Below, in pieces: positions 1-64,000 of a DNA stretch of 64,000 nucleotides. Source of the DNA: Pseudomonas sp. MYb327 (GTDB lineage: Bacteria; Pseudomonadota; Gammaproteobacteria; Pseudomonadales; Pseudomonadaceae); NCBI RefSeq assembly GCF_040438925.1, contig NZ_CP159258.1:5045001-5109000 (forward strand), read 5' to 3'. The translations under genes and the position numbers were made by a program. How positions within the stretch are numbered: the first letter of the stretch is position 1; the number at the start of each line of letters is the position of its first letter. The notes beneath the pieces were generated by a model. It searched no databases. It was not told the origin of the DNA and saw only the letters and a program-made list of their open reading frames with translations.

Positions 1-364
1 TGATCGCCCTCAACGATTCGTAGTCCAGCCCATAAGCAGCCAAACCACCGACCTTGAAGTTTTCGATCAGGATGTCCGACTTGGACGCCAACTCACGCAC
101 CAGCTTCTGACCCTCCGGACGCGTGAAATCGATGGTGACCGATTGCTTGTTGCGGTTGGCCGACAAGTAATAGGCGGCCTCGCTGGTGTTCTCGCCATAA
201 GCGTCTTTAAGGAACGGTGGGCCCCAGGCGCGCGTGTCATCGCCATTGCCCGGGCGCTCGACCTTGATCACTTCGGCACCAAGGTCGGCAAGGATCTGCC
301 CAGCCCACGGCCCGGCCAATACCCGCGATAAATCTAGAACCCGCAGATGCGAAAGCGCGCCCAT
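1..364 (-). CDS. CaiB/BaiF-type CoA-transferase (partial, N-terminal part)
   Basis: About 121 N-terminal codons of a class III (CaiB/BaiF, formyl-CoA transferase-like) CoA-transferase; the rest lies beyond the left edge. The protein begins MGALSHLRVLDLSRVLAGP and continues with GAEVIKVERPGNGDDTR and RNKQSVTIDF, all typical of the family's N-terminal nucleotide-binding half. It lies 13 nt downstream of gcdH on the same strand, so the two are almost surely one transcript. In P. aeruginosa gcdH is likewise followed by a gene of this family. A plausible inferred role is transfer of CoA to glutarate, supplying glutaryl-CoA to GcdH. The substrate cannot be read from the sequence; the family assignment is secure. 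Confidence 0.88.
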   Translation of the reverse strand, partial: MGALSHLRVLDLSRVLAGPWAGQILADLGAEVIKVERPGNGDDTRAWGPPFLKDAYGENTSEAAYYLSANRNKQSVTIDFTRPEGQKLVRELASKSDILIENFKVGGLAAYGLDYESLRAI

Positions 365-377
365 GGCCGTTCTCCTA

Positions 378-1559
378 TTAATAGAACGCCTGGATGCCGG
401 TCTGCGCGCGACCGAGGATCAGCGCATGGACGTCATGTGTACCTTCATAGGTATTGACCACTTCCAGGTTGACCAGGTGGCGAGCAACGCCGAACTCATC
501 GGAGATACCGTTGCCGCCCAGCATGTCACGGGCCATGCGAGCGATGTCCAGAGACTTGCCACAGGAATTGCGCTTCATCATCGATGTGATTTCAACCGCC
601 GCAGTGCCTTCGTCTTTCATGCGACCCAGACGCAGGCAGCCTTGCAGCGCCATGGTGATTTCGGTCTGCATGTCAGCCAGCTTCTTCTGGATCAGCTGAG
701 TGGCGGCCAATGGGCGACCGAACTGCTGACGATCAAGGGTGTACTGGCGAGCGGTGTGCCAGCAGAACTCGGCAGCACCCAGAGCACCCCAGGAAATGCC
801 ATAACGGGCCGAGTTGAGGCAAGTAAATGGACCTTTGAGGCCGCGGACATCCGGGAAGATGTTCTCTTCCGGCACAAATACGTTGTCCATGACGATCTCA
901 CCGGTGATCGATGCACGCAGGCCGACCTTGCCGTGAATCGCCGGAGCGCTCAGGCCTTTCCATCCCTTCTCCAGAACGAAGCCACGAATGTCGCCAGCGT
1001 CATCCTTGCCCCAGACCACGAACACATCGGCGATCGGACTGTTGGTGATCCACATCTTGTTGCCGGTCAGGCTGTAGCCGCCTTCGACTTTACGTGCACG
1101 AGTAATCATCGCGCCTGGGTCGGAACCGTGGTTTGGCTCGGTCAGGCCGAAGCAGCCGATCCACTCGCCCGAAGCCAGTTTTGGCAGGTATTTCTGTTTC
1201 TGGGCTTCAGTACCGAATTCATTGATCGGCACCATCACCAGCGAGGACTGCACGCTCATCATCGACCGATAGCCCGAGTCAACACGCTCCACTTCACGGG
1301 CAATCAGGCCGTAGCTGACATAGTTCAGGCCGCTACCGCCGTACTGCTCAGGGATGGTCGCACCCAGCAGACCTACTTCACCCATCTCGCGGAAGATCGC
1401 CGGATCGGTCTTTTCATGGCGGAAAGCTTCGAGCACGCGCGGCGCTAGCTTCTGCTGAGCGAACTGCGCAGCGGTGTCGCGGATCATGCGCTCTTCTTCG
1501 GTGAGCTGTTGATCCATCAGCAGGGGATCAATCCAGTTGAAGCTAGCTTTACCGGCCAT
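378..1559 (-). CDS. gcdH: Glutaryl-CoA dehydrogenase
   Basis: 393-residue acyl-CoA dehydrogenase, the usual length for bacterial GcdH. It oxidises and decarboxylates glutaryl-CoA to crotonyl-CoA with FAD, in the lysine/glutarate degradation route, in the cytosol. Visible signatures are the flavin-binding stretch [16 protein letters not shown] (about residues 137-152), [16 protein letters not shown], and the C-terminal [18 protein letters not shown]372 in that last motif is the expected catalytic base (Glu370 in the human enzyme). The divergent LysR-type gene on the other side and the CoA-transferase downstream give the conserved gcdR-gcdH-CoA-transferase arrangement. GcdH rather than another acyl-CoA dehydrogenase is supported by both motif and context. 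Confidence 0.95.
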
Positions 1560-1716
1560 GAGTGTGTCCTCTCGAAACGGGTCAAATAACGTGGACTGAT
1601 CCTAGGCCGGGTTCATCTTCTGGGCAAACGAGGATTTCGCATACTGTTGTGCTAATTTCTCACTCCGAAACGTCGCAAAACGCACTTAATGCGATGTATT
1701 AGTGAGGTTGATGTAC

Positions 1717-2616
1717 ATGCGCAGAAAGATACCCAGTACAACCGCCCTCATTAGCTTCGAGGCAGCTGCGCGCCATGAAAGCTTTACCAAGGCAGCGCAG
1801 GAGCTTTCGCTGACACAGGGGGCGATTTGCCGACAGATCGCCAGCCTTGAGGACTTCCTGAGCGTGGAGCTGTTTCGACGCTCCCGGCGCGGCGTCAAGT
1901 TGACGGAAGCCGGTCTGTCCTACAGCCGCCGTGTAGCGACGCAACTTGACGCAGTCGAACGGGATACCTTGTCCGTAATGGGTCAACAAGGTGCCAACGT
2001 GATCGAACTCGCGGTGGTTCCGACCTTTGGCACCCAGTGGCTCCTGCCTCGGCTTAAGGATTTCCAGCAGAAACACCCGGAAGTGACGGTCAACCTGACC
2101 AACCGCACGCGCCCCTTCCTGTTTGCCGATACCGACTTCGATGCCGCGATCTATTTCGGCGATGCGGACTGGTCGGGTACAGAATCGCACCGCCTGATGG
2201 GCGAGCATCCGCTACCCGTATGCAGTCCTGACGTATTGGGGAAAAGGACCATTCTGACTGCCGGCGAAATCGCCGAGTTGCCGCTCCTGCAGCAGACCAC
2301 TCGCCCCTACGCCTGGCGACAATGGTTCGACTCCCAAAACTTGAATGTCCCTCGCGACATGACAGGGCCACGCTACGAGCTATTCTCAATGCTGGCCCAG
2401 GCGGCGATGCACGACATGGGCATCGCACTGATTCCGCCGTTCCTGATTCAGCGTGAATTGGCAGAGAAGCGCCTGGTTATTGCGAATCCTCAGACGCTGA
2501 CCAGCATTAAAGCCTATTACTTGATGATTCCTGAACGAAAGGTCGAATCTGCGTCTTTAAAGGCTTTTCGCGACTGGTTGATAACCCAAGCTCATAGCTA
2601 CAGCCTAGAAGGATAA
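1717..2616 (+). CDS. gcdR: LysR-family regulator of glutarate/lysine catabolism (GcdR-like)
   Basis: LysR-type transcriptional regulator of about 299 residues. The N-terminal winged helix-turn-helix spans roughly residues 8-65 (ALISFEAAARHESFTKAAQ, LSLTQGAICRQIASLEDFL), followed by a periplasmic-binding-protein-like effector domain. Possible starts are GTG 1702, ATG 1711 and ATG 1717. I chose 1717 because GAGG at about 1704-1707 is then 9 nt upstream; ATG 1711 adds two residues and is also possible. The gene is divergent from gcdH, and the 150-nt gap should hold operators for both. By position it is the orthologue of the GcdR activator that responds to glutarate, an assignment from context rather than from the effector pocket. 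Confidence 0.88.
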   Translation: MRRKIPSTTALISFEAAARHESFTKAAQELSLTQGAICRQIASLEDFLSVELFRRSRRGVKLTEAGLSYSRRVATQLDAVERDTLSVMGQQGANVIELAVVPTFGTQWLLPRLKDFQQKHPEVTVNLTNRTRPFLFADTDFDAAIYFGDADWSGTESHRLMGEHPLPVCSPDVLGKRTILTAGEIAELPLLQQTTRPYAWRQWFDSQNLNVPRDMTGPRYELFSMLAQAAMHDMGIALIPPFLIQRELAEKRLVIANPQTLTSIKAYYLMIPERKVESASLKAFRDWLITQAHSYSLEG

Positions 2617-2884
2617 AGGCCTAGCACCATTACTTGACCTCGTAGTCAGTAAAATAAAAACCCTACAGATATAAGTATTTGTCGCATTTTGGCAGACTGT
2701 ATCTGGAAACTGTACAAACGTCCCACAAGCGCCTGACCACGTGGCTTTGAGCCTCTATTTCAATGCGATGCCACATCATTCATATGGCCGATGTGTAAAT
2801 TGTTGAATTTCGGCCAGACTCCTTGCAAGGCACGGCCTACAAGGGTTTTCTCAGTTTTGTTGCGACATTCGGTCACAGGGTGAC

Positions 2885-2915
2885 TTGTAGTTAATTTTCC
2901 GTCACCCGTCATAAT
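2885..2915 (+). promoter_or_regulatory. Possible sigma70 promoter for pntAA
   Basis: TTGTAG (2885-2890) and CATAAT (2910-2915) are separated by 19 nt, longer than ideal. The site lies about 140 nt before the pntAA start and just ahead of the leader hairpin. Inference from matching only. Confidence 0.3.
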
Positions 2916-2953
2916 CCCTTGAAGGGCGTAAAGTTCGCCTGCAAAATGCCGCG

Positions 2954-2974
2954 CCCCGCCTGAATTTGGCGGGG
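2954..2974 (+). promoter_or_regulatory. GC hairpin in the pntAA 5' leader
   Basis: CCCCGCC (2954-2960) pairs perfectly with GGCGGGG (2968-2974) across a 7-nt loop, about 78 nt upstream of the GTG start. No U-tract follows, so it is not a simple terminator. It could stabilise the leader or mark a protein-binding site. Confidence 0.4.
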
Positions 2975-3051
2975 TCGTGCTGATCGGCCGCCCCAGCCGC
3001 ACCATCCGTAGTGCATGGGTTTACTCAATAAGATCACGCAGGAGATTTGAC

Positions 3052-4173
3052 GTGCACATTGGTGTTCCTCTCGAAACCCAGACCGGTGAAACACGGGTTG
3101 CTGCAACCCCCGAAACCATCAAGAAGCTAATCGGCCAGGGTCATAAGGTCACTGTACAAAGCGGCGCCGGCGTCAATGCCAGCGTTGTCGACAGTGCCTA
3201 TGAAGCTGCTGGTGCAGCCATTGGCAGCGCCAGTGACGCATTTGGTGCAGAGCTGATTTTGAAGGTTGTCGCCCCCAGCGACAGCGAGCTTGCGCTGATA
3301 AAGAGCGGCACCGTTGTGGTGGGGATGCTCAATCCGTTCAATAACGAAACCATCGCCAAGATGGCCGAGTGCGGCATTACCGCCTTTGCCCTGGAGGCCG
3401 CGCCTCGCACTTCCCGCGCCCAAAGCTTGGATGTGCTGTCCTCGCAAGCCAACATTGCCGGCTATAAAGCTGTGCTGCTGGCCGCTCATTACTATCCGCG
3501 TTTCATGCCGATGCTGATGACCGCTGCGGGCACCGTTAAAGCGGCGCGCGTGCTGATTCTCGGCGCGGGCGTAGCCGGCTTGCAGGCGATTGCTACGGCG
3601 AAGCGCCTGGGTGCGGTTATCGAAGCGTCTGATGTGCGCCCTGCGGTAAAGGAGCAGATCGAATCTCTTGGCGCCAAGTTCGTCGACGTGCCTTACGAGA
3701 CCGATGAAGAGCGTGAATGCGCCGTCGGTGTCGGCGGTTATGCGCGCCCTATGCCAGCGAGCTGGATGCAGCGCCAGGCCGTGGCCGTGCACGAACGCGC
3801 CAAGCAGGCAGATATCGTCATCACCACGGCACTGATTCCGGGTCGCAAGGCACCGACGCTGCTCAGCGCGGAAACCGTGGCACAGATGAAACCCGGCTCG
3901 GTGGTCATCGACCTTGCCGCAGCCCAGGGTGGCAACTGCCCGCTGACCGTGGCCGATCAGGTGGTTGTCGAAAACGGCGTGACGATCGTTGGTCCGACCA
4001 ATCTGGCTGCCGCGGTTGGCGCCGATGCTTCGGCCCTGTATGCCCGCAACCTGCTGGACTTCATGAAACTGTTGTTCGATAAAGAAGGACAACTGGTGAT
4101 CAACCTTGAAGACGATATCGTCGCCGCGTGCCTGATGTGCCGCGATGGCCAGATCGTGCGCAAGAACGGCTGA
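3052..4173 (+). CDS. pntAA: NAD(P) transhydrogenase subunit alpha part 1
   Basis: 373-residue NAD-binding domain I of the proton-translocating nicotinamide nucleotide transhydrogenase, which couples hydride transfer from NADH to NADP+ with proton import. It opens [20 protein letters not shown], typical of the alanine dehydrogenase/PntA N-terminal domain. [21 protein letters not shown] is the Rossmann GxGxxG loop, followed by [20 protein letters not shown]. The start is GTG 3052 with AGGAG at 3040-3044; an in-frame ATG at 2977 would add 25 residues unlike the family. It ends 11 nt before pntAB. In this three-gene form the alpha subunit is split into PntAA and PntAB, as is usual in pseudomonads. 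Confidence 0.95.
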
Positions 4174-4184
4174 GGATAAAAACA

Positions 4185-4541
4185 ATGGAAGACATGCTGA
4201 TCTCTCACGGTATCTACAACCTGATCATCTTTGTGCTGGCTATCTATGTCGGCTACCACGTGGTCTGGAACGTGACACCTGCACTGCACACCCCGCTGAT
4301 GGCCGTTACCAACGCCATTTCGGCCATCGTCATTGTGGGCGCCATGCTCGCTGCCGCCCTCACCGTGACCCCGCTGGGCAAGACCATGGGCACCCTGGCC
4401 GTGGCACTGGCCGCGGTCAACGTGTTTGGTGGCTTCCTGGTCACCCGGCGCATGCTGGAAATGTTCAAGAAGAAAGCGGCTTCAGCAAAAGCTCCGGCAG
4501 CCAAGGCCGAAGCAGTCAAGGCTGAGGTGCAGCAAGCATGA
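4185..4541 (+). CDS. pntAB: NAD(P) transhydrogenase subunit alpha part 2 (membrane)
   Basis: 118-residue membrane segment of the alpha subunit, equivalent to the C-terminal membrane part of undivided PntA. Three hydrophobic helices are visible ([56 protein letters not shown]), then a Lys/Ala-rich tail ([20 protein letters not shown]). The start ATG 4185 is preceded by GAGG in TGAGGATAAAAACA. The stop overlaps the pntB start (ATGA, 4538-4541), indicating translational coupling. It works with PntB in forming the proton channel. Confidence 0.94.
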
Positions 4542-5971
4542 GCATGAATCTGGTTACTTCCCTGTATTTGATCGCCTCGGTCTGCTTTATCCAGGCGCTC
4601 AAGGGACTCTCGCACCCAACTACCTCGCGTCGCGGCAATCTGTTCGGCATGCTCGGAATGGGTCTGGCGATCCTCACTACCGTCGGCCTAATCTACAAGC
4701 TTGGTTCCGAACTGGCCCATGACGGGATCGTCTACGTGATCGTCGGTCTGCTGATCGGCGGCACCGCCGGTTCGATCATGGCCAAACGCGTTGAAATGAC
4801 CAAGATGCCCGAGCTGGTCGCCTTCATGCACAGCATGATCGGCCTGGCCGCAGTGTTCATCGCCGTGGCGGCCGTGGTCGAGCCACAGTCGCTGGGCATC
4901 GTCCAGCAACTCGGTGACGCCATTCCGGCTGGTAACCGTCTGGAACTGTTCCTCGGTGCAGCCATCGGTGCGATCACCTTCTCCGGTTCGGTGATTGCAT
5001 TCGGCAAACTGGCTGGCAAGTACAAGTTCCGCCTGTTTCAGGGTGCACCGGTACAGTTTGGCGGTCAGCACAAGCTGAACCTGCTGTTGGGCCTGGCAAC
5101 ACTGGCCCTGGGCGTGACCTTCATGCTCACCGGCGACTACACCGCTTTCGGCGTGATGCTGGCACTGGCCTTCGTACTCGGCGTGCTGATCATCATCCCT
5201 ATCGGCGGCGCGGACATGCCGGTTGTGGTGTCGATGCTCAACAGTTACTCAGGCTGGGCGGCAGCGGGTATCGGCTTCTCGCTGAACAACTCGATGCTGA
5301 TCATCGCCGGTTCGCTGGTGGGTTCGTCCGGCGCGATCCTCTCGTACATCATGTGCAAGGCAATGAACCGCTCCTTCTTTAATGTACTGCTCGGCGGTTT
5401 CGGCAATACAGCCGAAGCAGGTCCCGCGGGTGCCAAAGAAGCTCGCCCAGTGAAATCCGGTTCGGCTGACGACGCGACGTTCCTGCTGACCAACGCCGAC
5501 ACCGTGATCATCGTTCCGGGCTACGGCCTGGCGGTAGCGCGGGCACAGCATGCGCTGAAGGAACTGACTGAGAAGCTGACCCATCGCGGCGTGACCGTGA
5601 AGTACGCCATCCACCCGGTTGCCGGTCGTATGCCGGGCCACATGAACGTCCTGCTGGCCGAGGCCGAAGTGCCTTACGACCAGGTGTTCGAGATGGACGA
5701 CATCAACTCCGAGTTCGGCCAGGCCGACGTGGTGCTGGTGCTGGGCGCCAACGACGTGGTCAACCCGGCCGCCAAAAACGATCCGAAATCGCCGATTGCC
5801 GGCATGCCGATCCTCGAAGCGTTCAAGGCCAAGACTATCATCGTCAACAAGCGCTCGATGGCCAGCGGCTACGCGGGCCTGGACAACGAACTGTTCTATC
5901 TGGACAAAACCATGATGGTGTTCGGCGACGCTAAAAAGGTCATCGAAGACATGGTCAAAGCCGTCGAATAA
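4538..5971 (+). CDS. pntB: NAD(P) transhydrogenase subunit beta
   Basis: 477-residue beta subunit. Residues 1 to about 270 form many transmembrane helices of the proton-translocating domain II. The C-terminal part from about residue 300 is the NADP(H)-binding domain III, with [21 protein letters not shown] and [19 protein letters not shown], then [12 protein letters not shown]. Length and motifs match PntB. It is the last gene of the operon; its start overlaps pntAB by 4 nt and a strong terminator follows at 5991. Confidence 0.96.
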
Positions 5972-5990
5972 GACCGGCTGGCAACAACAA

Positions 5991-6017
5991 AACGCCCCGT
6001 CTTGTCGGGGCGTTTTT
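5991..6017 (+). terminator. Rho-independent terminator after pntB
   Basis: AACGCCCCG (5991-5999), a 6-nt loop and CGGGGCGTT (6006-6014) form a 9-bp perfect stem, followed by a T run to 6017. Confidence 0.92.
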
Positions 6018-6186
6018 GTTTGCGCAATTAGTAGGGCAATCTATTCTTTTATTACCGATCCGGTAACGGTGTTTTGCTTTATAGGCCCGGAATAGACGCC
6101 TCTATTGCGACCTTGGTAGCGGGACAGAACTCGGCGTAATTCACTAGACTGCACGTCCTGCTACCTGCTGCCCGAGATAACAACCC

Positions 6187-7680
6187 ATGTACCGTGACCG
6201 TATTCGCCTGACTTCGTTGTTGGACAAAGTGATGAGTGCTGCCGACGCTGCCGCTTTGATTGAGGACGGCATGACCGTCGGCATGAGTGGCTTTACTCGC
6301 GCCGGCGAAGCCAAGGCCGTCCCTCAGGCATTGGCCGAGCGTGCCAAGGTCACGCCGCTGAAGATCAGCCTGATGACTGGCGCAAGTCTGGGCAACGACC
6401 TCGACAAGCAGCTGACCGAAGCTGGCGTGCTGTCGCGGCGCATGCCGTTCCAGGTCGATAGCACCCTGCGCAAGGCGATCAATGCCGGTGAAGTCATGTT
6501 CATTGACCAGCACTTATCGGAAACCGTGGAACAACTGCGCAACCAGCAATTGAAGCTGCCGGACATTGCTGTTATTGAAGCCGTTGCAATCACCGAGCAA
6601 GGGCATATCGTGCCAACCACCTCGGTAGGCAACTCGGCCAGCTTCGCGATTTTCGCCAAGCATGTGATCGTCGAGATCAATATGGCGCACAACCCGAATC
6701 TCGAAGGTCTGCACGACATCTACATCCCGACCTATCGCCCGACCCGCACGCCGATTCCGCTGGTCAAGGTCGACGATCGCATTGGCAGCACTGCCATCCC
6801 GATTCCACCTGAAAAAATCGTTGCCATCGTGGTCACCAACCAGGCTGACTCTCCTTCTACGGTGCTGGCACCGGACGCCGAGACCCAAGCCATTGCCGAC
6901 CACCTGATCGACTTCTTCAAACAGGAAGTCGCCGCCGGGCGCATGACCAACAAACTAGGTCCGTTGCAAGCCGGCATTGGCACCATCGCCAACTCGGTAA
7001 TGTGTGGCCTGATCGACTCTCCGTTCGAAGACCTGACGATGTACTCCGAAGTGCTGCAGGACTCGACCTTCGACCTGATCGACGCAGGCAAGCTGAGCTT
7101 TGCGTCTGGCAGCTCGATCACCTTGTCGAGCCGGCGCAATGCCGACGTGTTCGGTAATCTGGAACGTTACAAGGACAAACTGGTTTTGCGCCCGCAGGAG
7201 ATTTCCAATCACCCTGAAGTCGTGCGTCGTCTCGGTATTATCGGTATCAACACGGCGCTGGAGTTCGACATCTATGGCAACGTCAACTCCACTCACGTCT
7301 GCGGCACGCGGATGATGAACGGCATCGGCGGCTCGGGCGACTTCGCGCGCAACGCGCACCTGTCCGTGTTCGTGACCAAGTCGATCGCCAAGGGCGGCGC
7401 GATCTCCAGCGTGGTGCCGATGGTCAGCCATGTTGACCACACCGAACATGATGTTGACATCCTCGTGACCGAAGTGGGCCTGGCAGACTTGCGAGGTCTG
7501 GCGCCCCGGGAGCGGGCCCGGGTCATCATCGATAAATGCGTACACCCGGATTACCGCCAGGCGCTGAATGATTACTTCACTGCTGCATGCGCCATGGGCG
7601 GCCACACCCCCCACATCCTGCGTGATGCCCTCAGCTGGCACATCAATCTGGAAGAAACCGGGAAAATGCTGACAAAGTAA
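6187..7680 (+). CDS. Acetyl-CoA hydrolase/succinyl-CoA:acetate CoA-transferase family protein
   Basis: 497-residue member of the acetyl-CoA hydrolase/transferase family (Ach1, Cat1, AarC, ScpC). These enzymes move CoA between acyl-CoAs and carboxylates through a glutamyl-CoA thioester. The region NTALEFDIYGNVNSTHV (about residues 358-374) carries the expected catalytic glutamate, and GGSGDFARNAH is the glycine-rich segment of the C-terminal domain. In Pseudomonas this probably buffers acetyl-, propionyl- or succinyl-CoA with free acids. Which pair is preferred cannot be read from sequence. The gene is monocistronic: a terminator precedes it and the DUF1127 gene follows about 320 nt later. Confidence 0.92.
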   Translation: MYRDRIRLTSLLDKVMSAADAAALIEDGMTVGMSGFTRAGEAKAVPQALAERAKVTPLKISLMTGASLGNDLDKQLTEAGVLSRRMPFQVDSTLRKAINAGEVMFIDQHLSETVEQLRNQQLKLPDIAVIEAVAITEQGHIVPTTSVGNSASFAIFAKHVIVEINMAHNPNLEGLHDIYIPTYRPTRTPIPLVKVDDRIGSTAIPIPPEKIVAIVVTNQADSPSTVLAPDAETQAIADHLIDFFKQEVAAGRMTNKLGPLQAGIGTIANSVMCGLIDSPFEDLTMYSEVLQDSTFDLIDAGKLSFASGSSITLSSRRNADVFGNLERYKDKLVLRPQEISNHPEVVRRLGIIGINTALEFDIYGNVNSTHVCGTRMMNGIGGSGDFARNAHLSVFVTKSIAKGGAISSVVPMVSHVDHTEHDVDILVTEVGLADLRGLAPRERARVIIDKCVHPDYRQALNDYFTAACAMGGHTPHILRDALSWHINLEETGKMLTK

Positions 7681-7999
7681 TTGATACAGATAGCCGCTGA
7701 CGCAAACACAGTTTCGTCAGCGAACTATTGCCACGCGAGAATGTGGAAAAAACTGTACTGCTGTACTGGTCATTTCCTACAGAAAACTCCTACGCTCAGC
7801 TGTGAAAATCACGATATCGCACCATATTAGTGCGCATAGGTACAGTTGCCTCAATTTAGACCAGTACACCCCCTATAAACAGTTAACTGAGCCCTCACAA
7901 TACAGATGAACTGTATCTACTGAGACTAGGCAAACGAGAGGATCATGGGCACCAGTTAAACCACTACCTAATCCCGCCACAAGCGGAAGGATGAAAACC
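7681..7999. promoter_or_regulatory. Control region with repeated TACAG/CTGTA half-sites upstream of the DUF1127 gene
   Basis: 319 bases without a gene. Half-sites occur at ATACAG 7684-7689, CTGTAC 7753-7758, CTGTAC 7761-7766 (an 8-bp-spaced direct repeat), GTACAG 7840-7845, ATACAG 7900-7905 and CTGTAT 7911-7916. The last two form an inverted repeat with a 5-nt gap. An 8-bp hairpin CGCTGACG/CGTCAGCG (7695-7702 and 7715-7722) may end the upstream transcript, although it has no T-tract. Repeated half-sites of this kind suggest operators for a dimeric regulator; I suspect the GntR/MocR type, but no such gene is present here. Confidence 0.5.
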
Positions 8000-8215
8000 A
8001 TGGAACGTACACTCAGTTCCGATCTGTTCTTCGAAGACACCGCTGCAAAAACCCAGGCTTCCATGCCTCTGCGCGTTATCGCCAACCTGATGCTGTGGCA
8101 GCGCCGCATCTCCAGCCGCCATCAACTGGCTCGTCTGGATTCGCGTCTGCTGGCTGACGCCGGGATTAGCGAAGCACAACGCTACGAAGAGCTGAGCAAG
8201 CCGTTCTGGCGCTAA
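8000..8215 (+). CDS. DUF1127 (YjiS-like) small protein
   Basis: 71-residue protein with the C-terminal arginine-rich DUF1127 motif: LWQRRISSRHQLARLDSRL, then LADAGISEAQRYEELSKPFW. Function is unknown in general; some family members bind RNA or act in phosphate or stress responses in other bacteria. ATG 8000 is chosen over ATG 7991 because GGAAGG (7985-7990) abuts 7991 but lies 9 nt before 8000. It is transcribed alone, behind a half-site-rich promoter region and ahead of a strong terminator, which suggests tight regulation and high expression. Confidence 0.88.
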   Translation: MERTLSSDLFFEDTAAKTQASMPLRVIANLMLWQRRISSRHQLARLDSRLLADAGISEAQRYEELSKPFWR

Positions 8216-8551
8216 GTTAGCGTCGCTGGCCCTGACCTTAAGGTCCACCGCCAGCAACCCGAATTGAACAAGCAAAACCCGTCGTGGGAAACCGCGACGG
8301 GTTTTGTCGTTTTAAACACAGAAAAAACATAAGCAGTACAGTTTTAATAAATTCAAATTTGACCTTAACAGTTTTGTCGGCAGTCATAACATCACCGGAA
8401 CTAAACCGCAGCGTTTTTCACTGCCAGGGCTGTCGAAGCGTCACACACACGCCTACTATCAATGCAGAACGTGGCGCGTTCAGCGTGTCTGGCGTCTGAC
8501 TCTCCAGACACTGCACCACCTTTCAATCGGTTTACCCAAAGGAGTTACACC
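8216..8551. other. Intergenic region between DUF1127 gene and DUF2388 operon
   Basis: 336 bases. It contains the palindrome GACCTTAAGGTC (8234-8245), the terminator at 8273-8306 and a GTACAG half-site (8336-8341). The remaining sequence must hold the promoter of the DUF2388 operon, for which I see no convincing -35/-10 pair. No gene is supported. Confidence 0.5.
8273..8308 (+). terminator. Terminator after the DUF1127 gene
   Basis: A 12-bp perfect stem, CAAAACCCGTCG (8273-8284) with CGACGGGTTTTG (8295-8306), closes a 10-nt loop. The T-rich 3' arm serves as the U-tract. Confidence 0.9.
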
Positions 8552-8869
8552 ATGTCCCGTCTTCGTCTGCTCAGCGCTGCAGCCCTGCTTGCCGTGGCTG
8601 CCAATTCCCACGCCACCAGCTTCATCGTGACCACCGATGCGGTCGTTGGAGCACTCAAATCCAGTTCCGACGCAACTTCGGATGTCACGTCTTCATTTCA
8701 TGACGACAAAATCGTGCTCGCCGCCCGAGATGACGCAGCCAGCTTCGTCGCCAGCGAAGGCGCCATCCGCGGTGTGAAACTCGAGAGCGCGCTGGACCAT
8801 ATTCGTCATCAGGCGCCACAGCTGAACGCAACCGACGCACAACTGGCCCAGGCCATCCTGACCATCTAA
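8552..8869 (+). CDS. DUF2388 small exported protein (copy 1)
   Basis: 105 residues with a signal peptide (MSRLRLLSAAALLAVAANSHA) and a short mature domain. The mature part carries the family motif DDKIVLAARDDAASFVAS, then IRGVKLESALDHIR and a C-terminal AQLAQAIL. It matches a Pseudomonas small-protein family (DUF2388/TIGR02448) of unknown function. ATG 8552 has GGAG 8 nt upstream (8541-8544); upstream in-frame starts would destroy the signal peptide. It is the first of three tandem paralogues leading into the DUF4105 protein gene. A 7-bp hairpin (GGGACAC/GTGTCCC, 8887-8907) follows it and may modulate read-through. Confidence 0.85.
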   Translation: MSRLRLLSAAALLAVAANSHATSFIVTTDAVVGALKSSSDATSDVTSSFHDDKIVLAARDDAASFVASEGAIRGVKLESALDHIRHQAPQLNATDAQLAQAILTI

Positions 8870-8886
8870 GCGACGGCTCCGAAAGC

Positions 8887-8907
8887 GGGACACGCCAAAG
8901 GTGTCCC
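8887..8907 (+). other. Hairpin between DUF2388 copies 1 and 2
   Basis: GGGACAC (8887-8893) pairs with GTGTCCC (8901-8907) across a 7-nt loop. There is no strong U-tract, so it may be a processing or partial termination site rather than a full terminator. Confidence 0.35.
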
Positions 8908-8977
8908 CATATTTCGACGCTGGCTCTAAACCGGGCCTTGCGCTAGCCTTGGGACTCACATTCAACTGTCGAGTCCC

Positions 8978-9295
8978 ATGGGTTTTCCTACACGCCTGCT
9001 CACCACTTCAATGATTCTTGCGGCCAGCTACTGCGGTCAGGTCCAGGCTTTCGACGCCTTTAACCTATCCACGCAAGGCACTGTCGCCAGCGGATACGCC
9101 ACAAGTATGGTGACCTCTGCACCCTTCGACCATAAACTGCTGCTCGCCGCCCAGGATGACGCTGCGGCGTTCATCGCCACTGACGGCCAACTGAGAGGCG
9201 CTCGACTGGAATCGGCACTGAATTATCTGCGCCGGACCCAGCCAAAACTTCATGCCAGCGACCTTGAACTGGCACAGGCAATTCTCGTCCAATAG
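8978..9295 (+). CDS. DUF2388 small exported protein (copy 2)
   Basis: 105 residues, paralogous to its neighbours. It has a signal peptide (MGFPTRLLTTSMILAASYC then GQVQAFD) and the shared motif HKLLLAAQDDAAAFIATDG, with LRGARLESALNYLRR and LELAQAILVQ at the C terminus. It likely acts in the periplasm. It is 108 nt after copy 1 and 28 nt before copy 3. The Shine-Dalgarno sequence is weak (GAG at 8971-8973), so expression may be lower than that of its neighbours. Function unknown. Confidence 0.83.
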   Translation: MGFPTRLLTTSMILAASYCGQVQAFDAFNLSTQGTVASGYATSMVTSAPFDHKLLLAAQDDAAAFIATDGQLRGARLESALNYLRRTQPKLHASDLELAQAILVQ

Positions 9296-9323
9296 TCATC
9301 CCAAGTTTCTCCGGAGTCGTTCC

Positions 9324-9644
9324 ATGCGTAACCCGCTGATTGCCGCCACCCTTGGCCTGCTTTTGTTGGCCGATATGGCCCAGGCCCACACCCTGGTCGC
9401 CACCAGTAACATCCTCATTCGCGCCACCCAGCGCACCCTGGATTTCACTTCCGATACCACCACGTCGATCCGCGACTCGAAAATCGTTCGGGAAGCTCAG
9501 GACGATGCGGCCAGTTTTGTGGCCAGCGATGGCGACATTCGTGGCGCGCACCTGGAATCGGCTTTTAATCTGCTGCGCACACGAGTCCCGGAAGCTCGCG
9601 ATGCCAGTGATCAGGATCTCGCCGAAGCCATCCTCGCCCTGTGA
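9324..9644 (+). CDS. DUF2388 small exported protein (copy 3)
   Basis: 106 residues, signal peptide MRNPLIAATLGLLLLADMAQA. The same motif recurs as DSKIVREAQDDAASFVASDG, IRGAHLESAFNLLRTR and DLAEAILAL. ATG 9324 has CGGAG 8-9 nt upstream; an in-frame ATG at 9252 lies inside copy 2 and is rejected. Its TGA overlaps the GTG of the next gene (GTGA, 9641-9644), so this copy is translationally coupled to the large exported protein. That coupling is the best clue that the small proteins and the large one act together. Confidence 0.85.
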   Translation: MRNPLIAATLGLLLLADMAQAHTLVATSNILIRATQRTLDFTSDTTTSIRDSKIVREAQDDAASFVASDGDIRGAHLESAFNLLRTRVPEARDASDQDLAEAILAL

Positions 9645-11602
9645 AGTCTTCATCTGCCTGGCTATTGGCCGGGGCGCTGTTGCTGCTTGGCAATAGCGCC
9701 CACGCCGGCCTTGAACTGCATCTCAAAACCGAAGGCCTGAGCCCGGCGCAACAGCAGGCCAGCCAGGCCCTGCTCGATGAAGCCATGCAGGCGCTGCCAC
9801 CGCGCTTCATCGAGAAACTCGACCGGCGCATCGACGTCGGTTGGACCGACAACATGCCAAGCAATGCCTACGGCCAGGCGTCGCTGGTGTCCGAGCTCGA
9901 CCTGAATCGCAACCTGCTGGCAAGTCTCACGGACGGCAGCGCTGCGACCAGGAAAACCTATCGCCCCCACGGCACTGTACGCCGGGAAATGCTGGCGACG
10001 GTGCTACACGAACTGACCCATATTTATGACCGCTCGCGACTTTGGCCGGACGCCGAGCGCAAGTTGATCCAGCGTTGTACCCGGCGCAATGCCAGCTCTG
10101 GACTGATCGGTATTCCCGACGAATGCCGCAGCCAGTCCGACCGACGCTTTACCCTCAGCGACGATCCGCGCCTGCTCGACCTTGCCGGCTGGCAACAATA
10201 CGTAGGCCGTCGTGGCGAGCGCGAACAGCACAACCGTCAGATCGCCCGCACCCCGGACATCTACGAGACAAGCAGCGCGAAAGAATTCGTCGCGGTCAAC
10301 ATGGAGTATTTCCTCCTCGACCCAAGCTACGCCTGCCGCCGTCCGGCGCTGTATCGCTATTACAAGGAACACTTTGGCTGGGCGCCCGCCGCCAAGGACG
10401 AATGCGGCAAAACCTTCGCCTTCCTCAATGCCGGCAATGACTTTGCCAAAACCCCACTGGGCCAGGTCGATCCGGAACGGGTTTATGCCGTCGATTATCT
10501 GCTGGCCGAGGCTAACCAGAATTGGGTCAGTCGCTGGGGCCACAGCATGTTGCGGCTGGTGATCTGCGCCCCGGGCCGACCACGTGGACCGGATTGCCGG
10601 CTGGATCTCGATCAGCACTTGGTGCTTTCTTACCGCGCATTCGTCGGCGACGTACAACTGTCGAGTTGGGATGGCTTGGTGGGCAAGTACCCGTCACGCC
10701 TGTTCGTGTTGCCATTGGCCCAGGTGATCGACGAATACACCAAGACCGAGTTACGCAGTCTCGCCTCCGTGCCGCTGAACCTGTCACGCGACGAGATCGA
10801 AAACCTGGTTGAACGCGCCGCCGAGATGCACTGGAGTTACGACGGCAGCTACTTTTTTCTCTCCAACAACTGCGCCGTGGAAGAGCTGAAGTTACTGCGT
10901 AGCGGCACCAACAATTCCAAACTGGTTGCTCTCGACAACATCATGCCCAATGGTTTGCTGGAAGTGCTGAAGGGTCGCGGGCTGGCGGACACCAGCGTGC
11001 TGGACAATCCCCGTGAAGCGCTGCGCCTGGGTTATCGGTTCGACTCTTTCCGGGAGCGTTACCAGGCGATGTTCGAGGTTTTGAGAAAGCGCCTGCCGAT
11101 CAAACAGGAGAAGGTCGAAGACTGGTTGTCCCTGACAGCAGCCGAGCGTCGCCAATGGTTCGATCAGGCTGATTTGCGAGCCAGCGCGGCATTGCTCCTG
11201 CTGGAACAGGCAAGTTTTCGCCAGCAGTTGCTCTTGGCTCAGGACGAGGTGAAGCAGCGTTATCTGGGTGCCCGAGAGCTGAAAAATGGCGGGATGGACA
11301 AAGCCAACGCGACACTGCGGCAGATTCTCGATAACAGCGGTTTCCTGAGTCGTCCGGCCGAACTTCTCGGCAGCGGCGGGTATGGTCTGCCGCAACCGGC
11401 GGAATGGCAACGTCTGGAGTCGGAAAGCAGCCTGCGACAGAAACAGCTTCAGGCATTGACCGGGGATCTGGACAAAGAAGTGAGAGCGCTGCTTGAACCG
11501 AGCCGTGCGGCGGAAATGGCCGCCAACGAGGCCAACGTGAAACAGATTGGCGAGCATCTGCGCAAGTTGCACAAGGCCGCCGGTGGGTTGGAATTGCCTT
11601 AG
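9641..11602 (+). CDS. Exported HExxH/DUF4105 protein
   Basis: 653 residues with a signal peptide (about residues 1-22, LLAGALLLLGNSAHAG). An N-terminal domain contains the zinc-protease-like motif HELTH (H123, E124, H127), followed at about residue 215 by SAKEFVAVNMEYFLLD, whose glutamate could be a further ligand. From about residue 285 there is a DUF4105 region (related to the Lnb N-terminal periplasmic domain) with NQNWVSRWGHSMLRLVIC near 293-310 and SNNCAVEELKLL near 407. These conserved His and Cys/Asn resemble a papain-like (NlpC/P60-related) arrangement. So two potential hydrolase sites may sit in one polypeptide. The start is GTG, overlapping the upstream stop. The substrate is unknown; the coupled DUF2388 proteins are candidates for partners or substrates. 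Confidence 0.85.
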   Translation: MKSSSAWLLAGALLLLGNSAHAGLELHLKTEGLSPAQQQASQALLDEAMQALPPRFIEKLDRRIDVGWTDNMPSNAYGQASLVSELDLNRNLLASLTDGSAATRKTYRPHGTVRREMLATVLHELTHIYDRSRLWPDAERKLIQRCTRRNASSGLIGIPDECRSQSDRRFTLSDDPRLLDLAGWQQYVGRRGEREQHNRQIARTPDIYETSSAKEFVAVNMEYFLLDPSYACRRPALYRYYKEHFGWAPAAKDECGKTFAFLNAGNDFAKTPLGQVDPERVYAVDYLLAEANQNWVSRWGHSMLRLVICAPGRPRGPDCRLDLDQHLVLSYRAFVGDVQLSSWDGLVGKYPSRLFVLPLAQVIDEYTKTELRSLASVPLNLSRDEIENLVERAAEMHWSYDGSYFFLSNNCAVEELKLLRSGTNNSKLVALDNIMPNGLLEVLKGRGLADTSVLDNPREALRLGYRFDSFRERYQAMFEVLRKRLPIKQEKVEDWLSLTAAERRQWFDQADLRASAALLLLEQASFRQQLLLAQDEVKQRYLGARELKNGGMDKANATLRQILDNSGFLSRPAELLGSGGYGLPQPAEWQRLESESSLRQKQLQALTGDLDKEVRALLEPSRAAEMAANEANVKQIGEHLRKLHKAAGGLELP

Positions 11603-11613
11603 ATAGAGTCGTT

Positions 11614-11641
11614 TGTGGCGAGGAGCTGCTCCCTCGCCACA
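11614..11641. repeat. REP-like hairpin after the DUF4105 gene
   Basis: TGTGGCGAGG (11614-11623) and CCTCGCCACA (11632-11641) form a 10-bp perfect stem. The core sequence is the same family as the pair at 20507-20620. It lies between convergent genes and probably ends both transcripts. Confidence 0.7.
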
Positions 11642-11656
11642 GTTAACCAGTGAGAA

Positions 11657-12103
11657 TCAGTACAGCACCCCCTGCAAGATCTCATAAACAACCCCTGTTG
11701 CCGCCGCAATCAACACAACATCGCCGCCTGCGCGGCGCCATTCATAACCCGGGTAATACGGCAGTCGCTCCAGCGCCCGGTTATCCAGGCGCTCGCCGTA
11801 ATAGCCGTGAGGCAACGGCTGCCCACGCATCAGATGCATTCCTGGCGGCGGCGGCGCACCTCGGACGAAATAGTCGCGGTTATCGTGAATAGTCTGCCGT
11901 ACAGGGCTGAAGTCACGCGGCGGTGGACCGCCACGGCGATTGTCCTGCCCGCCACGATGATCATCACCGTGGTTATCATAATGGCCCTGCTGCGGGCCGC
12001 CGTGGTCGTGATCGTCGCGCTGGTCGGCGCTGGCGTGCAGCAACGGGGTGGCACTGAGCATCAGCACACCCAGGCTGGCAATCAGACGTTTCGGCATTTT
12101 CAT
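11657..12103 (-). CDS. RcnB/CigR-family exported protein
   Basis: 148 residues with an N-terminal signal segment (MPKRLIASLGVLMLSATPLLHA). A His/Asp/Gly-rich low-complexity stretch follows (RDDHDHGGPQQGHYDNHGDD), then an RcnB-like domain (RQTIHDNRDYFVRGAPPPPG, PYYPGYEWRRAGGDVVLIAA) ending in a hydrophobic C-terminal segment. RcnB in E. coli is a periplasmic nickel/cobalt homeostasis protein; CigR-like members are membrane-anchored. The His-rich stretch suggests divalent metal binding. The start is taken at 12103, where GAGGAAAG precedes by 5 nt on the coding strand; 12124 would add seven residues. Confidence 0.8.
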   Translation of the reverse strand: MKMPKRLIASLGVLMLSATPLLHASADQRDDHDHGGPQQGHYDNHGDDHRGGQDNRRGGPPPRDFSPVRQTIHDNRDYFVRGAPPPPGMHLMRGQPLPHGYYGERLDNRALERLPYYPGYEWRRAGGDVVLIAAATGVVYEILQGVLY

Positions 12104-12129
12104 CAGGTCTTTCCTCACAAACACACAGC

Positions 12130-12162
12130 AAAAAGGGCTTCAGAACGTAGTCCTGAAGCCCT
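12130..12162 (-). terminator. Terminator of the trpBA transcript
   Basis: On the minus strand AGGGCTTCAG (12162-12153) pairs with CTGAAGCCCT (12143-12134) across a 9-nt loop and is followed by a T run. It sits about 60 nt beyond the trpA stop. Confidence 0.88.
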
Positions 12163-12223
12163 CGGTCTTGCTGATTAGTCTGTGTTGAGAGGCTCTAATT
12201 CCTCTGTATCAGGAACTTTACCT

Positions 12224-13035
12224 TCAGCTGACGCGAGCCTTACGCACGCCTTCGGACAATGCCGAGCAAAGGCTCAACACGCCATCGATGGCCTGATCCG
12301 GCGTCGTGGCATTGGCGATGTGATCAATTAGCGCGGAACCCACCACCACACCATCGGCCAGACGCGCGATGGCGGCTGCTTGTTCTGGCGTACGAATGCC
12401 GAAACCGATACTGATCGGCAGATCGGTATGACGACGCAGACGGGCAACCGCCTCTTCGACGTGTTCCAGCGTTGCCGCACCGGCACCGGTCACACCGGCC
12501 ACCGACACGTAATACACAAACCCGGAGCTGCCATTCAAAACGGTCGGCAGGCGCACATCGTCGGTGGTCGGGGTGGTCAGGCGGATGAAGTCCAGACCGG
12601 CAGCCTGGGCCGGGTCGCACAGTTCGCCGTTATGCTCTGGCGGCAGATCCACCACGATCAGCCCGTCAACACCCGCTTCTTTGGCTTCGGCAATGAAACG
12701 TGGCACGCCGTACTTGTGGATCGGGTTGAAGTAACCCATCAGCACCAGCGGTGTCTCGTTGTTGTCCTTGCGGAACTCGCGAACCATTTCCAGGGTTTTC
12801 GCCAGATTCTGCTTGGCCTCCAACGCACGAATGTTGGCCAGTTGAATCGCCGGGCCGTCGGCCATCGGATCGGTGAACGGCATGCCCAGTTCGATCACGT
12901 CGGCACCCGCCGCCGGCAAACCCTTGAGGATCGCCAGGGACGTGTCATAACCCGGGTCGCCGGCAGTGACGAAAGTCACCAGGGCGGCGCGATTCTGTTG
13001 CTTGAGTTCGGCAAAACGTGTTTGCAGGCGGCTCA

Positions 13036-13036
<1 letters not shown>
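12224..13036 (-). CDS. trpA: Tryptophan synthase alpha chain
   Basis: 270-residue alpha subunit, cleaving indole-3-glycerol phosphate to indole and glyceraldehyde 3-phosphate for channelling to TrpB. Signatures: [17 protein letters not shown] (catalytic Glu in ELGMPF, Asp in [10 protein letters not shown]), [25 protein letters not shown], and the phosphate-binding stretch [16 protein letters not shown] with VVGSALID. Its start overlaps the trpB stop (ATGA, 13035-13038 region), typical of tight coupling for a stoichiometric complex. A terminator follows at 12130-12162. Confidence 0.97.
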
Positions 13037-15273
<2,237 letters not shown>

Positions 15274-15277
<4 letters not shown>

Positions 15278-15600
15278 TCACCGCGTTTGCATAGCAGGTA
15301 AGCCGCTAGCAAACCCAGCGCACCCACAGCGACACCCGCTGTAGTCCAAGGGTGTGCCTGGGCGTAGTCCCGCGTAGCAATCCCGGTTTCGCGGGTTTTG
15401 ACCTTCACCTCTTCATAGGCATCGCTGAGCAGATGACGCGAATGTTTCAACGCGTTTTCGGCATTGCCTTTGAGCACCTTGAGGGTTTTACGCGACTCGT
15501 CCGAGGCGTCGTCCTTCAGGCTTTCCAAGGATTTGAGCAGGCTCTCGATTTCCGCTTCCATGCTTTGCAATGAGGCTTTACGTAACGAACTGTTGGCCAT
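15274..15600 (-). CDS. DUF883 (ElaB/YqjD-like) membrane-anchored protein
   Basis: 108 residues. A long charged amphipathic helical region ([38 protein letters not shown]) precedes one C-terminal transmembrane helix ([19 protein letters not shown]) ending KRGD. This is the layout of ElaB/YqjD-type proteins that associate ribosomes with the inner membrane in stationary phase in E. coli. The start at 15600 has AGGAG upstream on the coding strand. The stop overlaps trpI convergently. Confidence 0.87.
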
Positions 15601-15757
15601 GGTGGCTCTCCTGCATTGTTGATGAGTGGCGTGTGTTGGTTGGGACTTCAGAGGTTCGAGAAAGTGCAGTAAATGTGAACTTCCATGTCGGATCGACCGA
15701 CAGAAGTAAGAAGGAAAATCACTGCTAGTCTGTATTTCACACCCCAAGGAGAACGCC

Positions 15758-15973
15758 ATGACTGACCATCACACCTACAAGAAAGTCGAACTGGTCGGCT
15801 CGTCCACCACCAGCATTGAAGACGCGATCAACAACGCACTGGCCGAGGCCAACAAAAGTCTAAAGTACATGGAGTGGTTTGAAGTGACCGAAACCCGCGG
15901 GCACATCAAGGACGGCAAGGCTGCGCATTTCCAGGTGACGCTCAAGGTAGGGTTCCGGATTGCCAGCAGCTGA
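15758..15973 (+). CDS. Dodecin (flavin-binding)
   Basis: 71 residues, full dodecin length. YKKVELVGSSTTSIEDAINN, then LKYMEWFEVTETRGHIKDG with the conserved tryptophan that stacks on the flavin isoalloxazine ring, and HFQVTLKVGFRI closing the beta sheet. Dodecins form hollow dodecamers that store or buffer riboflavin/FMN. AAGGAG precedes the ATG. It is divergent from the DUF883 gene and probably stress-induced with it. Confidence 0.93.
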   Translation: MTDHHTYKKVELVGSSTTSIEDAINNALAEANKSLKYMEWFEVTETRGHIKDGKAAHFQVTLKVGFRIASS

Positions 15974-16042
15974 GTTCGAGATCCTCTTCTGAACTTGCGC
16001 GCTGGCCGAGTGCCATAGGGAATGGCAAAGCGCTACCCGAGT

Positions 16043-16065
16043 GCATCCGGCCAATAGCCGGATGC
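16043..16065. other. Perfect hairpin downstream of the dodecin gene
   Basis: GCATCCGGC (16043-16051) pairs with GCCGGATGC (16057-16065) across a 5-nt loop. It lacks a T-tract; it may be a weak terminator or mRNA-stabilising structure. Confidence 0.4.
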
Positions 16066-16098
16066 CCACCCTATTGATCCGACCAGAGATTGCGACCG

Positions 16099-16320
16099 AT
16101 GAAGAAGTTTATTTTGGCGGTAGGTCTGTTGAGCCTTGCGGGAGCCGCCTTTGCGGATGGCAAATCGTGTGAAGAGCTTAAAGCCGAAATCGCTGCAAAG
16201 CTTGATGCCAAGGGCGTTTCAGGCTACTCGCTGGAAATCGTCGACAAAGGCACCGCTGCCGGCGGTAAAGTCGTCGGCACCTGTGAGAAGGGCTCCAAGG
16301 AAATCGTCTACAAGCGCTAG
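16099..16320 (+). CDS. DUF1161 small exported protein (copy 1)
   Basis: 73 residues, signal peptide MKKFILAVGLLSLAGAAFA, then a short domain with two cysteines: SCEELKAEIAAKLDAKGVSG, YSLEIVD, VVGTCEKGSKEIVYKR. It is a small periplasmic protein of unknown function with a probable single disulfide. ATG 16099 is taken; TTG 16090 would precede the signal peptide needlessly. A paralogue lies at 18242. A terminator follows directly. Confidence 0.86.
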   Translation: MKKFILAVGLLSLAGAAFADGKSCEELKAEIAAKLDAKGVSGYSLEIVDKGTAAGGKVVGTCEKGSKEIVYKR

Positions 16321-16340
16321 GCTGATTCCATTTTTTATAA

Positions 16341-16370
16341 AAAAGCCGACACCAAGGGGTCGGCTTTTTA
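16341..16370 (+). terminator. Terminator between DUF1161 gene and LLM oxidoreductase gene
   Basis: AAAAGCCGAC (16341-16350) and GTCGGCTTTT (16359-16368) form a stem with A-rich and T-rich flanks. It can serve both convergent genes. Confidence 0.9.
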
Positions 16371-16385
16371 TAGTCTTTTTCAGCG

Positions 16386-17387
16386 TCAGCCCTTCATGAC
16401 CTGCGCCAGTAACTCGTAGGAATGCAGGCGATCCGAGTGTTCATACAGGTCGCAGGTAAAAATCAATTCATCGGCCTGGGTCTGTTCGATCAGCACTTCC
16501 AGCCGGGCGCGGATTTTCTGCGGGCTGCCGATCATCGCCAAACCAAGGAAATCACTGACAGCCTCTTTTTCATGGGGCAGCCACAGACCGTCCATGGTTT
16601 TCACTGGCGGGCGCTGCACCAGGCTTTGGCCACGCATCAACGCGAGAATGCGCTGGAACACCGAGGTCGCCAGATAATCTGCTTGTTCATCCGTATCCGC
16701 AGCGACCAGCGGCACGCCGAGCATGACGTAAGGCTTGTCCAATACCGCTGAAGGCTTGAAGTGATTGCGGTAGACGCGAATCGCCTCATGCATGAAGCGC
16801 GGTGCGAAATGTGATGCGAAGGCGTAGGGCAAACCGCGTTCACCAGCCAGTTGCGCACTGAACAGACTGGAGCCCAGTAACCAGATCGGAACATTGGTCC
16901 CTGTACCCGGCATCGCAATAATGCGTTGATCCGGAGTTCGCGGGCCGAGGTAACGCATCAGTTCCGCAACGTCTTCCGGGAAATCATCGGCACTGCCGGA
17001 GCGTTCGCGACGCAGCGCACGGGCGGTCATCTGATCGGAACCGGGTGCACGTCCAAGGCCCAGGTCAATCCGTCCCGGATAAAGGCTTTCGAGCGTGCCG
17101 AACTGCTCGGCGATCACTAGCGGCGCGTGGTTGGGCAACATCACTCCGCCGGAACCGACACGAATGGTCGACGTGCCGCCGGCCAGGTAGCCGAGCAGAA
17201 CCGAGGTCGCGGAACTGGCGATGCCGTCCATGTTGTGATGTTCGGCGACCCAAAAGCGGTTATAGCCGAGCTTCTCGACATGCTGCGCCAGGTCCAGCGA
17301 ATTGCGCAGCGACTGGGCTGGGCTGCCGTTTTCCCGCACGGGGACCAGATCGAGGGTCGAAAACTTGATATCGGACAGTCGTTTCAT
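16386..17387 (-). CDS. LLM-class flavin-dependent oxidoreductase
   Basis: 333-residue bacterial luciferase-like (LLM) protein. Diagnostic segments include [40 protein letters not shown] (FMN-phosphate and substrate region), [16 protein letters not shown] and [19 protein letters not shown]. Closest in character to the YhbW-like single-component subgroup. It would use reduced FMN or F420-type cofactor chemistry; the substrate is unknown. It is transcribed alone and converges with the DUF1161 gene. Confidence 0.9.
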
Positions 17388-17556
17388 AAACCTGCTTCTC
17401 CAATTGAGGGCGCAGGTTTTTTCTCGTGAACGAAAACCTGCCGAATCTATAAGCGTGTTTCATGCAATGAGGGCATATACCCGAGTTTCAATAGCACGGG
17501 GAAAATTCCTACGAAATTGCCGGACCGATCAGATGAGGTGAACTTTGCGCCAGCGT

Positions 17557-17563
17557 CTATCCT
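17557..17563 (+). promoter_or_regulatory. Possible RpoS-type -10 element for osmC
   Basis: TCTATCCTCA around 17556-17565 resembles the extended -10 of sigma-S promoters (TCTAYRCTTA) and lies about 65 nt before the osmC start. OsmC genes are RpoS-dependent elsewhere. Pattern match only. Confidence 0.35.
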
Positions 17564-17627
17564 CAGAACCCTAGCAAGCGAAAACCACCCAGGCGCGACG
17601 CTCGCGCCGGATTTTGAGGAGACAGGC

Positions 17628-18059
17628 ATGGCTATCATCAAGAAAGCATCGGCTCATTGGGAAGGTGACCTGAAAACCGGCATCGGTTCGATTTCCACGG
17701 AAACCGGCGTACTCAGAGAAGCCCCCTACGGCTTCAAGGCGCGCTTCGAAGGCGGAAAAGGCACCAATCCGGAAGAGCTGATTGGCGCAGCGCATGCCGG
17801 TTGTTTTTCCATGGCGTTTTCAATGATTCTCGGCGATGCCGGCCTTAAAGCTGACAGCATCGACACCAATGCCGAAGTGACGCTCGACCAGGTCGATGGT
17901 GGTTTTGCTATTACGGCGGTGAAATTGATCCTCAAGGCGAAAATCCCTGGCGCCAGCCAGGCGCAGTTCGAGGAGCTGAGCAACAAGGCCAAGGAAGGGT
18001 GCCCTGTTTCCAAGGTGCTTAATGCGAAAATCAGCCTGGATGCGACGTTGTTGAGTTAA
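17628..18059 (+). CDS. osmC: OsmC-family peroxidase
   Basis: 143 residues, the exact size of E. coli OsmC. The two redox-active cysteines lie in AAHAGCFSMAFSMILG (peroxidatic) and KEGCPVSKVLNA (resolving), and GFKARFEGGKGTNPEELIG is typical of the OsmC rather than the Ohr branch. It reduces organic hydroperoxides in the cytosol using a dihydrolipoyl or thiol donor. ATG 17628 has GAGGAGA upstream; an in-frame ATG at 17517 is too early. Flanked downstream by a long inverted repeat. Confidence 0.92.
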   Translation: MAIIKKASAHWEGDLKTGIGSISTETGVLREAPYGFKARFEGGKGTNPEELIGAAHAGCFSMAFSMILGDAGLKADSIDTNAEVTLDQVDGGFAITAVKLILKAKIPGASQAQFEELSNKAKEGCPVSKVLNAKISLDATLLS

Positions 18060-18074
18060 GTTCGCATTGAAACG

Positions 18075-18147
18075 AAAAGATCGCAGCCTTCGGCAGCTCC
18101 TACCGGGAACGATCCGTAGGAACTGCCGAAGACTGCGATCTTTTTTG
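18075..18147. repeat. Long inverted repeat (GATCGCAG family) after osmC
   Basis: A 29-nt left arm starting AAAAGATCGCAGCC (18075-18103) and a right arm ending GCGATCTTTTTT (to 18147) pair with two mismatches. The same family occurs at 44616-44695. Works as a strong terminator and is a dispersed intergenic repeat type of fluorescent pseudomonads. Confidence 0.85.
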
Positions 18148-18241
18148 ATGTACGACAGATTTGCCCAGCCTGTTTGTGGTCGAATAAATGACAGCAGCCA
18201 AAATGCAGAATCCTGCATGCTGCCTCAAGGGAGCTTCAACC

Positions 18242-18475
18242 ATGAAACGTTTTGCCTTGGCGGTTATCTGTTGCGCACTGGCCACTTCGGCCCTGGCAGC
18301 ACCGAAACCCTGCGAAGAACTCAAGGCCGAAATCGAAGCCAAGATCCAGGCCCAAAAGGTTGCGTCCTACACCCTAGAAATCGTCACTAATGACGAAGTG
18401 CACGATCAGAACATGGTCGTAGGCTCGTGCGATGGCGGCACCAAGAAAATCATTTACCAGAAGAACGATCGCTGA
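18242..18475 (+). CDS. DUF1161 small exported protein (copy 2)
   Basis: 77 residues, signal peptide MKRFALAVICCALATSALA, then PCEELKAEIEAKIQAQKVAS, YTLEIVTND and VVGSCDGGTKKIIYQK. It is clearly paralogous to the 16099 gene, with the same two cysteines (CEELKAEI and GxC). AAGGGAGC precedes ATG 18242 by about 8 nt. Function unknown; periplasmic. It converges with the lipoprotein gene at 18482, only 6 nt away. Confidence 0.86.
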   Translation: MKRFALAVICCALATSALAAPKPCEELKAEIEAKIQAQKVASYTLEIVTNDEVHDQNMVVGSCDGGTKKIIYQKNDR

Positions 18476-18481
18476 CAGGCC

Positions 18482-18901
18482 TTACGGCACACAGTTGATC
18501 TGGCTTTCTTCGGCAACGATTTGGCGTTTGGCGTTATACAGCCGCGCCTCCGGAGTGAACGCCATGGAACGGGCTTGCAGCAGATAACGCTGACCGGCTT
18601 CGAAGTGATCGTACTTGATGATCATGTAGCACAGCCGCTCAGTAGTCCCGCCGAACAAGTCCGAGCCCCCGCCCGGTACTTCAAAATCGAAGCGCACGGT
18701 CAGCTCGTGTTTACCCGGCGTGACCTGGAAATAACGCCCGTCACGTAAGCGCTGGTTGTCCAGTCTCTCTGCCATCAACGTTTTATCGTTGGGGAAGGGT
18801 GTCGAAAAGTCGACCCAGGCCATCTGCGGATTGACCGCCGGCAATGGACTCGCACAGCCAGTCACCGTGCTTGCAGCGAGCAACAGCATCAACTTGCGCA
18901 T
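18482..18901 (-). CDS. Putative lipoprotein, tandem paralogue A
   Basis: 139 residues. The lipobox is in MRKLMLLLAASTVTGCASPL (TGC), giving a mature lipoprotein. The mature part contains AWVDFSTPF, RYFQVTPGKHELTVRFDFEV, and C-terminal YLLQARSMAFTPEARLYNAK. It is paralogous to the next upstream gene (18942-19364). GKHELTVRFDF resembles beta-sandwich (transthyretin-like or PEGA-like) carbohydrate or peptidoglycan-facing domains, but I cannot name the family. Start at 18901 with AGGAC upstream. Unknown function. Confidence 0.75.
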   Translation of the reverse strand: MRKLMLLLAASTVTGCASPLPAVNPQMAWVDFSTPFPNDKTLMAERLDNQRLRDGRYFQVTPGKHELTVRFDFEVPGGGSDLFGGTTERLCYMIIKYDHFEAGQRYLLQARSMAFTPEARLYNAKRQIVAEESQINCVP

Positions 18902-18941
18902 GATGAATGTCCTGACTAATGAACAATCAGAATAGCGCCGA

Positions 18942-19364
18942 TCAGGTACGTTGACAGCCTGCCGGTGTGCCCTGCCCAATTACTTTTCGCTGCTGATTGT
19001 AAAGCTTGGCCCAAGGCCGGAAACCAATATTCCCGGCTTGCAGCTGATATCGCTCACCGGCATTGAACTCGCTGAATTTCACATTCATCTGGCAATCACG
19101 CCACAACGGTTCGGCATCGGGACCAATGTTGGTGGGCTGAACCGGGAACTGGTAGCGAACCGTAAGCTCATGACTACCGGGTTGCACCTCGAAATAGCGT
19201 TTGTCGGTGGCAGCTTGATTGTCCACCTCCAAGGCTTGCAGGGCCGTGTCTTCCTGCTTCGAATCCAGATCGATCCAGGCTTGCGATGGATCATGGTGAG
19301 GTATTCCGAATCCAGCACAACCGGCCAGCATCAGCAGGCCTCCCGTCAGCATCAACTTGCGCAT
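18942..19364 (-). CDS. Putative lipoprotein, tandem paralogue B
   Basis: 140 residues, signal peptide with lipobox MRKLMLTGGLLMLAGCAG. It aligns with paralogue A along its length: AWIDLDSKQ, KRYFEVQPGSHELTVRYQFP, GERYQLQAGNIGFRPWAKLY, and a conserved C-terminal cysteine (AGCQRT against INCVP). TGGAG lies ahead of the start. The two genes are 40 nt apart on one strand and probably co-transcribed. They diverge from the lipoprotein aminopeptidase gene at 19424 (59-nt gap), so all three envelope proteins may share a control region. Confidence 0.75.
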   Translation of the reverse strand: MRKLMLTGGLLMLAGCAGFGIPHHDPSQAWIDLDSKQEDTALQALEVDNQAATDKRYFEVQPGSHELTVRYQFPVQPTNIGPDAEPLWRDCQMNVKFSEFNAGERYQLQAGNIGFRPWAKLYNQQRKVIGQGTPAGCQRT

Positions 19365-19423
19365 AGCGGAGCTCCAGTCAAGCGGGATAGTCTTGCGAGC
19401 AGACTCTCCAGGAATTTTTTATT

Positions 19424-20500
19424 GTGATCAGGCCGCGTCCAAGCCTTGGGTTACTTGATCGCGTTTTGCGCGTTTTGTTTCCGGGTGTGTTGTTTTTGTT
19501 GCTCAACGGTTGCTCCAGCGTCAGCTATTACAGCCAACTGGCCAGTGGTCAGCTGCAATTGCTGCGAGCTCGAGAGCCGGTGTCCAGCGTTGTTGCCGAC
19601 CCACAGCGCGATGTAAAATTGCGAGCCCATCTGGCTCAATCGCAAAAAGCCCGGACATTCGCCAGCCAACACCTGCACCTGCCGGACAATCAAAGCTACC
19701 GCTTGTACGCCGACATTGGCCGCCCTTTCGTCGTGTGGAACGTGTTTGTCACGCCGGAATTTTCCCTGAAGCCACAGAACCACTGTTTTCCCATCGCCGG
19801 TTGCGTGGCCTATCGCGGTTATTACAGCCAGAGCGCGGCCCGTGGAGAGGCGGCGCTGCAACGCCTGAAAGGCATGGACGTGTCGATCGGCGGAGTCGAG
19901 GCGTATTCGACGCTGGGCTGGTTCAATGACCCGATCATGAATTCGATGATGGGCTGGGGCGATGAGCGGCTGGCCACGCTGATCTTTCACGAACTCGCGC
20001 ATCAACGTGTTTATGTGAAGGACGACACTGAGTTCAACGAATCATTTGCCACCTTCGTCGAACAGGAAGGCACCCGTCAGTGGTGTGCATTCCGTAATCT
20101 TCCTCCGGATAACGGTGCTGAGGCGCAGCGACGGGATCAATTCATTCAGTTGGTGCTCAATACCCGCACACGACTTGAAAAGCTTTACGCCCTGCCACTG
20201 CCGCCCGAGCAAATGCGTCAACGCAAAGCCGCCGAATTCGAGCGCTTGCGGGTTGAATACCGAGAGCTGCGCGACAGCCAATGGGCTGGGGATAAACGTT
20301 ATGACAACTGGATAAACGCCACGATGAACAATGCACGATTGTTGCCGTTTGGGCTGTACGACCAGTGGGTGCCGGCGTTTGCGGCGCTATTCAAGCAAGA
20401 GGGGGGGGATTGGGTGAGGTTTTATGCAAAAGTCGAGAAGCTAGGTGCGTTGACCATCGATCAGCGGAAGACGGCGCTACGTAAACTGGTGGAGAAATAA
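19424..20500 (+). CDS. Lipoprotein aminopeptidase (PF10023-type)
   Basis: 358 residues. Hydrophobic leader with lipobox LFPGVLFLLLNGCSSVSYYS, so probably an outer membrane lipoprotein. It carries the zinc protease motif HELAHQ within ATLIFHELAHQRVYVKDDTE, followed by FNESFATFVEQEGTRQW, which supplies the third ligand glutamate. This matches the putative aminopeptidase family PF10023. The start is GTG 19424 with AGGA about 10 nt upstream. Substrate unknown. It is followed by a REP pair. Confidence 0.86.
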   Translation: MIRPRPSLGLLDRVLRVLFPGVLFLLLNGCSSVSYYSQLASGQLQLLRAREPVSSVVADPQRDVKLRAHLAQSQKARTFASQHLHLPDNQSYRLYADIGRPFVVWNVFVTPEFSLKPQNHCFPIAGCVAYRGYYSQSAARGEAALQRLKGMDVSIGGVEAYSTLGWFNDPIMNSMMGWGDERLATLIFHELAHQRVYVKDDTEFNESFATFVEQEGTRQWCAFRNLPPDNGAEAQRRDQFIQLVLNTRTRLEKLYALPLPPEQMRQRKAAEFERLRVEYRELRDSQWAGDKRYDNWINATMNNARLLPFGLYDQWVPAFAALFKQEGGDWVRFYAKVEKLGALTIDQRKTALRKLVEK

Positions 20501-20506
20501 GTCTGT

Positions 20507-20620
20507 GGCGAGGGAGCTTGCTCCCGCTGGGCCGCGAAGCGGCCCCAGACTATTTTCCAGATAGACATCGTCGATGATTGGCGGCTGCTACGCAGCCGAA
20601 CGGGAGCAAGCTCCCTCGCC
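20507..20620. repeat. REP pair (inverted) after the aminopeptidase gene
   Basis: A 20-bp arm GGCGAGGGAGCTTGCTCCCG (20507-20526) is repeated exactly as its reverse complement at 20601-20620, about 74 nt away. Each arm also contains the self-complementary GGGAGCTTGCTCCC. Between them lie two GC-rich hairpins. This is a BIME-like doublet, in the gap between two convergent genes. Confidence 0.85.
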
Positions 20621-20623
20621 AAA

Positions 20624-21274
20624 TCAACCCTGCAAAAACGCCTGATGCAGCTCTTCCAGCGTTTCGAAATGATAGGCCGGAGCTTCAGCGCTCAACTCTT
20701 CCCGACTGCCAAAACCGTACCCCACCGCCGCCGCATCCAGCCCGTTGCTGCGTGCACCGATCAAATCGTGTTTGCGATCGCCAATCATCAGGGTATGGGC
20801 CGGGTCCAGGCCTTCTTCGGCGATCAAGTGCGCGATCAGCTCGACTTTATTGGTTCGGGTGCCGTCGAGTTCGCTGCCGTAAATCACTTTGAAGTGTTTG
20901 GCGAAATCGAAATGCCGGGCGATCTCACGGGCGAATACCCAAGGTTTGGAGGTCGCGATGAACAGCTGCCGTCCTTGTCCGCCAAGGGTTTCCAATAGCG
21001 GTGTAACACCGTCGAACACGCGGTTTTCATACAGCCCGGTGACTTTGAAGCGTTCGCGATAGAAATTCACCGCGTCCCAGGCCTTCGGCTCGTCGAAGTC
21101 ATAGAACTGCATGAACGCCTGCAACAATGGCGGACCGATGAAGTGTTCGAGCTTGGTCAGGTCGGGTTCATCGATACCCAGTTTACTCAAAGCAAACTGA
21201 ATCGAGCGTGTGATGCCTTCGCGTGGGTCGGTCAGGGTGCCATCGAGGTCGAACAAAACGGTTTGGTAATGCAT
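20624..21274 (-). CDS. HAD-family phosphatase (Gph-like)
   Basis: 216-residue HAD hydrolase. Motif I is VLFDLDGTLTDPREG, motif II FIATSKPWVFARE, motif IV MIGDRKHDLIGARSNGLDAA. A helical cap follows motif I (FIGPPLLQAFMQFYDFDEP). It resembles phosphoglycolate phosphatase or 5'-nucleotidase-type subgroups; substrate unknown. The start MHYQTVLFD at 21274 has AGGAA upstream and puts motif I near residue 9, as usual; the longer frame from 21301 is rejected. It follows the gamma carbonic anhydrase gene by 28 nt and is probably co-transcribed. Confidence 0.87.
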   Translation of the reverse strand: MHYQTVLFDLDGTLTDPREGITRSIQFALSKLGIDEPDLTKLEHFIGPPLLQAFMQFYDFDEPKAWDAVNFYRERFKVTGLYENRVFDGVTPLLETLGGQGRQLFIATSKPWVFAREIARHFDFAKHFKVIYGSELDGTRTNKVELIAHLIAEEGLDPAHTLMIGDRKHDLIGARSNGLDAAAVGYGFGSREELSAEAPAYHFETLEELHQAFLQG

Positions 21275-21302
21275 GAAAATTCCTGAGCAGTAGCGGGACA
21301 CT

Positions 21303-21848
21303 TCAGATCTGGTCGTAGCCTTCGGCCAGATGCAGATCCTTGAGCTTCACGTAGTTCGCCGCGCTGTAGGTGAAAAAGGCTTGCTCCTTGTCCGACAGCG
21401 GCCGAATCTGCTTCACCGGACTACCGACATAAAGGAAACCGCTTTCCAGGCGTTTGCCGGGCGGCACCAGACTACCGGCACCGATAATTACGTCATCCGC
21501 AACCACGGCGCCATCCATGACGATGCTGCCCATGCCGATCAGCACCCGGCTACCCACGGTGCAACCATGCAACATGACTTTGTGCGCGATGGTCACGTCA
21601 TCGCCGATCAGCAACGGGAAACCGTCAGGGTTGAACGGCCCGGCGTGGGTGATGTGCAACACGCAGCCATCCTGCACGCTGGTGCGCGCACCGATGCGGA
21701 TACGGTGCATGTCGCCGCGAATCACCGTCAGTGGCCACACTGAGCTGTCTTCGCCGACCTCGACATCACCGATCACCACCGCCGAACGGTCGACAAAAAC
21801 GCCTTTGCCGAGCAAGGGTGTGTGGTTCTGATACTTGCGAAGGTTCAC
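21303..21848 (-). CDS. Gamma carbonic anhydrase-like hexapeptide protein
   Basis: 181 residues forming a left-handed beta helix of hexapeptide repeats. The family metal-binding histidines are in RTSVQDGCVLHITHAGP and VTIAHKVMLHGCTVG. The leader is VFVDRSAVVIGDVEVGEDSS. It belongs to the YrdA/PaaY/CaiE gamma-CA-like group, with or without true carbonic anhydrase activity. The start is GTG 21848, preceded by AGAGAGAAA; upstream extension would enter the divergent prlC promoter. With the HAD gene it forms a two-gene unit. Confidence 0.88.
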   Translation of the reverse strand: MNLRKYQNHTPLLGKGVFVDRSAVVIGDVEVGEDSSVWPLTVIRGDMHRIRIGARTSVQDGCVLHITHAGPFNPDGFPLLIGDDVTIAHKVMLHGCTVGSRVLIGMGSIVMDGAVVADDVIIGAGSLVPPGKRLESGFLYVGSPVKQIRPLSDKEQAFFTYSAANYVKLKDLHLAEGYDQI

Positions 21849-21937
21849 GATAGGGTTTCTCTCTGTTGCTGATAGCTGCGGTGAACGTCGATTGTAATTA
21901 AGATGGCCGCATGTTTCTTCCAGCCAAGGTGCCAACC

Positions 21938-23989
21938 GTGAGCGTGAACAACCCTCTTTTGCAGTCCTACGACCTGCCGCCGTTCTCCGCGATCCGTGCC
22001 GAGCATGTGCAACCGGCCATTGAACAGATCCTGGCTGACAACCGCGCCGCCATTATCGAGATCCTCAAGACCCAAGGCAAACAGCCAACGTGGGCCGGTC
22101 TGGTACTGGCGATGGACGAACTCAACGACCGCCTGGGCGCCGCGTGGAGCCCGGTCAGCCATCTGAACGCCGTGTGCAACAGCGCCGAATTGCGCGAAGC
22201 CTACGAGTCTTGCCTGCCAGCACTGAGCGCCTATTCCACCGAACTCGGCCAGAATCGGGAACTCTTCCAAGCCTTCGAAGCCCTGGCGAACAGTCCGGAA
22301 GCTGCCGGATTCGATGTAGCGCAGAAAACTATCCTGGAACACTCCCTGCGGGACTTCCGTCTGTCGGGTATTGACCTGCCGGAAGCCGAGCAAAAGCGCT
22401 ACGCCGAAGTGCAGAGCAAATTGTCCGAACTGGGCAGCCGCTTCTCCAATCAATTGCTCGACGCGACTCAAGCCTGGACCAAGCACATTACCGATGAAGC
22501 GGTCCTCGCCGGCCTGACTGACTCGGCCAAGGCGCAAATGGCTGCCGCTGCCCAGGCTAAAGATCTGGAAGGCTGGTTGATCACCCTGGAATTCCCGAGC
22601 TACTTCGCGGTGATGACTTACGCCCACGACCGTGCGCTGCGCGAAGAAGTCTACGCCGCCTACTGCACCCGTGCGTCGGACCAGGGCCCGAATGCCGGTC
22701 AGAACGATAACGGCCCGGTCATGGAAGAAATCCTCGACCTGCGTCAAGAGCTGGCGAAACTGCTGGGCTTCACCAGTTTCTCGGAGCTGAGCCTGGCCAC
22801 CAAAATGGCCGAATCCAGCGATCAGGTGCTGAGTTTCCTGCGCGATCTGGCCAAACGCAGCAAGCCGTTTGCAGCCCAGGATCTGGAACAGCTCAAGGCT
22901 TACGCCGCCGAGCAAGGCTGCCCGGACCTGCAAAGCTGGGACAGCGGTTTCTATGGCGAAAAACTTCGCGAGCAACGTTACAGCGTTGCCCAGGAAGCCC
23001 TGCGTGCCTACTTCCCTATCGATAAAGTGCTGAGTGGTCTGTTCGCCATCGTGCAACGCCTGTACGGCATCGAGATTGCTGAGCAAAAAGGCTTCGACAC
23101 CTGGCACCCGGATGTCCGCCTGTTCGAAATCAAGGAAAATGGTCAGCACGTCGGACGCTTCTTCTTCGACCTCTACGCCCGCGCCAACAAGCGTGGCGGT
23201 GCCTGGATGGACGGCGCCCGCGACCGTCGTCGCACCGCCGAAGGCGTACTGCAAAACCCGGTGGCCAACCTGGTCTGCAATTTCACCCCGGCTGACAGCG
23301 GCAAGCCTGCGCTGCTGACACACGATGAAGTGACCACCCTGTTCCACGAGTTCGGCCATGGCCTGCATCATTTGCTGACCCGCGTCGAACACGCCGGGGT
23401 TTCAGGCATCAACGGCGTGGCTTGGGATGCGGTCGAGTTGCCAAGCCAGTTCATGGAAAACTGGTGCTGGGAGCCGGAAGGCCTGGCGCTGATTTCCGGT
23501 CATTACGAAACCGGCGAACCACTGCCGCAGGACCTGTTGGGCAAAATGCTCGCGGCGAAAAACTTCCAGTCCGGCCTGATGATGGTCCGCCAACTGGAGT
23601 TCTCGCTGTTCGACTTCGAGCTGCACGCCACCCACGGCGACGGTCGCAGTGTGCTGCAAGTGCTTGAAGGCGTGCGTGACGAGGTTTCGGTCATGCGTCC
23701 GCCGGCCTACAACCGTTTCCCCAACAGCTTCGCCCACATCTTCGCCGGTGGTTATGCGGCGGGTTACTACAGCTACAAATGGGCTGAAGTGCTGTCGGCT
23801 GACGCCTTTTCGAAGTTCGAAGAGGAAGGCGTGCTCAACGCCGACACCGGTCGTGCGTTCCGCGAAGCGATCCTGGCACGCGGCGGTTCCCAGGAGCCGA
23901 TGGTGCTGTTCGTCGACTTCCGTGGCCGTGAGCCATCGATTGACGCACTCTTGCGCCACAGCGGCCTGAGTGAGGACGAAGCAGCATGA
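21938..23989 (+). CDS. prlC: Oligopeptidase A (M3 metalloprotease)
   Basis: 683 residues; E. coli OpdA is 680. The M3-family zinc motif FHEFGHGLHH has H470, E471 and H474 as metal and catalytic residues, and the third ligand glutamate lies about 25 residues later. It degrades signal peptides and other short peptides in the cytosol. I chose GTG 21938 (MSVNNPLLQSYDLPPFSAIR) over ATG 21911 because it fits the family N terminus and has AAGG upstream. Its stop overlaps the YheV gene by 4 nt. Confidence 0.93.
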   Translation: MSVNNPLLQSYDLPPFSAIRAEHVQPAIEQILADNRAAIIEILKTQGKQPTWAGLVLAMDELNDRLGAAWSPVSHLNAVCNSAELREAYESCLPALSAYSTELGQNRELFQAFEALANSPEAAGFDVAQKTILEHSLRDFRLSGIDLPEAEQKRYAEVQSKLSELGSRFSNQLLDATQAWTKHITDEAVLAGLTDSAKAQMAAAAQAKDLEGWLITLEFPSYFAVMTYAHDRALREEVYAAYCTRASDQGPNAGQNDNGPVMEEILDLRQELAKLLGFTSFSELSLATKMAESSDQVLSFLRDLAKRSKPFAAQDLEQLKAYAAEQGCPDLQSWDSGFYGEKLREQRYSVAQEALRAYFPIDKVLSGLFAIVQRLYGIEIAEQKGFDTWHPDVRLFEIKENGQHVGRFFFDLYARANKRGGAWMDGARDRRRTAEGVLQNPVANLVCNFTPADSGKPALLTHDEVTTLFHEFGHGLHHLLTRVEHAGVSGINGVAWDAVELPSQFMENWCWEPEGLALISGHYETGEPLPQDLLGKMLAAKNFQSGLMMVRQLEFSLFDFELHATHGDGRSVLQVLEGVRDEVSVMRPPAYNRFPNSFAHIFAGGYAAGYYSYKWAEVLSADAFSKFEEEGVLNADTGRAFREAILARGGSQEPMVLFVDFRGREPSIDALLRHSGLSEDEAA

Positions 23990-24273
23990 GCGAGGGTCCT
24001 GTGATTACCAAACGACGCTTTATCGCCGGTGCTGTTTGCCCGGCGTGCAGCGAGCCGGACAAGTTGATGATGTGGAGCGAAGACGACGTGCCGCATCGCG
24101 AGTGCGTGGCTTGCGGTTATTCCGACACGCTGAATGAACAAGGTCTGTCTGTGCCCAAGGAATTGGGCACCCGAGTCAACACCGCCGCGCTGAAGGTGCC
24201 AGACGCCAAGGTTCAAGCTGTGCAGTTTTTCCCGAACCCTAAGCTGAAGAAAAAGCCTGACGAGCAACACTGA
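23986..24273 (+). CDS. yheV: YheV-family zinc-ribbon protein
   Basis: 95 residues with a four-cysteine zinc ribbon: VCPACSEPDKLMMW and ECVACGYSD. It starts at the ATGA overlapping the prlC stop. The prlC-yheV pairing is widespread in gammaproteobacteria, but the function is unknown. A basic C terminus (KLKKKPDEQH) suggests nucleic acid or ribosome contact, which is only inference. Confidence 0.9.
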   Translation: MSEGPVITKRRFIAGAVCPACSEPDKLMMWSEDDVPHRECVACGYSDTLNEQGLSVPKELGTRVNTAALKVPDAKVQAVQFFPNPKLKKKPDEQH

Positions 24274-24284
24274 GTAGCGAAATT

Positions 24285-24315
24285 TGCCTTCCACTGCGCA
24301 ATGCAGTGGAAGGCA
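24285..24315. terminator. Bidirectional hairpin between yheV and the tyrosine phosphatase gene
   Basis: TGCCTTCCACTGC (24285-24297) and GCAGTGGAAGGCA (24303-24315) form a 13-bp perfect stem with a 5-nt loop. There is no long T-tract on the plus side and an A/T-rich flank on the other. It lies between convergent genes. Confidence 0.75.
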
Positions 24316-24318
24316 TTG

Positions 24319-24963
24319 CTACTGGACATTCGCCGAGTTGAACCAATTTTTCATCGAACAGGCCGCGAACGGGCTTGTGCTGCAATCTCCATTGGCCAGC
24401 GCAGTGCGCAGCTTGTCGACATCAGCCTGCATCATGTAACGAACACCATCCCTGAAATGCGTGCTGTCCCCAAAGCCACCCTGGGTCATTTCACTCAGCG
24501 CATCTTCCTTGCTCCAGCCCTGCACGATCACCCGGTACATCGCCGCGATAAGACCGGTTCGGTCGGACCCGTGTTTGCAATGCATCAGAACCGGGCCATT
24601 GGCTTCGGCGGATTGAATGGTGCGCAGGGCTTTGAGTATGTCGGCGTCATCCACATGATTAGTACGATACGGCAGTTGAACCAAGGCAATTCCAGGTGTG
24701 GACAACCAACTCGAATCCGACTCCGGAAGAAAACTGATCACCGTTCCGACCTTGAGTTTTTCCAGTAGCGAAACCGCTCCACTGTCCGGCAGTGCACTGC
24801 GATAAAGCGTCGGCGACATTTGAAACAGGTTGTATTGCACCTCGATCGGTTGCGCCCACTCTGCCGGGCGGGGCGACGCAGTGTCGTCGGCGAGAACGGA
24901 TGTCAGGGTGAAAATCGCGACCAGCGACAGGCACATCGCAGGGATAAAGCGCGGTAAGGACAT
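24319..24963 (-). CDS. Periplasmic dual-specificity/tyrosine phosphatase, TpbA-like
   Basis: 214 residues with a signal peptide (PAMCLSLVAIFTLTSVLAD) and the CX5R phosphatase signature HCKHGSDRTGLIA (C129, R135). The acid loop could include D105 or D106. The signature and size match TpbA of P. aeruginosa, a periplasmic phosphatase that restrains a membrane diguanylate cyclase there. In that species tpbA is next to the cyclase gene; here it is between yheV and the AT-rich small-gene island, with no cyclase beside it. So family is clear, but the partner is not. The Shine-Dalgarno sequence is weak. Confidence 0.85.
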   Translation of the reverse strand: MSLPRFIPAMCLSLVAIFTLTSVLADDTASPRPAEWAQPIEVQYNLFQMSPTLYRSALPDSGAVSLLEKLKVGTVISFLPESDSSWLSTPGIALVQLPYRTNHVDDADILKALRTIQSAEANGPVLMHCKHGSDRTGLIAAMYRVIVQGWSKEDALSEMTQGGFGDSTHFRDGVRYMMQADVDKLRTALANGDCSTSPFAACSMKNWFNSANVQ

Positions 24964-25124
24964 ACTCGGTTGGCCGTTGAGGAATAGGTTGGATGTTGGC
25001 GTTCAGCTTCAACCCCGAGCGGTCAAAGGTCTGTCAGGCAGGCGTGAATGAAATGTGAAACGCTGCTGCCGGGACCACATGACAGAATCAACAGGGCACC
25101 CGGCAGACTTCAGGCGACGCAGGC

Positions 25125-25433
25125 TTACAATTTCAGCTTGAAGAACGCTTTAGCAAGGTCTTCCAGACCAGGCGATTCTTCGGAATTGTAGGCGTTGGAG
25201 AGAATTTTCCTGACTGAAAAACTAGCCCCCTCATCGAAAGACTCGGCATTGAATGACGAGTCGATTTCCGGCTCCTGACTATCCTCCAGATCCAGTACTT
25301 CAATTCGAACGACGTGTCTCAACGGCGCGACAGGTTTAATTGGTTTCTCAGGATCAAAAACCTCGACGAGCTCGACGCAACCTAGCGAAAGAAAAGCTGC
25401 AAATTCCGGGCGTATTATTGACTGACGGTAAAA
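25125..25433 (-). pseudogene. Third member of the small-paralogue island, no normal start codon
   Basis: An open frame of about 102 codons runs on directly, in the same frame, after the stop codon of the next upstream gene (TAA, 25434-25436). It contains no ATG or GTG start; TTG 25322 is possible but has no ribosome binding site. The C-terminal part (EIDSSFNAESFDEGASFSVR, then LEDLAKAFFKLKL) resembles that of the 25759 gene (DSSIYIASSYDGGKSFSISK, then MLALAKAYASIV), so it is a relative. It may be a truncated copy, be translated by read-through or coupling from the upstream gene, or start at a non-standard codon. Function unknown. Confidence 0.5.
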
Positions 25434-25712
25434 TTAAAGCCCAACTTCAGTGATCGCATTGATATCTTTTTCATCAATGCTTCCGTCCGGAATAACATTT
25501 ATGTCCGACCATGGATCGAAATCGAGCCTGTACTCTTCGGCACCACCGACCTTTATGTGCAAGACCATGACTGTAACTTTGTCAAAGCGATCTGACCATT
25601 TCAGATTATCCGCCTCTTCAGTTTGCGCCCTTACCAATTTAATAATTATTTTATTACTTTCATTGGTTTTTACTCGCTGAAGGTAAACGCCTTTTGTATG
25701 GGGCTCCCACAT
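25434..25712 (-). CDS. Small acidic protein of unknown function (island gene 2)
   Basis: 92 residues, no signal peptide or membrane segment. Begins MWEPHTKGVYLQRVKTNESN and ends with an acidic loop, DINVIPDGSIDEKDI, that resembles an EF-hand or dockerin calcium loop with an insertion. GVYLQRV matches GIFLQKL in the neighbouring 25759 gene, supporting common ancestry. AGGT precedes the ATG. Codon use is visibly more AT-rich than in flanking genes, suggesting later acquisition. I do not recognise the family. Confidence 0.65.
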   Translation of the reverse strand: MWEPHTKGVYLQRVKTNESNKIIIKLVRAQTEEADNLKWSDRFDKVTVMVLHIKVGGAEEYRLDFDPWSDINVIPDGSIDEKDINAITEVGL

Positions 25713-25758
25713 GATTTTACCTGTCTACCATCCCTTTTGCGTTTATTCGGAAAGGCCA

Positions 25759-26043
25759 TTATGGATTGACGATACTCGCATAGGCCTTGGCCAGCGCCAG
25801 CATCCTGGCCTTGTCTTCATTATCGATATCGCCATCATCATCTACATCCTTCGCCTTGCTAATACTGAAAGACTTACCACCATCGTAAGACGACGCAATG
25901 TAGATACTGGAGTCCAACAACTTGTCACCATCCTCACCTGGTTCTTTCAGAGCGAATTGCATCGAAACCAATACTTCATTTGGATCAACGATGGTAGGAC
26001 CAAGCTTTTGAAGAAAGATGCCACGACGATTAAAATACGACAT
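25759..26043 (-). CDS. Small protein with EF-hand-like loop (island gene 1)
   Basis: 94 residues, no signal peptide. The N terminus MSYFNRRGIFLQKLGPTIVD is followed by SIYIASSYDGGKSFSISK and then DVDDDGDIDNEDKARMLALA. In the latter, aspartates at EF-hand positions 1, 3, 5, 9 and 12 (DxDxDGxIDxxD) are all present, so calcium binding is plausible. AAAAGGA lies 8 nt before the ATG, a good ribosome binding site. It heads a probable three-gene transcript on the minus strand. I do not recognise the family. Confidence 0.7.
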   Translation of the reverse strand: MSYFNRRGIFLQKLGPTIVDPNEVLVSMQFALKEPGEDGDKLLDSSIYIASSYDGGKSFSISKAKDVDDDGDIDNEDKARMLALAKAYASIVNP

Positions 26044-26109
26044 TGTAAAATCCTTTTAATTAAACTTATATTTAGGTTTGCTGCGAGAAAAGAATACCGG
26101 CATTTTCAA

Positions 26110-26131
26110 CATATAAACCAGTTCTTATATG
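26110..26131. promoter_or_regulatory. AT-rich inverted repeat between the small-gene island and the radical SAM gene
   Basis: CATATAA (26110-26116) and TTATATG (26125-26131) form an inverted repeat with an 8-nt gap. It lies in the shared upstream region of the divergent island genes and radical SAM gene, and could be an operator or overlap a promoter. Confidence 0.35.
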
Positions 26132-26208
26132 TTTCTCTTAATTGCCTCGCCAATATATAAAGTAAAAAGGTGCCGAACGGCAGTAGCACGTCGACGGATC
26201 TCACGATA

Positions 26209-26224
26209 CTGTATGTGCATACAG
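26209..26224 (+). promoter_or_regulatory. LexA (SOS) box
   Basis: CTGTATGTGCATACAG is a full 16-bp LexA box (CTG-N10-CAG with TAT/ATA inner arms). It lies 15 nt before the radical SAM start and would overlap the transcription start or ribosome binding region, so bound LexA should repress this gene. Confidence 0.87.
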
Positions 26225-26239
26225 CATCAGGATTATCCC

Positions 26240-27298
26240 ATGCAGACGACTTTGCCCCCTCGCGGTCGCGGCACCGCGACCAACCCGCACAACCGCTTCG
26301 CCCCCAATCATTCGGTGGCCGAGGACGACGGCTGGTATCAGGAAGTGCCGATGACCCAAGGCACCGAGGTGCGCATCGAGACGGCGAAAACCATCATCAC
26401 CCGTAACAACTCGCCGGACCTTCCCTTTGACCGCTCGATCAATCCCTATCGCGGTTGCGAGCATGGGTGCATTTATTGTTATGCACGACCCAGCCATGCT
26501 TATTGGGACATGTCGCCGGGGCTGGATTTCGAAACCCGATTGATCGCCAAGACCAACGCGACGGATGTGCTGGAACAACAGCTGTCCAAACGCGGTTATC
26601 AATGCGCGCCAATCAACCTCGGTTCCAACACCGATCCTTATCAGCCGATCGAACGCGAATACAAAATCATCCGACAAACCCTCGAAGTACTGCTGCGATA
26701 CCGCCATCCCGTGACCATCGTCACCAAAGGCTCGCTGATCCTTCGCGATCTGGACTTGCTGACCGAACTGGCACAGCAAAATCTGGTGGCGGTGATGATC
26801 AGCCTGACCACCCTGGACGACGAACTCAAACGCACCCTCGAGCCTCGCGCCGCAGCGCCCAAGGCACGACTGCGAGCGATCCGGGTAATGCGCGAGTCAG
26901 GGATACCGGTGGGGGTGCTGTGTTCTCCGATGATTCCAATGATCAACGACAGCGAACTCGAAAGCCTGCTCACCGAGGCCCATGCAGCCGGGGCGCAGAG
27001 CGCTGCCTACATGATGCTGCGCTTACCGCTGGAAGTGGCACCGTTGTTCGAGGAATGGCTGGCTGCCCACTATCCGCAACGTGCCGCTCATGTCCTGAGC
27101 CTGATTCGCCAGAGCCGTGGTGGTGAGCTCTACGACAGTCGCTTTGGCGCCCGGATGCGCGGCGAAGGGCCTTTTGCAGACCTGTTGGCGCAGCGCTTTG
27201 CCAAAACCATCAAGCGGCTGGGGCTCAACCATCGGGAAGGTTTCAACCTGGACTGCGAAGCCTTCTGTCCGCCGGGTCGCCAAATGTCGTTGATTTGA
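26240..27298 (+). CDS. PA0069-family radical SAM protein (Rv2578c/SplB-like)
   Basis: 352 residues. The 4Fe-4S cluster motif is CEHGCIYC within NPYRGCEHGCIYCYARPSHA, followed by a TIM-barrel core (INLGSNTDPYQPIEREYKII, VTIVTKGSLILRDLD). A C-terminal extension has further cysteines (FNLDCEAFCPPGRQ). Related to the SplB-like branch, so a DNA-repair or nucleic-acid role is plausible, and the LexA box just upstream agrees. I recall the P. aeruginosa orthologue being listed in the LexA regulon. ATG 26240 is preceded by AGGA. Substrate unknown. Confidence 0.9.
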   Translation: MQTTLPPRGRGTATNPHNRFAPNHSVAEDDGWYQEVPMTQGTEVRIETAKTIITRNNSPDLPFDRSINPYRGCEHGCIYCYARPSHAYWDMSPGLDFETRLIAKTNATDVLEQQLSKRGYQCAPINLGSNTDPYQPIEREYKIIRQTLEVLLRYRHPVTIVTKGSLILRDLDLLTELAQQNLVAVMISLTTLDDELKRTLEPRAAAPKARLRAIRVMRESGIPVGVLCSPMIPMINDSELESLLTEAHAAGAQSAAYMMLRLPLEVAPLFEEWLAAHYPQRAAHVLSLIRQSRGGELYDSRFGARMRGEGPFADLLAQRFAKTIKRLGLNHREGFNLDCEAFCPPGRQMSLI

Positions 27299-27541
27299 GG
27301 ACAATTGGCCTATGGTTGAGTATTGGGCAACGCGCCCAAGACTTAAGCTGGTCACGTTTTTTGTGACCTGGAACACACGTTCTAGAGCGATTGATTCAGT
27401 TTGAATTAAGATTCGGCCGCTACCTTGTTCATCGAGTGACTGACGGGTCGAGACCATTGACCTGGATGTTTTTTAACCAGCCACTGGCTTCACACCGGAC
27501 AAACGGGAAAATTCCCCTGACTCCGCCAAAGAGGATGAATC

Positions 27542-28273
27542 ATGAGTGACAAGGATAAACAGCCGTTGGCTGCGTCGGCTTCAGCCCAACCCGAGGCGGA
27601 AACCGCCGATGCAGCGCTGCAGCATATCGTTGACGGCTTTTTGCATTTTCATCACGAGATCTTTCCGCAACAGGAAGAACTCTTCAAAAAACTCGCCACC
27701 GCCCAGCGGCCGCGGGCCATGTTCATCGCCTGCGCCGACTCGCGCATCGTTCCTGAGTTAATCACTCAAAGCGCCCCCGGCGACTTGTTCGTCACTCGCA
27801 ACGTTGGCAACGTCGTGCCGCCGTATGGGCAAATGAACGGTGGTGTTTCCACAGCTATCGAGTACGCCGTGCTGGCCCTCGGCGTGCATCACATCATCAT
27901 TTGCGGGCATTCCGACTGTGGCGCGATGCGCGCAGTACTCAACCCGCAAAGCCTGGAAAAAATGCCCACGGTCAAAGCCTGGCTGCGGCATGCCGAAGTG
28001 GCGAAAACCATGGTCCAGGACAACTGCAACTGCGCGAACGAAAGCGAAAGCATGCACATCCTCACCGAAGAGAATGTGATCGCCCAATTGCAGCATTTGC
28101 GCACTCACCCATCGGTGGCTTCGCGCATGGCCAATGGTCAGTTGTTTATCCATGGTTGGGTCTACAACATCGAAACCAGCGAAATCAAAGCCTACGACGC
28201 TGATCAAGGTTGTTTCCTGCCGCTCAATGGCAGTCTGCCAATACCGGTGGCGACGCCTAAAGCGCGCTTCTAA
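27542..28273 (+). CDS. Beta-class carbonic anhydrase
   Basis: 243 residues. Zinc ligands: C64 in FIACADSRIVPE (with the D66-R68 dyad), H123 and C126 in CGHSDCGAMR. It hydrates CO2 to bicarbonate in the cytosol. AAAGAGGATGAATC precedes the ATG. The 94-nt spacing to a SulP transporter on the same strand suggests one unit for CO2/bicarbonate handling; the same pair exists in P. aeruginosa (PA0102-PA0103 by my recollection). Confidence 0.95.
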   Translation: MSDKDKQPLAASASAQPEAETADAALQHIVDGFLHFHHEIFPQQEELFKKLATAQRPRAMFIACADSRIVPELITQSAPGDLFVTRNVGNVVPPYGQMNGGVSTAIEYAVLALGVHHIIICGHSDCGAMRAVLNPQSLEKMPTVKAWLRHAEVAKTMVQDNCNCANESESMHILTEENVIAQLQHLRTHPSVASRMANGQLFIHGWVYNIETSEIKAYDADQGCFLPLNGSLPIPVATPKARF

Positions 28274-28366
28274 ATACTCCTAAAAATCCCCCGTGTGGGT
28301 TAGCCGTGGCTGCCGATCAGGCAGCCTGGCTTTGCCATGCCTGAAGAAAACTTCGGGAGAATCATT

Positions 28367-29893
28367 ATGCGTGCTTCGCAACTCAAAGCTGTTCTGCCAC
28401 GGGAGTTATTGGCTTCGGTGGTTGTGTTTCTGGTCGCCCTGCCCTTGTGCATGGGCATCGCGATCGCTTCGGGACTTCCCCCGGCAAAAGGCCTGATCAC
28501 CGGGATCATCGGTGGTTTGGTAGTGGGCTGGTTGGCCGGTTCGCCTCTGCAAGTCAGCGGCCCTGCGGCGGGACTCGCGGTGCTGGTGTTCGAACTGGTG
28601 CGCCTGCATGGTGTGGTCATGCTCGGGCCGATCCTGCTGCTGGCGGGCTTTCTGCAATTGGTGGCCGGCCGGTTGAAACTGGGCTGCTGGTTTCGAGTGA
28701 CGGCGCCAGCCGTTGTTTACGGCATGCTCGCTGGTATTGGCGTGCTGATCATCTTGTCCCAGGTGCACGTGATGCTCGACGCCGCGCCGAAACCTTCGGG
28801 GATGGATAACCTTGCAGCGTTCCCGAGTGCCGTGGCTCAAGCCTTGCCTTCGTTAGGTTGGCAGGCCGGTCTGCTCGGGCTGGGGACGATCGCCGTGATG
28901 TGGCTGTGGGAAAAATTGCGCCCACATGCCCTGCGTTTCGTCCCCGGCGCGCTGCTTGGGGTCGGGCTCGCCACTGTCGCCAGCCTGGCCCTGGCGTTGC
29001 AGGTTAACCGAGTGGAAGTCCCGGCCAACCTGGCCGAAGCGATTGACTGGCTGAAACCGGCGGACTTGCTGAACCTGGCTGACCCCACATTGCTGATCGC
29101 AGCGTTCGCAGTGGCCTTTATCGCCAGCGCAGAAACCCTGCTTTCGGCCGCCGCAGTTGACCGTATGCACAGCGGCGAGCGTTCAGATTTTGATCGCGAA
29201 CTGTCAGCCCAAGGGGTCGGCAATATGCTCTGCGGATTGCTCGGAGCGTTGCCGATGACCGGTGTGATCGTGCGCAGTTCGGCCAACGTGCAGGCCGGTG
29301 CCACTACCCGGTACTCGACGATTTTCCACGGGTTGTGGCTGCTGGCGTTCGTGCTGTTGCTGTCGAGTGTGCTGCAAAGCATTCCGGTGGCGAGCCTGGC
29401 CGGCGTGTTGGTGTACACGGGATTCAAACTGGTGGATCTCAAGGTCTTTCGGGGGTTGGGGCGTTACGGCCGGATGCCGATGTTCACTTACGCCGCGACG
29501 GCGCTGGCGATCATATTCACTGACTTGCTGACCGGCGTGCTGATCGGCTTCGGCCTGACCCTGGCCAAACTGGCGTGGAAAGCCTCGCGATTGAAGATAA
29601 GTCTGATCGACTTGCCACAGGACGGCGAAATGGAGTTGCGGCTTGTGGGTGCAGCGACCTTTCTCAAGGTGCCGGCGTTGACACAGGTACTGGGCAGCAT
29701 TCCTGCCGGCGCGACGGTGCATGTGCCGCTCAATAATCTGAGCTACATCGATCATGCGTGCCTGGAGTTGCTGGAGGAATGGGGGCGGGCGAATGCGGCG
29801 AAGGGGTCGAAGCTGTTGATTGAGGCGCGGGGGTTGAAACGTCGGCTTGAAGGGCGGATGCGCACCACCGCCGGAGTGGGTTCAATCGGATAA
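28367..29893 (+). CDS. SulP-family anion transporter (probable bicarbonate or sulfate)
   Basis: 508 residues. The first ~400 residues contain about 10-12 hydrophobic helices of the SLC26/SulP core (LPLCMGIAIASGLPPAKGLI, LLSAAAVDRMHSGERSDFDR). A C-terminal STAS-like domain starts near residue 420 (MELRLVGAATFLKVPALTQV, LNNLSYIDHACLELLEEW). ATG 28367 has GGGAGAA 7 nt upstream and is preferred over ATG 28337. Adjacency to carbonic anhydrase points to bicarbonate as substrate; sulfate cannot be excluded. Confidence 0.87.
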   Translation: MRASQLKAVLPRELLASVVVFLVALPLCMGIAIASGLPPAKGLITGIIGGLVVGWLAGSPLQVSGPAAGLAVLVFELVRLHGVVMLGPILLLAGFLQLVAGRLKLGCWFRVTAPAVVYGMLAGIGVLIILSQVHVMLDAAPKPSGMDNLAAFPSAVAQALPSLGWQAGLLGLGTIAVMWLWEKLRPHALRFVPGALLGVGLATVASLALALQVNRVEVPANLAEAIDWLKPADLLNLADPTLLIAAFAVAFIASAETLLSAAAVDRMHSGERSDFDRELSAQGVGNMLCGLLGALPMTGVIVRSSANVQAGATTRYSTIFHGLWLLAFVLLLSSVLQSIPVASLAGVLVYTGFKLVDLKVFRGLGRYGRMPMFTYAATALAIIFTDLLTGVLIGFGLTLAKLAWKASRLKISLIDLPQDGEMELRLVGAATFLKVPALTQVLGSIPAGATVHVPLNNLSYIDHACLELLEEWGRANAAKGSKLLIEARGLKRRLEGRMRTTAGVGSIG

Positions 29894-29897
29894 GCCT

Positions 29898-29983
29898 TGC
29901 AGGAGCCCGACTTGCCGACGATGAACGATAACGCGGTTGACCTGAAAACCACATCGTTCATCGCCGGCAAGCCAGCTCCCACA
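29898..29983. repeat. REP-type inverted repeat
   Basis: The left arm GGAGCCCGACTTGCCGACG (from about 29901) and right arm ending GCCGGCAAGCCAGCTCCC pair imperfectly around a loop containing AACGATAACGCGG. It belongs to the GGCTTGCC-GGCGATG REP family also seen at 33836, 39601 and 48507. It lies between convergent genes. Confidence 0.75.
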
Positions 29984-29994
29984 GAAATCTGCGC

Positions 29995-30645
29995 TTATGC
30001 TACCGGCTGATCCAGCTCCAGGCCTACGCCCAGACGGCGTGACATGCACGGCCAACGCTTCCACGCGGCGCCGGTGTCCGGGCTGCTGAGCTTCTCGCGG
30101 TAGGCTTCCACCGACTCCAGTGCAAAGCTGTCTTCGTCGAGCATCTCGTCAATGGCGTGATGCACCGCCTCGTCCAGTTGGTTGGCAAATTCCTCACCGA
30201 TCAATTGGTGGGCAATCAGGTTGGCGACAGTCATGTCCAAGGGGATCAGTGGCTGGCCGAAATGCTTGATGTACAGGTCGTTGACCTCTTCGACAAAACG
30301 GTGCGCCAGATAGGCTTCGTCCAGCAGGCTGTCGAGCCCGACGTGCCCGGCCATGATGGCGGGCGGCTGGAGGAAGTACTGTTCGGCGATTTTCAGCACC
30401 GGTTTGATCTGTGACTCGATACCCGCTTCCCTGGCGACTTCATTGGCTGCATCCAGCAGATCAGGAACTTCATCGATATAAGCGGCGACAAAACGCGTCA
30501 GCACGCCATTGGCGTCGTTCTCCGGCAATTGGATCGCCGGGTGTAAATGAGGCAGTTTGCTTTCCAGCTGACGAGTCAGCAGTCCGGTTTCGGCTTCGTG
30601 TTGTTGGGCTTTTTGGATCTGCTCGCGCAATGCGGCGGTGTTCAT
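29995..30645 (-). CDS. Conserved hypothetical protein (PA0104-like)
   Basis: 216 residues, soluble, no signal peptide, mainly helical, acidic. Recognisable stretches are VLTRFVAAYIDEVPDLLDAA and GHVGLDSLLDEAYLAHRFVE. It is found beside the carbonic anhydrase/SulP pair and coxB in other pseudomonads, so its presence here is expected; no motif suggests a function. The start MNTAALREQ at 30645 has TGGAG upstream; six extra residues from 30663 are unlikely. Confidence 0.8.
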   Translation of the reverse strand: MNTAALREQIQKAQQHEAETGLLTRQLESKLPHLHPAIQLPENDANGVLTRFVAAYIDEVPDLLDAANEVAREAGIESQIKPVLKIAEQYFLQPPAIMAGHVGLDSLLDEAYLAHRFVEEVNDLYIKHFGQPLIPLDMTVANLIAHQLIGEEFANQLDEAVHHAIDEMLDEDSFALESVEAYREKLSSPDTGAAWKRWPCMSRRLGVGLELDQPVA

Positions 30646-31015
30646 GAAAACTCCAGGAAACAAGGCAATGAAATAGGGAAGACATAACTTAGCTGGCTTA
30701 CGAAATTTGCTAAGACGCTTTTGTCATAATTATTTCATCCTTGAGACGTCGTCGTTATATCCATTAGCCACCACTCGTCTGCATCCTTCTCCATTCGTGA
30801 CCTGCAATGCAAGTTAATGCTGTTTCATTTGATTTACGCCTTCACATTGCGAGGTGAGAGTCGCTGTCTATACTCGGGTTGGAATGGAGTTAGCTGATGA
30901 CGCCCGACTGCATATGCAGCAAGGCCCGGCGATTCAAGTTCGTAGTCTGAAACAGCCGCTCCCTTGCCGCAGGTGAAAGCCGGCGGGATAACAAGAACGA
31001 TAAGGGGAACCCGCA
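30646..31015. other. Upstream region of coxB
   Basis: 370 bases with no gene. It holds a good sigma70 promoter (30847-30874) and a 12-bp palindrome CTGCATATGCAG (30908-30919) in the coxB leader, 97 nt before the start codon. Confidence 0.6.
30847..30874 (+). promoter_or_regulatory. Probable coxB promoter
   Basis: TTGCGA (30847-30852), a 16-nt spacer and TATACT (30869-30874). Transcription would begin about 30881, giving a leader of roughly 135 nt. Confidence 0.5.
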
Positions 31016-32143
31016 ATGATGCGACATCCACATGTCTGGATGGGCCTCCTGTTGTGGTCGATTTTCAGCCAGGCGCAAGCGGCCTGGACTGTGAATATGG
31101 CGCCTGGAGCGACTGAAATCAGTCACGCTGTTTTTGACCTGCACATGACCATTTTCTGGATCTGTGTAGTGATCGGCATCATCGTCTTTGGCGCGATGTT
31201 CTGGTCGATGATCCTGCACCGCCGCTCGACCGGGCAGGTGGCGGCAAAATTTCATGAAAGCACCACCGTCGAAATCATGTGGACCATCGTGCCCTTCATC
31301 ATTCTGGTGGCCATGGCGGTGCCCGCGACGGCGACCCTGATCAAGATGTACGACGCCAGTGAGCCGGATATCGATATCCAGGTCACCGGCTACCAGTGGA
31401 AGTGGCATTACAAATACCTGGGCCAGGACGTCGAGTTTTTCAGCAACCTGGCCACGCCCGCCGACCAGATCCACAACAAGGAAGCCAAGAACGAGCACTA
31501 TTTGCTCGAGGTCGACAAGCCTTTGGTGCTGCCGATTGGCGCCAAGGTGCGCTTCCTGGTGACGTCCGCCGACGTGATCCACTCCTGGTGGGTGCCGGCC
31601 TTCGCGGTCAAGCGTGATGCGATCCCGGGGTTCGTCAACGAAGCCTGGACCCGCATCGAAAAGCCCGGCATTTACCGTGGCCAGTGCGCCGAGCTGTGCG
31701 GCAAGGACCACGGCTTCATGCCGATCGTGGTCGAGGTCAAGGAAAAGGCCGATTACGAAAAATGGCTGGGTGAGCGCAAGGCGGAAGCCGCGCAGCTCAA
31801 GGAGCTCACCAGCAAGGAATGGACCCTCGACGAACTCAAAGAGCGCGGCGACAAGATCTATCACACCACGTGCGTGGCCTGTCACCAGTCCGAAGGCCAG
31901 GGCTTGCCGCCGATGTTCCCGGCACTCAAGGGCTCCAAAATCGCCACCGGGCCAAAAGAAGGCCACCTGAGCATTGTCTTCCACGGCAAGCCTGGCACCG
32001 CGATGGCGGCGTTCGGCAAGCAGCTCTCGGAAGTCGATATCGCGGCGGTCGTGACCTACGAACGTAACGCCTGGGGCAACAACAAGGGCGACATGGTCAC
32101 TCCGAAAGAAGTGCTGGAGCTGAAACAGGCGGAAAGCAAATGA
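31016..32143 (+). CDS. coxB: Cytochrome c oxidase subunit II with fused cytochrome c domain
   Basis: 375 residues. Signal peptide (1-22), two transmembrane helices (about 42-64 and 84-104), then the periplasmic cupredoxin domain with the CuA ligands in IHSWWVPAFAVKRD and CAELCGKDHGFMP. A C-terminal extension carries a heme c motif, CVACHQ, near residue 286, which makes this a caa3-like subunit II as found in Pseudomonas aa3 oxidases. It receives electrons from cytochrome c. AAGGGGAACC precedes the ATG. First gene of the cox locus. Confidence 0.96.
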   Translation: MMRHPHVWMGLLLWSIFSQAQAAWTVNMAPGATEISHAVFDLHMTIFWICVVIGIIVFGAMFWSMILHRRSTGQVAAKFHESTTVEIMWTIVPFIILVAMAVPATATLIKMYDASEPDIDIQVTGYQWKWHYKYLGQDVEFFSNLATPADQIHNKEAKNEHYLLEVDKPLVLPIGAKVRFLVTSADVIHSWWVPAFAVKRDAIPGFVNEAWTRIEKPGIYRGQCAELCGKDHGFMPIVVEVKEKADYEKWLGERKAEAAQLKELTSKEWTLDELKERGDKIYHTTCVACHQSEGQGLPPMFPALKGSKIATGPKEGHLSIVFHGKPGTAMAAFGKQLSEVDIAAVVTYERNAWGNNKGDMVTPKEVLELKQAESK

Positions 32144-32225
32144 CCCGGTCTATTGCGCACGTAAGCAACCGGCCGGGGCAGTATGCCCCGGCCCGCCGAG
32201 CCCATTCGTTGACAGGAGAAAGGCC

Positions 32226-33812
32226 ATGAGCGCCGTCATCGATGACCATGGTCATGCCGACCACGCCCACGGCCCCGCCAAAGGCCTGATGCGCTGGGTG
32301 CTGACCACTAACCACAAGGACATCGGCACGCTGTACCTTTGGTTCGCGTTTTCCATGTTCCTGCTCGGCGGCTCGTTCGCGATGGTGATTCGCGCCGAGC
32401 TGTTCCAGCCGGGACTGCAAATCGTCCAGCCGGAATTCTTCAATCAGATGACCACCATGCACGGTCTGGTGATGGTGTTCGGTGCGGTGATGCCAGCCTT
32501 CGTCGGCCTCGCCAACTGGATGATCCCGCTGATGATCGGCGCGCCGGACATGGCCCTGCCACGGATGAACAACTTCAGCTTCTGGCTGTTGCCGGCGGCG
32601 TTCATCCTGTTGGTGTCGACCCTGTTCACCCCCGGCGGCGGTCCTAACTTCGGCTGGACGTTCTACGCGCCACTGTCGACGACCTACGCGCCGGAAAGCG
32701 TGACCTTTTTCATCTTCGCCATCCACTTGATGGGGATCAGTTCGATCATGGGTGCGATCAACGTGATCGCGACCATCCTCAACTTGCGCGCCCCCGGCAT
32801 GACGCTGATGAAAATGCCGCTGTTCGTCTGGACCTGGCTGATCACCGCGTTCCTGCTGATCGCGGTGATGCCGGTACTGGCCGGGTGCGTGACGATGATG
32901 CTGATGGACATCCACTTCGGTACCAGTTTCTTCAGTGCTGCTGGTGGTGGCGACCCGGTGCTGTTCCAGCATGTGTTCTGGTTCTTCGGCCACCCCGAGG
33001 TGTACATCATGATCCTGCCGGCCTTCGGTGCCGTCAGCTCGATCATCCCGACCTTCTCGCGCAAGCCGCTGTTCGGCTACACCTCGATGGTCTACGCCAC
33101 GGCGAGCATCGCGTTCCTGTCGTTCATCGTCTGGGCGCACCACATGTTCGTGGTCGGCATTCCGCTGGTGGGTGAGCTGTTCTTCATGTACGCCACGCTG
33201 CTGATCGCAGTGCCGACGGGCGTGAAGGTGTTCAACTGGGCCAGCACCATGTGGCAAGGCTCGCTGACCTTCGAAACGCCAATGCTGTTCGCCGTGGCGT
33301 TCGTGATCCTGTTCTCCATCGGCGGTTTCTCCGGGTTGATGCTGGCCATCGCTCCGGCGGACTTCCAGTACCAGGACACCTACTTCGTGGTTGCGCACTT
33401 CCACTACGTGCTGGTGCCGGGCGCGATCTTCGGGATCTTCGCCTCGGCCTACTACTGGCTGCCGAAATGGACCGGCCACATGTACGACGAAACCCTCGGC
33501 AAGCTGCACTTCTGGCTGTCGTTCATCGGCATGAACATGGCCTTCTTCCCGATGCACTTCGTGGGGCTGGCGGGGATGCCACGGCGGATTCCGGACTACA
33601 ACCTGCAATTCGCCGACTTCAACATGGTGTCGTCGATTGGCGCGTTCATGTTTGGCACCACGCAGCTGTTCTTCCTGTTCATCGTGATCAAGACCATTCG
33701 CGGCGGCCCGCCCGCACCGGCCAAACCGTGGGATGGGGCTGAAGGCCTGGAGTGGAGCATTCCGTCACCGGCGCCGTATCACACCTTCACCACGCCGCCG
33801 GAAGTGAAATGA
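32226..33812 (+). CDS. coxA: Cytochrome c oxidase subunit I
   Basis: 528 residues, 12 transmembrane helices, the heme a/a3-CuB catalytic subunit that reduces O2 to water. Conserved heme and copper ligands: TTMHGLVMVFG (heme a His), FWFFGHPEVYIMILPAFG (CuB His with cross-linked Tyr), WAHHMFVVG (CuB His pair) and VVAHFHYVLVPG (heme a3 and heme a His). AGGAGAAAGG precedes the ATG. It is 82 nt after coxB and followed by an intra-operon REP before ctaG. Confidence 0.97.
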   Translation: MSAVIDDHGHADHAHGPAKGLMRWVLTTNHKDIGTLYLWFAFSMFLLGGSFAMVIRAELFQPGLQIVQPEFFNQMTTMHGLVMVFGAVMPAFVGLANWMIPLMIGAPDMALPRMNNFSFWLLPAAFILLVSTLFTPGGGPNFGWTFYAPLSTTYAPESVTFFIFAIHLMGISSIMGAINVIATILNLRAPGMTLMKMPLFVWTWLITAFLLIAVMPVLAGCVTMMLMDIHFGTSFFSAAGGGDPVLFQHVFWFFGHPEVYIMILPAFGAVSSIIPTFSRKPLFGYTSMVYATASIAFLSFIVWAHHMFVVGIPLVGELFFMYATLLIAVPTGVKVFNWASTMWQGSLTFETPMLFAVAFVILFSIGGFSGLMLAIAPADFQYQDTYFVVAHFHYVLVPGAIFGIFASAYYWLPKWTGHMYDETLGKLHFWLSFIGMNMAFFPMHFVGLAGMPRRIPDYNLQFADFNMVSSIGAFMFGTTQLFFLFIVIKTIRGGPPAPAKPWDGAEGLEWSIPSPAPYHTFTTPPEVK

Positions 33813-33835
33813 ACACTTTCTGCCTTGTGGAAATT

Positions 33836-33918
33836 CCTGTGGGAGCTGGCTTGCCAGCGATGGGATCACCGCGGTGTGTCAGGCATGCAGCCATCGCTGG
33901 CAAGCCAGCTCCCACAGG
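33836..33918. repeat. 28-bp REP inverted repeat between coxA and ctaG
   Basis: A perfect 28-bp arm (33836-33863, beginning CCTGTGGGAGCTGGCTTGCC) is repeated as its reverse complement at 33891-33918 with a 27-nt loop. It sits 24 nt after coxA and 24 nt before ctaG, inside what should be one operon. Confidence 0.93.
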
Positions 33919-33941
33919 GTTCTCGGTAGAGGGCATAGGTC

Positions 33942-34493
33942 ATGGCTGATTCAATTTCGATGAAGAAGCTGGTCACTCGTCTGTTGCTGGTGGTGGTGGC
34001 GATGTTTGTGTTCGGGTTTGCCCTGGTGCCGATCTACGACGTGATGTGCAAGGCGTTCGGCATCAACGGCAAGACTGCCGGGCAGTACGAGGGTGAGCAA
34101 ACGGTCGATACCTCACGTCAGGTTCGCGTGCAGTTCCTGTCGACCAACTCCGCCGACATGTCCTGGGATTTCTATCCCAGGCACGATGAGCTGACAGCCA
34201 ACCCCGGGGCGGTGAACGAGATGATCTTCATTGCCCACAACCCCACCAACAAACCGATGAGTGCCCAGGCAGTGCCAAGCATCGCACCGAGCGCGGCGGC
34301 GGCTTATTTCCACAAGACCGAATGTTTCTGTTTTACCCAGCAAGTGCTGCAGCCCGGTGAACGGATTGAGATGCCGGTACGTTTCATCGTTGACCGTGAC
34401 ATGCCCAAGGATGTGAAGCACCTGACGCTGTCCTACACGCTGTTCGATATCACCGCCCGACATCCACCGGTCGCTGTAAACACTGGCGGTTGA
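33942..34493 (+). CDS. ctaG: Cytochrome c oxidase assembly protein (Cox11/CtaG)
   Basis: 183 residues. One N-terminal transmembrane helix (LVTRLLLVVVAMFVFGFALV) then a periplasmic immunoglobulin-like domain with the copper-binding ECFCFTQQ motif. Cox11 delivers copper to the CuB site of subunit I. The start ATG 33942 has only AGG nearby; ATG 33960 is an alternative shorter start. It sits between coxA and coxC, the standard arrangement. Confidence 0.95.
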   Translation: MADSISMKKLVTRLLLVVVAMFVFGFALVPIYDVMCKAFGINGKTAGQYEGEQTVDTSRQVRVQFLSTNSADMSWDFYPRHDELTANPGAVNEMIFIAHNPTNKPMSAQAVPSIAPSAAAAYFHKTECFCFTQQVLQPGERIEMPVRFIVDRDMPKDVKHLTLSYTLFDITARHPPVAVNTGG

Positions 34494-34518
34494 GCGTGCC
34501 CGATAAGGAGAACAATAA

Positions 34519-35406
34519 ATGGCAACTCATGAACACTATTACGTCCCGGCCCAGAGCAAATGGCCGATCATCGCCACGGTCGGGATGTTCGTCACCGTAT
34601 TCGGCCTGGCCACCTGGTTCAACGATCTGAAAGCGGCGCGGCCGGAATCCCACGGCCCGCTGATCTTTTTCGTCGGTGGCCTGCTGCTGGCCTACATGCT
34701 GTTTGGCTGGTTCGGCACGGTGATCAAGGAAAGTCGCGGCGGCTTGTACAGCGCCCAGATGGACCGCTCGTTCCGCTGGGGCATGAGCTGGTTCATCTTC
34801 TCGGAGGTGATGTTCTTCATCGCCTTCTTCGGCGCGCTGTTTTATGTGCGTCACGTCTCCGGCCCGGCACTTGGCGGTGAAGGCGCCAAAGGCATTGCGC
34901 ATATGCTGTGGCCGAGCTTCGAGTTCACCTGGCCACTGCTGAACAACCCGGATTCCAAACTATTCCCGCCCCCCAAAGACGTCATCAGCCCCTGGGGCCT
35001 GCCGCTGCTCAACACCGTGCTGCTGGTGAGTTCCAGCGTCACCGTGACCATCGCCCACCACGCGCTGAAAAAGGGCCATCGCGGCGCGTTGAAACTCTGG
35101 CTGGCGATCACTGTTTTGCTGGGCTGCGCGTTCCTCGGCTTTCAGGCTGAAGAGTACATGCACGCCTATCACGAACTGGGCCTGACCCTTGGTTCGGGCA
35201 TCTACGGCGCGACGTTCTTCATGCTTACCGGGTTCCACGGCGCCCACGTGACCATTGGCACCATCATCCTGTTCGTGATGCTGATGCGGATCATGCGCGG
35301 GCACTTCGACAACGAGCACCAGTTCGGTTTCGAGGCGGCGAGTTGGTACTGGCACTTTGTGGATGTGGTGTGGATCGGGCTGTTCGTTTTCGTCTACGTA
35401 CTCTGA
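34519..35406 (+). CDS. coxC: Cytochrome c oxidase subunit III
   Basis: 295 residues with seven transmembrane helices of the subunit III family, for example FRWGMSWFIFSEVMFFIAFF and SGIYGATFFMLTGFHGAHVT, and the C-terminal WHFVDVVWIGLFVFVYV. It stabilises the oxidase and helps proton uptake. AAGGAGAA precedes the ATG. Ends 4 nt before the convergent DUF2909 gene. Confidence 0.96.
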   Translation: MATHEHYYVPAQSKWPIIATVGMFVTVFGLATWFNDLKAARPESHGPLIFFVGGLLLAYMLFGWFGTVIKESRGGLYSAQMDRSFRWGMSWFIFSEVMFFIAFFGALFYVRHVSGPALGGEGAKGIAHMLWPSFEFTWPLLNNPDSKLFPPPKDVISPWGLPLLNTVLLVSSSVTVTIAHHALKKGHRGALKLWLAITVLLGCAFLGFQAEEYMHAYHELGLTLGSGIYGATFFMLTGFHGAHVTIGTIILFVMLMRIMRGHFDNEHQFGFEAASWYWHFVDVVWIGLFVFVYVL

Positions 35407-35409
35407 GCG

Positions 35410-35613
35410 CTACCACGGCGCATGTGACACCAACTGGCCGCTGAAAAAACCCCAGGCAATCAAGCCGACGGTAATGGCGGCCAGAGCGACACGGACACTC
35501 AAGGCAATGACGAGGCGGTTCGAGCTGCTGTCGTCCTTGACCAGAAAAAACAGGCCGCTGAACAGGCTGACAACCGTGGCAATCAGCATCAGGACGATGG
35601 CTGCTTTGAGCAT
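35410..35613 (-). CDS. DUF2909 twin-transmembrane protein
   Basis: 67 residues, two hydrophobic helices (AAIVLMLIATVVSLFSGLFF and VRVALAAITVGLIAWGFFSG) separated by a short polar loop. Small family commonly found inside cytochrome oxidase loci, but here on the opposite strand to its neighbours. Probably an assembly or stability factor for the oxidase; that is inference from position. GGAG precedes the start. Confidence 0.85.
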   Translation of the reverse strand: MLKAAIVLMLIATVVSLFSGLFFLVKDDSSSNRLVIALSVRVALAAITVGLIAWGFFSGQLVSHAPW

Positions 35614-35683
35614 GGTGAGACTCCGGGGGAAAAGCGATGCACTTGAGTATAGCTATCGCGATGACCGACTTTCTGGCGACGCC

Positions 35684-36424
35684 ATGAAGCGCTTTCGGCC
35701 GGGCATTGTGCCGACGCTGGTGGTAGCGCTGTTGCTGCCGTTGCTGGTGTCACTCGGGTTCTGGCAATTAAGTCGGGGCGCGGAAAAAAGCGCGCTGCTG
35801 CAAAGCTACGCCGAGCGTCGGGCAGCCGAACCGATGGCCAGCACCGAGCTGCAACACACCGCAGACCCAGCCTTCCGCCGGGTACGCCTGCACGGCCAGT
35901 TCGACGCCGCCCACAGTCTGTTGCTGGATAACCGCCAGCGCGACGGCAAGGTCGGGGTCGAGTTGCTACAACCGTTTCAGGATCAAGCCACCGGGTTGTG
36001 GCTGCTGGTCAATCGCGGCTGGCTGCCATGGCCGGACCGTCGCACTCCCCCGCAATTCACCACGCCGACCAACGCCTTGAGCCTCGACGCCTGGGTCTAC
36101 GTGTCTCCAGGTGCGACTTTTCAATTGCATGCGGACCCGAGCACTACGGCCTGGCCTCAACTGATTACCGCCGTCGAACCGGCCAAGCTTTGGACCGCCC
36201 TCGACCGCGAAGGCTTCGCCTACGAATTACGCGCAGAAACCGGAGCCGCTACCTATCAGGCGGATTGGCCTGTGGTCGCCATGGGCCCGGAAAAACACAT
36301 CGCTTATGCCGTGCAGTGGTTCGCCATGTCGATCGCCCTGCTCGGTCTTTATCTCTACCTCGGCTGGCACAACGCAAAGGAGAAACACCATGGGAGCGGC
36401 CATGAATCCACCCAGCATGTCTGA
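35684..36424 (+). CDS. SURF1-family oxidase assembly protein
   Basis: 246 residues with two transmembrane helices, one at each end (TLVVALLLPLLVSLGFWQLS, and YAVQWFAMSIALLGLYLYLG), the classic SURF1 topology. GFWQLSRGAEK and VNRGWLPWP are family hallmarks. SURF1 assists heme a insertion into subunit I. ATG 35684 lies directly before MKRFRPG and is preferred to earlier in-frame codons within coxC. It overlaps the next gene by 35 nt. Confidence 0.92.
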   Translation: MKRFRPGIVPTLVVALLLPLLVSLGFWQLSRGAEKSALLQSYAERRAAEPMASTELQHTADPAFRRVRLHGQFDAAHSLLLDNRQRDGKVGVELLQPFQDQATGLWLLVNRGWLPWPDRRTPPQFTTPTNALSLDAWVYVSPGATFQLHADPSTTAWPQLITAVEPAKLWTALDREGFAYELRAETGAATYQADWPVVAMGPEKHIAYAVQWFAMSIALLGLYLYLGWHNAKEKHHGSGHESTQHV

Positions 36425-36983
36425 GGCGAAAACGCCGGCGAACCGGCGCAAGGGCCGTTTGCAGCTGCTGTTGATTCTGCTCGGGGTGATCGGTCCGATG
36501 ATCCTCGCCACCGGCATGTACAAATTGCAGTTCTGGGTGCCGGAAGGCCGCAGTTATCACGGCGAACTGATCGGCAACGGCCAGACCCGCGCCGACCTTG
36601 GGGTGCAAGCCGAGGAACAGCGCTGGCAATTGCTGGTGACGGCGCCCAAGGATTGTTCGGTGGACTGCCAGCAACTGGTGTACCTGGCACGGCAGGTCCA
36701 GATCGGTCTCGGTCGCGATGCCGGGCGGGCCAGTCACGCATTGGCGGCGGCACAACCTCTGAGCACTGTTTACGACGCCAAGCTCACTCGTGAATATCCG
36801 CAATTGCAACGCTATCCCATGGACCTGACCACTTTCAGCAAGGCCACAGGTGACCAGGCCGTGCCGCAGCTGTGGATCATCGACCCCCACGGCAACCTGG
36901 TGCTGCGCTACGACCCGTCGGTCAAGGGCAAGGACCTGCTCAACGACCTGCGTCACCTGCTGAAACTGTCGAACATCGGATAA
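36390..36983 (+). CDS. Hypothetical membrane-anchored protein in cox assembly cluster
   Basis: 197 residues. One N-terminal transmembrane helix (QLLLILLGVIGPMILATGMY) then a periplasmic domain with a pair of cysteines (PKDCSVDCQQLVY, CxxxC) and VPQLWIIDPHGNLVLRYDP, which looks thioredoxin/SCO-like. This fits a copper or thiol role in oxidase biogenesis, by inference. ATG 36390 has AAAGGAG 7 nt upstream. Always found between SURF1 and heme A synthase in pseudomonads as far as I recall. Confidence 0.83.
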   Translation: MGAAMNPPSMSEAKTPANRRKGRLQLLLILLGVIGPMILATGMYKLQFWVPEGRSYHGELIGNGQTRADLGVQAEEQRWQLLVTAPKDCSVDCQQLVYLARQVQIGLGRDAGRASHALAAAQPLSTVYDAKLTREYPQLQRYPMDLTTFSKATGDQAVPQLWIIDPHGNLVLRYDPSVKGKDLLNDLRHLLKLSNIG

Positions 36984-36993
36984 GGGCATCGTC

Positions 36994-38067
36994 ATGGCCA
37001 AACCTGGATTTCGCCTCGCGCTGTTTGCCACCTTGCTGGCACTGATTGTGGTGTTGCTCGGCGCCTACACTCGCCTGACCCACGCCGGCCTCGGTTGCCC
37101 GGATTGGCCGGGCTGCTACGGCTTCATCAGCGTGCCGAAAAGCGAAGCCCAACTGGCCCATGCCGAACTGCATTTTCCGGATACGCCCGTTGAAGCGCAC
37201 AAGGGCTGGAACGAGATGATCCACCGCTACTTCGCCGGTACGCTCGGGTTGCTGATCTCGGTGTTGGCCGGGCGGGCCTGGGTTCATCGTCGGCATCCAG
37301 GACAACCGGTGAAATTGCCGTTGTTCCTGCTAGGGGTGGTGTTCGGCCAAGCCGCGTTCGGCATGTGGACGGTGACGCTCAAGCTATGGCCGCAAGTGGT
37401 TACCGGGCACTTACTCGGCGGATTCGCCACGTTGAGCCTGCTGTTTCTGCTCACCCTGCGCCTGTCCGGCGTGCTGCCGGCGCTGACCGTTCCACGGCGT
37501 TTGCAGTATTGGGCGACTGCCGGGCTGTTGCTGGTGATCGGACAAATCGCCCTCGGTGGCTGGGTCAGCTCCAACTACGCCGCCGTAGCCTGCATCGACT
37601 TTCCCACCTGCCACGGCCAATGGCTGCCGCCTGCCGATTTCGCGAATGGTTTTCATCTGACCCAACACATCGGCCCGAATTACCTCGGCGGACAACTGGA
37701 CAGCGATGCCCGCACCGCGATTCACCTGACTCACCGCATTGGCGCACTGCTGGTAACCCTTGTGCTGCTCGGTCTGGCCTGGCAACTGAAAGTCGTCGGC
37801 ATGACGCGCCTGGCGGGCCTGGTACTGATTGCCCTCGCCGCGCAAATCACCCTGGGTATCAGCAACGTGCTGTTCCATCTGCCGCTGCCAGTGGCCGTCG
37901 CGCACAACGCCGGTGGCGCCGCGCTGCTGCTGACGATGGTGCTGGTCAATTATCACGCGCGAACCAGCCTGGTTCGGGTCAAGCAGCCGACACGCTGGCG
38001 CTTCAGCCCGCGTAAACATTCAGCCGGGCCCATAACAATAAAAGGAGAGATGCCATGGCGATTCTGA
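36994..38067 (+). CDS. ctaA: Heme A synthase (COX15/CtaA family)
   Basis: 357 residues with eight predicted transmembrane helices. Family signatures: [40 protein letters not shown] with the heme-ligand histidine, [20 protein letters not shown], and [17 protein letters not shown]. It oxidises the heme O methyl group to a formyl to make heme A. AAGGG precedes the ATG. It overlaps cyoE by 13 nt, matching the consecutive enzymatic steps. Confidence 0.95.
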
Positions 38068-38954
38068 TCGGCGAACGTCACAGTCAGGCGATCTGGCGTG
38101 ATTACCTGGAACTGACCAAACCGAAAGTGGTGGTGCTGATGCTCATCACCTCGCTGGTGGGGATGTTCCTCGCGACCCGCGCCGGGGTGCCATGGACCGT
38201 GCTGGTATTCGGCAACCTGGGGATAGGCCTGTGCGCCGGTGGCGCGGCAGCGGTCAATCATGTGGTGGACAGGCGGATCGATGCCGTCATGGCCCGCACC
38301 CATAAACGGCCACTGGCCGAAGGTCGGGTGTCACCGGCCGCCGCACTGACCTTTGCCCTGGTGCTGGCGTTGCTTGGTCAGGCCTTGTTGCTGGCGTTCA
38401 CCAATCCGCTGACCGCATGGCTGACCCTCGCCTCACTGCTCGGTTACGCGGTGGTCTACACCGGTTTTCTCAAACGCGCGACGCCACAGAACATCGTCAT
38501 CGGTGGCCTGGCCGGTGCCGCCCCGCCGCTGCTCGGCTGGACCGCCGCGACCGGACACGTCAGCGCCGAACCATTGCTGCTAGTGCTGATCATCTTCGCC
38601 TGGACCCCGCCGCACTTCTGGGCACTGGCGATCCACCGCAAAGAGGAATATGCAAAGGCCGACATTCCGATGCTGCCGGTCACACACGGCGAGCATTACA
38701 CCAAGGTCCATATCCTGCTTTATACCGGCGCGTTGCTGGCCGTCAGCCTGATGCCGTACGTAATCCATATGAGTGGCCTGCTCTACTTGATTTGCGCCAT
38801 CGGCCTGGGCGCGAGGTTTCTGCAATGGGCCGTGGTGCTGTACCGTGGCACTCGGCCGCACGCGGCGATCAACACGTTCAAGTACTCTATTTATTACTTG
38901 TTCCTGCTGTTCATCGCCCTGCTCGTAGACCACTACTTATTGTTGAACCTATGA
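38055..38954 (+). CDS. cyoE: Protoheme IX farnesyltransferase (heme O synthase)
   Basis: 299 residues of the UbiA prenyltransferase superfamily. The Asp-rich motif [20 protein letters not shown] binds Mg-pyrophosphate, and [20 protein letters not shown] is the second conserved loop. It makes heme O from protoheme and farnesyl diphosphate, feeding CtaA. AGGAGAG is the ribosome binding site, located inside the 3' end of ctaA. Its stop overlaps the SCO start (ATGA). Confidence 0.96.
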
Positions 38955-39586
38955 CCCGAACCCAGAAAACCGTCTTCATTCTCGTCGCCCTGATCGCGCT
39001 GGTCCTGGGCCTGACCATCAATAAAGTGCTCTCAGGCAAAGGCCAGGGCGATCCGACGGCTCTGATCGACGCGGGCATCATCCTGCTGCCACAAAGCCGC
39101 AACCTGCCGGACGTGACGATGACCGATCAGGACGGCAAGCCTGTGGCTATCAACGAACTGAAAGGCAAGTGGAGCCTGCTGTTCTTCGGCTACACCTTCT
39201 GTCCGGACATCTGCCCGACCACCCTCGCCCAACTGCGCCAGATCAAAAGCGAGTTGCCGCCTGAGGCTGTGGACAAGTTGCAGATCGTGCTGGTCAGCGT
39301 CGACCCGAATCGCGATACGCCCAAGCAACTCAAGCAATACCTGGGCTACTTCGATCCGCAGTTCATCGGCCTGACACCGACGTCTATCGAAGAACTGCAA
39401 AAAGTCGCCAATGCCGTGAGCATTCCGTTCATTCCGGCGGACACCAGCAAGCCGAATTACACCGTCGACCACAGCGGCAATCTTGCGGTGATCGGACCGG
39501 ACGGCACCCAGCGAGGATTCATTCGCGCGCCGTTGAACAATGTGAAGTTGGTGGCGCAGTTGCCGGTGATGCTCAAGCGTCAGTAA
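38951..39586 (+). CDS. senC: SCO1/SenC-family copper chaperone
   Basis: 211 residues. N-terminal signal anchor ([16 protein letters not shown]) then a thioredoxin-like fold with the copper-binding FCPDICP (C84, C88) and H174 in TVDHSGN. It transfers Cu to the CuA site of subunit II. It starts at the ATGA overlapping cyoE; the longer upstream frame is a shadow of cyoE. Last gene of the oxidase cluster. Confidence 0.94.
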
Positions 39587-39600
39587 AAACACCGCGAAAC

Positions 39601-39670
39601 CTGTAGCAGCCCGGCTTGCCGGCGATGGCGATCTCAAGGACGCCATCGCCGGCAAGCCGGGCCCCTACAG
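39601..39670. repeat. REP-type inverted repeat after senC
   Basis: CCCGGCTTGCCGGCGATGGCG (39610-39630) and its exact reverse complement (39641-39661) form a 21-bp stem with a 10-nt loop; CTGTAG/CTACAG extend it outward. Confidence 0.92.
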
Positions 39671-39686
39671 GGTCCGTATTTCAGGC

Positions 39687-39722
39687 AAAAAAAAGGGGCG
39701 CATTCAATGCGCCCCATTTTTT
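39687..39722. terminator. Bidirectional terminator between senC and metQ
   Basis: GGGGCGCAT and ATGCGCCCC (39695-39715) form a near-continuous stem flanked by A8 on one side and a T run on the other, so it functions on both strands. Confidence 0.93.
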
Positions 39723-39736
39723 GTTACAGCGTCAGA

Positions 39737-40507
39737 TCAGAACGCCGGCACGACCGCGCCTTTGTACTTCTCAAGAATGAACGCCTTCACTTCCGGGCTG
39801 TGCAGCGCAGCAATCAGTTTCTGCATCGCGGCACTGTCCTTGTCGTCCGGGCGGGCAACCAGGATGTTCACGTAAGGCGAGTCGCTGCCCTCGATGACCA
39901 GCGCATCCTTGGCCGGATCAAGCTTGGCTTCCAGCGCGTAGTTGGTGTTGATCAGCGCCAGGTCGACCTGGGTCAGCACGCGCGGGATAGTGGCGGCTTC
40001 CAGTTCACGGAACTTGAGGTTCTTCGGGTTGACGGTGATGTCCTTGACGGTCGACAGGATGTTGTTCGCATCCTTCAACTGGATCACGCCAGCCTTGGCC
40101 AGCAACAACAGCGCACGACCGCCGTTGGTGGCGTCGTTCGGGATCACCACGGTGGCAGTGCTTGGCAGCTCTTCCAGGGTCTTGTACTTGCTGGAATAAG
40201 CACCCAGCGGTTCCAGGTGCACGCCAGCGACGGAAACGAGGTTGGTGCCCTTGGCCTTGTTGAATTCATCAAGGTATGGCTGGTGCTGGAAGAAGTTGGC
40301 GTCCAGGCGTTTCTCGGCAACCTGCACGTTCGGCTGGATGTAGTCGGTGAAGACTTTGACATTCAGGTCGACGCCTTCTTTGGCCAGCGTCGGTTTCACG
40401 AATTCGAGGATTTCCGCGTGTGGGACCGGGGTCGCCGCGACAGTCAGGGTGTCGGCGTGGGCGGAAAAGGCTGCAACAGCAGCGAATGCGACGAGTAGTT
40501 TTTTCAT
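39737..40507 (-). CDS. metQ: Methionine ABC transporter substrate-binding protein
   Basis: 256 residues of the NlpA/MetQ family. Signal peptide MKKLLVAFAAVAAFSAHA without a lipobox cysteine, so apparently a soluble periplasmic protein rather than a lipoprotein. Typical segments: NVKVFTDYIQPNVQVAEKRL, NFFQHQPYLDEFN, PNDATNGGRALLLLAKAGVI. It delivers D/L-methionine to MetNI. Last gene of metN-metI-metQ, 72 nt after metI. An AAGGAGTTAGC ribosome binding site is visible. Confidence 0.93.
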   Translation of the reverse strand: MKKLLVAFAAVAAFSAHADTLTVAATPVPHAEILEFVKPTLAKEGVDLNVKVFTDYIQPNVQVAEKRLDANFFQHQPYLDEFNKAKGTNLVSVAGVHLEPLGAYSSKYKTLEELPSTATVVIPNDATNGGRALLLLAKAGVIQLKDANNILSTVKDITVNPKNLKFRELEAATIPRVLTQVDLALINTNYALEAKLDPAKDALVIEGSDSPYVNILVARPDDKDSAAMQKLIAALHSPEVKAFILEKYKGAVVPAF

Positions 40508-40579
40508 TCAGCTAACTCCTTGTGGGTGCCCGCTTGCGGCGCCCGTTTGGCGCCCGCCAGCGAATGGCCGGCTCATTTG

Positions 40580-41254
40580 TCATTTACGAGAAAAGTGGAC
40601 AACCAGTTTGTCGCCGACGGTTTGCAGAACCTGCACCAGCACCAGTAGCAATACCACCGTGACCACCATTACGTCAGTCTGGAAACGCTGGTAACCAAAA
40701 CGGATTGCCAGGTCACCCAGACCGCCCGCGCCGACTACACCGGCCATTGCCGTGTAGGAAACCAGTGTAATGGCTGTCACCGTAATCGCCGCGAAGATGC
40801 CTGGACGGGCTTCAGGCAGCAAGGCATTGGTGATGATCTGCCGCGTCGTTGCGCCCATGGACTGGGTCGCTTCAATAATGCCGCGATCCACTTCACGCAA
40901 CGCGGTTTCCACCAGTCGTGCGAAGAATGGCGTAGCGCCTACTACCAGCGGCGGGATCGCGCCCGCGACACCGAGGGACGTGCCGGTGATCAGGACAGTG
41001 AACGGAATCATCACGATCAGCAAAATGATGAACGGCAGCGAACGCAGGATGTTCACCACCAGCGACAGCATCGCGTAGACGCCTTTGGCCTCGAGCAACT
41101 GACGCGGGCTACAGAGGAACAGCAACACGCCGAGCGGCAGGCCCAGCAATACGGTGAATAACAGCGAACCGCCGAGCATCAGCAAAGTGTCGCCGGTGGC
41201 CAGCCAGATCTCGAACCAGTCGATGTTGGCGAAGAATGTGGTCAGGGCTTCCAT
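40580..41254 (-). CDS. metI: Methionine ABC transporter permease
   Basis: 224 residues, five or six transmembrane helices with the BPD permease motif ETALREVDRGIIEATQSMGA (EAA loop) contacting MetN. Start overlaps the metN stop by 1 nt (TAATG), so coupled translation is expected. The family alternative is other MetI-type permeases, but context with metN and metQ is decisive. Confidence 0.95.
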   Translation of the reverse strand: MEALTTFFANIDWFEIWLATGDTLLMLGGSLLFTVLLGLPLGVLLFLCSPRQLLEAKGVYAMLSLVVNILRSLPFIILLIVMIPFTVLITGTSLGVAGAIPPLVVGATPFFARLVETALREVDRGIIEATQSMGATTRQIITNALLPEARPGIFAAITVTAITLVSYTAMAGVVGAGGLGDLAIRFGYQRFQTDVMVVTVVLLLVLVQVLQTVGDKLVVHFSRK

Positions 41255-42261
41255 TATCGCAGCACCTCCATGTGGACGTCGGCTGCGGTGAAGCGGGCGA
41301 AGGCCGCTTCCATGTCACCGCCGGTCACGGCCAGGGTCAGTTGGCCGTAAGGGATGTCTTTGATGCGGTCGATACGACCGGCCAGGATGCTGTAGTCCAC
41401 ACCCGTTTCGCGAGCGACGGTGCCCAGCAGCGGCGCGTAGGTCGCTTCGCCCTGGAAGGTCAGACGTACGATGCGACCCGGCACGTGAGCGAAGTCATCG
41501 CGCTGTTCGCCTTCGTCGATCTGCTCGTCTTCTTGTACGAAGCGCTTGGTGGTCGGGTGTTTCGGATGCAGGAACACATCGGCCACCGAACCGAGCTCGA
41601 CGATCACGCCAGCGTCCATCACCCCGACCCGGTCGCAGACCCGGCGGATCACGTCCATTTCATGGGTGATCAGCACGATGGTCAGCTTCAGCTCACGATT
41701 GATCTCAGCCAGCAATTGCAGGACCGACGCCGTGGTTTGCGGGTCGAGGGCGCTGGTGGCTTCATCGCACAGCAGAATTTTCGGCTTGGTCGCCAGGGCG
41801 CGGGCAATGCCGACGCGCTGCTTTTGCCCGCCGGACAGTTGCGCCGGATACTTGTTGGCGTGGTCGGACAAACCCACCCGCGCCAGCAATTCGGCAACGC
41901 GCTGGTCGATTTCTGCGCGGGACATTTCACCGGCCAGCGTCAGCGGCAGCGCGACGTTGTCGGCAACGGTCTTGGACGCCAGCAGGTTGAAGTGCTGGAA
42001 GATCATCCCGACCTGTTGACGAAAACGGCGCAGGCCGTTGGCATCGAGCGCGGTGACTTCTTCGCCGTCGACGAAGATCTTGCCGCCACTGGAGTTCTCC
42101 AGGCGATTGATCAGACGCAGCAGGGTACTTTTTCCCGCACCGGAATGGCCGATCAGGCCGAACACCTGACCGTTCTCAATCGTCAGACTGGTCGGGTGCA
42201 GGGCGGGGATATCCTTACCGGCGACGCGGTAGGTTTTATGGACGTTTTGAAACTCGATCAC
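41254..42261 (-). CDS. metN: Methionine ABC transporter ATP-binding protein
   Basis: 335 residues. Walker [15 protein letters not shown], signature [15 protein letters not shown], Walker [14 protein letters not shown]-loop [10 protein letters not shown]. The C-terminal ACT-like NIL domain (about 260-335, [20 protein letters not shown]) binds methionine and mediates trans-inhibition. It is the first gene of the operon, divergent from katE. No SAM riboswitch is evident in the 209-nt gap. Confidence 0.95.
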
Positions 42262-42470
42262 GTAGCGAACCTTGTGGGGCGCGTTGGAAAAGGATCAGCG
42301 GTTAGCCGGGCGCGCATTTTAGCCTGTCCGTATAGAGGTTCTTAGCATTTATTTCGCATTCATCCAGTCATTTGGCAATAACGCGATCAAAGGTCAGATA
42401 AAAGGAACGGCTAAAAACCTCATCAGTCACTACATAAGCATCTCGAAAATACCCCGAGGAGTTACGCCTG

Positions 42471-44609
42471 ATGAGCACGAAAAAGCCTGCCGCCCCCAAG
42501 AGCGCACTGGCCGGGACCGATACCCCGGACCGCAGCAACACCAACACCAAACTCGAAAGCCTGGAAAATTTCCGCTCCGACGCCACCGGCCAGGCCTTGC
42601 GCACCAACCAGGGCGTGAAGGTTGCGGATAACCAAAACACCTTGAAAGTAGGTGCCCGCGGGCCGTCACTGCTGGAAGATTTCATCATGCGTGAAAAGAT
42701 CACGCATTTTGACCATGAACGCATTCCCGAGCGAATCGTCCATGCCCGCGGTACCGGTGCCCATGGTTTCTTCCAGTCCTACGAGAATCATTCCGTACTG
42801 ACCAAAGCAGGTTTCCTACAAGATCCAGGCAAGCAAACACCAGTATTCGTACGCTTTTCTACTGTGCAAGGTCCCCGTGGTTCAGGCGATACCGTGCGCG
42901 ATGTACGAGGGTTTGCCGTGAAGTTCTTCACCGACGAAGGCAACTTCGACTTGGTGGGCAACAACATGCCGGTATTTTTCATCCAGGACGCCATCAAGTT
43001 TCCGGATTTCGTCCACGCGGTAAAACCCGAACCGCACAACGAAATTCCTACCGGCGGCTCGGCCCACGATACGTTCTGGGACTTTGTCTCTCTGGTCCCG
43101 GAATCAGCGCACATGGTGATCTGGGCCATGTCCGACCGGGCCATCCCGAAAAGCCTGCGCAGCATGCAAGGCTTTGGCGTGCATACCTTCCGCTTGATCA
43201 ATGCCGAAGGTAAATCGCGTTTCGTCAAATTCCACTGGCGTCCTACAGCCGGCACTTGCTCTCTCGTGTGGGACGAAGCGCAGAAACTGGCGGGTAAAGA
43301 CACTGATTACCACCGTCGTGATCTCTGGGAAGCCATCGAGATGGGGGACTATCCGGAATGGGAACTGGGCGTCCAGGTGATCGAGGAGGAAAACGAACAC
43401 GCCTTCGACTTCGACATCCTCGACCCCACCAAGCTTATTCCCGAAGAGCTCGTTCCCATTACGCCGCTGGGGAAAATGACGCTCAACCGCAACCCGGACA
43501 ACTTCTTCGCTGAAACCGAGCAGGTCGCCTTTTGCCCGGGGCATATCGTGCCGGGGATCGATTTCTCCAACGATCCGCTGCTGCAAGGCCGGCTGTTTTC
43601 CTACACCGATACGCAGATCAGCCGACTCGGTGGACCGAATTTTCACGAAATTCCGATCAACCGTCCGGTGGCGCCGTTCCACAATGGACAGCGGGATGCG
43701 TTGCACCGCACCACCATCGATAAGGGCCGCGCCTCCTACGAACCGAATTCCATCGACGGCGGCTGGCCGAAAGAAACGCCGGCCGCTGCCCAGGACGGCG
43801 GCTTCGAGAGTTATCCGGAACGTATTGACGCCAACAAGATCCGCCAGCGCAGTGAGTCGTTCAGCGACCACTTCTCCCAGGCGCGGCTGTTCTTCCACAG
43901 CATGAGCAAGCATGAGCAAGAGCACATCATTTCCGCCTATAGCTTTGAGCTGGGCAAAGTTGAGCGGGAGTTCATCCGTGCGCGTGAAGTGAACGAGATC
44001 CTCGCCAACATTGATTTGGAATTGGCCAAGCGCGTGGCGCAGAACCTCGGCTTGCCCGCACCAAAAGCCGGAACCGTCGACGTACCGAAGATTTCTCTGG
44101 AGCGTTCGCCCGCCCTGAGCCAGGCCAACTTGCTGCCGGGCGATATCAAAACCCGGAAAGTGGCCATACTGGCGGCCAATGGCGTTGATGGTGCAGCGAT
44201 TGATGCAATGAAAAAAGCGCTGGAAGCCGAAGGTGCGCACGCCAAATTGCTCGGCCCTACCTCGGCGCCGGTCACCACTGCTGACGGCAAAATGTTGCCG
44301 GTAGATGCATCGATGGAGGGCATGCCGTCCATTGCCTTCGACGCGGTGTTCGTACCCGGTGGCGCGGCGTCGATCAAGGCGCTGAGCGCCGATGGCGTGG
44401 CGTTGCACTACCTGCTTGAGGCCTACAAACACTTGAAAGCGATCGCACTGCATGGCGAAGCGAAGCAGTTGCTGGATGTGTTGAAGCTGGAGGCTGATGC
44501 GGGGTTGATCGTGGGCACGAATGGCAAGTTGACCAAGCCGTTTTTCGCGGCGATCGGGCAGCATCGTGTTTGGGATCGGGAGCCGAAGGCTAAAGCGATT
44601 CCGGCTTAA
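42471..44609 (+). CDS. katE: Large-subunit catalase (HPII type)
   Basis: 712 residues, large clade 2 catalase. Active-site His H91 is in [15 protein letters not shown], the essential Asn in [12 protein letters not shown], and the proximal heme Tyr in [15 protein letters not shown]. The C-terminal ~150 residues ([36 protein letters not shown]) are the class I glutamine amidotransferase-like domain typical of HPII. It disproportionates H2O2 in the cytosol. CGAGGAG precedes ATG 42471. CTACATAAG (42430-42438) could be a sigma-S -10, uncertain. Confidence 0.96.
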
Positions 44610-44615
44610 TAAAGC

Positions 44616-44695
44616 AAAAGATCGCGGCCTGCGGCAGCTCCTACAGAGTAATTACCACACTCTGTAGGAACTGCCGCAGGCCGCGATCTTTTCTT
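44616..44695. repeat. Long inverted repeat/bidirectional terminator (GATCGCGG family)
   Basis: A 34-nt arm from AAAAGATCGCGGCC (44616-44649) pairs with 44659-44692 with a single mismatch and a 9-nt loop. The A/T ends provide U-tracts in both directions. Same repeat family as 18075-18147; here it separates convergent katE and a lipoprotein gene. Confidence 0.93.
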
Positions 44696-44696
44696 T

Positions 44697-45410
44697 TTAA
44701 GGTTTACGCCGACTCAACACCATCTGCGCTGGAACGCTGCGAATAATCTGCCGCTCCAGCTTCAGATCAAACTCAGGATCAAGCTTCTTCACCCGCTTGG
44801 TCAGCAAGTTGGCCAACCACGGATAGTCGTCCGTACGCGGCGCTTGAATGCTCACATCACATTGAAAATTCACCACATCGGCGGCGATGGCATCCAGTTG
44901 TCGACGCAGCTTGGCCATATCGTTGATGTTCAAAGCAACCGTGGTGCTTTCGGCCGTCAGGTCAATGACCTTGGCCTTTGGCTGGGCTTCTGCAGCTTTG
45001 AGGGCGGCTTCGGCTTTTTCCAGCTCAGCCTTGCGGGCTTGAGCGATTGAGCCGTTGACTCCACCGGTCAGCGCCGGAGCTTTGGGCATCAGCGCACGGG
45101 CACGAGCCAGGGCCGTGGCGGCGGCATTCACATCGCCTTTTTGCAACACGATCTGGCTGCGCATCAAATAGGCTTCGGCCAGTTGACGCTGGTATTGCTC
45201 AAGGGATTGATCATTCGGCGACTCGGCCTGCAACGCCGCCAGCTGACCTTCGGCCGTGGCCAATTCGCTGCTGGCGAGGCTTTGCTCAAGCTGTGCAATG
45301 GCCGTGGCCCGCGCATCCGGGACCTCGGTGGCCGCCGGTGGCGTGCTTTGGCAAGCGCCCAGCAGCAAAGAAAATGCGACAAGGAGCAGATAACGGGAGG
45401 CAAACTTCAT
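44697..45410 (-). CDS. Putative lipoprotein (PA5502-like)
   Basis: 237 residues. Lipobox in LLLVAFSLLLGACQSTPP (GAC). The mature protein begins with tetratricopeptide-like helices rich in Ala (LASSELATAEGQLAALQAES, AATALARARALMPKAP), then a coiled coil (ARKAELEKAEAALKAAEAQ) and a C-terminal domain (VNFQCDVSIQAPRTDDYPWL). It is a conserved Pseudomonas neighbour of znuB; function unknown. It lies 37 nt downstream of znuB and may be co-transcribed with the zinc genes. Confidence 0.82.
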   Translation of the reverse strand: MKFASRYLLLVAFSLLLGACQSTPPAATEVPDARATAIAQLEQSLASSELATAEGQLAALQAESPNDQSLEQYQRQLAEAYLMRSQIVLQKGDVNAAATALARARALMPKAPALTGGVNGSIAQARKAELEKAEAALKAAEAQPKAKVIDLTAESTTVALNINDMAKLRRQLDAIAADVVNFQCDVSIQAPRTDDYPWLANLLTKRVKKLDPEFDLKLERQIIRSVPAQMVLSRRKP

Positions 45411-45447
45411 TCCTGCGACTCTCTATTTGCGCAAAAAACGAGCAAGT

Positions 45448-46236
45448 CTACACCCCTCGACGGGGCAGAACAAAACTCAGCAGAAACAGTGCGGCGGCGG
45501 CCACCACGATCGATGGACCAGCCGGGGTGTCCTTGAACCAGGACAGCGCCAGCCCGCCGCATACGGCGAGTATGCCCAACAGGCTCGCGCCCAGTGCCAT
45601 CTGCTCCGGCGAGCGAGCGTGACGTTGTGCCGCAGCCGCCGGAATGATCAGTAACGAAGTAATCAGTAATACACCGACGATTTTCATCGCTACGGCAATC
45701 ACCACGGCAATCAGCAGCATCAACGCCATGCGCAACCCGGCCACGGGCAGGCCTTCGACCCGGGCCAGTTCTTCGTGCACGGTGATGGCCAGCAACGGTC
45801 GCCACAACGCAACCAGCAACGCCAGGACGGCCGCGCTGCCGCCGAGAATCCAGGCCAGATCAGTCGGGCTGATCGCCAGCAGGTCGCCGAACAGATAGGC
45901 CATCAGGTCGATCCGCACTTCGTGCATGAAGCTTAGTACCACTAGCCCCAAAGAGAGGGTGCTCGGTGCGAGAATTCCCAAAAGCGTGTCAGACGCCAGC
46001 GGCTGGCGCTGTTGCAATGTCACCAGCAACACCGCCAGGAGCAAGCAGCCTACAGTGACCGCGACGGTCGGGCTGACATCCAGCAGGAAGCCCAGCGCCA
46101 CACCCAGCAACGCCGCGTGGGACAGGGTGTCGCCGAAATAGGCCATGCGCCGCCAGACCACGAAAGAACCCAGCGGTCCCGCGACCACCGCCAGAGCCAG
46201 ACCTGCAAGCAGGGCGTAAAGCAGAAAATCAGCCAT
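45448..46236 (-). CDS. znuB: Zinc ABC transporter permease
   Basis: 262-residue ABC-3 family permease with eight or so hydrophobic helices ([53 protein letters not shown]). It moves zinc across the inner membrane with ZnuC and ZnuA. The start at 46236 has GGAGATAG 9 nt upstream and overlaps znuC by 8 nt; ATG 46260 lacks a ribosome binding site. Confidence 0.95.
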
Positions 46237-47014
46237 GCTTGCAGCTATCTCCGTGGACATGGTTATGGCCCGACGCGGGCGCCTTGACCACCGAACCGTG
46301 CAGATCGTGGGCGTGGTCGTGATGGTGGTGATAGATCGCCAGGCTCTGTGCGTTTTTTCCGAACAACTCGACGAAGGCCGGATCGCCGCTGACCTGCTCA
46401 GGGTGGCCGGAGCAGCAGACGTGGCGATTCAGGCACACCACCTGGTCGGTAGTGCTCATCACCAGATGCAAATCGTGGGAAACCATCAATACTCCGCAAC
46501 CATGGCGGTCACGCAGCCGGGTGATCAGGCTGTAGAGCTCGGCCTGGCCGGCCACGTCGACGCCTTGCACAGGCTCGTCGAGCACCAACAGTTCAGGCTC
46601 GCGCAGCAAGGCGCGGGCGAGCAACACACGTTGCATTTCACCACCGGAAACACTTTGCACCGGGCTGTCGATCACCTGCTCGGCGCCGACTTCCTTGAGT
46701 GCCGACAACGCCATCGCACGGTCGACCCCGGGTACGAGGCGCAAGAAGCGCAGCACCGAGAGTGGCAGGGTCGGATCGACGTGAAGTTTTTGCGGCATGT
46801 AGCCGATGCGCAGTTTCGGCTTGCGCCAGACAGTGCCGCTGTCCGGTTTCAACAGGCCGAGTACGGCGCGCACCAGGGTGGTCTTGCCAGCGCCGTTGGG
46901 GCCGATCAGGGTGACGATCTGCCCCGGCTCGACGCTCAACCCGATGTTATCCAGCACACTTTGCCCGGCAAACGTGACGGCAACCTGCTCGAGACGGATC
47001 AGCGCATTGCTCAT
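46229..47014 (-). CDS. znuC: Zinc ABC transporter ATP-binding protein with His-rich tail
   Basis: 261 residues. Walker [17 protein letters not shown], signature [16 protein letters not shown], Walker [14 protein letters not shown]-loop VSHDLHLV. The C terminus is unusually His-rich ([13 protein letters not shown], then [12 protein letters not shown]), which could buffer or sense zinc on the cytosolic side. The start overlaps the zur stop (ATGA, 47011-47016 region). Operon order is zur-znuC-znuB. Confidence 0.95.
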
Positions 47015-47496
47015 CAAGCCCCCTGGCAACCGGAGCAGAGACCAATCACCTCGACGGTCTGGGCTTCGACGATAAACCCGACATCCCTGGCGCTGTGGAT
47101 GATCGCGTCGCTGATGGATTTCTGTTCGAGTTCAATGGCGGCGTGGCAGTCACGGCAAATCAGGAATTGCCCCTGATGCGCGTGCTCCGGGTGATTGCAG
47201 CCGATGAAGGCGTTGAGCGAGGAAATGCGGTGAACGAGGCCGTTGTCCAGGAGGAAATCCAGCGCGCGGTACACGGTCGGCGGCGCGGCGCGGCGGCCGT
47301 CCTGCTCGCTGAGCACGGCGAGGATGTCATAGGCGCCCAACGGTTTGTGGCTTTGCCACACCAGTTCCAGCACCCGCCGACGCAAAGCGGTCAGACGCAG
47401 CCCTTGGCGTGCGCACAGGGCATCGGCCTCGGACAAAGCGCTGTGGACGCAATGAGAGTGGTCGTGAGGACGGCTGGCAATCGGTGTTTTAGGCAT
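47014..47496 (-). CDS. zur: Zinc uptake regulator (Fur family)
   Basis: 160 residues. Winged-helix N-terminal domain ([40 protein letters not shown]), then a dimerisation domain with [12 protein letters not shown] and LCSGCQ (CxxC pairs for structural zinc) and HPEHAHQ. When zinc-loaded, Zur represses znu genes. It is the first gene of zur-znuC-znuB and is divergent from znuA, with a 66-nt gap. Confidence 0.95.
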
Positions 47497-47518
47497 GGGC
47501 GGCGACGAGTTTTGTGAG

Positions 47519-47537
47519 AGACGTTATTATGTTACCC
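47519..47537. promoter_or_regulatory. Candidate Zur operator between zur and znuA
   Basis: GTTATTATGTTAC (47523-47535) resembles half of the Zur consensus (GTTATAATATAAC). The arms are only partly symmetric, so placement is tentative. The gap is only 66 nt, so one site could control both directions. Confidence 0.35.
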
Positions 47538-47562
47538 GTTCTCGCCTCTTCGAGTAGTCATC

Positions 47563-48483
47563 GTGCCCCGACTTTTTCCTATCTTTGTCGCATTTTTCGC
47601 AAGTTTTCTGCTGATCGGTTCAGCCCAAGCCGAGGTCAAGGTCCTCACCAGTATCAAGCCCCTGCAGCTGATCGCTGCCGCGGTGCAGGACGGCGTGGCG
47701 ATTCCGGAAGTCTTGCTTCCACCCGGCGCCTCACCTCACAACTACGCCTTGCGCCCGTCCGACGTACGGAAGGTGCAATCGGTGGATTTGCTGTACTGGA
47801 TCGGACCGGACATGGAAGGTTTCCTGCCGCGCGTGCTCAATGGTCGTACGCTGCCAAGCGTTGCCGTGCAGGATCTACCCGGCCTCAAGCTTCGCCATTT
47901 CGCCGAAGACAACCATTCCCATGCCGAAGAAGCCGACGAGCATGACCACGATCACCGTCCGGGCACCCTCGATGCGCATTTGTGGTTGTCACCGATCAAT
48001 GCCCGCGTCATCGCCACGAAAATGGCAGCCGACCTGAGTGCGGCCGATCCGGAAAATGCCGTGCGCTATCAGAGCAACCTCAAAGCCTTCGATGAACGTC
48101 TGGATGCGCTCGATTTGCGACTGAAGAAACGTCTGGCTGGAATTGAGGGCAAACCCTACTTCGTGTTCCACGAAGCCTTCGACTATTTCGAAGACGCCTA
48201 CGGCCTCAAGCACGCCGGCGTGTTCAGTGTCGCGGCCGAAGTGCAACCCGGCGCCCAACACGTGGCGGCCATGCGCGCGCGTTTGCAGGAAGTGGGCAAG
48301 ACTTGCGTGTTCAGCGAACCACCGCTGCGCCCACGCCTGGCGGAAACCCTGGTGGCAGGCCTGCCGGTGAAACTGGCGGAACTGGATGCGCTGGGTGGTT
48401 ACACGCCAGCGACTGCCCAGGGCTACGAGCAGGTATTGGAAAAATTGGGGAATGATTTGGCGGGATGCCTGGAGTCGTTGTAA
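47563..48483 (+). CDS. znuA: Zinc ABC transporter substrate-binding protein
   Basis: 306 residues. Signal peptide MPRLFPIFVAFFASFLLIGS then cluster 9 binding protein with ligands in PPGASPHNYALRPSD, the charged His-rich loop (HSHAEEADEHDHDH, about residues 119-132), DAHLWLSPINARV and FVFHEAFDYFEDAYG. It captures zinc in the periplasm. The start is GTG 47563, with no strong Shine-Dalgarno sequence. Divergent from zur. Confidence 0.94.
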   Translation: MPRLFPIFVAFFASFLLIGSAQAEVKVLTSIKPLQLIAAAVQDGVAIPEVLLPPGASPHNYALRPSDVRKVQSVDLLYWIGPDMEGFLPRVLNGRTLPSVAVQDLPGLKLRHFAEDNHSHAEEADEHDHDHRPGTLDAHLWLSPINARVIATKMAADLSAADPENAVRYQSNLKAFDERLDALDLRLKKRLAGIEGKPYFVFHEAFDYFEDAYGLKHAGVFSVAAEVQPGAQHVAAMRARLQEVGKTCVFSEPPLRPRLAETLVAGLPVKLAELDALGGYTPATAQGYEQVLEKLGNDLAGCLESL

Positions 48484-48506
48484 CCCCCAAAAAAGATTAC
48501 AGCCCT

Positions 48507-48607
48507 TGTAGGAGCCGGCTTGCTGGCGATGGACTCAAGGGCGCTGCGTTTATCCGTGTCCCTACGCGTTATCGCTAACGGCCATCGCCAGCAAGCCGGC
48601 TCCTACA
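48507..48607. repeat. REP-type inverted repeat after znuA
   Basis: A 26-nt arm (48507-48532, TGTAGGAGCCGGCTTGCTGG...) is repeated as its reverse complement at 48582-48607. It lies between convergent znuA and thrB. Confidence 0.92.
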
Positions 48608-48634
48608 GAGTTACGCATATCTGATTTTTTGCGT

Positions 48635-49588
48635 TTAGAGCGCGAAAGGCAGCGGTGTATTGACCTTCTGCCGCTGCGCCAGGCGCAACTGAAACTCCAT
48701 CGGATCGTGAATCAACACGTCCTGCCCTGCAAAAGACTCCGCCGCAATCAAGCGTGACAACCAGAACCGCACGCATGCCACCCGCAGCATGGTCGGCCAC
48801 AACTCTGCCTCGGCAGCGGTGAACGGACGCAGTGCCGCATAAGCTCCCAGCAACGCCCGAGCCCGTGGCCCGTCGATCAAACCATCGTCGTCCGAACACC
48901 AGTCATTCAAGGCAATCGCCACGTCGTAGAGCATTGGCCCCGAGCAGGCGTTGTAGAAATCGATCAACCCGGTCAGGTGCGTGCCTTCGAACATCGCGTT
49001 ATCGCGGAACAGGTCGGCGTGAATATTTGCCCGTGGCAGCGCCAGAATTTTTTCTTTCTGCTGAGTGATTTCGTCCAGCGCCCGCTGCAGCAGCGCTCGC
49101 GGTTCGTCATTCAAGTGCGACAGAAACTGCGTGCCCTCTTCCAGCATCCAGTCCAGACCGCGATCGGTTTTGCGCTTGATCATGTTTCCGGCCTGGGTGG
49201 CCAGGTGCAGATGTGCCAGCAAATCGCCCACCTGCGCGCAATGTTGCGCGTTGGCCTGCTTGATGTGTTTGCCAGCCAGGCGTGGCTGCAACAGCGCAGG
49301 CTTGCCAGCCAGTTCGCGCAAGGCCACGCCGTCGGTGGTGCGCAGGGCGTACGGCACCGGCAGGTCGGCTTCATGCAGCACATCGAGCAGTTCGATGAAG
49401 AACGGCATCTCCTGAACCGGGCCGCGCTCAACCAGCGTCAGGACGAATTCGCCCTGCTCCAGGCTGATAAAGAAATTGGTGTTTTCGCTACCGGCGGCAA
49501 TCCCCTGGAAATCAAGCAGGCGGCCGAGGCCATAAGGGGCGAGAAAAGCTTCCAGCTCGGGCCGAGCCAGGGGGGTGAACACAGACAT
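48635..49588 (-). CDS. thrB: Homoserine kinase
   Basis: 317 residues of the APH-like ThrB type found in Pseudomonas (not the GHMP type of E. coli). IAAGSENTNFFISLEQGEFV is the N-lobe, IHADLFRDNAMFEGTHLTGL the catalytic loop (HADLFRDN), and IDFYNACSGPMLYDVAI the metal-binding stretch. It phosphorylates homoserine in threonine biosynthesis. No strong Shine-Dalgarno is visible before the start at 49588. It follows the DUF2782 gene by 57 nt and may be transcribed with it. Confidence 0.94.
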   Translation of the reverse strand: MSVFTPLARPELEAFLAPYGLGRLLDFQGIAAGSENTNFFISLEQGEFVLTLVERGPVQEMPFFIELLDVLHEADLPVPYALRTTDGVALRELAGKPALLQPRLAGKHIKQANAQHCAQVGDLLAHLHLATQAGNMIKRKTDRGLDWMLEEGTQFLSHLNDEPRALLQRALDEITQQKEKILALPRANIHADLFRDNAMFEGTHLTGLIDFYNACSGPMLYDVAIALNDWCSDDDGLIDGPRARALLGAYAALRPFTAAEAELWPTMLRVACVRFWLSRLIAAESFAGQDVLIHDPMEFQLRLAQRQKVNTPLPFAL

Positions 49589-49645
49589 GATTAAACTGCC
49601 AGTACGGGCGCCGCTCTAGGGCCAGCGCCGATTGAAATTAAGAAA

Positions 49646-49936
49646 CTATTTCCACTCAAAGATCTTCCACGACGGAATCAGCATATCCGGCTGATCCGAG
49701 CGGATAAAGTTTGCATCGGTTCCGTCCGCACGTACCAGAAAGTACGGTTTGCCGCCCTTGGGAGTGACCTGGATGGCGTACAGGAAGCCATTCTGGCGGT
49801 ACTCCTTGATCGTATTGTCGCCTTCCGTGCGAATGGTTACATCCGGTTCCGGTGATGGCGCATCGTCCGCCGCCATCACGGCCAACGGTGTGATTGCAAA
49901 CAAGCCAGCCAGCAACAGGCGATTTAGTGTGCGCAT
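49646..49936 (-). CDS. DUF2782 small exported protein
   Basis: 96 residues with a signal peptide (LLLAGLFAITPLAVMA) and a short beta-rich mature domain (VTIRTEGDNTIKEYRQNGFL, PKGGKPYFLVRADG, DMLIPSWKIFEW). Conserved between thrB and polA in pseudomonads. Function unknown. AAGG precedes the start. It diverges from polA. Confidence 0.88.
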   Translation of the reverse strand: MRTLNRLLLAGLFAITPLAVMAADDAPSPEPDVTIRTEGDNTIKEYRQNGFLYAIQVTPKGGKPYFLVRADGTDANFIRSDQPDMLIPSWKIFEWK

Positions 49937-50010
49937 GATAACCTTGTCCCTTTGTCGTCAACGGTCCCGCTATTCTAGCGCCGGACCCGCCGAAAAGGTT
50001 GATCCTGCTC

Positions 50011-52815
50011 ATGAGCCAAGCCCCCCTCGTCCTGGTGGACGGTTCTTCTTACCTCTACCGCGCCTTTCACGCGCTGCCACCGCTGACCACCTCCAAAGGC
50101 CTGCCGACCGGTGCGGTCAAGGGCGTGTTGAACATGCTCAAGAGCCTGCGCAAGCAGTATCCGGACAGTCCGTTCGCCGTGGTGTTCGACGCCAAGGGTG
50201 GGACTTTTCGCGATGACATGTACGCCGAATACAAGGCCAACCGTCCGAGCATGCCAGACGACATGCGCGTGCAAATCGAACCCTTGCACCAGAGCGTGAT
50301 CGCGCTGGGCTTCCCGCTGCTGTGCGTCGAAGGCGTCGAGGCCGATGATGTGATCGGCACCCTGGCCCGCAGCAGCGCGGCTGCCGATCGCCCGGTGATC
50401 ATCTCCACCGGCGACAAAGACATGGCGCAACTGGTCGACGGCCACATTACCTTGGTCAATACCATGACCGGTAGCAGCATGGACGTGGAGGGCGTGAAGG
50501 AGAAATTCGGCGTCGCTCCCGAGCAGATCATCGATTATCTGGCACTCATGGGCGATTCTTCGGACAACATTCCGGGCGTTCCGGGTATCGGTCCTAAGAC
50601 CGCTTCCGGTTTATTGGTGGGGGTGAATGGCGGTCTGACCGAGCTCTATGCGCAACTCGACATCGTACCAACCCTGCCGATTCGCGGCGCCAAGACCCTG
50701 CCGGCCAAGCTCGAAGAACACAAGGAAATGGCGTTCCTGTCCTATCAATTGGCGACCATCAAGGTCGACGTGCCGTTGGACATCGGCCTCGATGACCTGC
50801 AAATGGGTGCGGAAGATCCGGACAAGCTCTACGAGCTGTATACCCTGCTGGAATTCAAGAGCTGGCTGAACGACCTCGATCGCGACGCCAAGCGTCTCGA
50901 GCTGAGCAGTGCCGCCGAGCCTGCGCCAGTCGCTGATTTGTTCAGCGCAACCGAGGCCGAAACGCCGGTTGCCGTTGCTGAGGCCGCTTATGAAACCATC
51001 CTCGACCAGGCTCGTTTCGACGTCTGGCTGGAGAAACTGAACAACGCCAAGCTGTTCGCCTTCGACACCGAAACCACCGGCATCGACGCGCAGCAGGCGC
51101 AATTGGTGGGTCTTTCTTTCGCCGTGCAGGCCAATGAAGCGGCTTACATTCCGCTGACGCACTCCTACATCGGTGTACCCGAGCAACTGGATCGTGACAC
51201 CGTATTGCGCGCCCTCAAGCCGATTCTGGAAGATCCGAACAAGCTCAAGGTCGGCCAACATGCCAAGTTCGACATGAACATACTGGCCAACTGCGCCATC
51301 GGCGGCGATCAGGCCAACGGCATCACCGTGCGCGGCATTGCCTTTGACACCATGCTTGAGTCCTACGTGCTCAACTCCACGGCCACTCGCCATGACATGG
51401 ACAGCCTGGCTCTGAAGTACCTGGATCACACCACCGTGAGTTTCCAGGACATCGCCGGCAAGGGCGCGAAACAGCTGACGTTCGACCAGATCGCCCTGGA
51501 ACAGGCCGGCCCGTATGCCGCCGAAGACGCCGACATCACTTTGCGTCTGCATCAGACACTCTTCGAAAAGCTGAACGCGATCCCGAGCCTCGCCAGTGTG
51601 CTGACCGACATCGAAATTCCTCTGGTGCCAGTGCTGGCGCGTATCGAGCGCCAGGGCGCTTTCGTCGATGCTGCCCTGCTCGGCGTGCAAAGTATCGAAC
51701 TGGGCGACAAGATGGTCGCGCTTGAGCGCGAAGCCTTCGAAATTGCCGGTGAAGAATTCAACCTGGGTTCGCCCAAGCAGCTCGGCGTCATTCTCTACGA
51801 GAAGCTTGGTTTGCCGGTGCTGAAGAAAACCGCCAAGGGCCAGCCGTCCACCGCCGAAGAGGTGCTGGCCAAACTCGCCGAGGACGATTACCGCTTGCCT
51901 AAAGTGCTCATGGAATACCGTTCCATGAGCAAGCTGAAAAGCACGTACACCGATCGCTTGCCGGAACAGATCAATCCGCGCACCGGGCGCATCCACACTT
52001 CGTACCACCAAGCCGTGGCGTCCACCGGTCGTCTGTCCTCCAGCGATCCGAACCTGCAGAACATCCCGGTACGCACCGCTGAAGGGCGTCGCATCCGTCA
52101 GGCATTCGTCGCACCGACCGGCTACAAACTGCTGGCGGCGGACTATTCGCAGATCGAATTGCGGATCATGGCGCACCTGTCCAAGGATGAAGGCCTGATG
52201 AACGCCTTCCGCCACAATCTGGACGTGCACACCGCAACCGCCGCCGAGGTGTTCAAGGTCGAACTCACTGAAGTGACCTCCGACCAGCGCCGCAGCGCCA
52301 AGGCGATCAACTTCGGCCTGATCTACGGCATGGGCGCGCAGAAGCTCGGCAAAGACATCGGGGTCGACACCAAGACCGCCAAGGCCTATATCGATACGTA
52401 CTTCGCCCGTTATCCCGGCGTGCGCGAGTACATGGACCGCACCCGTGCGCAGGCGGCAGATCAGGGCTTCGTCGAAACCTTCTTCGGCCGCCGGTTGTAC
52501 CTGCCGGAGATCAACTCCAACAAACCGCAAGAGCGCGCCGCTGCCGAGCGCACGGCGATCAACGCCCCGATGCAGGGCACCGCGGCGGACATCATCAAGA
52601 AAGCCATGGTCGCAGTGGATAACTGGCTGACCTCTTCCGGCCTCGATGCCAAGGTCATCCTGCAAGTGCACGATGAATTGGTACTTGAGGTGCGTGAAGA
52701 CCTTGTCGACCAGGTCAGCGAGGAAATTCGTCTGCACATGAGCGGCGCGGCGAAGCTGGATGTTCCGCTGCTGGTTGAGGTTGGTGTTGGAAATAATTGG
52801 GATGAGGCGCACTAA
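50011..52815 (+). CDS. polA: DNA polymerase I
   Basis: 934 residues. 5'-3' exonuclease domain about 1-290 ([29 protein letters not shown]), 3'-5' exonuclease about 340-530 ([14 protein letters not shown] with DxE at about 351-353), and polymerase from about 560 ([47 protein letters not shown] near 886). It fills repair gaps and removes RNA primers. ATG 50011 has AAGG upstream; a TTG at 49999 would add four residues. Downstream is the ErsA-like sRNA, as in other pseudomonads. Confidence 0.97.
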
Positions 52816-52925
52816 ACCGTCTGAAATGCGCGCTCTGCTGCGGCAAAGTGCCGCGGCGGAAGAGGCATAAGGCATTTAGTCCAGTAAACGCTTTGGCTTA
52901 TTCCAAAGACGTTAGAAAATATTCT

Positions 52926-52953
52926 GAACTAATCCGGGGTTTCGCTACTCAGA
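52926..52953 (+). promoter_or_regulatory. AlgU (sigma-22/RpoE-type) promoter of the ErsA-like sRNA
   Basis: GAACTA (52926-52931), a 17-nt spacer and TCAGA (52949-52953) match the AlgU consensus GAACTT-N16/17-TCTGA at 9 of 11 positions. Transcription would begin around 52958-52962. Confidence 0.65.
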
Positions 52954-52959
52954 GTTACT

Positions 52960-53090
52960 GAATGGCTGGTGAAGCCCTTCGATGCTCCTATGTTGTGTTA
53001 AGTGTTGGCAGATATCTGGACCCCGCCCTAGCGGTCTAGAACTTGGACCCCGAACTTCCCCCTCCCCATAAGAAGTCCGGGGTTTTTTTT
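52960..53090 (+). ncRNA. ersA: ErsA/Spot 42-like small RNA downstream of polA
   Basis: Inferred transcript of about 131 nt from just after the AlgU-like promoter to a strong terminator. The terminator stem pairs ACCCCGAACTT (about 53047-53057) with AAGTCCGGGGT (53073-53083), one mismatch, then T8 ending 53090. P. aeruginosa ErsA is a sigma-22-dependent RNA of about 132 nt in exactly this place between polA and engB, the location of spf (Spot 42) in E. coli. It contains C-rich single-stranded stretches (GGACCCCGCCC, CCCCCTCCCC), fitting base-pairing with target mRNAs. Exact 5' end not determined. Confidence 0.78.
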
Positions 53091-53101
53091 GCCTGTAGCT
53101 T

Positions 53102-53743
53102 TTACTCGCCCACCTCGGCGCCCTTGTCCGCCAGTTCCATCCAGCCTGCCAATACAGTGTAGGCGTCTTCCAGACCCATGCGTTTTGGCGCCGAAAAAAG
53201 CTGAATCGTGACGGCATCGCCCCAACCCTTGCGAATTTCCGACTGAACCTTGAGCAGCGTATTCTTGGCCGCGCCGTAAGTCAGCTTGTCCGCTTTGGTC
53301 AGCAGAATGTGCATCGGCATACCGCTGGCAACCGCCCAATCGAGCATCAACAAGTCGAAGTCGGTCATTGGATGACGGATGTCCATCATCAAAATCAGAC
53401 CCTTCAAACTCTCGCGGCTTCCCAGATACGCTTCCAGGTGGCGCTGCCAGTGTTGCTTGAGCGGAATCGGTACTTTTGCATAACCGTAACCCGGCAGGTC
53501 GACCAGACGACGTTCATCGTCTAGCTTGAAGAAGTTCAACAGCTGAGTGCGACCCGGAGTTTTCGAGGTACGCGCCAGGCTGGCATGGGTCAGTGTGTTA
53601 AGCGCACTGGACTTGCCGGCGTTGGAACGCCCGGCGAAGGCGACTTCGAAACCTTCGTCATCCGGACATTGGTCGACTTTGGCGGCGCTGAGCATGAAGG
53701 TGGACTGTTGGCACAGACCGAGGATGGGATTCTTGAGTTGCAT
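53102..53743 (-). CDS. engB: Ribosome biogenesis GTP-binding protein EngB (YihA/YsxC)
   Basis: 213-residue GTPase. G1 [16 protein letters not shown]2/G3 [11 protein letters not shown] and [13 protein letters not shown]4 LTKADKL, G5 LFSAPKRMG. It aids large-subunit assembly. The start [13 protein letters not shown] at 53743 fits the family; the earlier ATG at 53908 would overlap the divergent cytochrome promoter. Its 3' end lies 11 nt from the ErsA terminator. Confidence 0.95.
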
Positions 53744-53934
53744 GGGATTTCCGATGTGGGAGGCGCCGGGAATGGGCGCGGCAAGCAGTGTCGCTTCCGT
53801 TTCAGTGACGCCAGTATATAATGCCGCAGATTTTGTGTGCGCTTTGTCCCAGCGTAGGATGAAGTTCACGAGAGCGACAGACCTTGATTGCGCATTAGAA
53901 CGCAGCACGCTCTCAACCCTGAAAAGGTCGTTTT

Positions 53935-54225
53935 ATGACGAAATGGCTGCTAGCTGCCGGTGTCTTGATGCCGCTTTACAGCGCTCAGGCTACACAGGAT
54001 CCGGAAGCTGTGTACAACCGTGTTTGTGGTGCCTGTCATTCCGGCCAACTACCCATGGCGCCCCGCAAGGGCGATCAGGAAGCTTGGACGCCGAGGTTGG
54101 CGAAAGGTATGGAGACGCTGGTGCAACACGTGACCCAGGGTTTCAAGGCGATGCCGCCGCGTGGTTTGTGCATGGACTGCAGTGCCGAGGATTACCAGGC
54201 CATCATCCACTGGATGAGCGAGTGA
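53935..54225 (+). CDS. c5-like monoheme cytochrome c
   Basis: 96 residues. Signal peptide (WLLAAGVLMPLYSAQA) and one heme c site, CGACH, near residue 31. The axial Met is probably in KAMPPRGLCMDC. A pair of extra cysteines (GLCMDCS) is typical of cytochrome c5. Small periplasmic electron carrier. AAAAGG precedes the ATG. It is 46 nt before the cytochrome c4 gene and co-transcribed with it. Confidence 0.92.
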   Translation: MTKWLLAAGVLMPLYSAQATQDPEAVYNRVCGACHSGQLPMAPRKGDQEAWTPRLAKGMETLVQHVTQGFKAMPPRGLCMDCSAEDYQAIIHWMSE

Positions 54226-54271
54226 TCCCGGTCCATAACTCTTTAACCCTTAGCCGTAGTTGGATTAGCTG

Positions 54272-54901
54272 ATGAACAAATTGATCGTGAGTCTGCTGTT
54301 GACCGTGGGAATCTCCGGCATTGCCCATGCTGCAGGTGAGCCAGTAAAACCTGGTGACGCCGCCGCAGGCCAGGCAAAAGCCGCCGTATGTGGTGCCTGC
54401 CATGGCCCGGATGGCAACAGCATGGCGCCAAACTTTCCAAAACTGGCAGGGCAAGGTGAACGCTACCTGACCAAGCAGCTGCACGACATCAAGTCGGGCA
54501 AGCGCACCGTTCTGGAAATGACGGGCCTGTTGACCAACCTGAGCGACCAGGATCTGGCGGACATCGCCGCCTATTTCGCCAGCCAGAAAGGCAGCGTCGG
54601 CGCCGCCGACCCGAAAATCGTGGCTCGCGGTGAAGCCCTGTTCCGCGGCGGCAACCTTGCCGAAGGCCTGCCATCGTGCACCGGTTGCCACTCGCCAAAC
54701 GGCGCAGGCAACGCGGCCGCCGGCTTCCCGCATCTCGGTGGACAACACGCTCAATACGTCGCCAAGCAACTCACCGACTTCCGCAAGGAAGAAGGGGGTC
54801 GCAACAACGACGGCGATACCAAACCAATGCAAAGCATTGCCAAAAAGCTGAGCGACGAAGACATCGCCGCACTGTCCAGCTACATTCAGGGCCTGCACTA
54901 A
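54272..54901 (+). CDS. Diheme cytochrome c4
   Basis: 209 residues, signal peptide (IVSLLLTVGISGIAHA) then two cytochrome c domains with CGACHGPDG and CTGCHSPNG. Axial Met residues are probably in VLEMTGLL and TKPMQSIA. It carries electrons in the periplasm to terminal oxidases, including the aa3 and cbb3 types. A terminator follows at 54979. Confidence 0.94.
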   Translation: MNKLIVSLLLTVGISGIAHAAGEPVKPGDAAAGQAKAAVCGACHGPDGNSMAPNFPKLAGQGERYLTKQLHDIKSGKRTVLEMTGLLTNLSDQDLADIAAYFASQKGSVGAADPKIVARGEALFRGGNLAEGLPSCTGCHSPNGAGNAAAGFPHLGGQHAQYVAKQLTDFRKEEGGRNNDGDTKPMQSIAKKLSDEDIAALSSYIQGLH

Positions 54902-54978
54902 GATCGGCGAATCGGGCGTTGATCGGGACGTACATCTCCTGCAACGTTAACGCTCGATTAATCCGTCGCAGCAAGTAT

Positions 54979-55007
54979 AAAAAGGGTGGCTTTGGCCGCC
55001 CTTTTTT
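54979..55007 (+). terminator. Terminator after the cytochrome c4 gene
   Basis: AAAGGGTGGC (54981-54990) and GCCGCCCTTT (54995-55004) pair with one G-U wobble across a 4-nt loop, followed by a T run to 55007. Confidence 0.9.
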
Positions 55008-55101
55008 GTGGCCGCTGCCGTTACACTACAGAACTCAGGCCCGCCATGACCTGTCTGAAAACAGGTCGCGCGAGGCGATAAAATTTGTCCAGGAGTAAAG
55101 C

Positions 55102-55743
55102 ATGCGTAATCTGATCATCAGCGCCGCACTCGTCGCTGCCAGCCTGTTCGGCATGACTGCCCAGGCCGCCGAAGCACCCGCTGCCCCTTATGTTGAACTG
55201 AGCAATCCGGTTCCGGTTGCCGTGCCTGGCAAGATCGAAGTAGTAGAGCTGTTCTGGTACGGCTGCCCGCACTGCTACGCGTTCGAACCAGTGATCAATC
55301 CTTGGGTCGAGAAGCTGCCTTCCGACGTGAATTTCGTTCGCATCCCTGCCATGTTCGGCGGCCCTTGGGACGCGCACGGCCAAATGTTCCTGACCCTCGA
55401 AGCCATGGGTGTCGAGCACAAGGTGCACGCTGCGGTGTTCAATGCCATTCAGAAAGAACACAAGAAGCTGGTCGACAAGAACGAAATGGCGGACTTCCTG
55501 GCTACTCAGGGCGTAGACAAGGACAAGTTCCTGGCCACGTTCGACTCCTTCGCCATCAAGGGCCAGATCAACAAGGCCCGCGAACTGGCCAAGAAATATG
55601 AAATCACCGGGGTTCCGACCATGATCGTCAACGGCAAATACCGTTTTGACGTGGGTTCTGCCGGCGGAGCTGAACAAGCCCTGCAACTGGCCGATAAACT
55701 GGTCGATCAAGAGCGAGCGGCTAACAAGGCTGCCGCCAACTAA
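55102..55743 (+). CDS. dsbA: Thiol:disulfide interchange protein DsbA
   Basis: 213 residues. Signal peptide (NLIISAALVAASLFGMTAQA) and thioredoxin fold with the redox site CPHC (C55-C58 in FWYGCPHCYAFEP) and the cis-Pro loop ITGVPTMIVNGKY. It introduces disulfides in exported proteins; this suits the many cysteine-containing exported proteins nearby. CCAGGAG precedes the ATG. Together with the EEP and GGDEF genes it is close enough (14 nt) to be one transcript. Confidence 0.96.
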   Translation: MRNLIISAALVAASLFGMTAQAAEAPAAPYVELSNPVPVAVPGKIEVVELFWYGCPHCYAFEPVINPWVEKLPSDVNFVRIPAMFGGPWDAHGQMFLTLEAMGVEHKVHAAVFNAIQKEHKKLVDKNEMADFLATQGVDKDKFLATFDSFAIKGQINKARELAKKYEITGVPTMIVNGKYRFDVGSAGGAEQALQLADKLVDQERAANKAAAN

Positions 55744-55757
55744 GCGAGACGCCTGCC

Positions 55758-56636
55758 ATGCGCCGCTGGGGAACTGAACGCGTCGTTGGCCTGCATGATC
55801 CGCGGGTCAACGAACATCACCTGGAATCCACGGGCCTGCCCGCAGATAGCCGTCTGCGCTTGCTCAGTTTCAACATCCAGGTCGGTATCAGTACCGAGCG
55901 CTATCGGCATTACCTGACCCGAAGCTGGCAACACTTGTTACCGCATATCGGGCGCGGGGACAATCTGCAAAAAATCGGCAGCCTGCTGGGCGACTTCGAT
56001 CTGGTCGCCTTGCAGGAAGCCGATGGCGGCAGTCTGCGTTCCGGCTACGTCAATCAGGTCGAACACCTGGCGCAGCTCGGCGCTTTTCCCTACTGGTATC
56101 AACAACTCAATCGCAATCTCGGTCGACTCGGCCAGCACAGCAATGGCGTGCTCAGCCGCCTGCGTCCGTGGGCGATTGAAGATCATCCGTTGCCGGGGCC
56201 CAAGGGTCGCGGGGCGATTCTGGTGCGCTTCGGCGAAGGCCCGGAAGCCTTGGTCGTGGTGATGATGCACCTCGCACTGGGCGCTCGCGCCCGTAGCCTG
56301 CAACTGGCTTACATCCGCGAATTGATTGGTGGCTACAAACACCAAGTGTTGATGGGCGACATGAACACCCATGCCAGTGACCTGCTGCAAAACTCTCCGT
56401 TGCGCGACCTCGGCCTGCTGGCCCCGCAACTGGAAGCGACATTCCCCAGCTGGCGCCCACAGCGTTGCCTGGACCACATTCTTCTGAGCCCGAGTCTGAC
56501 CCTTGAAAAGGTCGAGGTGCTGGCCCAACCCATTTCCGATCACCTGCCGGTCGCGGTAGAGATACGTCTGCCGGGTTCGCTCACGGCTGATGCATTCCCC
56601 GCGTTGAGTCCTGCCCTTCGCGGAACCCCTGAATGA
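55758..56636 (+). CDS. Endonuclease/exonuclease/phosphatase-family protein
   Basis: 292 residues of the EEP superfamily. Hallmarks: RLRLLSFNIQVGIST (Asn), LVALQEADGG (Glu), LMGDMNTHAS (GDxN), and RCLDHILLSP plus ISDHLPVAVEI (DH and SDHxP). It could cleave phosphodiesters in nucleic acids, phospholipids or inositol phosphates. No signal peptide, so cytosolic. It overlaps the diguanylate cyclase gene by 4 nt, so both are probably regulated together. Substrate unknown. Confidence 0.9.
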   Translation: MRRWGTERVVGLHDPRVNEHHLESTGLPADSRLRLLSFNIQVGISTERYRHYLTRSWQHLLPHIGRGDNLQKIGSLLGDFDLVALQEADGGSLRSGYVNQVEHLAQLGAFPYWYQQLNRNLGRLGQHSNGVLSRLRPWAIEDHPLPGPKGRGAILVRFGEGPEALVVVMMHLALGARARSLQLAYIRELIGGYKHQVLMGDMNTHASDLLQNSPLRDLGLLAPQLEATFPSWRPQRCLDHILLSPSLTLEKVEVLAQPISDHLPVAVEIRLPGSLTADAFPALSPALRGTPE

Positions 56637-58690
56637 GCGACGAAACACAGCGCTGGAAAGAGAAATACCTCAAAAGCATCGAACAACAGGAAAAACTCGA
56701 ACGTCGCTGGGATGCCCGGCTCGACTTGTTGCGTCGTGGGCTGGTGCGTAGCACCCTGGCTGCGGAAGGTACGGACCGCGCGGTTGACCAATGCATGAAG
56801 GAAATGCGCGAAGTCGTGCGCACCGACGACATGGATGCCGGCCTGGCCGCCCTGCTCCCGCGCCTGGAAAAGGCCGTCCTGGATTCCGAGCAGCGTCGTG
56901 AAACCCGAGTTAATCAGACCAGCGCCGCGCTGACCGCCCTGGTCACTCAGCTGCAAAAATTACCGCTACCGCGAGAAGTGCGCCGCCCCCTCAAGAACTT
57001 CGCCAAACAGCTGGATAACCGCGTCAGCCAGGCTCGCGAGATCCCATTGCTGCTCAGTGAACTGAGCGGGTTGCAAGGCAAAGCCCTGAGTCAACTGGAG
57101 AGCCCGGCGGAATCCAGTCGACCAGGCTTGTTGCAGCGGTTGTTCGGGCACCGTGATTCCGAGGAGGAGACAACTCCAGCCGCCGCCCCATCGGCGCAAC
57201 CCTCCCTCGCCCAGTCTGCTGAAGGCCTTACGGCTGGCGAGACATCGCCCTCCATCGTCGATCTTCAACCAATCGCGCATGAGCCTCACACGAAGCCTGC
57301 GGCCGAACACCCTGCCGCTATCGAACATCACTCGCCGCAATCATTGCCCGAGGCGCCAGAGCCTCCCGTTGCTGCGGTATTTGCTCCACCCGTTCCAGAA
57401 CCTCAGCCGGACCCTGCCCCAACACTTGAGCCACTGGCTCAACTGGAAACCCAGCAACCCAAGGACGCGGCGCACTCTCCATCCACTTCAGCGCCTACGA
57501 CTGAAGGCATTAACCCCGATGAACTGACTCGAACCGTCATACTGGACAGCCTGCCTGTTCCCTCCGTGATGGCCGTGGACACCATCCATCCAGAGCAATC
57601 CGACCACGATGTGCTGTATGCCTTGCCGGACTCGCCTGAGCCTTCTTATAGCTCGGTGGCCAAACACATCGAAGAAACACTGTTGGGTCTACTCGACGAC
57701 CTGGCGCTGCCCGAGCGTCATCGCCCGCAAGCTGAATCGATGCGCGATCGCCTGAAAAATGGCTTGAACTGGTACGAACTGCTGCCGATTCTCGATGACC
57801 TTGCGACGTTGATGCTGGCGATCTCAGACAGCGGTCAGCACGAATTCGAGGCTTACTTGCAGCGGCTCAACGAACGCCTCGAGTCGTTCCAGAGCAATTT
57901 GCAAGCCGCCAGTGCCGGTCACGCCGACAATCGCTCTGCCGCACAGGCGATGGATACACAAATCCGCGAGCAGGTCGACGGTCTGCAGAACAGCATGCAC
58001 GAAGCCGCTGACCTGGACGACCTCAAGCATGTGTTGGAAAACCATCTCGAAGGCCTGCTTGGCACCATGGATCAACACCGCCAGCAGCGGGATGAGCGTG
58101 AGCAAGAGGTCGCGGCCCGCCTGCAGAGCCTGGCCGAACGCGTTGCCCACATGGAGCAGGAAGCCCTGGGCTTTCGCGAACATCTTGAGGAGCAGCGCCA
58201 GAAAGCCTTGATCGATCCGCTGACCGGCCTGCCCAATCGTGCAGCCTGGAGCGAACGCCTTGATCATGAAATCAACGAGTGGCAGCAACACGGCAACACG
58301 CTGATGCTGGCCATGCTCGACCTCGATCACTTCAAGCGTATCAATGATAACTATGGTCACCTCGCGGGCGACAAGGTCCTGAAAATCATTGCTACCGTTG
58401 TGCGCAAGCGCTTGCGCGGGACAGATTTCATTGCCCGGTTCGGCGGTGAAGAGTTTGTGCTGTTGATGCCCTGCACGGTGCCGGCCGCAGGCATGAAACT
58501 GCTCGAAACCCTGCGCGCCGCCGTTGAAGCGTGCCCTTTCCACTTCAAGGGTGAGCCGGTGACGATCACGGTGTCCATGGGGCTGACCACTTTCAAAGCC
58601 GGTGAACACAGCGATGTGACGCTGAAAAGAGCCGATCAGGCGCTATATCGAGCAAAAAATGCCGGACGCAACCGGGTCGAACTGGGCTGA
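56633..58690 (+). CDS. dgcH: GGDEF diguanylate cyclase (DgcH-like)
   Basis: 685 residues, soluble, with no transmembrane segment. An N-terminal helical region (to ~150) is followed by a Pro/Glu-rich linker (about 190-300), then a helical dimerisation region with a coiled coil (about 480-540, HRQQRDEREQEVAARLQSLA). The C-terminal GGDEF domain (about 530-685) has DPLTGLPNRAAW, FKRINDNYGHLAGDK and the active site RFGGEEFVLLMP. It makes c-di-GMP. It starts at the ATGA overlap with the EEP gene. P. aeruginosa DgcH occupies the same position and is described as constitutively active. Confidence 0.93.
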   Translation: MSDETQRWKEKYLKSIEQQEKLERRWDARLDLLRRGLVRSTLAAEGTDRAVDQCMKEMREVVRTDDMDAGLAALLPRLEKAVLDSEQRRETRVNQTSAALTALVTQLQKLPLPREVRRPLKNFAKQLDNRVSQAREIPLLLSELSGLQGKALSQLESPAESSRPGLLQRLFGHRDSEEETTPAAAPSAQPSLAQSAEGLTAGETSPSIVDLQPIAHEPHTKPAAEHPAAIEHHSPQSLPEAPEPPVAAVFAPPVPEPQPDPAPTLEPLAQLETQQPKDAAHSPSTSAPTTEGINPDELTRTVILDSLPVPSVMAVDTIHPEQSDHDVLYALPDSPEPSYSSVAKHIEETLLGLLDDLALPERHRPQAESMRDRLKNGLNWYELLPILDDLATLMLAISDSGQHEFEAYLQRLNERLESFQSNLQAASAGHADNRSAAQAMDTQIREQVDGLQNSMHEAADLDDLKHVLENHLEGLLGTMDQHRQQRDEREQEVAARLQSLAERVAHMEQEALGFREHLEEQRQKALIDPLTGLPNRAAWSERLDHEINEWQQHGNTLMLAMLDLDHFKRINDNYGHLAGDKVLKIIATVVRKRLRGTDFIARFGGEEFVLLMPCTVPAAGMKLLETLRAAVEACPFHFKGEPVTITVSMGLTTFKAGEHSDVTLKRADQALYRAKNAGRNRVELG

Positions 58691-58793
58691 TCGGCAATTG
58701 TTCCATTTTGTTTAAATCATCGCGATAGACCTACGTGCGCGGAGCAGTACGTTACACTGTTGCATTACTGTCCTGCGTGTATTGCCTTCCGCC

Positions 58794-59573
58794 ATGAAAT
58801 ATTTCGCTCTCATCGTGTCACTGATGCTGCTGGCCGGTTGCGCCAGCGGTCCCCGTATCGACACCAGTCACGTTTCGGCCAATCACGACAGCCGCATACA
58901 GTTCGTGGTGATGCATTACACAAATGCATCTCTTGAACGCTCGTTGCAGTTGTTGACCCACGGCGAGGTCAGCAGCCATTACCTGATCGGCGACGACAAG
59001 AACGCAACCATCTACAAGTTAATGGACGAAAACCTGCGCGCCTGGCATGCCGGTGAAAGCCAATGGCAAGGTCGGACGTGGCTGAACTCCAGCTCTATCG
59101 GCATCGAAATCGTCAACCCGGGTTTCACCGACACGCCAACCGGGCGCCTCTGGTATCCCTACAGCGATGCGCAAGTCCAATCCATGATCTTCTTGCTAAA
59201 GGACATCAGCAAACGCTACGCCATCAACCCTCGCAGCATCATCGGCCACAGTGACATTGCACCACTGCGCAAGCTGGACCCGGGGCCGTTGTTCCCCTGG
59301 AAGCGCCTCGCGGAAGAGGGCATTGGCATCTGGCCAAACGAGCAAAGCGTCGCGCGACAACAGGCACAGTTCCAAACACAACTGCCCAGCATCAGCTGGT
59401 TTCAAACACAGTTGGCCCGCTTTGGTTATGACACACCGCAAACCGGTGAACTGGACGTAGCCACCCGACATGTCATCGCAGCCTTTCAGATGCACTTTCG
59501 ACCATCCCGTTTCGACGGTACGCCGGACGCGCAAACGGCAGCATTGCTACAGGTGTTGAATCAGACAAAATAA
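58794..59573 (+). CDS. ampDh2: N-acetylmuramoyl-L-alanine amidase lipoprotein (AmpDh2-like)
   Basis: 259 residues with a lipobox (LIVSLMLLAGCASGP), so outer membrane anchored. The amidase_2 domain has zinc ligands and catalytic residues in QFVVMHYTNAS, the NSSSIGIEIVNPG stretch and IIGHSDIAPLRKLDPG. A C-terminal peptidoglycan-binding helical domain (TQLARFGYDTPQTGELDVAT) follows. Length and position match AmpDh2 of P. aeruginosa. It cleaves the amide bond between MurNAc and the stem peptide in the periplasm. ATG 58794 is preferred over TTG 58782. Confidence 0.92.
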   Translation: MKYFALIVSLMLLAGCASGPRIDTSHVSANHDSRIQFVVMHYTNASLERSLQLLTHGEVSSHYLIGDDKNATIYKLMDENLRAWHAGESQWQGRTWLNSSSIGIEIVNPGFTDTPTGRLWYPYSDAQVQSMIFLLKDISKRYAINPRSIIGHSDIAPLRKLDPGPLFPWKRLAEEGIGIWPNEQSVARQQAQFQTQLPSISWFQTQLARFGYDTPQTGELDVATRHVIAAFQMHFRPSRFDGTPDAQTAALLQVLNQTK

Positions 59574-59648
59574 TGACGACCGCTCGACGGTGCGGGCGTT
59601 TTCTCAACCAGCAGCTATAACTCATTGGTAATTCGCCGGATATTCCAT

Positions 59649-61262
59649 ATGACTGCTGCTCGAGTGAGGATTCGTAGTTGGTTCTATCGCCCTTGGTTTC
59701 TGGCGATGCTGGCTGCTGCCTTGAGCGCATCACTGCTGTTGGCCGGCAGCCTGTTCGTCGCGATACACCAGGTCGAGCAGAACGAAAGCCAGGAAATGAA
59801 TGCCCAGGGCGAACGCTTTCTCGCCCGCCTGGAGCAACTTTTCGGCCAGTTGCGCGAAAGCCTCGACGATCTGGAGGCTCAGCCGCTGCGAGGCTGCGAC
59901 GACGAAATGATCGCGACCTTGCAGCAGGTCAGCTTCAATTACCGCTTTGTTTACGAAGCGGCTTATATGGACGCCTCGCGAATCTGTTCCAATCGGCCGC
60001 GCCAGGAAGGCTTGTCTCTCGCACGACCGCCAGACATCAAAGGTCCCACCTACAGTTACTGGCTGAACACCACCACCGAACCCGATGAAAATCGCGCCGC
60101 CCTGATGCTCGGGCGCGGCAATTTTCGCGTGGCGACATCTCGCGGGCACCTGACCGACATGGTCGACCTGTCACCGGGAAGCAGCCTGCTGGTGGTACTC
60201 GATCACGGTACCCGGGCGATTCCGGTATTAGGCGTCGAGCAAGCCTGGCCGCCAACCGAGGCCTGGCCACCGAAAAGCCGCGATGCGTTGCAAGTCACCC
60301 ATCGTCGGTTGATTTACCGCATGCCCACTGACAACCCGGAGTACCAACTGGTGCTCATCACTCCGCGCAGCGGTGCGCATATTCCGCCGATGTGGTGGTG
60401 GTTGCTGCCGGCCAGCCTGGTGTTGGCCGCGTGCGTGGGCTTTCTGGTGTTTCTGCTGGTGCGTCAGCGCCAGTCGCTGGATGCTGAGCTGACAGGCGCG
60501 ATACGTCGCGGCGAGTTACAGGTGTTGTATCAACCGATTTTCGACCTCGACAGCCGCAACTGCGTGGGGGCCGAGGCCTTGCTGCGCTGGCGAAGGCCGG
60601 ACGGCACCCTGACCAGTCCCGATCTGTTCATTCCGATGGCGGAGAACACCGGACAAATCCGCCAGATGACCGACTTCGTCCTGCAACGCCTGCTTGAGCA
60701 GCTGGGGCAATTACTGCGGGCGAATCCGCAGTTGTACATTTCGGTCAACCTCGCGGCGTGTGATGTCATGGTCCCGCGCATCGGCCAGGTGATGGCGCGC
60801 CTGCTGACCCTGCACCGGGTCGCGGCGAAGCAAATTGCCTTTGAGGTCACCGAACGGGGCTTGATCGATGTAGTGGTGGCACGGGAAAACCTGCAAGCCT
60901 TGCGTGACGTCGGGCATCAGGTGCTGATCGATGACTTTGGCACCGGTTATTGCAGCCTCGCCTATCTGCAAACCCTGCCGGTGGATTGCCTGAAAATCGA
61001 CAAAGCCTTTATCGATGCTTTGGGCCATGACGCCGCAAGCAGTGGCGTGGCGCCGCACATCATTCACATGGCGCAGTCACTGCATCTCAAGGTGATTGCC
61101 GAGGGCATCGAGCATGAAGCCCAGGCAGCACTACTGAGCAGTGAAGGAGTGAAGTTTGGTCAGGGCTGGTTGTTTGCCCATGCCTTGAGCGCGGTGCAGT
61201 TCATCGAACTGATTACCCGTGGTCGCCGGTTAGCCCAGCGACGTCTGGATGACGAAGCGTAA
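59649..61262 (+). CDS. CSS-motif EAL-domain c-di-GMP phosphodiesterase
   Basis: 537 residues. Two transmembrane helices (about 12-38 and 248-270) flank a periplasmic CSS-motif domain with cysteines in LRGCDDEMI and RICSNRP, a redox-sensing type. The C-terminal EAL domain (from ~275) has GAEALLRWRRPDG, VNLAACDVMV, EVTERGLIDVVV, DDFGTGYCSLAYLQTLPVDC, LKIDKAFI and VIAEGIEHEAQ, so all catalytic residues look present. It hydrolyses c-di-GMP, opposing DgcH nearby; DsbA in the same region could oxidise its cysteines. The start is ATG 59649; the exact start is uncertain. Confidence 0.92.
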   Translation: MTAARVRIRSWFYRPWFLAMLAAALSASLLLAGSLFVAIHQVEQNESQEMNAQGERFLARLEQLFGQLRESLDDLEAQPLRGCDDEMIATLQQVSFNYRFVYEAAYMDASRICSNRPRQEGLSLARPPDIKGPTYSYWLNTTTEPDENRAALMLGRGNFRVATSRGHLTDMVDLSPGSSLLVVLDHGTRAIPVLGVEQAWPPTEAWPPKSRDALQVTHRRLIYRMPTDNPEYQLVLITPRSGAHIPPMWWWLLPASLVLAACVGFLVFLLVRQRQSLDAELTGAIRRGELQVLYQPIFDLDSRNCVGAEALLRWRRPDGTLTSPDLFIPMAENTGQIRQMTDFVLQRLLEQLGQLLRANPQLYISVNLAACDVMVPRIGQVMARLLTLHRVAAKQIAFEVTERGLIDVVVARENLQALRDVGHQVLIDDFGTGYCSLAYLQTLPVDCLKIDKAFIDALGHDAASSGVAPHIIHMAQSLHLKVIAEGIEHEAQAALLSSEGVKFGQGWLFAHALSAVQFIELITRGRRLAQRRLDDEA

Positions 61263-61269
61263 ACGTGCG

Positions 61270-63060
61270 CTATACCGTCAACGCCATGTAGAACTGAGTA
61301 CCCTGCCCCGGCCGGGAATAGACGCCCATCCGCCCGCCGTGCAATTGCACGATTTCCTTGCACAACGCCAGGCCAAGCCCGGCGCCACCTTTCTTGCGAC
61401 CGACCTGCACAAAAGGCTCGAAAATCCGCCCCTGTTGCCCGTAGGCGATGCCTTCGCCATTGTCCTCGACGCTGATGATCACCCGGTCGCCATGGCGCCG
61501 GGCCTGCAAGCGTATCAGCCCTCCTGGCGAGGTGTGACGCAGGGCGTTGTCGATCAGGTTGTCGAGCACCCGGTCCAACTGCGGTTGATCGGCCTGCAAA
61601 CGCGGCAAAGGCCCCTGCGCTTCCACCAACAGATCGATACCCTGCACTGCCGCAGCGTCGGCAAAACGTAATTGTGCCTGCTCGAGCAAGTCCTCGATGG
61701 AGCACGGCGCCAGCGTCAGTTTTTGCAGGCCATTCTGATAACGAGAGAAATTCAGCAGGTCGTTGATCAACTGCATCAAGCGCTGCATTTCTTCGTTTAC
61801 CGTGTCCAGCAGATCGGCTTCACGAGAGTCTTGGGGAAAATGCGCGCGTTCGCGGAAGAGGCCGAACGCCATGTGCATGCCGGTGACCGGTGTGCGCAAC
61901 TCATGGGAGGCACGCAGCACGAACTCGCTGCGCACCCGTTCGAAGGCGCGCTGTTCAGTGACGTCGTGCAACACCATCACCGCACCGAGAATATGGCCTT
62001 GGGTATGACTGACCGGCGTCAGGCTATAGGTCAACAAGCGCGACTCACCATCGACTTCGATGCTCAGGTCCTCCGGCGCTCGCTCCAGCGTGCCGCCACG
62101 CAGCACCAGCTGCAGCTGTTCATCGAGCTCGGGACGCTCCAACGCCGTGCCCAGCCCTTGCCCGAGTCGATCGCTGTCCCATCCCAACTGGCGCTGCGCC
62201 ACCGGGTTGAGGTGCTCCAGATGACCTTCACGATCGATCATCAGCAATCCGTCATCGATGCTATCGAGCACCGCTTGCAGACGCTGCTGCCCCGCGAGCA
62301 GCTCATCGACATTGGTCGCCTGATGCTCGCGCAGGGCCTCGGCCATGATTCCGAAGCGCCGGGTCAGCTGATTCAATTCCACCGCCGAAGAGATCGGCAA
62401 CGTGACGTCGAATTTGCCCTGGCCGATATGGTCCGCCGCCTGCGCCAAGGCCTCAATGGGCTCCCCAAAGCGCCGTGCGATGGCATGAGCGGTGACGAAA
62501 CCGATGATCAATACCGCCAACCCGACCATGCCGAGCAACCCGGCAATCAGCAGCGCGCGCTCACGGGCGCGCCGTTCGATGTCGTTGATGTTGTCCAGTG
62601 CACGCTTGTGTTCGGCGATCAAACCACTGCGCAGCGCATTAAATTTTTCGGTGAGCTCGTCGTTGCCGCTCAGCACATGTTTGGGGTCAGGCGACACCTC
62701 ATACGCCTGAATAAAGCTCAGGTAATCCGCCTTGGCTTTCTTGAAACCGTATTCGCTGCCGATGCCCGATGGCTCTTGGGCAATGCCCTCCTCCAGCAGT
62801 TCGAAGTATCGCTTTTTGGACGCGTCGAAGGCAGCGGAATCCGGTTGTTCGCTGAGCATGAGGATCAGCTGATCACCCAGTGTCTGGCGCAGTTTCAAGC
62901 CCACGTCCAGGGTAACGAAGTTGTTGCGCACCAGCGCTTCTTGCGTCCCGGCCATCTGCATGACGCTGACGAGCCCAAGCAGAAGCCCGAGCAGTGCGAC
63001 GGTGATCAGCGCGGAAATACTGAGAAACAGCCGGGTCCGCAACTTCATCGCCAGTTTCAT
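61270..63060 (-). CDS. kinB: Sensor histidine kinase KinB
   Basis: 596 residues; P. aeruginosa KinB has 595. Two transmembrane helices (about 10-36 and 169-190) flank a four-helix periplasmic sensor domain; HAMP about 190-245, PAS about 260-370, HisKA with H386 in RASHELRTPVTGMH, and HATPase_c (NLIDNALRH, VEDNGEGIAYG, GGAGLGLALCKE). It phosphorylates AlgB, and its phosphatase activity restrains alginate production in P. aeruginosa. ATG 63060 starts MKLAMKLRTR; algB ends 10 nt upstream. Convergent with the EAL gene (7 nt gap). Confidence 0.95.
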   Translation of the reverse strand: MKLAMKLRTRLFLSISALITVALLGLLLGLVSVMQMAGTQEALVRNNFVTLDVGLKLRQTLGDQLILMLSEQPDSAAFDASKKRYFELLEEGIAQEPSGIGSEYGFKKAKADYLSFIQAYEVSPDPKHVLSGNDELTEKFNALRSGLIAEHKRALDNINDIERRARERALLIAGLLGMVGLAVLIIGFVTAHAIARRFGEPIEALAQAADHIGQGKFDVTLPISSAVELNQLTRRFGIMAEALREHQATNVDELLAGQQRLQAVLDSIDDGLLMIDREGHLEHLNPVAQRQLGWDSDRLGQGLGTALERPELDEQLQLVLRGGTLERAPEDLSIEVDGESRLLTYSLTPVSHTQGHILGAVMVLHDVTEQRAFERVRSEFVLRASHELRTPVTGMHMAFGLFRERAHFPQDSREADLLDTVNEEMQRLMQLINDLLNFSRYQNGLQKLTLAPCSIEDLLEQAQLRFADAAAVQGIDLLVEAQGPLPRLQADQPQLDRVLDNLIDNALRHTSPGGLIRLQARRHGDRVIISVEDNGEGIAYGQQGRIFEPFVQVGRKKGGAGLGLALCKEIVQLHGGRMGVYSRPGQGTQFYMALTV

Positions 63061-63070
63061 CGCTGGCGAC

Positions 63071-64000
63071 TCACAAGTTGTACTGTTTGCGTTTGCGGTA
63101 CAGCGTCGATGCGTCGATACCCAAGGTCTTGGCGGCCTGGTCCAGCGTGCCGGCGGTGGCGAGCACTGCGCCGATGTGGGCTTTTTCCAGCTCATCGAGA
63201 CTCAGGGCGGCGCCGATGCGTGGAGCGTTATTGATCGGGGCTTCGGACATGCCCAAATGGCTGATTTCAACCCGTTCCTGCGGACAGATGATGCTCGCCC
63301 GCTCGACCACGTTGCGCAGCTCACGAATATTTCCCGGCCAACGATAGCCAAGCAGCGCTTCACGGGCTTCGTCACTGAAACCCCGAGCCGGGCGGGCGTA
63401 TTCCTTGACGAACCGGGCCAGAAAACGGTCGGCCAGGTTGAGAATGTCTTCCCGGCGTTCGCGCAGTGGTGGCAGGTGCAAGGTGATGACGTTCAGGCGA
63501 TACAGCAGGTCTTCGCGAAAACGGCCGTCGCGAACCATGTCTTCCAGGTTCTGGTTAGTCGCCGCGAGAATGCGCACATCGGCGCGGCGGGTAACCGGAT
63601 CCCCTACCCGCTCGTATTCTTTGTCCTGAATAAAACGTAGCAATTTTGGCTGCAAAATCAGCGGAAAGTCGCCGATTTCGTCGAGAAACAGTGTGCCGCC
63701 ATCGGCTTGATTGACACGACCCAAGGTACTTTCGCTAGCCCCGGTAAACGCGCCACGACTGTGGCCAAACAGCTCGCTTTCCATGAGTTCGGCAGTTAGC
63801 GACGGACAGTTAATGGTGATGCATGACTTCTTCGCCCGCTTGCTCCAGCCGTGAATCGCCTGGGACAGCTCGCCTTTACCGGTGCCGGATTCGCCGAGAA
63901 TTAAAATGTTGGCATCAGTCGTGGCGACCTGGCGTGCCGTTTCCAGCACCACTTTCATCGCCGGGCTATGCGAGTCGAGGCCATCCTTGGGTTTGCGCAC
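63071..64000 (-). CDS. algB: NtrC-family response regulator AlgB (partial, C-terminal part)
   Basis: The last ~309 residues of an NtrC-type activator; the N-terminal receiver domain lies beyond the right edge. Visible: sigma54-type AAA+ domain with Walker A GESGTGKGELS, GAFTGA loop, Walker B GGTLFLDEIGDFPL, sensor II and R-finger region, then a C-terminal FIS-type HTH (LDQAAKTLGIDASTLYRKRK). In P. aeruginosa AlgB activates algD despite its sigma54-like domain. A strand-wide GTG at 64000 is a window-edge artefact, not the start. Operon algB-kinB. Confidence 0.94.
   Translation of the reverse strand: MRKPKDGLDSHSPAMKVVLETARQVATTDANILILGESGTGKGELSQAIHGWSKRAKKSCITINCPSLTAELMESELFGHSRGAFTGASESTLGRVNQADGGTLFLDEIGDFPLILQPKLLRFIQDKEYERVGDPVTRRADVRILAATNQNLEDMVRDGRFREDLLYRLNVITLHLPPLRERREDILNLADRFLARFVKEYARPARGFSDEAREALLGYRWPGNIRELRNVVERASIICPQERVEISHLGMSEAPINNAPRIGAALSLDELEKAHIGAVLATAGTLDQAAKTLGIDASTLYRKRKQYNL

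Follow-up and report, generated by a model that had tools for sequence, protein, structure and literature searches.

What is encoded by three small minus-strand frames, A, B and C, that lie in a stretch of unusually low GC between a tyrosine-phosphatase-family gene and radSAM, a gene for a PA0069 family radical SAM protein? We analysed a window of 64,000 nucleotides around them (5045001-5109000 of a 6.15 Mb single-contig Pseudomonas genome), which its relatives identify as Pseudomonas DNA: all 80 of the kept named loci with A are titled Pseudomonas, P. fluorescens strain C2 being the closest to the window's A. The original prediction, made from the letters alone, proposed three separate paralogous genes with calcium-type loops in an AT-rich later insertion, and considered calcium-responsive, secreted or lineage-specific accessory roles. 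The frames and their common motifs are present where it placed them (GIFLQKL in A with its counterpart GVYLQRV in B; DSS....S.D.G.SFS..K and LAKA shared by A and C; Table 1), and the AT-richness relative to the flanks is borne out. GC is 0.445 in 25125-26043 against 0.584 across the window, and six of 1262 equal-length windows are this low, each of them overlapping the same stretch.

Table 1. Features of the locus in window coordinates, with the basis of each assignment.
Feature	Coordinates	Strand	Basis
Tyrosine-phosphatase-family protein, flank	24319..24963	-	PF03162, 40.2 bits (cut-off 27)
Frame C, C-terminal domain of BC, past the TAA, without calcium loop	25125..25433	-	Without full-length start; fused intact copies in relatives
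Frame B, N-terminal domain of BC, up to in-frame TAA 25434-25436	25434..25712	-	Frame continuous with C; fused intact copies elsewhere
Gene A, 94 aa, roughly beta4-alpha domain, Dx[DN]xDG loop DVDDDGDIDNED at residues 66-77	25759..26043	-	Same-site orthologues, dN/dS 0.10-0.14
A-radSAM intergenic region, divergent genes, GC 0.372	26044..26239		GC count; alignment of ten loci
LexA-type box CTGTATGTGCATACAG, most likely for radSAM	26209..26224		CTGT-N8-ACAG box recurs near radSAM
radSAM, PA0069 family radical SAM protein	26240..27298	+	NF033668, 496.1 bits (cut-off 360)

Three frames, two genes

Frame B comprises 92 aa from an ATG, and C runs for about 101 codons from stop to stop, its first start being a TTG that yields 65 aa. 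Together they make up a single 195-codon reading frame, interrupted by one TAA and homologous from end to end with intact two-domain genes of relatives. Among the 80 kept named loci, which are those most similar to A and form an uneven sample, an intact two-domain gene follows A in nine (L086, L090, L092, L095, L125, L128, L130, L134 and L158) and a damaged one was found in L105 and L135. In a sample spread evenly over the genus, a two-domain query matched 14 of 398 genomes at E <= 0.1; six of these matches are open and full-length (G128, which is the query's own genome, G251, G232, G277, G225 and G372), the others being the window's own copy, interrupted by its stop, and seven matches that are partial or weak. 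One frame with a single TAA, taken with the intact fused relatives, makes of the three frames two genes, an intact single-domain gene, A, and a broken two-domain gene, BC, so the proposal of three separate genes falls.

It is highly improbable that B and C are instead separate small genes with the TAA as their natural boundary: although both halves give a dN/dS of 0.22-0.23 against L086, fused intact copies occur in both samples (9/80 named loci and 6/398 genus genomes, the query's own included) and C lacks a full-length start codon. BC is a case of plain gene decay, and the same ratios (0.23 for B and 0.22 for C, from the single pair with L086) suggest that it was probably under selection until recently.

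A itself is intact, with 94 aa from its ATG. Its pairwise Nei-Gojobori dN/dS, computable in five of seven orthologue comparisons, is 0.139 against L086, 0.137 against both L087 and L090, and 0.099 against both L092 and L088; synonymous change is saturated against L091 and L102, hence no ratio for these two. A evolves under purifying selection, and the excess of synonymous change that had been proposed as a check favours a gene (dN/dS 0.10-0.14 across the five comparisons).

A predicted calcium-binding domain

Calcium-type loops are found as foreseen, canonical in A (DVDDDGDIDNED) and variant in B (DINVIPDGSIDEKD); C has none. Across 60 distinct A sequences (the window and 59 orthologues, out of 80 loci fetched with search patterns that lay outside the loop), D66 and D77 are each present in all 60, position 68 is D in 55 and N in five, position 70 is D in 50 and N in ten, G71 is kept in 56, and I, V or F occupies position 73 throughout. 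The aspartates of the loop are likewise invariant in the ten-row A4 subfamily; among seven A2 paralogues, one lacks D77 and one has a gap at position 68. The loop of B is longer by two residues and is of the same kind in the nine aligned copies, with single changes in L090 and L128. According to the accessible part of PMC3123361, DxDxDG loops in strand-loop-helix contexts have Ca2+ bound in solved structures. The conservation of the ligands argues strongly that A binds Ca2+.

One alternative is that the ion merely holds the fold, with A serving a task apart from calcium signalling, for example as a binding or inhibitor protein. The DxDxDG loop may indeed be purely structural: A has a single loop, its absence from C and its degeneration in a paralogue in L035/L131 imply that the domain can do without it, and calcium binding is said to serve commonly to stabilise structure (PMC3123361, accessible part). 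Set against this is the keeping of the ligands in all 60 A sequences, although such keeping would fit a structural site equally well, and we regard the alternative as possible, if somewhat doubtful.

An AlphaFold2 model of A (mean pLDDT 74.2, pTM 0.56) has strands at residues 7-14, 24-34 and 41-52, a two-residue strand at 60-61 and a helix at 75-92, and a model of the intact BC of L086 (pLDDT 71.5, pTM 0.74) contains the A-like arrangement twice, with one extra short strand in the second copy. Both are of middling confidence, and no solved fold gave a clear match. In hhalign comparisons the A family is linked to B (probability 95.6%), C (92.2%) and A4 (99.2%), and B against C directly gives 0.4%, which is not significant; on profile homology the three are placed in one superfamily. 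Direct links of the BC family (A3) to other subfamilies are weak (54.9% to A4, 16.7% to A6 and 1.0% to A7). A belongs to a Pseudomonas superfamily without a name, with one or two roughly beta4-alpha domains per protein.

No credible Pfam or NCBIfam model was found for A, B or C, which fits the suggestion of an accessory, lineage-specific family that bears a calcium-type loop and matches no recognised family; the hits below cut-off were PF20822 (E 0.012; 16.6 bits, cut-off 27) and DUF6557 (E 0.046; 14.7 bits, cut-off 27.8). PHROGs gave a single weak match for A (phrog_22379, E 0.072) and none for four relatives, and PADLOC had no match for A or the same four relatives. That these are orphan immunity-type proteins, small tandem paralogues neutralising rival toxins, strikes us as improbable. 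A is acidic (pI 4.52), as are all 13 members tested (pI 4.05 to 5.37), and a simple hydropathy scan detected a strongly hydrophobic N-terminal stretch in none of the 13, which makes classical-signal export of A-family proteins appear unlikely and speaks against the secreted role once entertained.

The dockerin consensus is a DxDxDGxxDxxD loop with Asp at position 12, followed by a helix. A resembles dockerin type I (PF00404) in this twelve-residue loop, with the dockerin-type ligands at loop positions 1, 3, 5 and 12 (D66, D/N68, D/N70 and D77) and a helix after it; it differs in having a single loop and a single helix, with strands before the loop in the model, whereas dockerin type I has two loop-helix repeats. 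A search of PDB sequences placed xylanase Y chain 2ccl_B, which we take to be a dockerin, at the top, but only at E 0.053 over 20 residues. With E values up to 10 allowed, Dockerin_1 found nothing in A, B or C; two of eight scanned relatives, both distant and double-domain, passed its cut-off of 22.9 (L197 at 27.4 and L199 at 24.3 bits) with best stretches of 20 residues. Classification of A as a dockerin is not supported, the likeness being limited to the loop, and loop-only Dockerin_1 hits such as those of the double-domain L197 and L199 are a possible source of wrong dockerin labels.

The loop also resembles the Dx[DN]xDG linear calcium motif of non-EF-hand contexts (Rigden et al. 2011, PMC3123361, accessible part), which A fits in its D-x-[DN]-x-[DN]-G pattern, hydrophobic position 8 and strand-loop-helix arrangement; it departs from the contexts of that motif in that its host domain has no known-fold match and that N stands at the fifth position in 10 of the 60 sequences. 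The EF-hand is a helix-loop-helix; the model of A shows strand-loop-helix, though at a mean pLDDT of 74, and A has no EF-hand Pfam match. EfhP (PA4107) of P. aeruginosa is, like A, a Pseudomonas protein with calcium loops, but is set apart by its description, in the accessible part of PMC9132961, as having two canonical EF-hand motifs.

FG-GAP/calcium blades (PF13517) offer a further likeness, some A4-type relatives reading DMDRDGSPEI in the first strand-loop-strand. FG-GAP_3 gave sub-threshold hits in three relatives (E 0.004, 0.15 and 0.31), and the A4 profile hit a protein that we label FG-GAP-like at E 0.002. Profile-profile alignment to an FG-GAP profile, itself built from one protein, covered 16 columns at 36% for A4, 9 columns at 34% for A2 (A), 13 columns at 23% for A6, 40 columns at 3% for A7 and 10 columns at 0.5% for A3. 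The propeller of blades is absent from the A family, and in profile-profile alignment FG-GAP ancestry is unsupported beyond the loop.

Distribution of A and its site

Strong matches to A (E < 1e-18) occur in 36 of 199 sampled genus genomes, with five weaker ones and 41 in all at E 0.01. In each of the 35 strong-match loci other than the window's, A lies on the radSAM side of the site, with additional family members between A and radSAM in L035 and L045; the same side is occupied in all 80 named loci, kept as the best of 100 confirmed relatives, with family members intervening in L119 and L131. A search for radSAM itself found it in 96 of 99 genus genomes, and the site was read in 81 of these 96, the other 15 being mostly the most divergent and none having an A match in the 199-genome search. 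In an IQ-TREE tree of the radSAM protein from 80 genomes (a single gene with a midpoint root, G087 with its broken radSAM being left out for length), all 18 A-bearing rows fall inside one clade of 27 with support 98/91. The comparison of presence and absence across relatives that had been suggested accordingly comes out in favour of a gene (36/199 genomes; 18/18 in one clade).

Nine rows of the 27-row clade are without A, so A is dispensable. A is a clade-specific gene that was probably gained once and has at times been lost, a pattern in which one gain with losses and several gains within the clade are not formally distinguished. A later insertion, if meant as a fresh one, does not agree with this pattern, as A is common to one clade and probably old there. 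The empty site is seen in several A-less relatives (G046, G055 and G016 among them), in which a cytochrome c gene reaches radSAM with no intervening family member; this gene is part of a cluster with a GMC oxidoreductase and sometimes gluconate 2-dehydrogenase subunit 3, and the cluster is absent from the window's site. Profile searches with A1, A4 and A6 gave nothing convincing outside the genus: A1 had two matches in 244 order genomes, both within the genus, A4 found the window's genome and the FG-GAP-like protein in the outside-genus search of 194 genomes, and A6 found the window's genome alone among 185 class genomes, while the A7 search of 145 genomes had no positive control and is hence uninformative.

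Low GC, patchy presence and the scatter of the family over several Pseudomonas sites could also mean that A and BC ride on a mobile island or phage remnant that continues to pass from strain to strain. The stretch is moreover spanned by a perfect 14-nt inverted repeat (arms 25016-25029 and 26424-26437), of which three of 200 shuffles have a comparable one. The repeat is probably due to chance, since it is imperfect in all seven relatives checked and one arm lies inside radSAM. We consider such a mobile origin very improbable: the A-bearing genomes lie in one clade and carry A at one site, no tRNA was found in 20000-31000 and no direct repeat of at least 14 nt in 24250-26500, and A and an A4-type relative had no match in phages or plasmids, nor the A profile in viral contigs.

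Two further features of the site concern its neighbours. radSAM is split or cut beside A in L033 (G087), L092 and L105, the pieces in L033 lying about 4.7 kb apart, so the locus takes further insertions. Many relatives (L041, L045 and L047 among them) have, next to the phosphatase gene, a second gene resembling oligopeptidase A, with about 39-46% identity to prlC; it is absent in the window.

Upstream of A, an AAAAGGA block is identical in all ten aligned loci, and the palindromic box CTGTATGTGCATACAG stands 15 bp before the radSAM ATG. We take this CTGT-N8-ACAG palindrome to be a LexA box. Of 59 loci that lack the family altogether, 53 have such a box close to radSAM. Among the 80 named loci, 74 have one upstream of A; the L119 hit (-547) is a different sequence, and the six boxless loci include four (L108, L129, L140 and L143) read at the wrong offset. 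Given this recurrence near radSAM without the A family, radSAM is the most likely target of the box, although A may be controlled by it as well, and much of the genus would seem to have radSAM under SOS control; no literature on LexA with PA0069 was found. A terminator-like hairpin occurs upstream of A in 19 of 81 upstream regions, at differing places, and is absent in the window, where promoter and terminator scans did no better than shuffles. No Rfam family matched in 24200-26500.

Proposed role and the wider family

Taken as a whole, we think it fairly probable that the locus combines a functional Ca2+-binding gene, A, with a pseudogenised tandem paralogue, BC, and that it goes back to one acquisition followed by purifying selection and occasional loss. 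A would most likely be a small Ca2+-binding protein that is not exported, with the ion at a strand-loop-helix hinge docking the C-terminal helix. In its predicted domain a small antiparallel sheet would be followed by a dockerin/EF-type loop, and this by a single amphipathic helix. A single Ca2+ would be held by D66, D68, D70 and D77, ligands whose conservation is observed, and would order the hinge and dock helix KARMLALAKAYASIV on the sheet. A would then act as a calcium-stabilised or calcium-switched binding module, with a cytosolic location suggested by its sequence. BC would represent two copies of this domain, the first bearing a variant loop and the second lacking one, and is split here by a stop codon; a single acquisition at this site, in one Pseudomonas clade, is the probable origin of the locus.

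A bolder reading, which we hold to be unlikely, would make the superfamily a home-grown Pseudomonas family of intracellular calcium sensors, built on a compact domain of sheet plus helix that carries at most three loops of DxDxDG type, tandem-duplicated, placed at several conserved sites and switching partners when Ca2+ rises. The mechanisms of bacterial calcium signalling are described as little known in the accessible part of PMC9132961. On its own, a known linear calcium motif in a small protein restricted to one clade is unremarkable; the interest lies in a set of domains without a name that recurs at several sites of the genus and whose ligands are strongly kept. The lack of a name, the well-kept calcium ligands, the lack of an evident export signal and the pattern of presence and absence across a clade make these proteins small, testable candidates. 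A literature search found no published account of the family, although a word search cannot exclude one for a family without a name.

An iterated profile search of the fetched loci returned 166 open frames, 100 in named loci and 66 elsewhere, a redundant count in which many frames are one gene in overlapping loci, and a search with the A4 subfamily matched 53 of 199 genus genomes at E 0.001, A itself (as in the window) being counted. The family is thus also present at further sites in Pseudomonas. Members adjoin DUF2868/DUF3482-like genes (L201 by Pfam; L197, L198, L200 and L216 by gene size alone) or a hybrid histidine kinase (assigned by Pfam in L206 and from gene size in L207 and L212), and also occur in other places. 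The window's own genome contains a distant two-domain relative of A at G000:C1:5480942-5481364 (L277 1405-1830), whose neighbouring frames resemble, by eye, an HD-domain protein and a GTPase.
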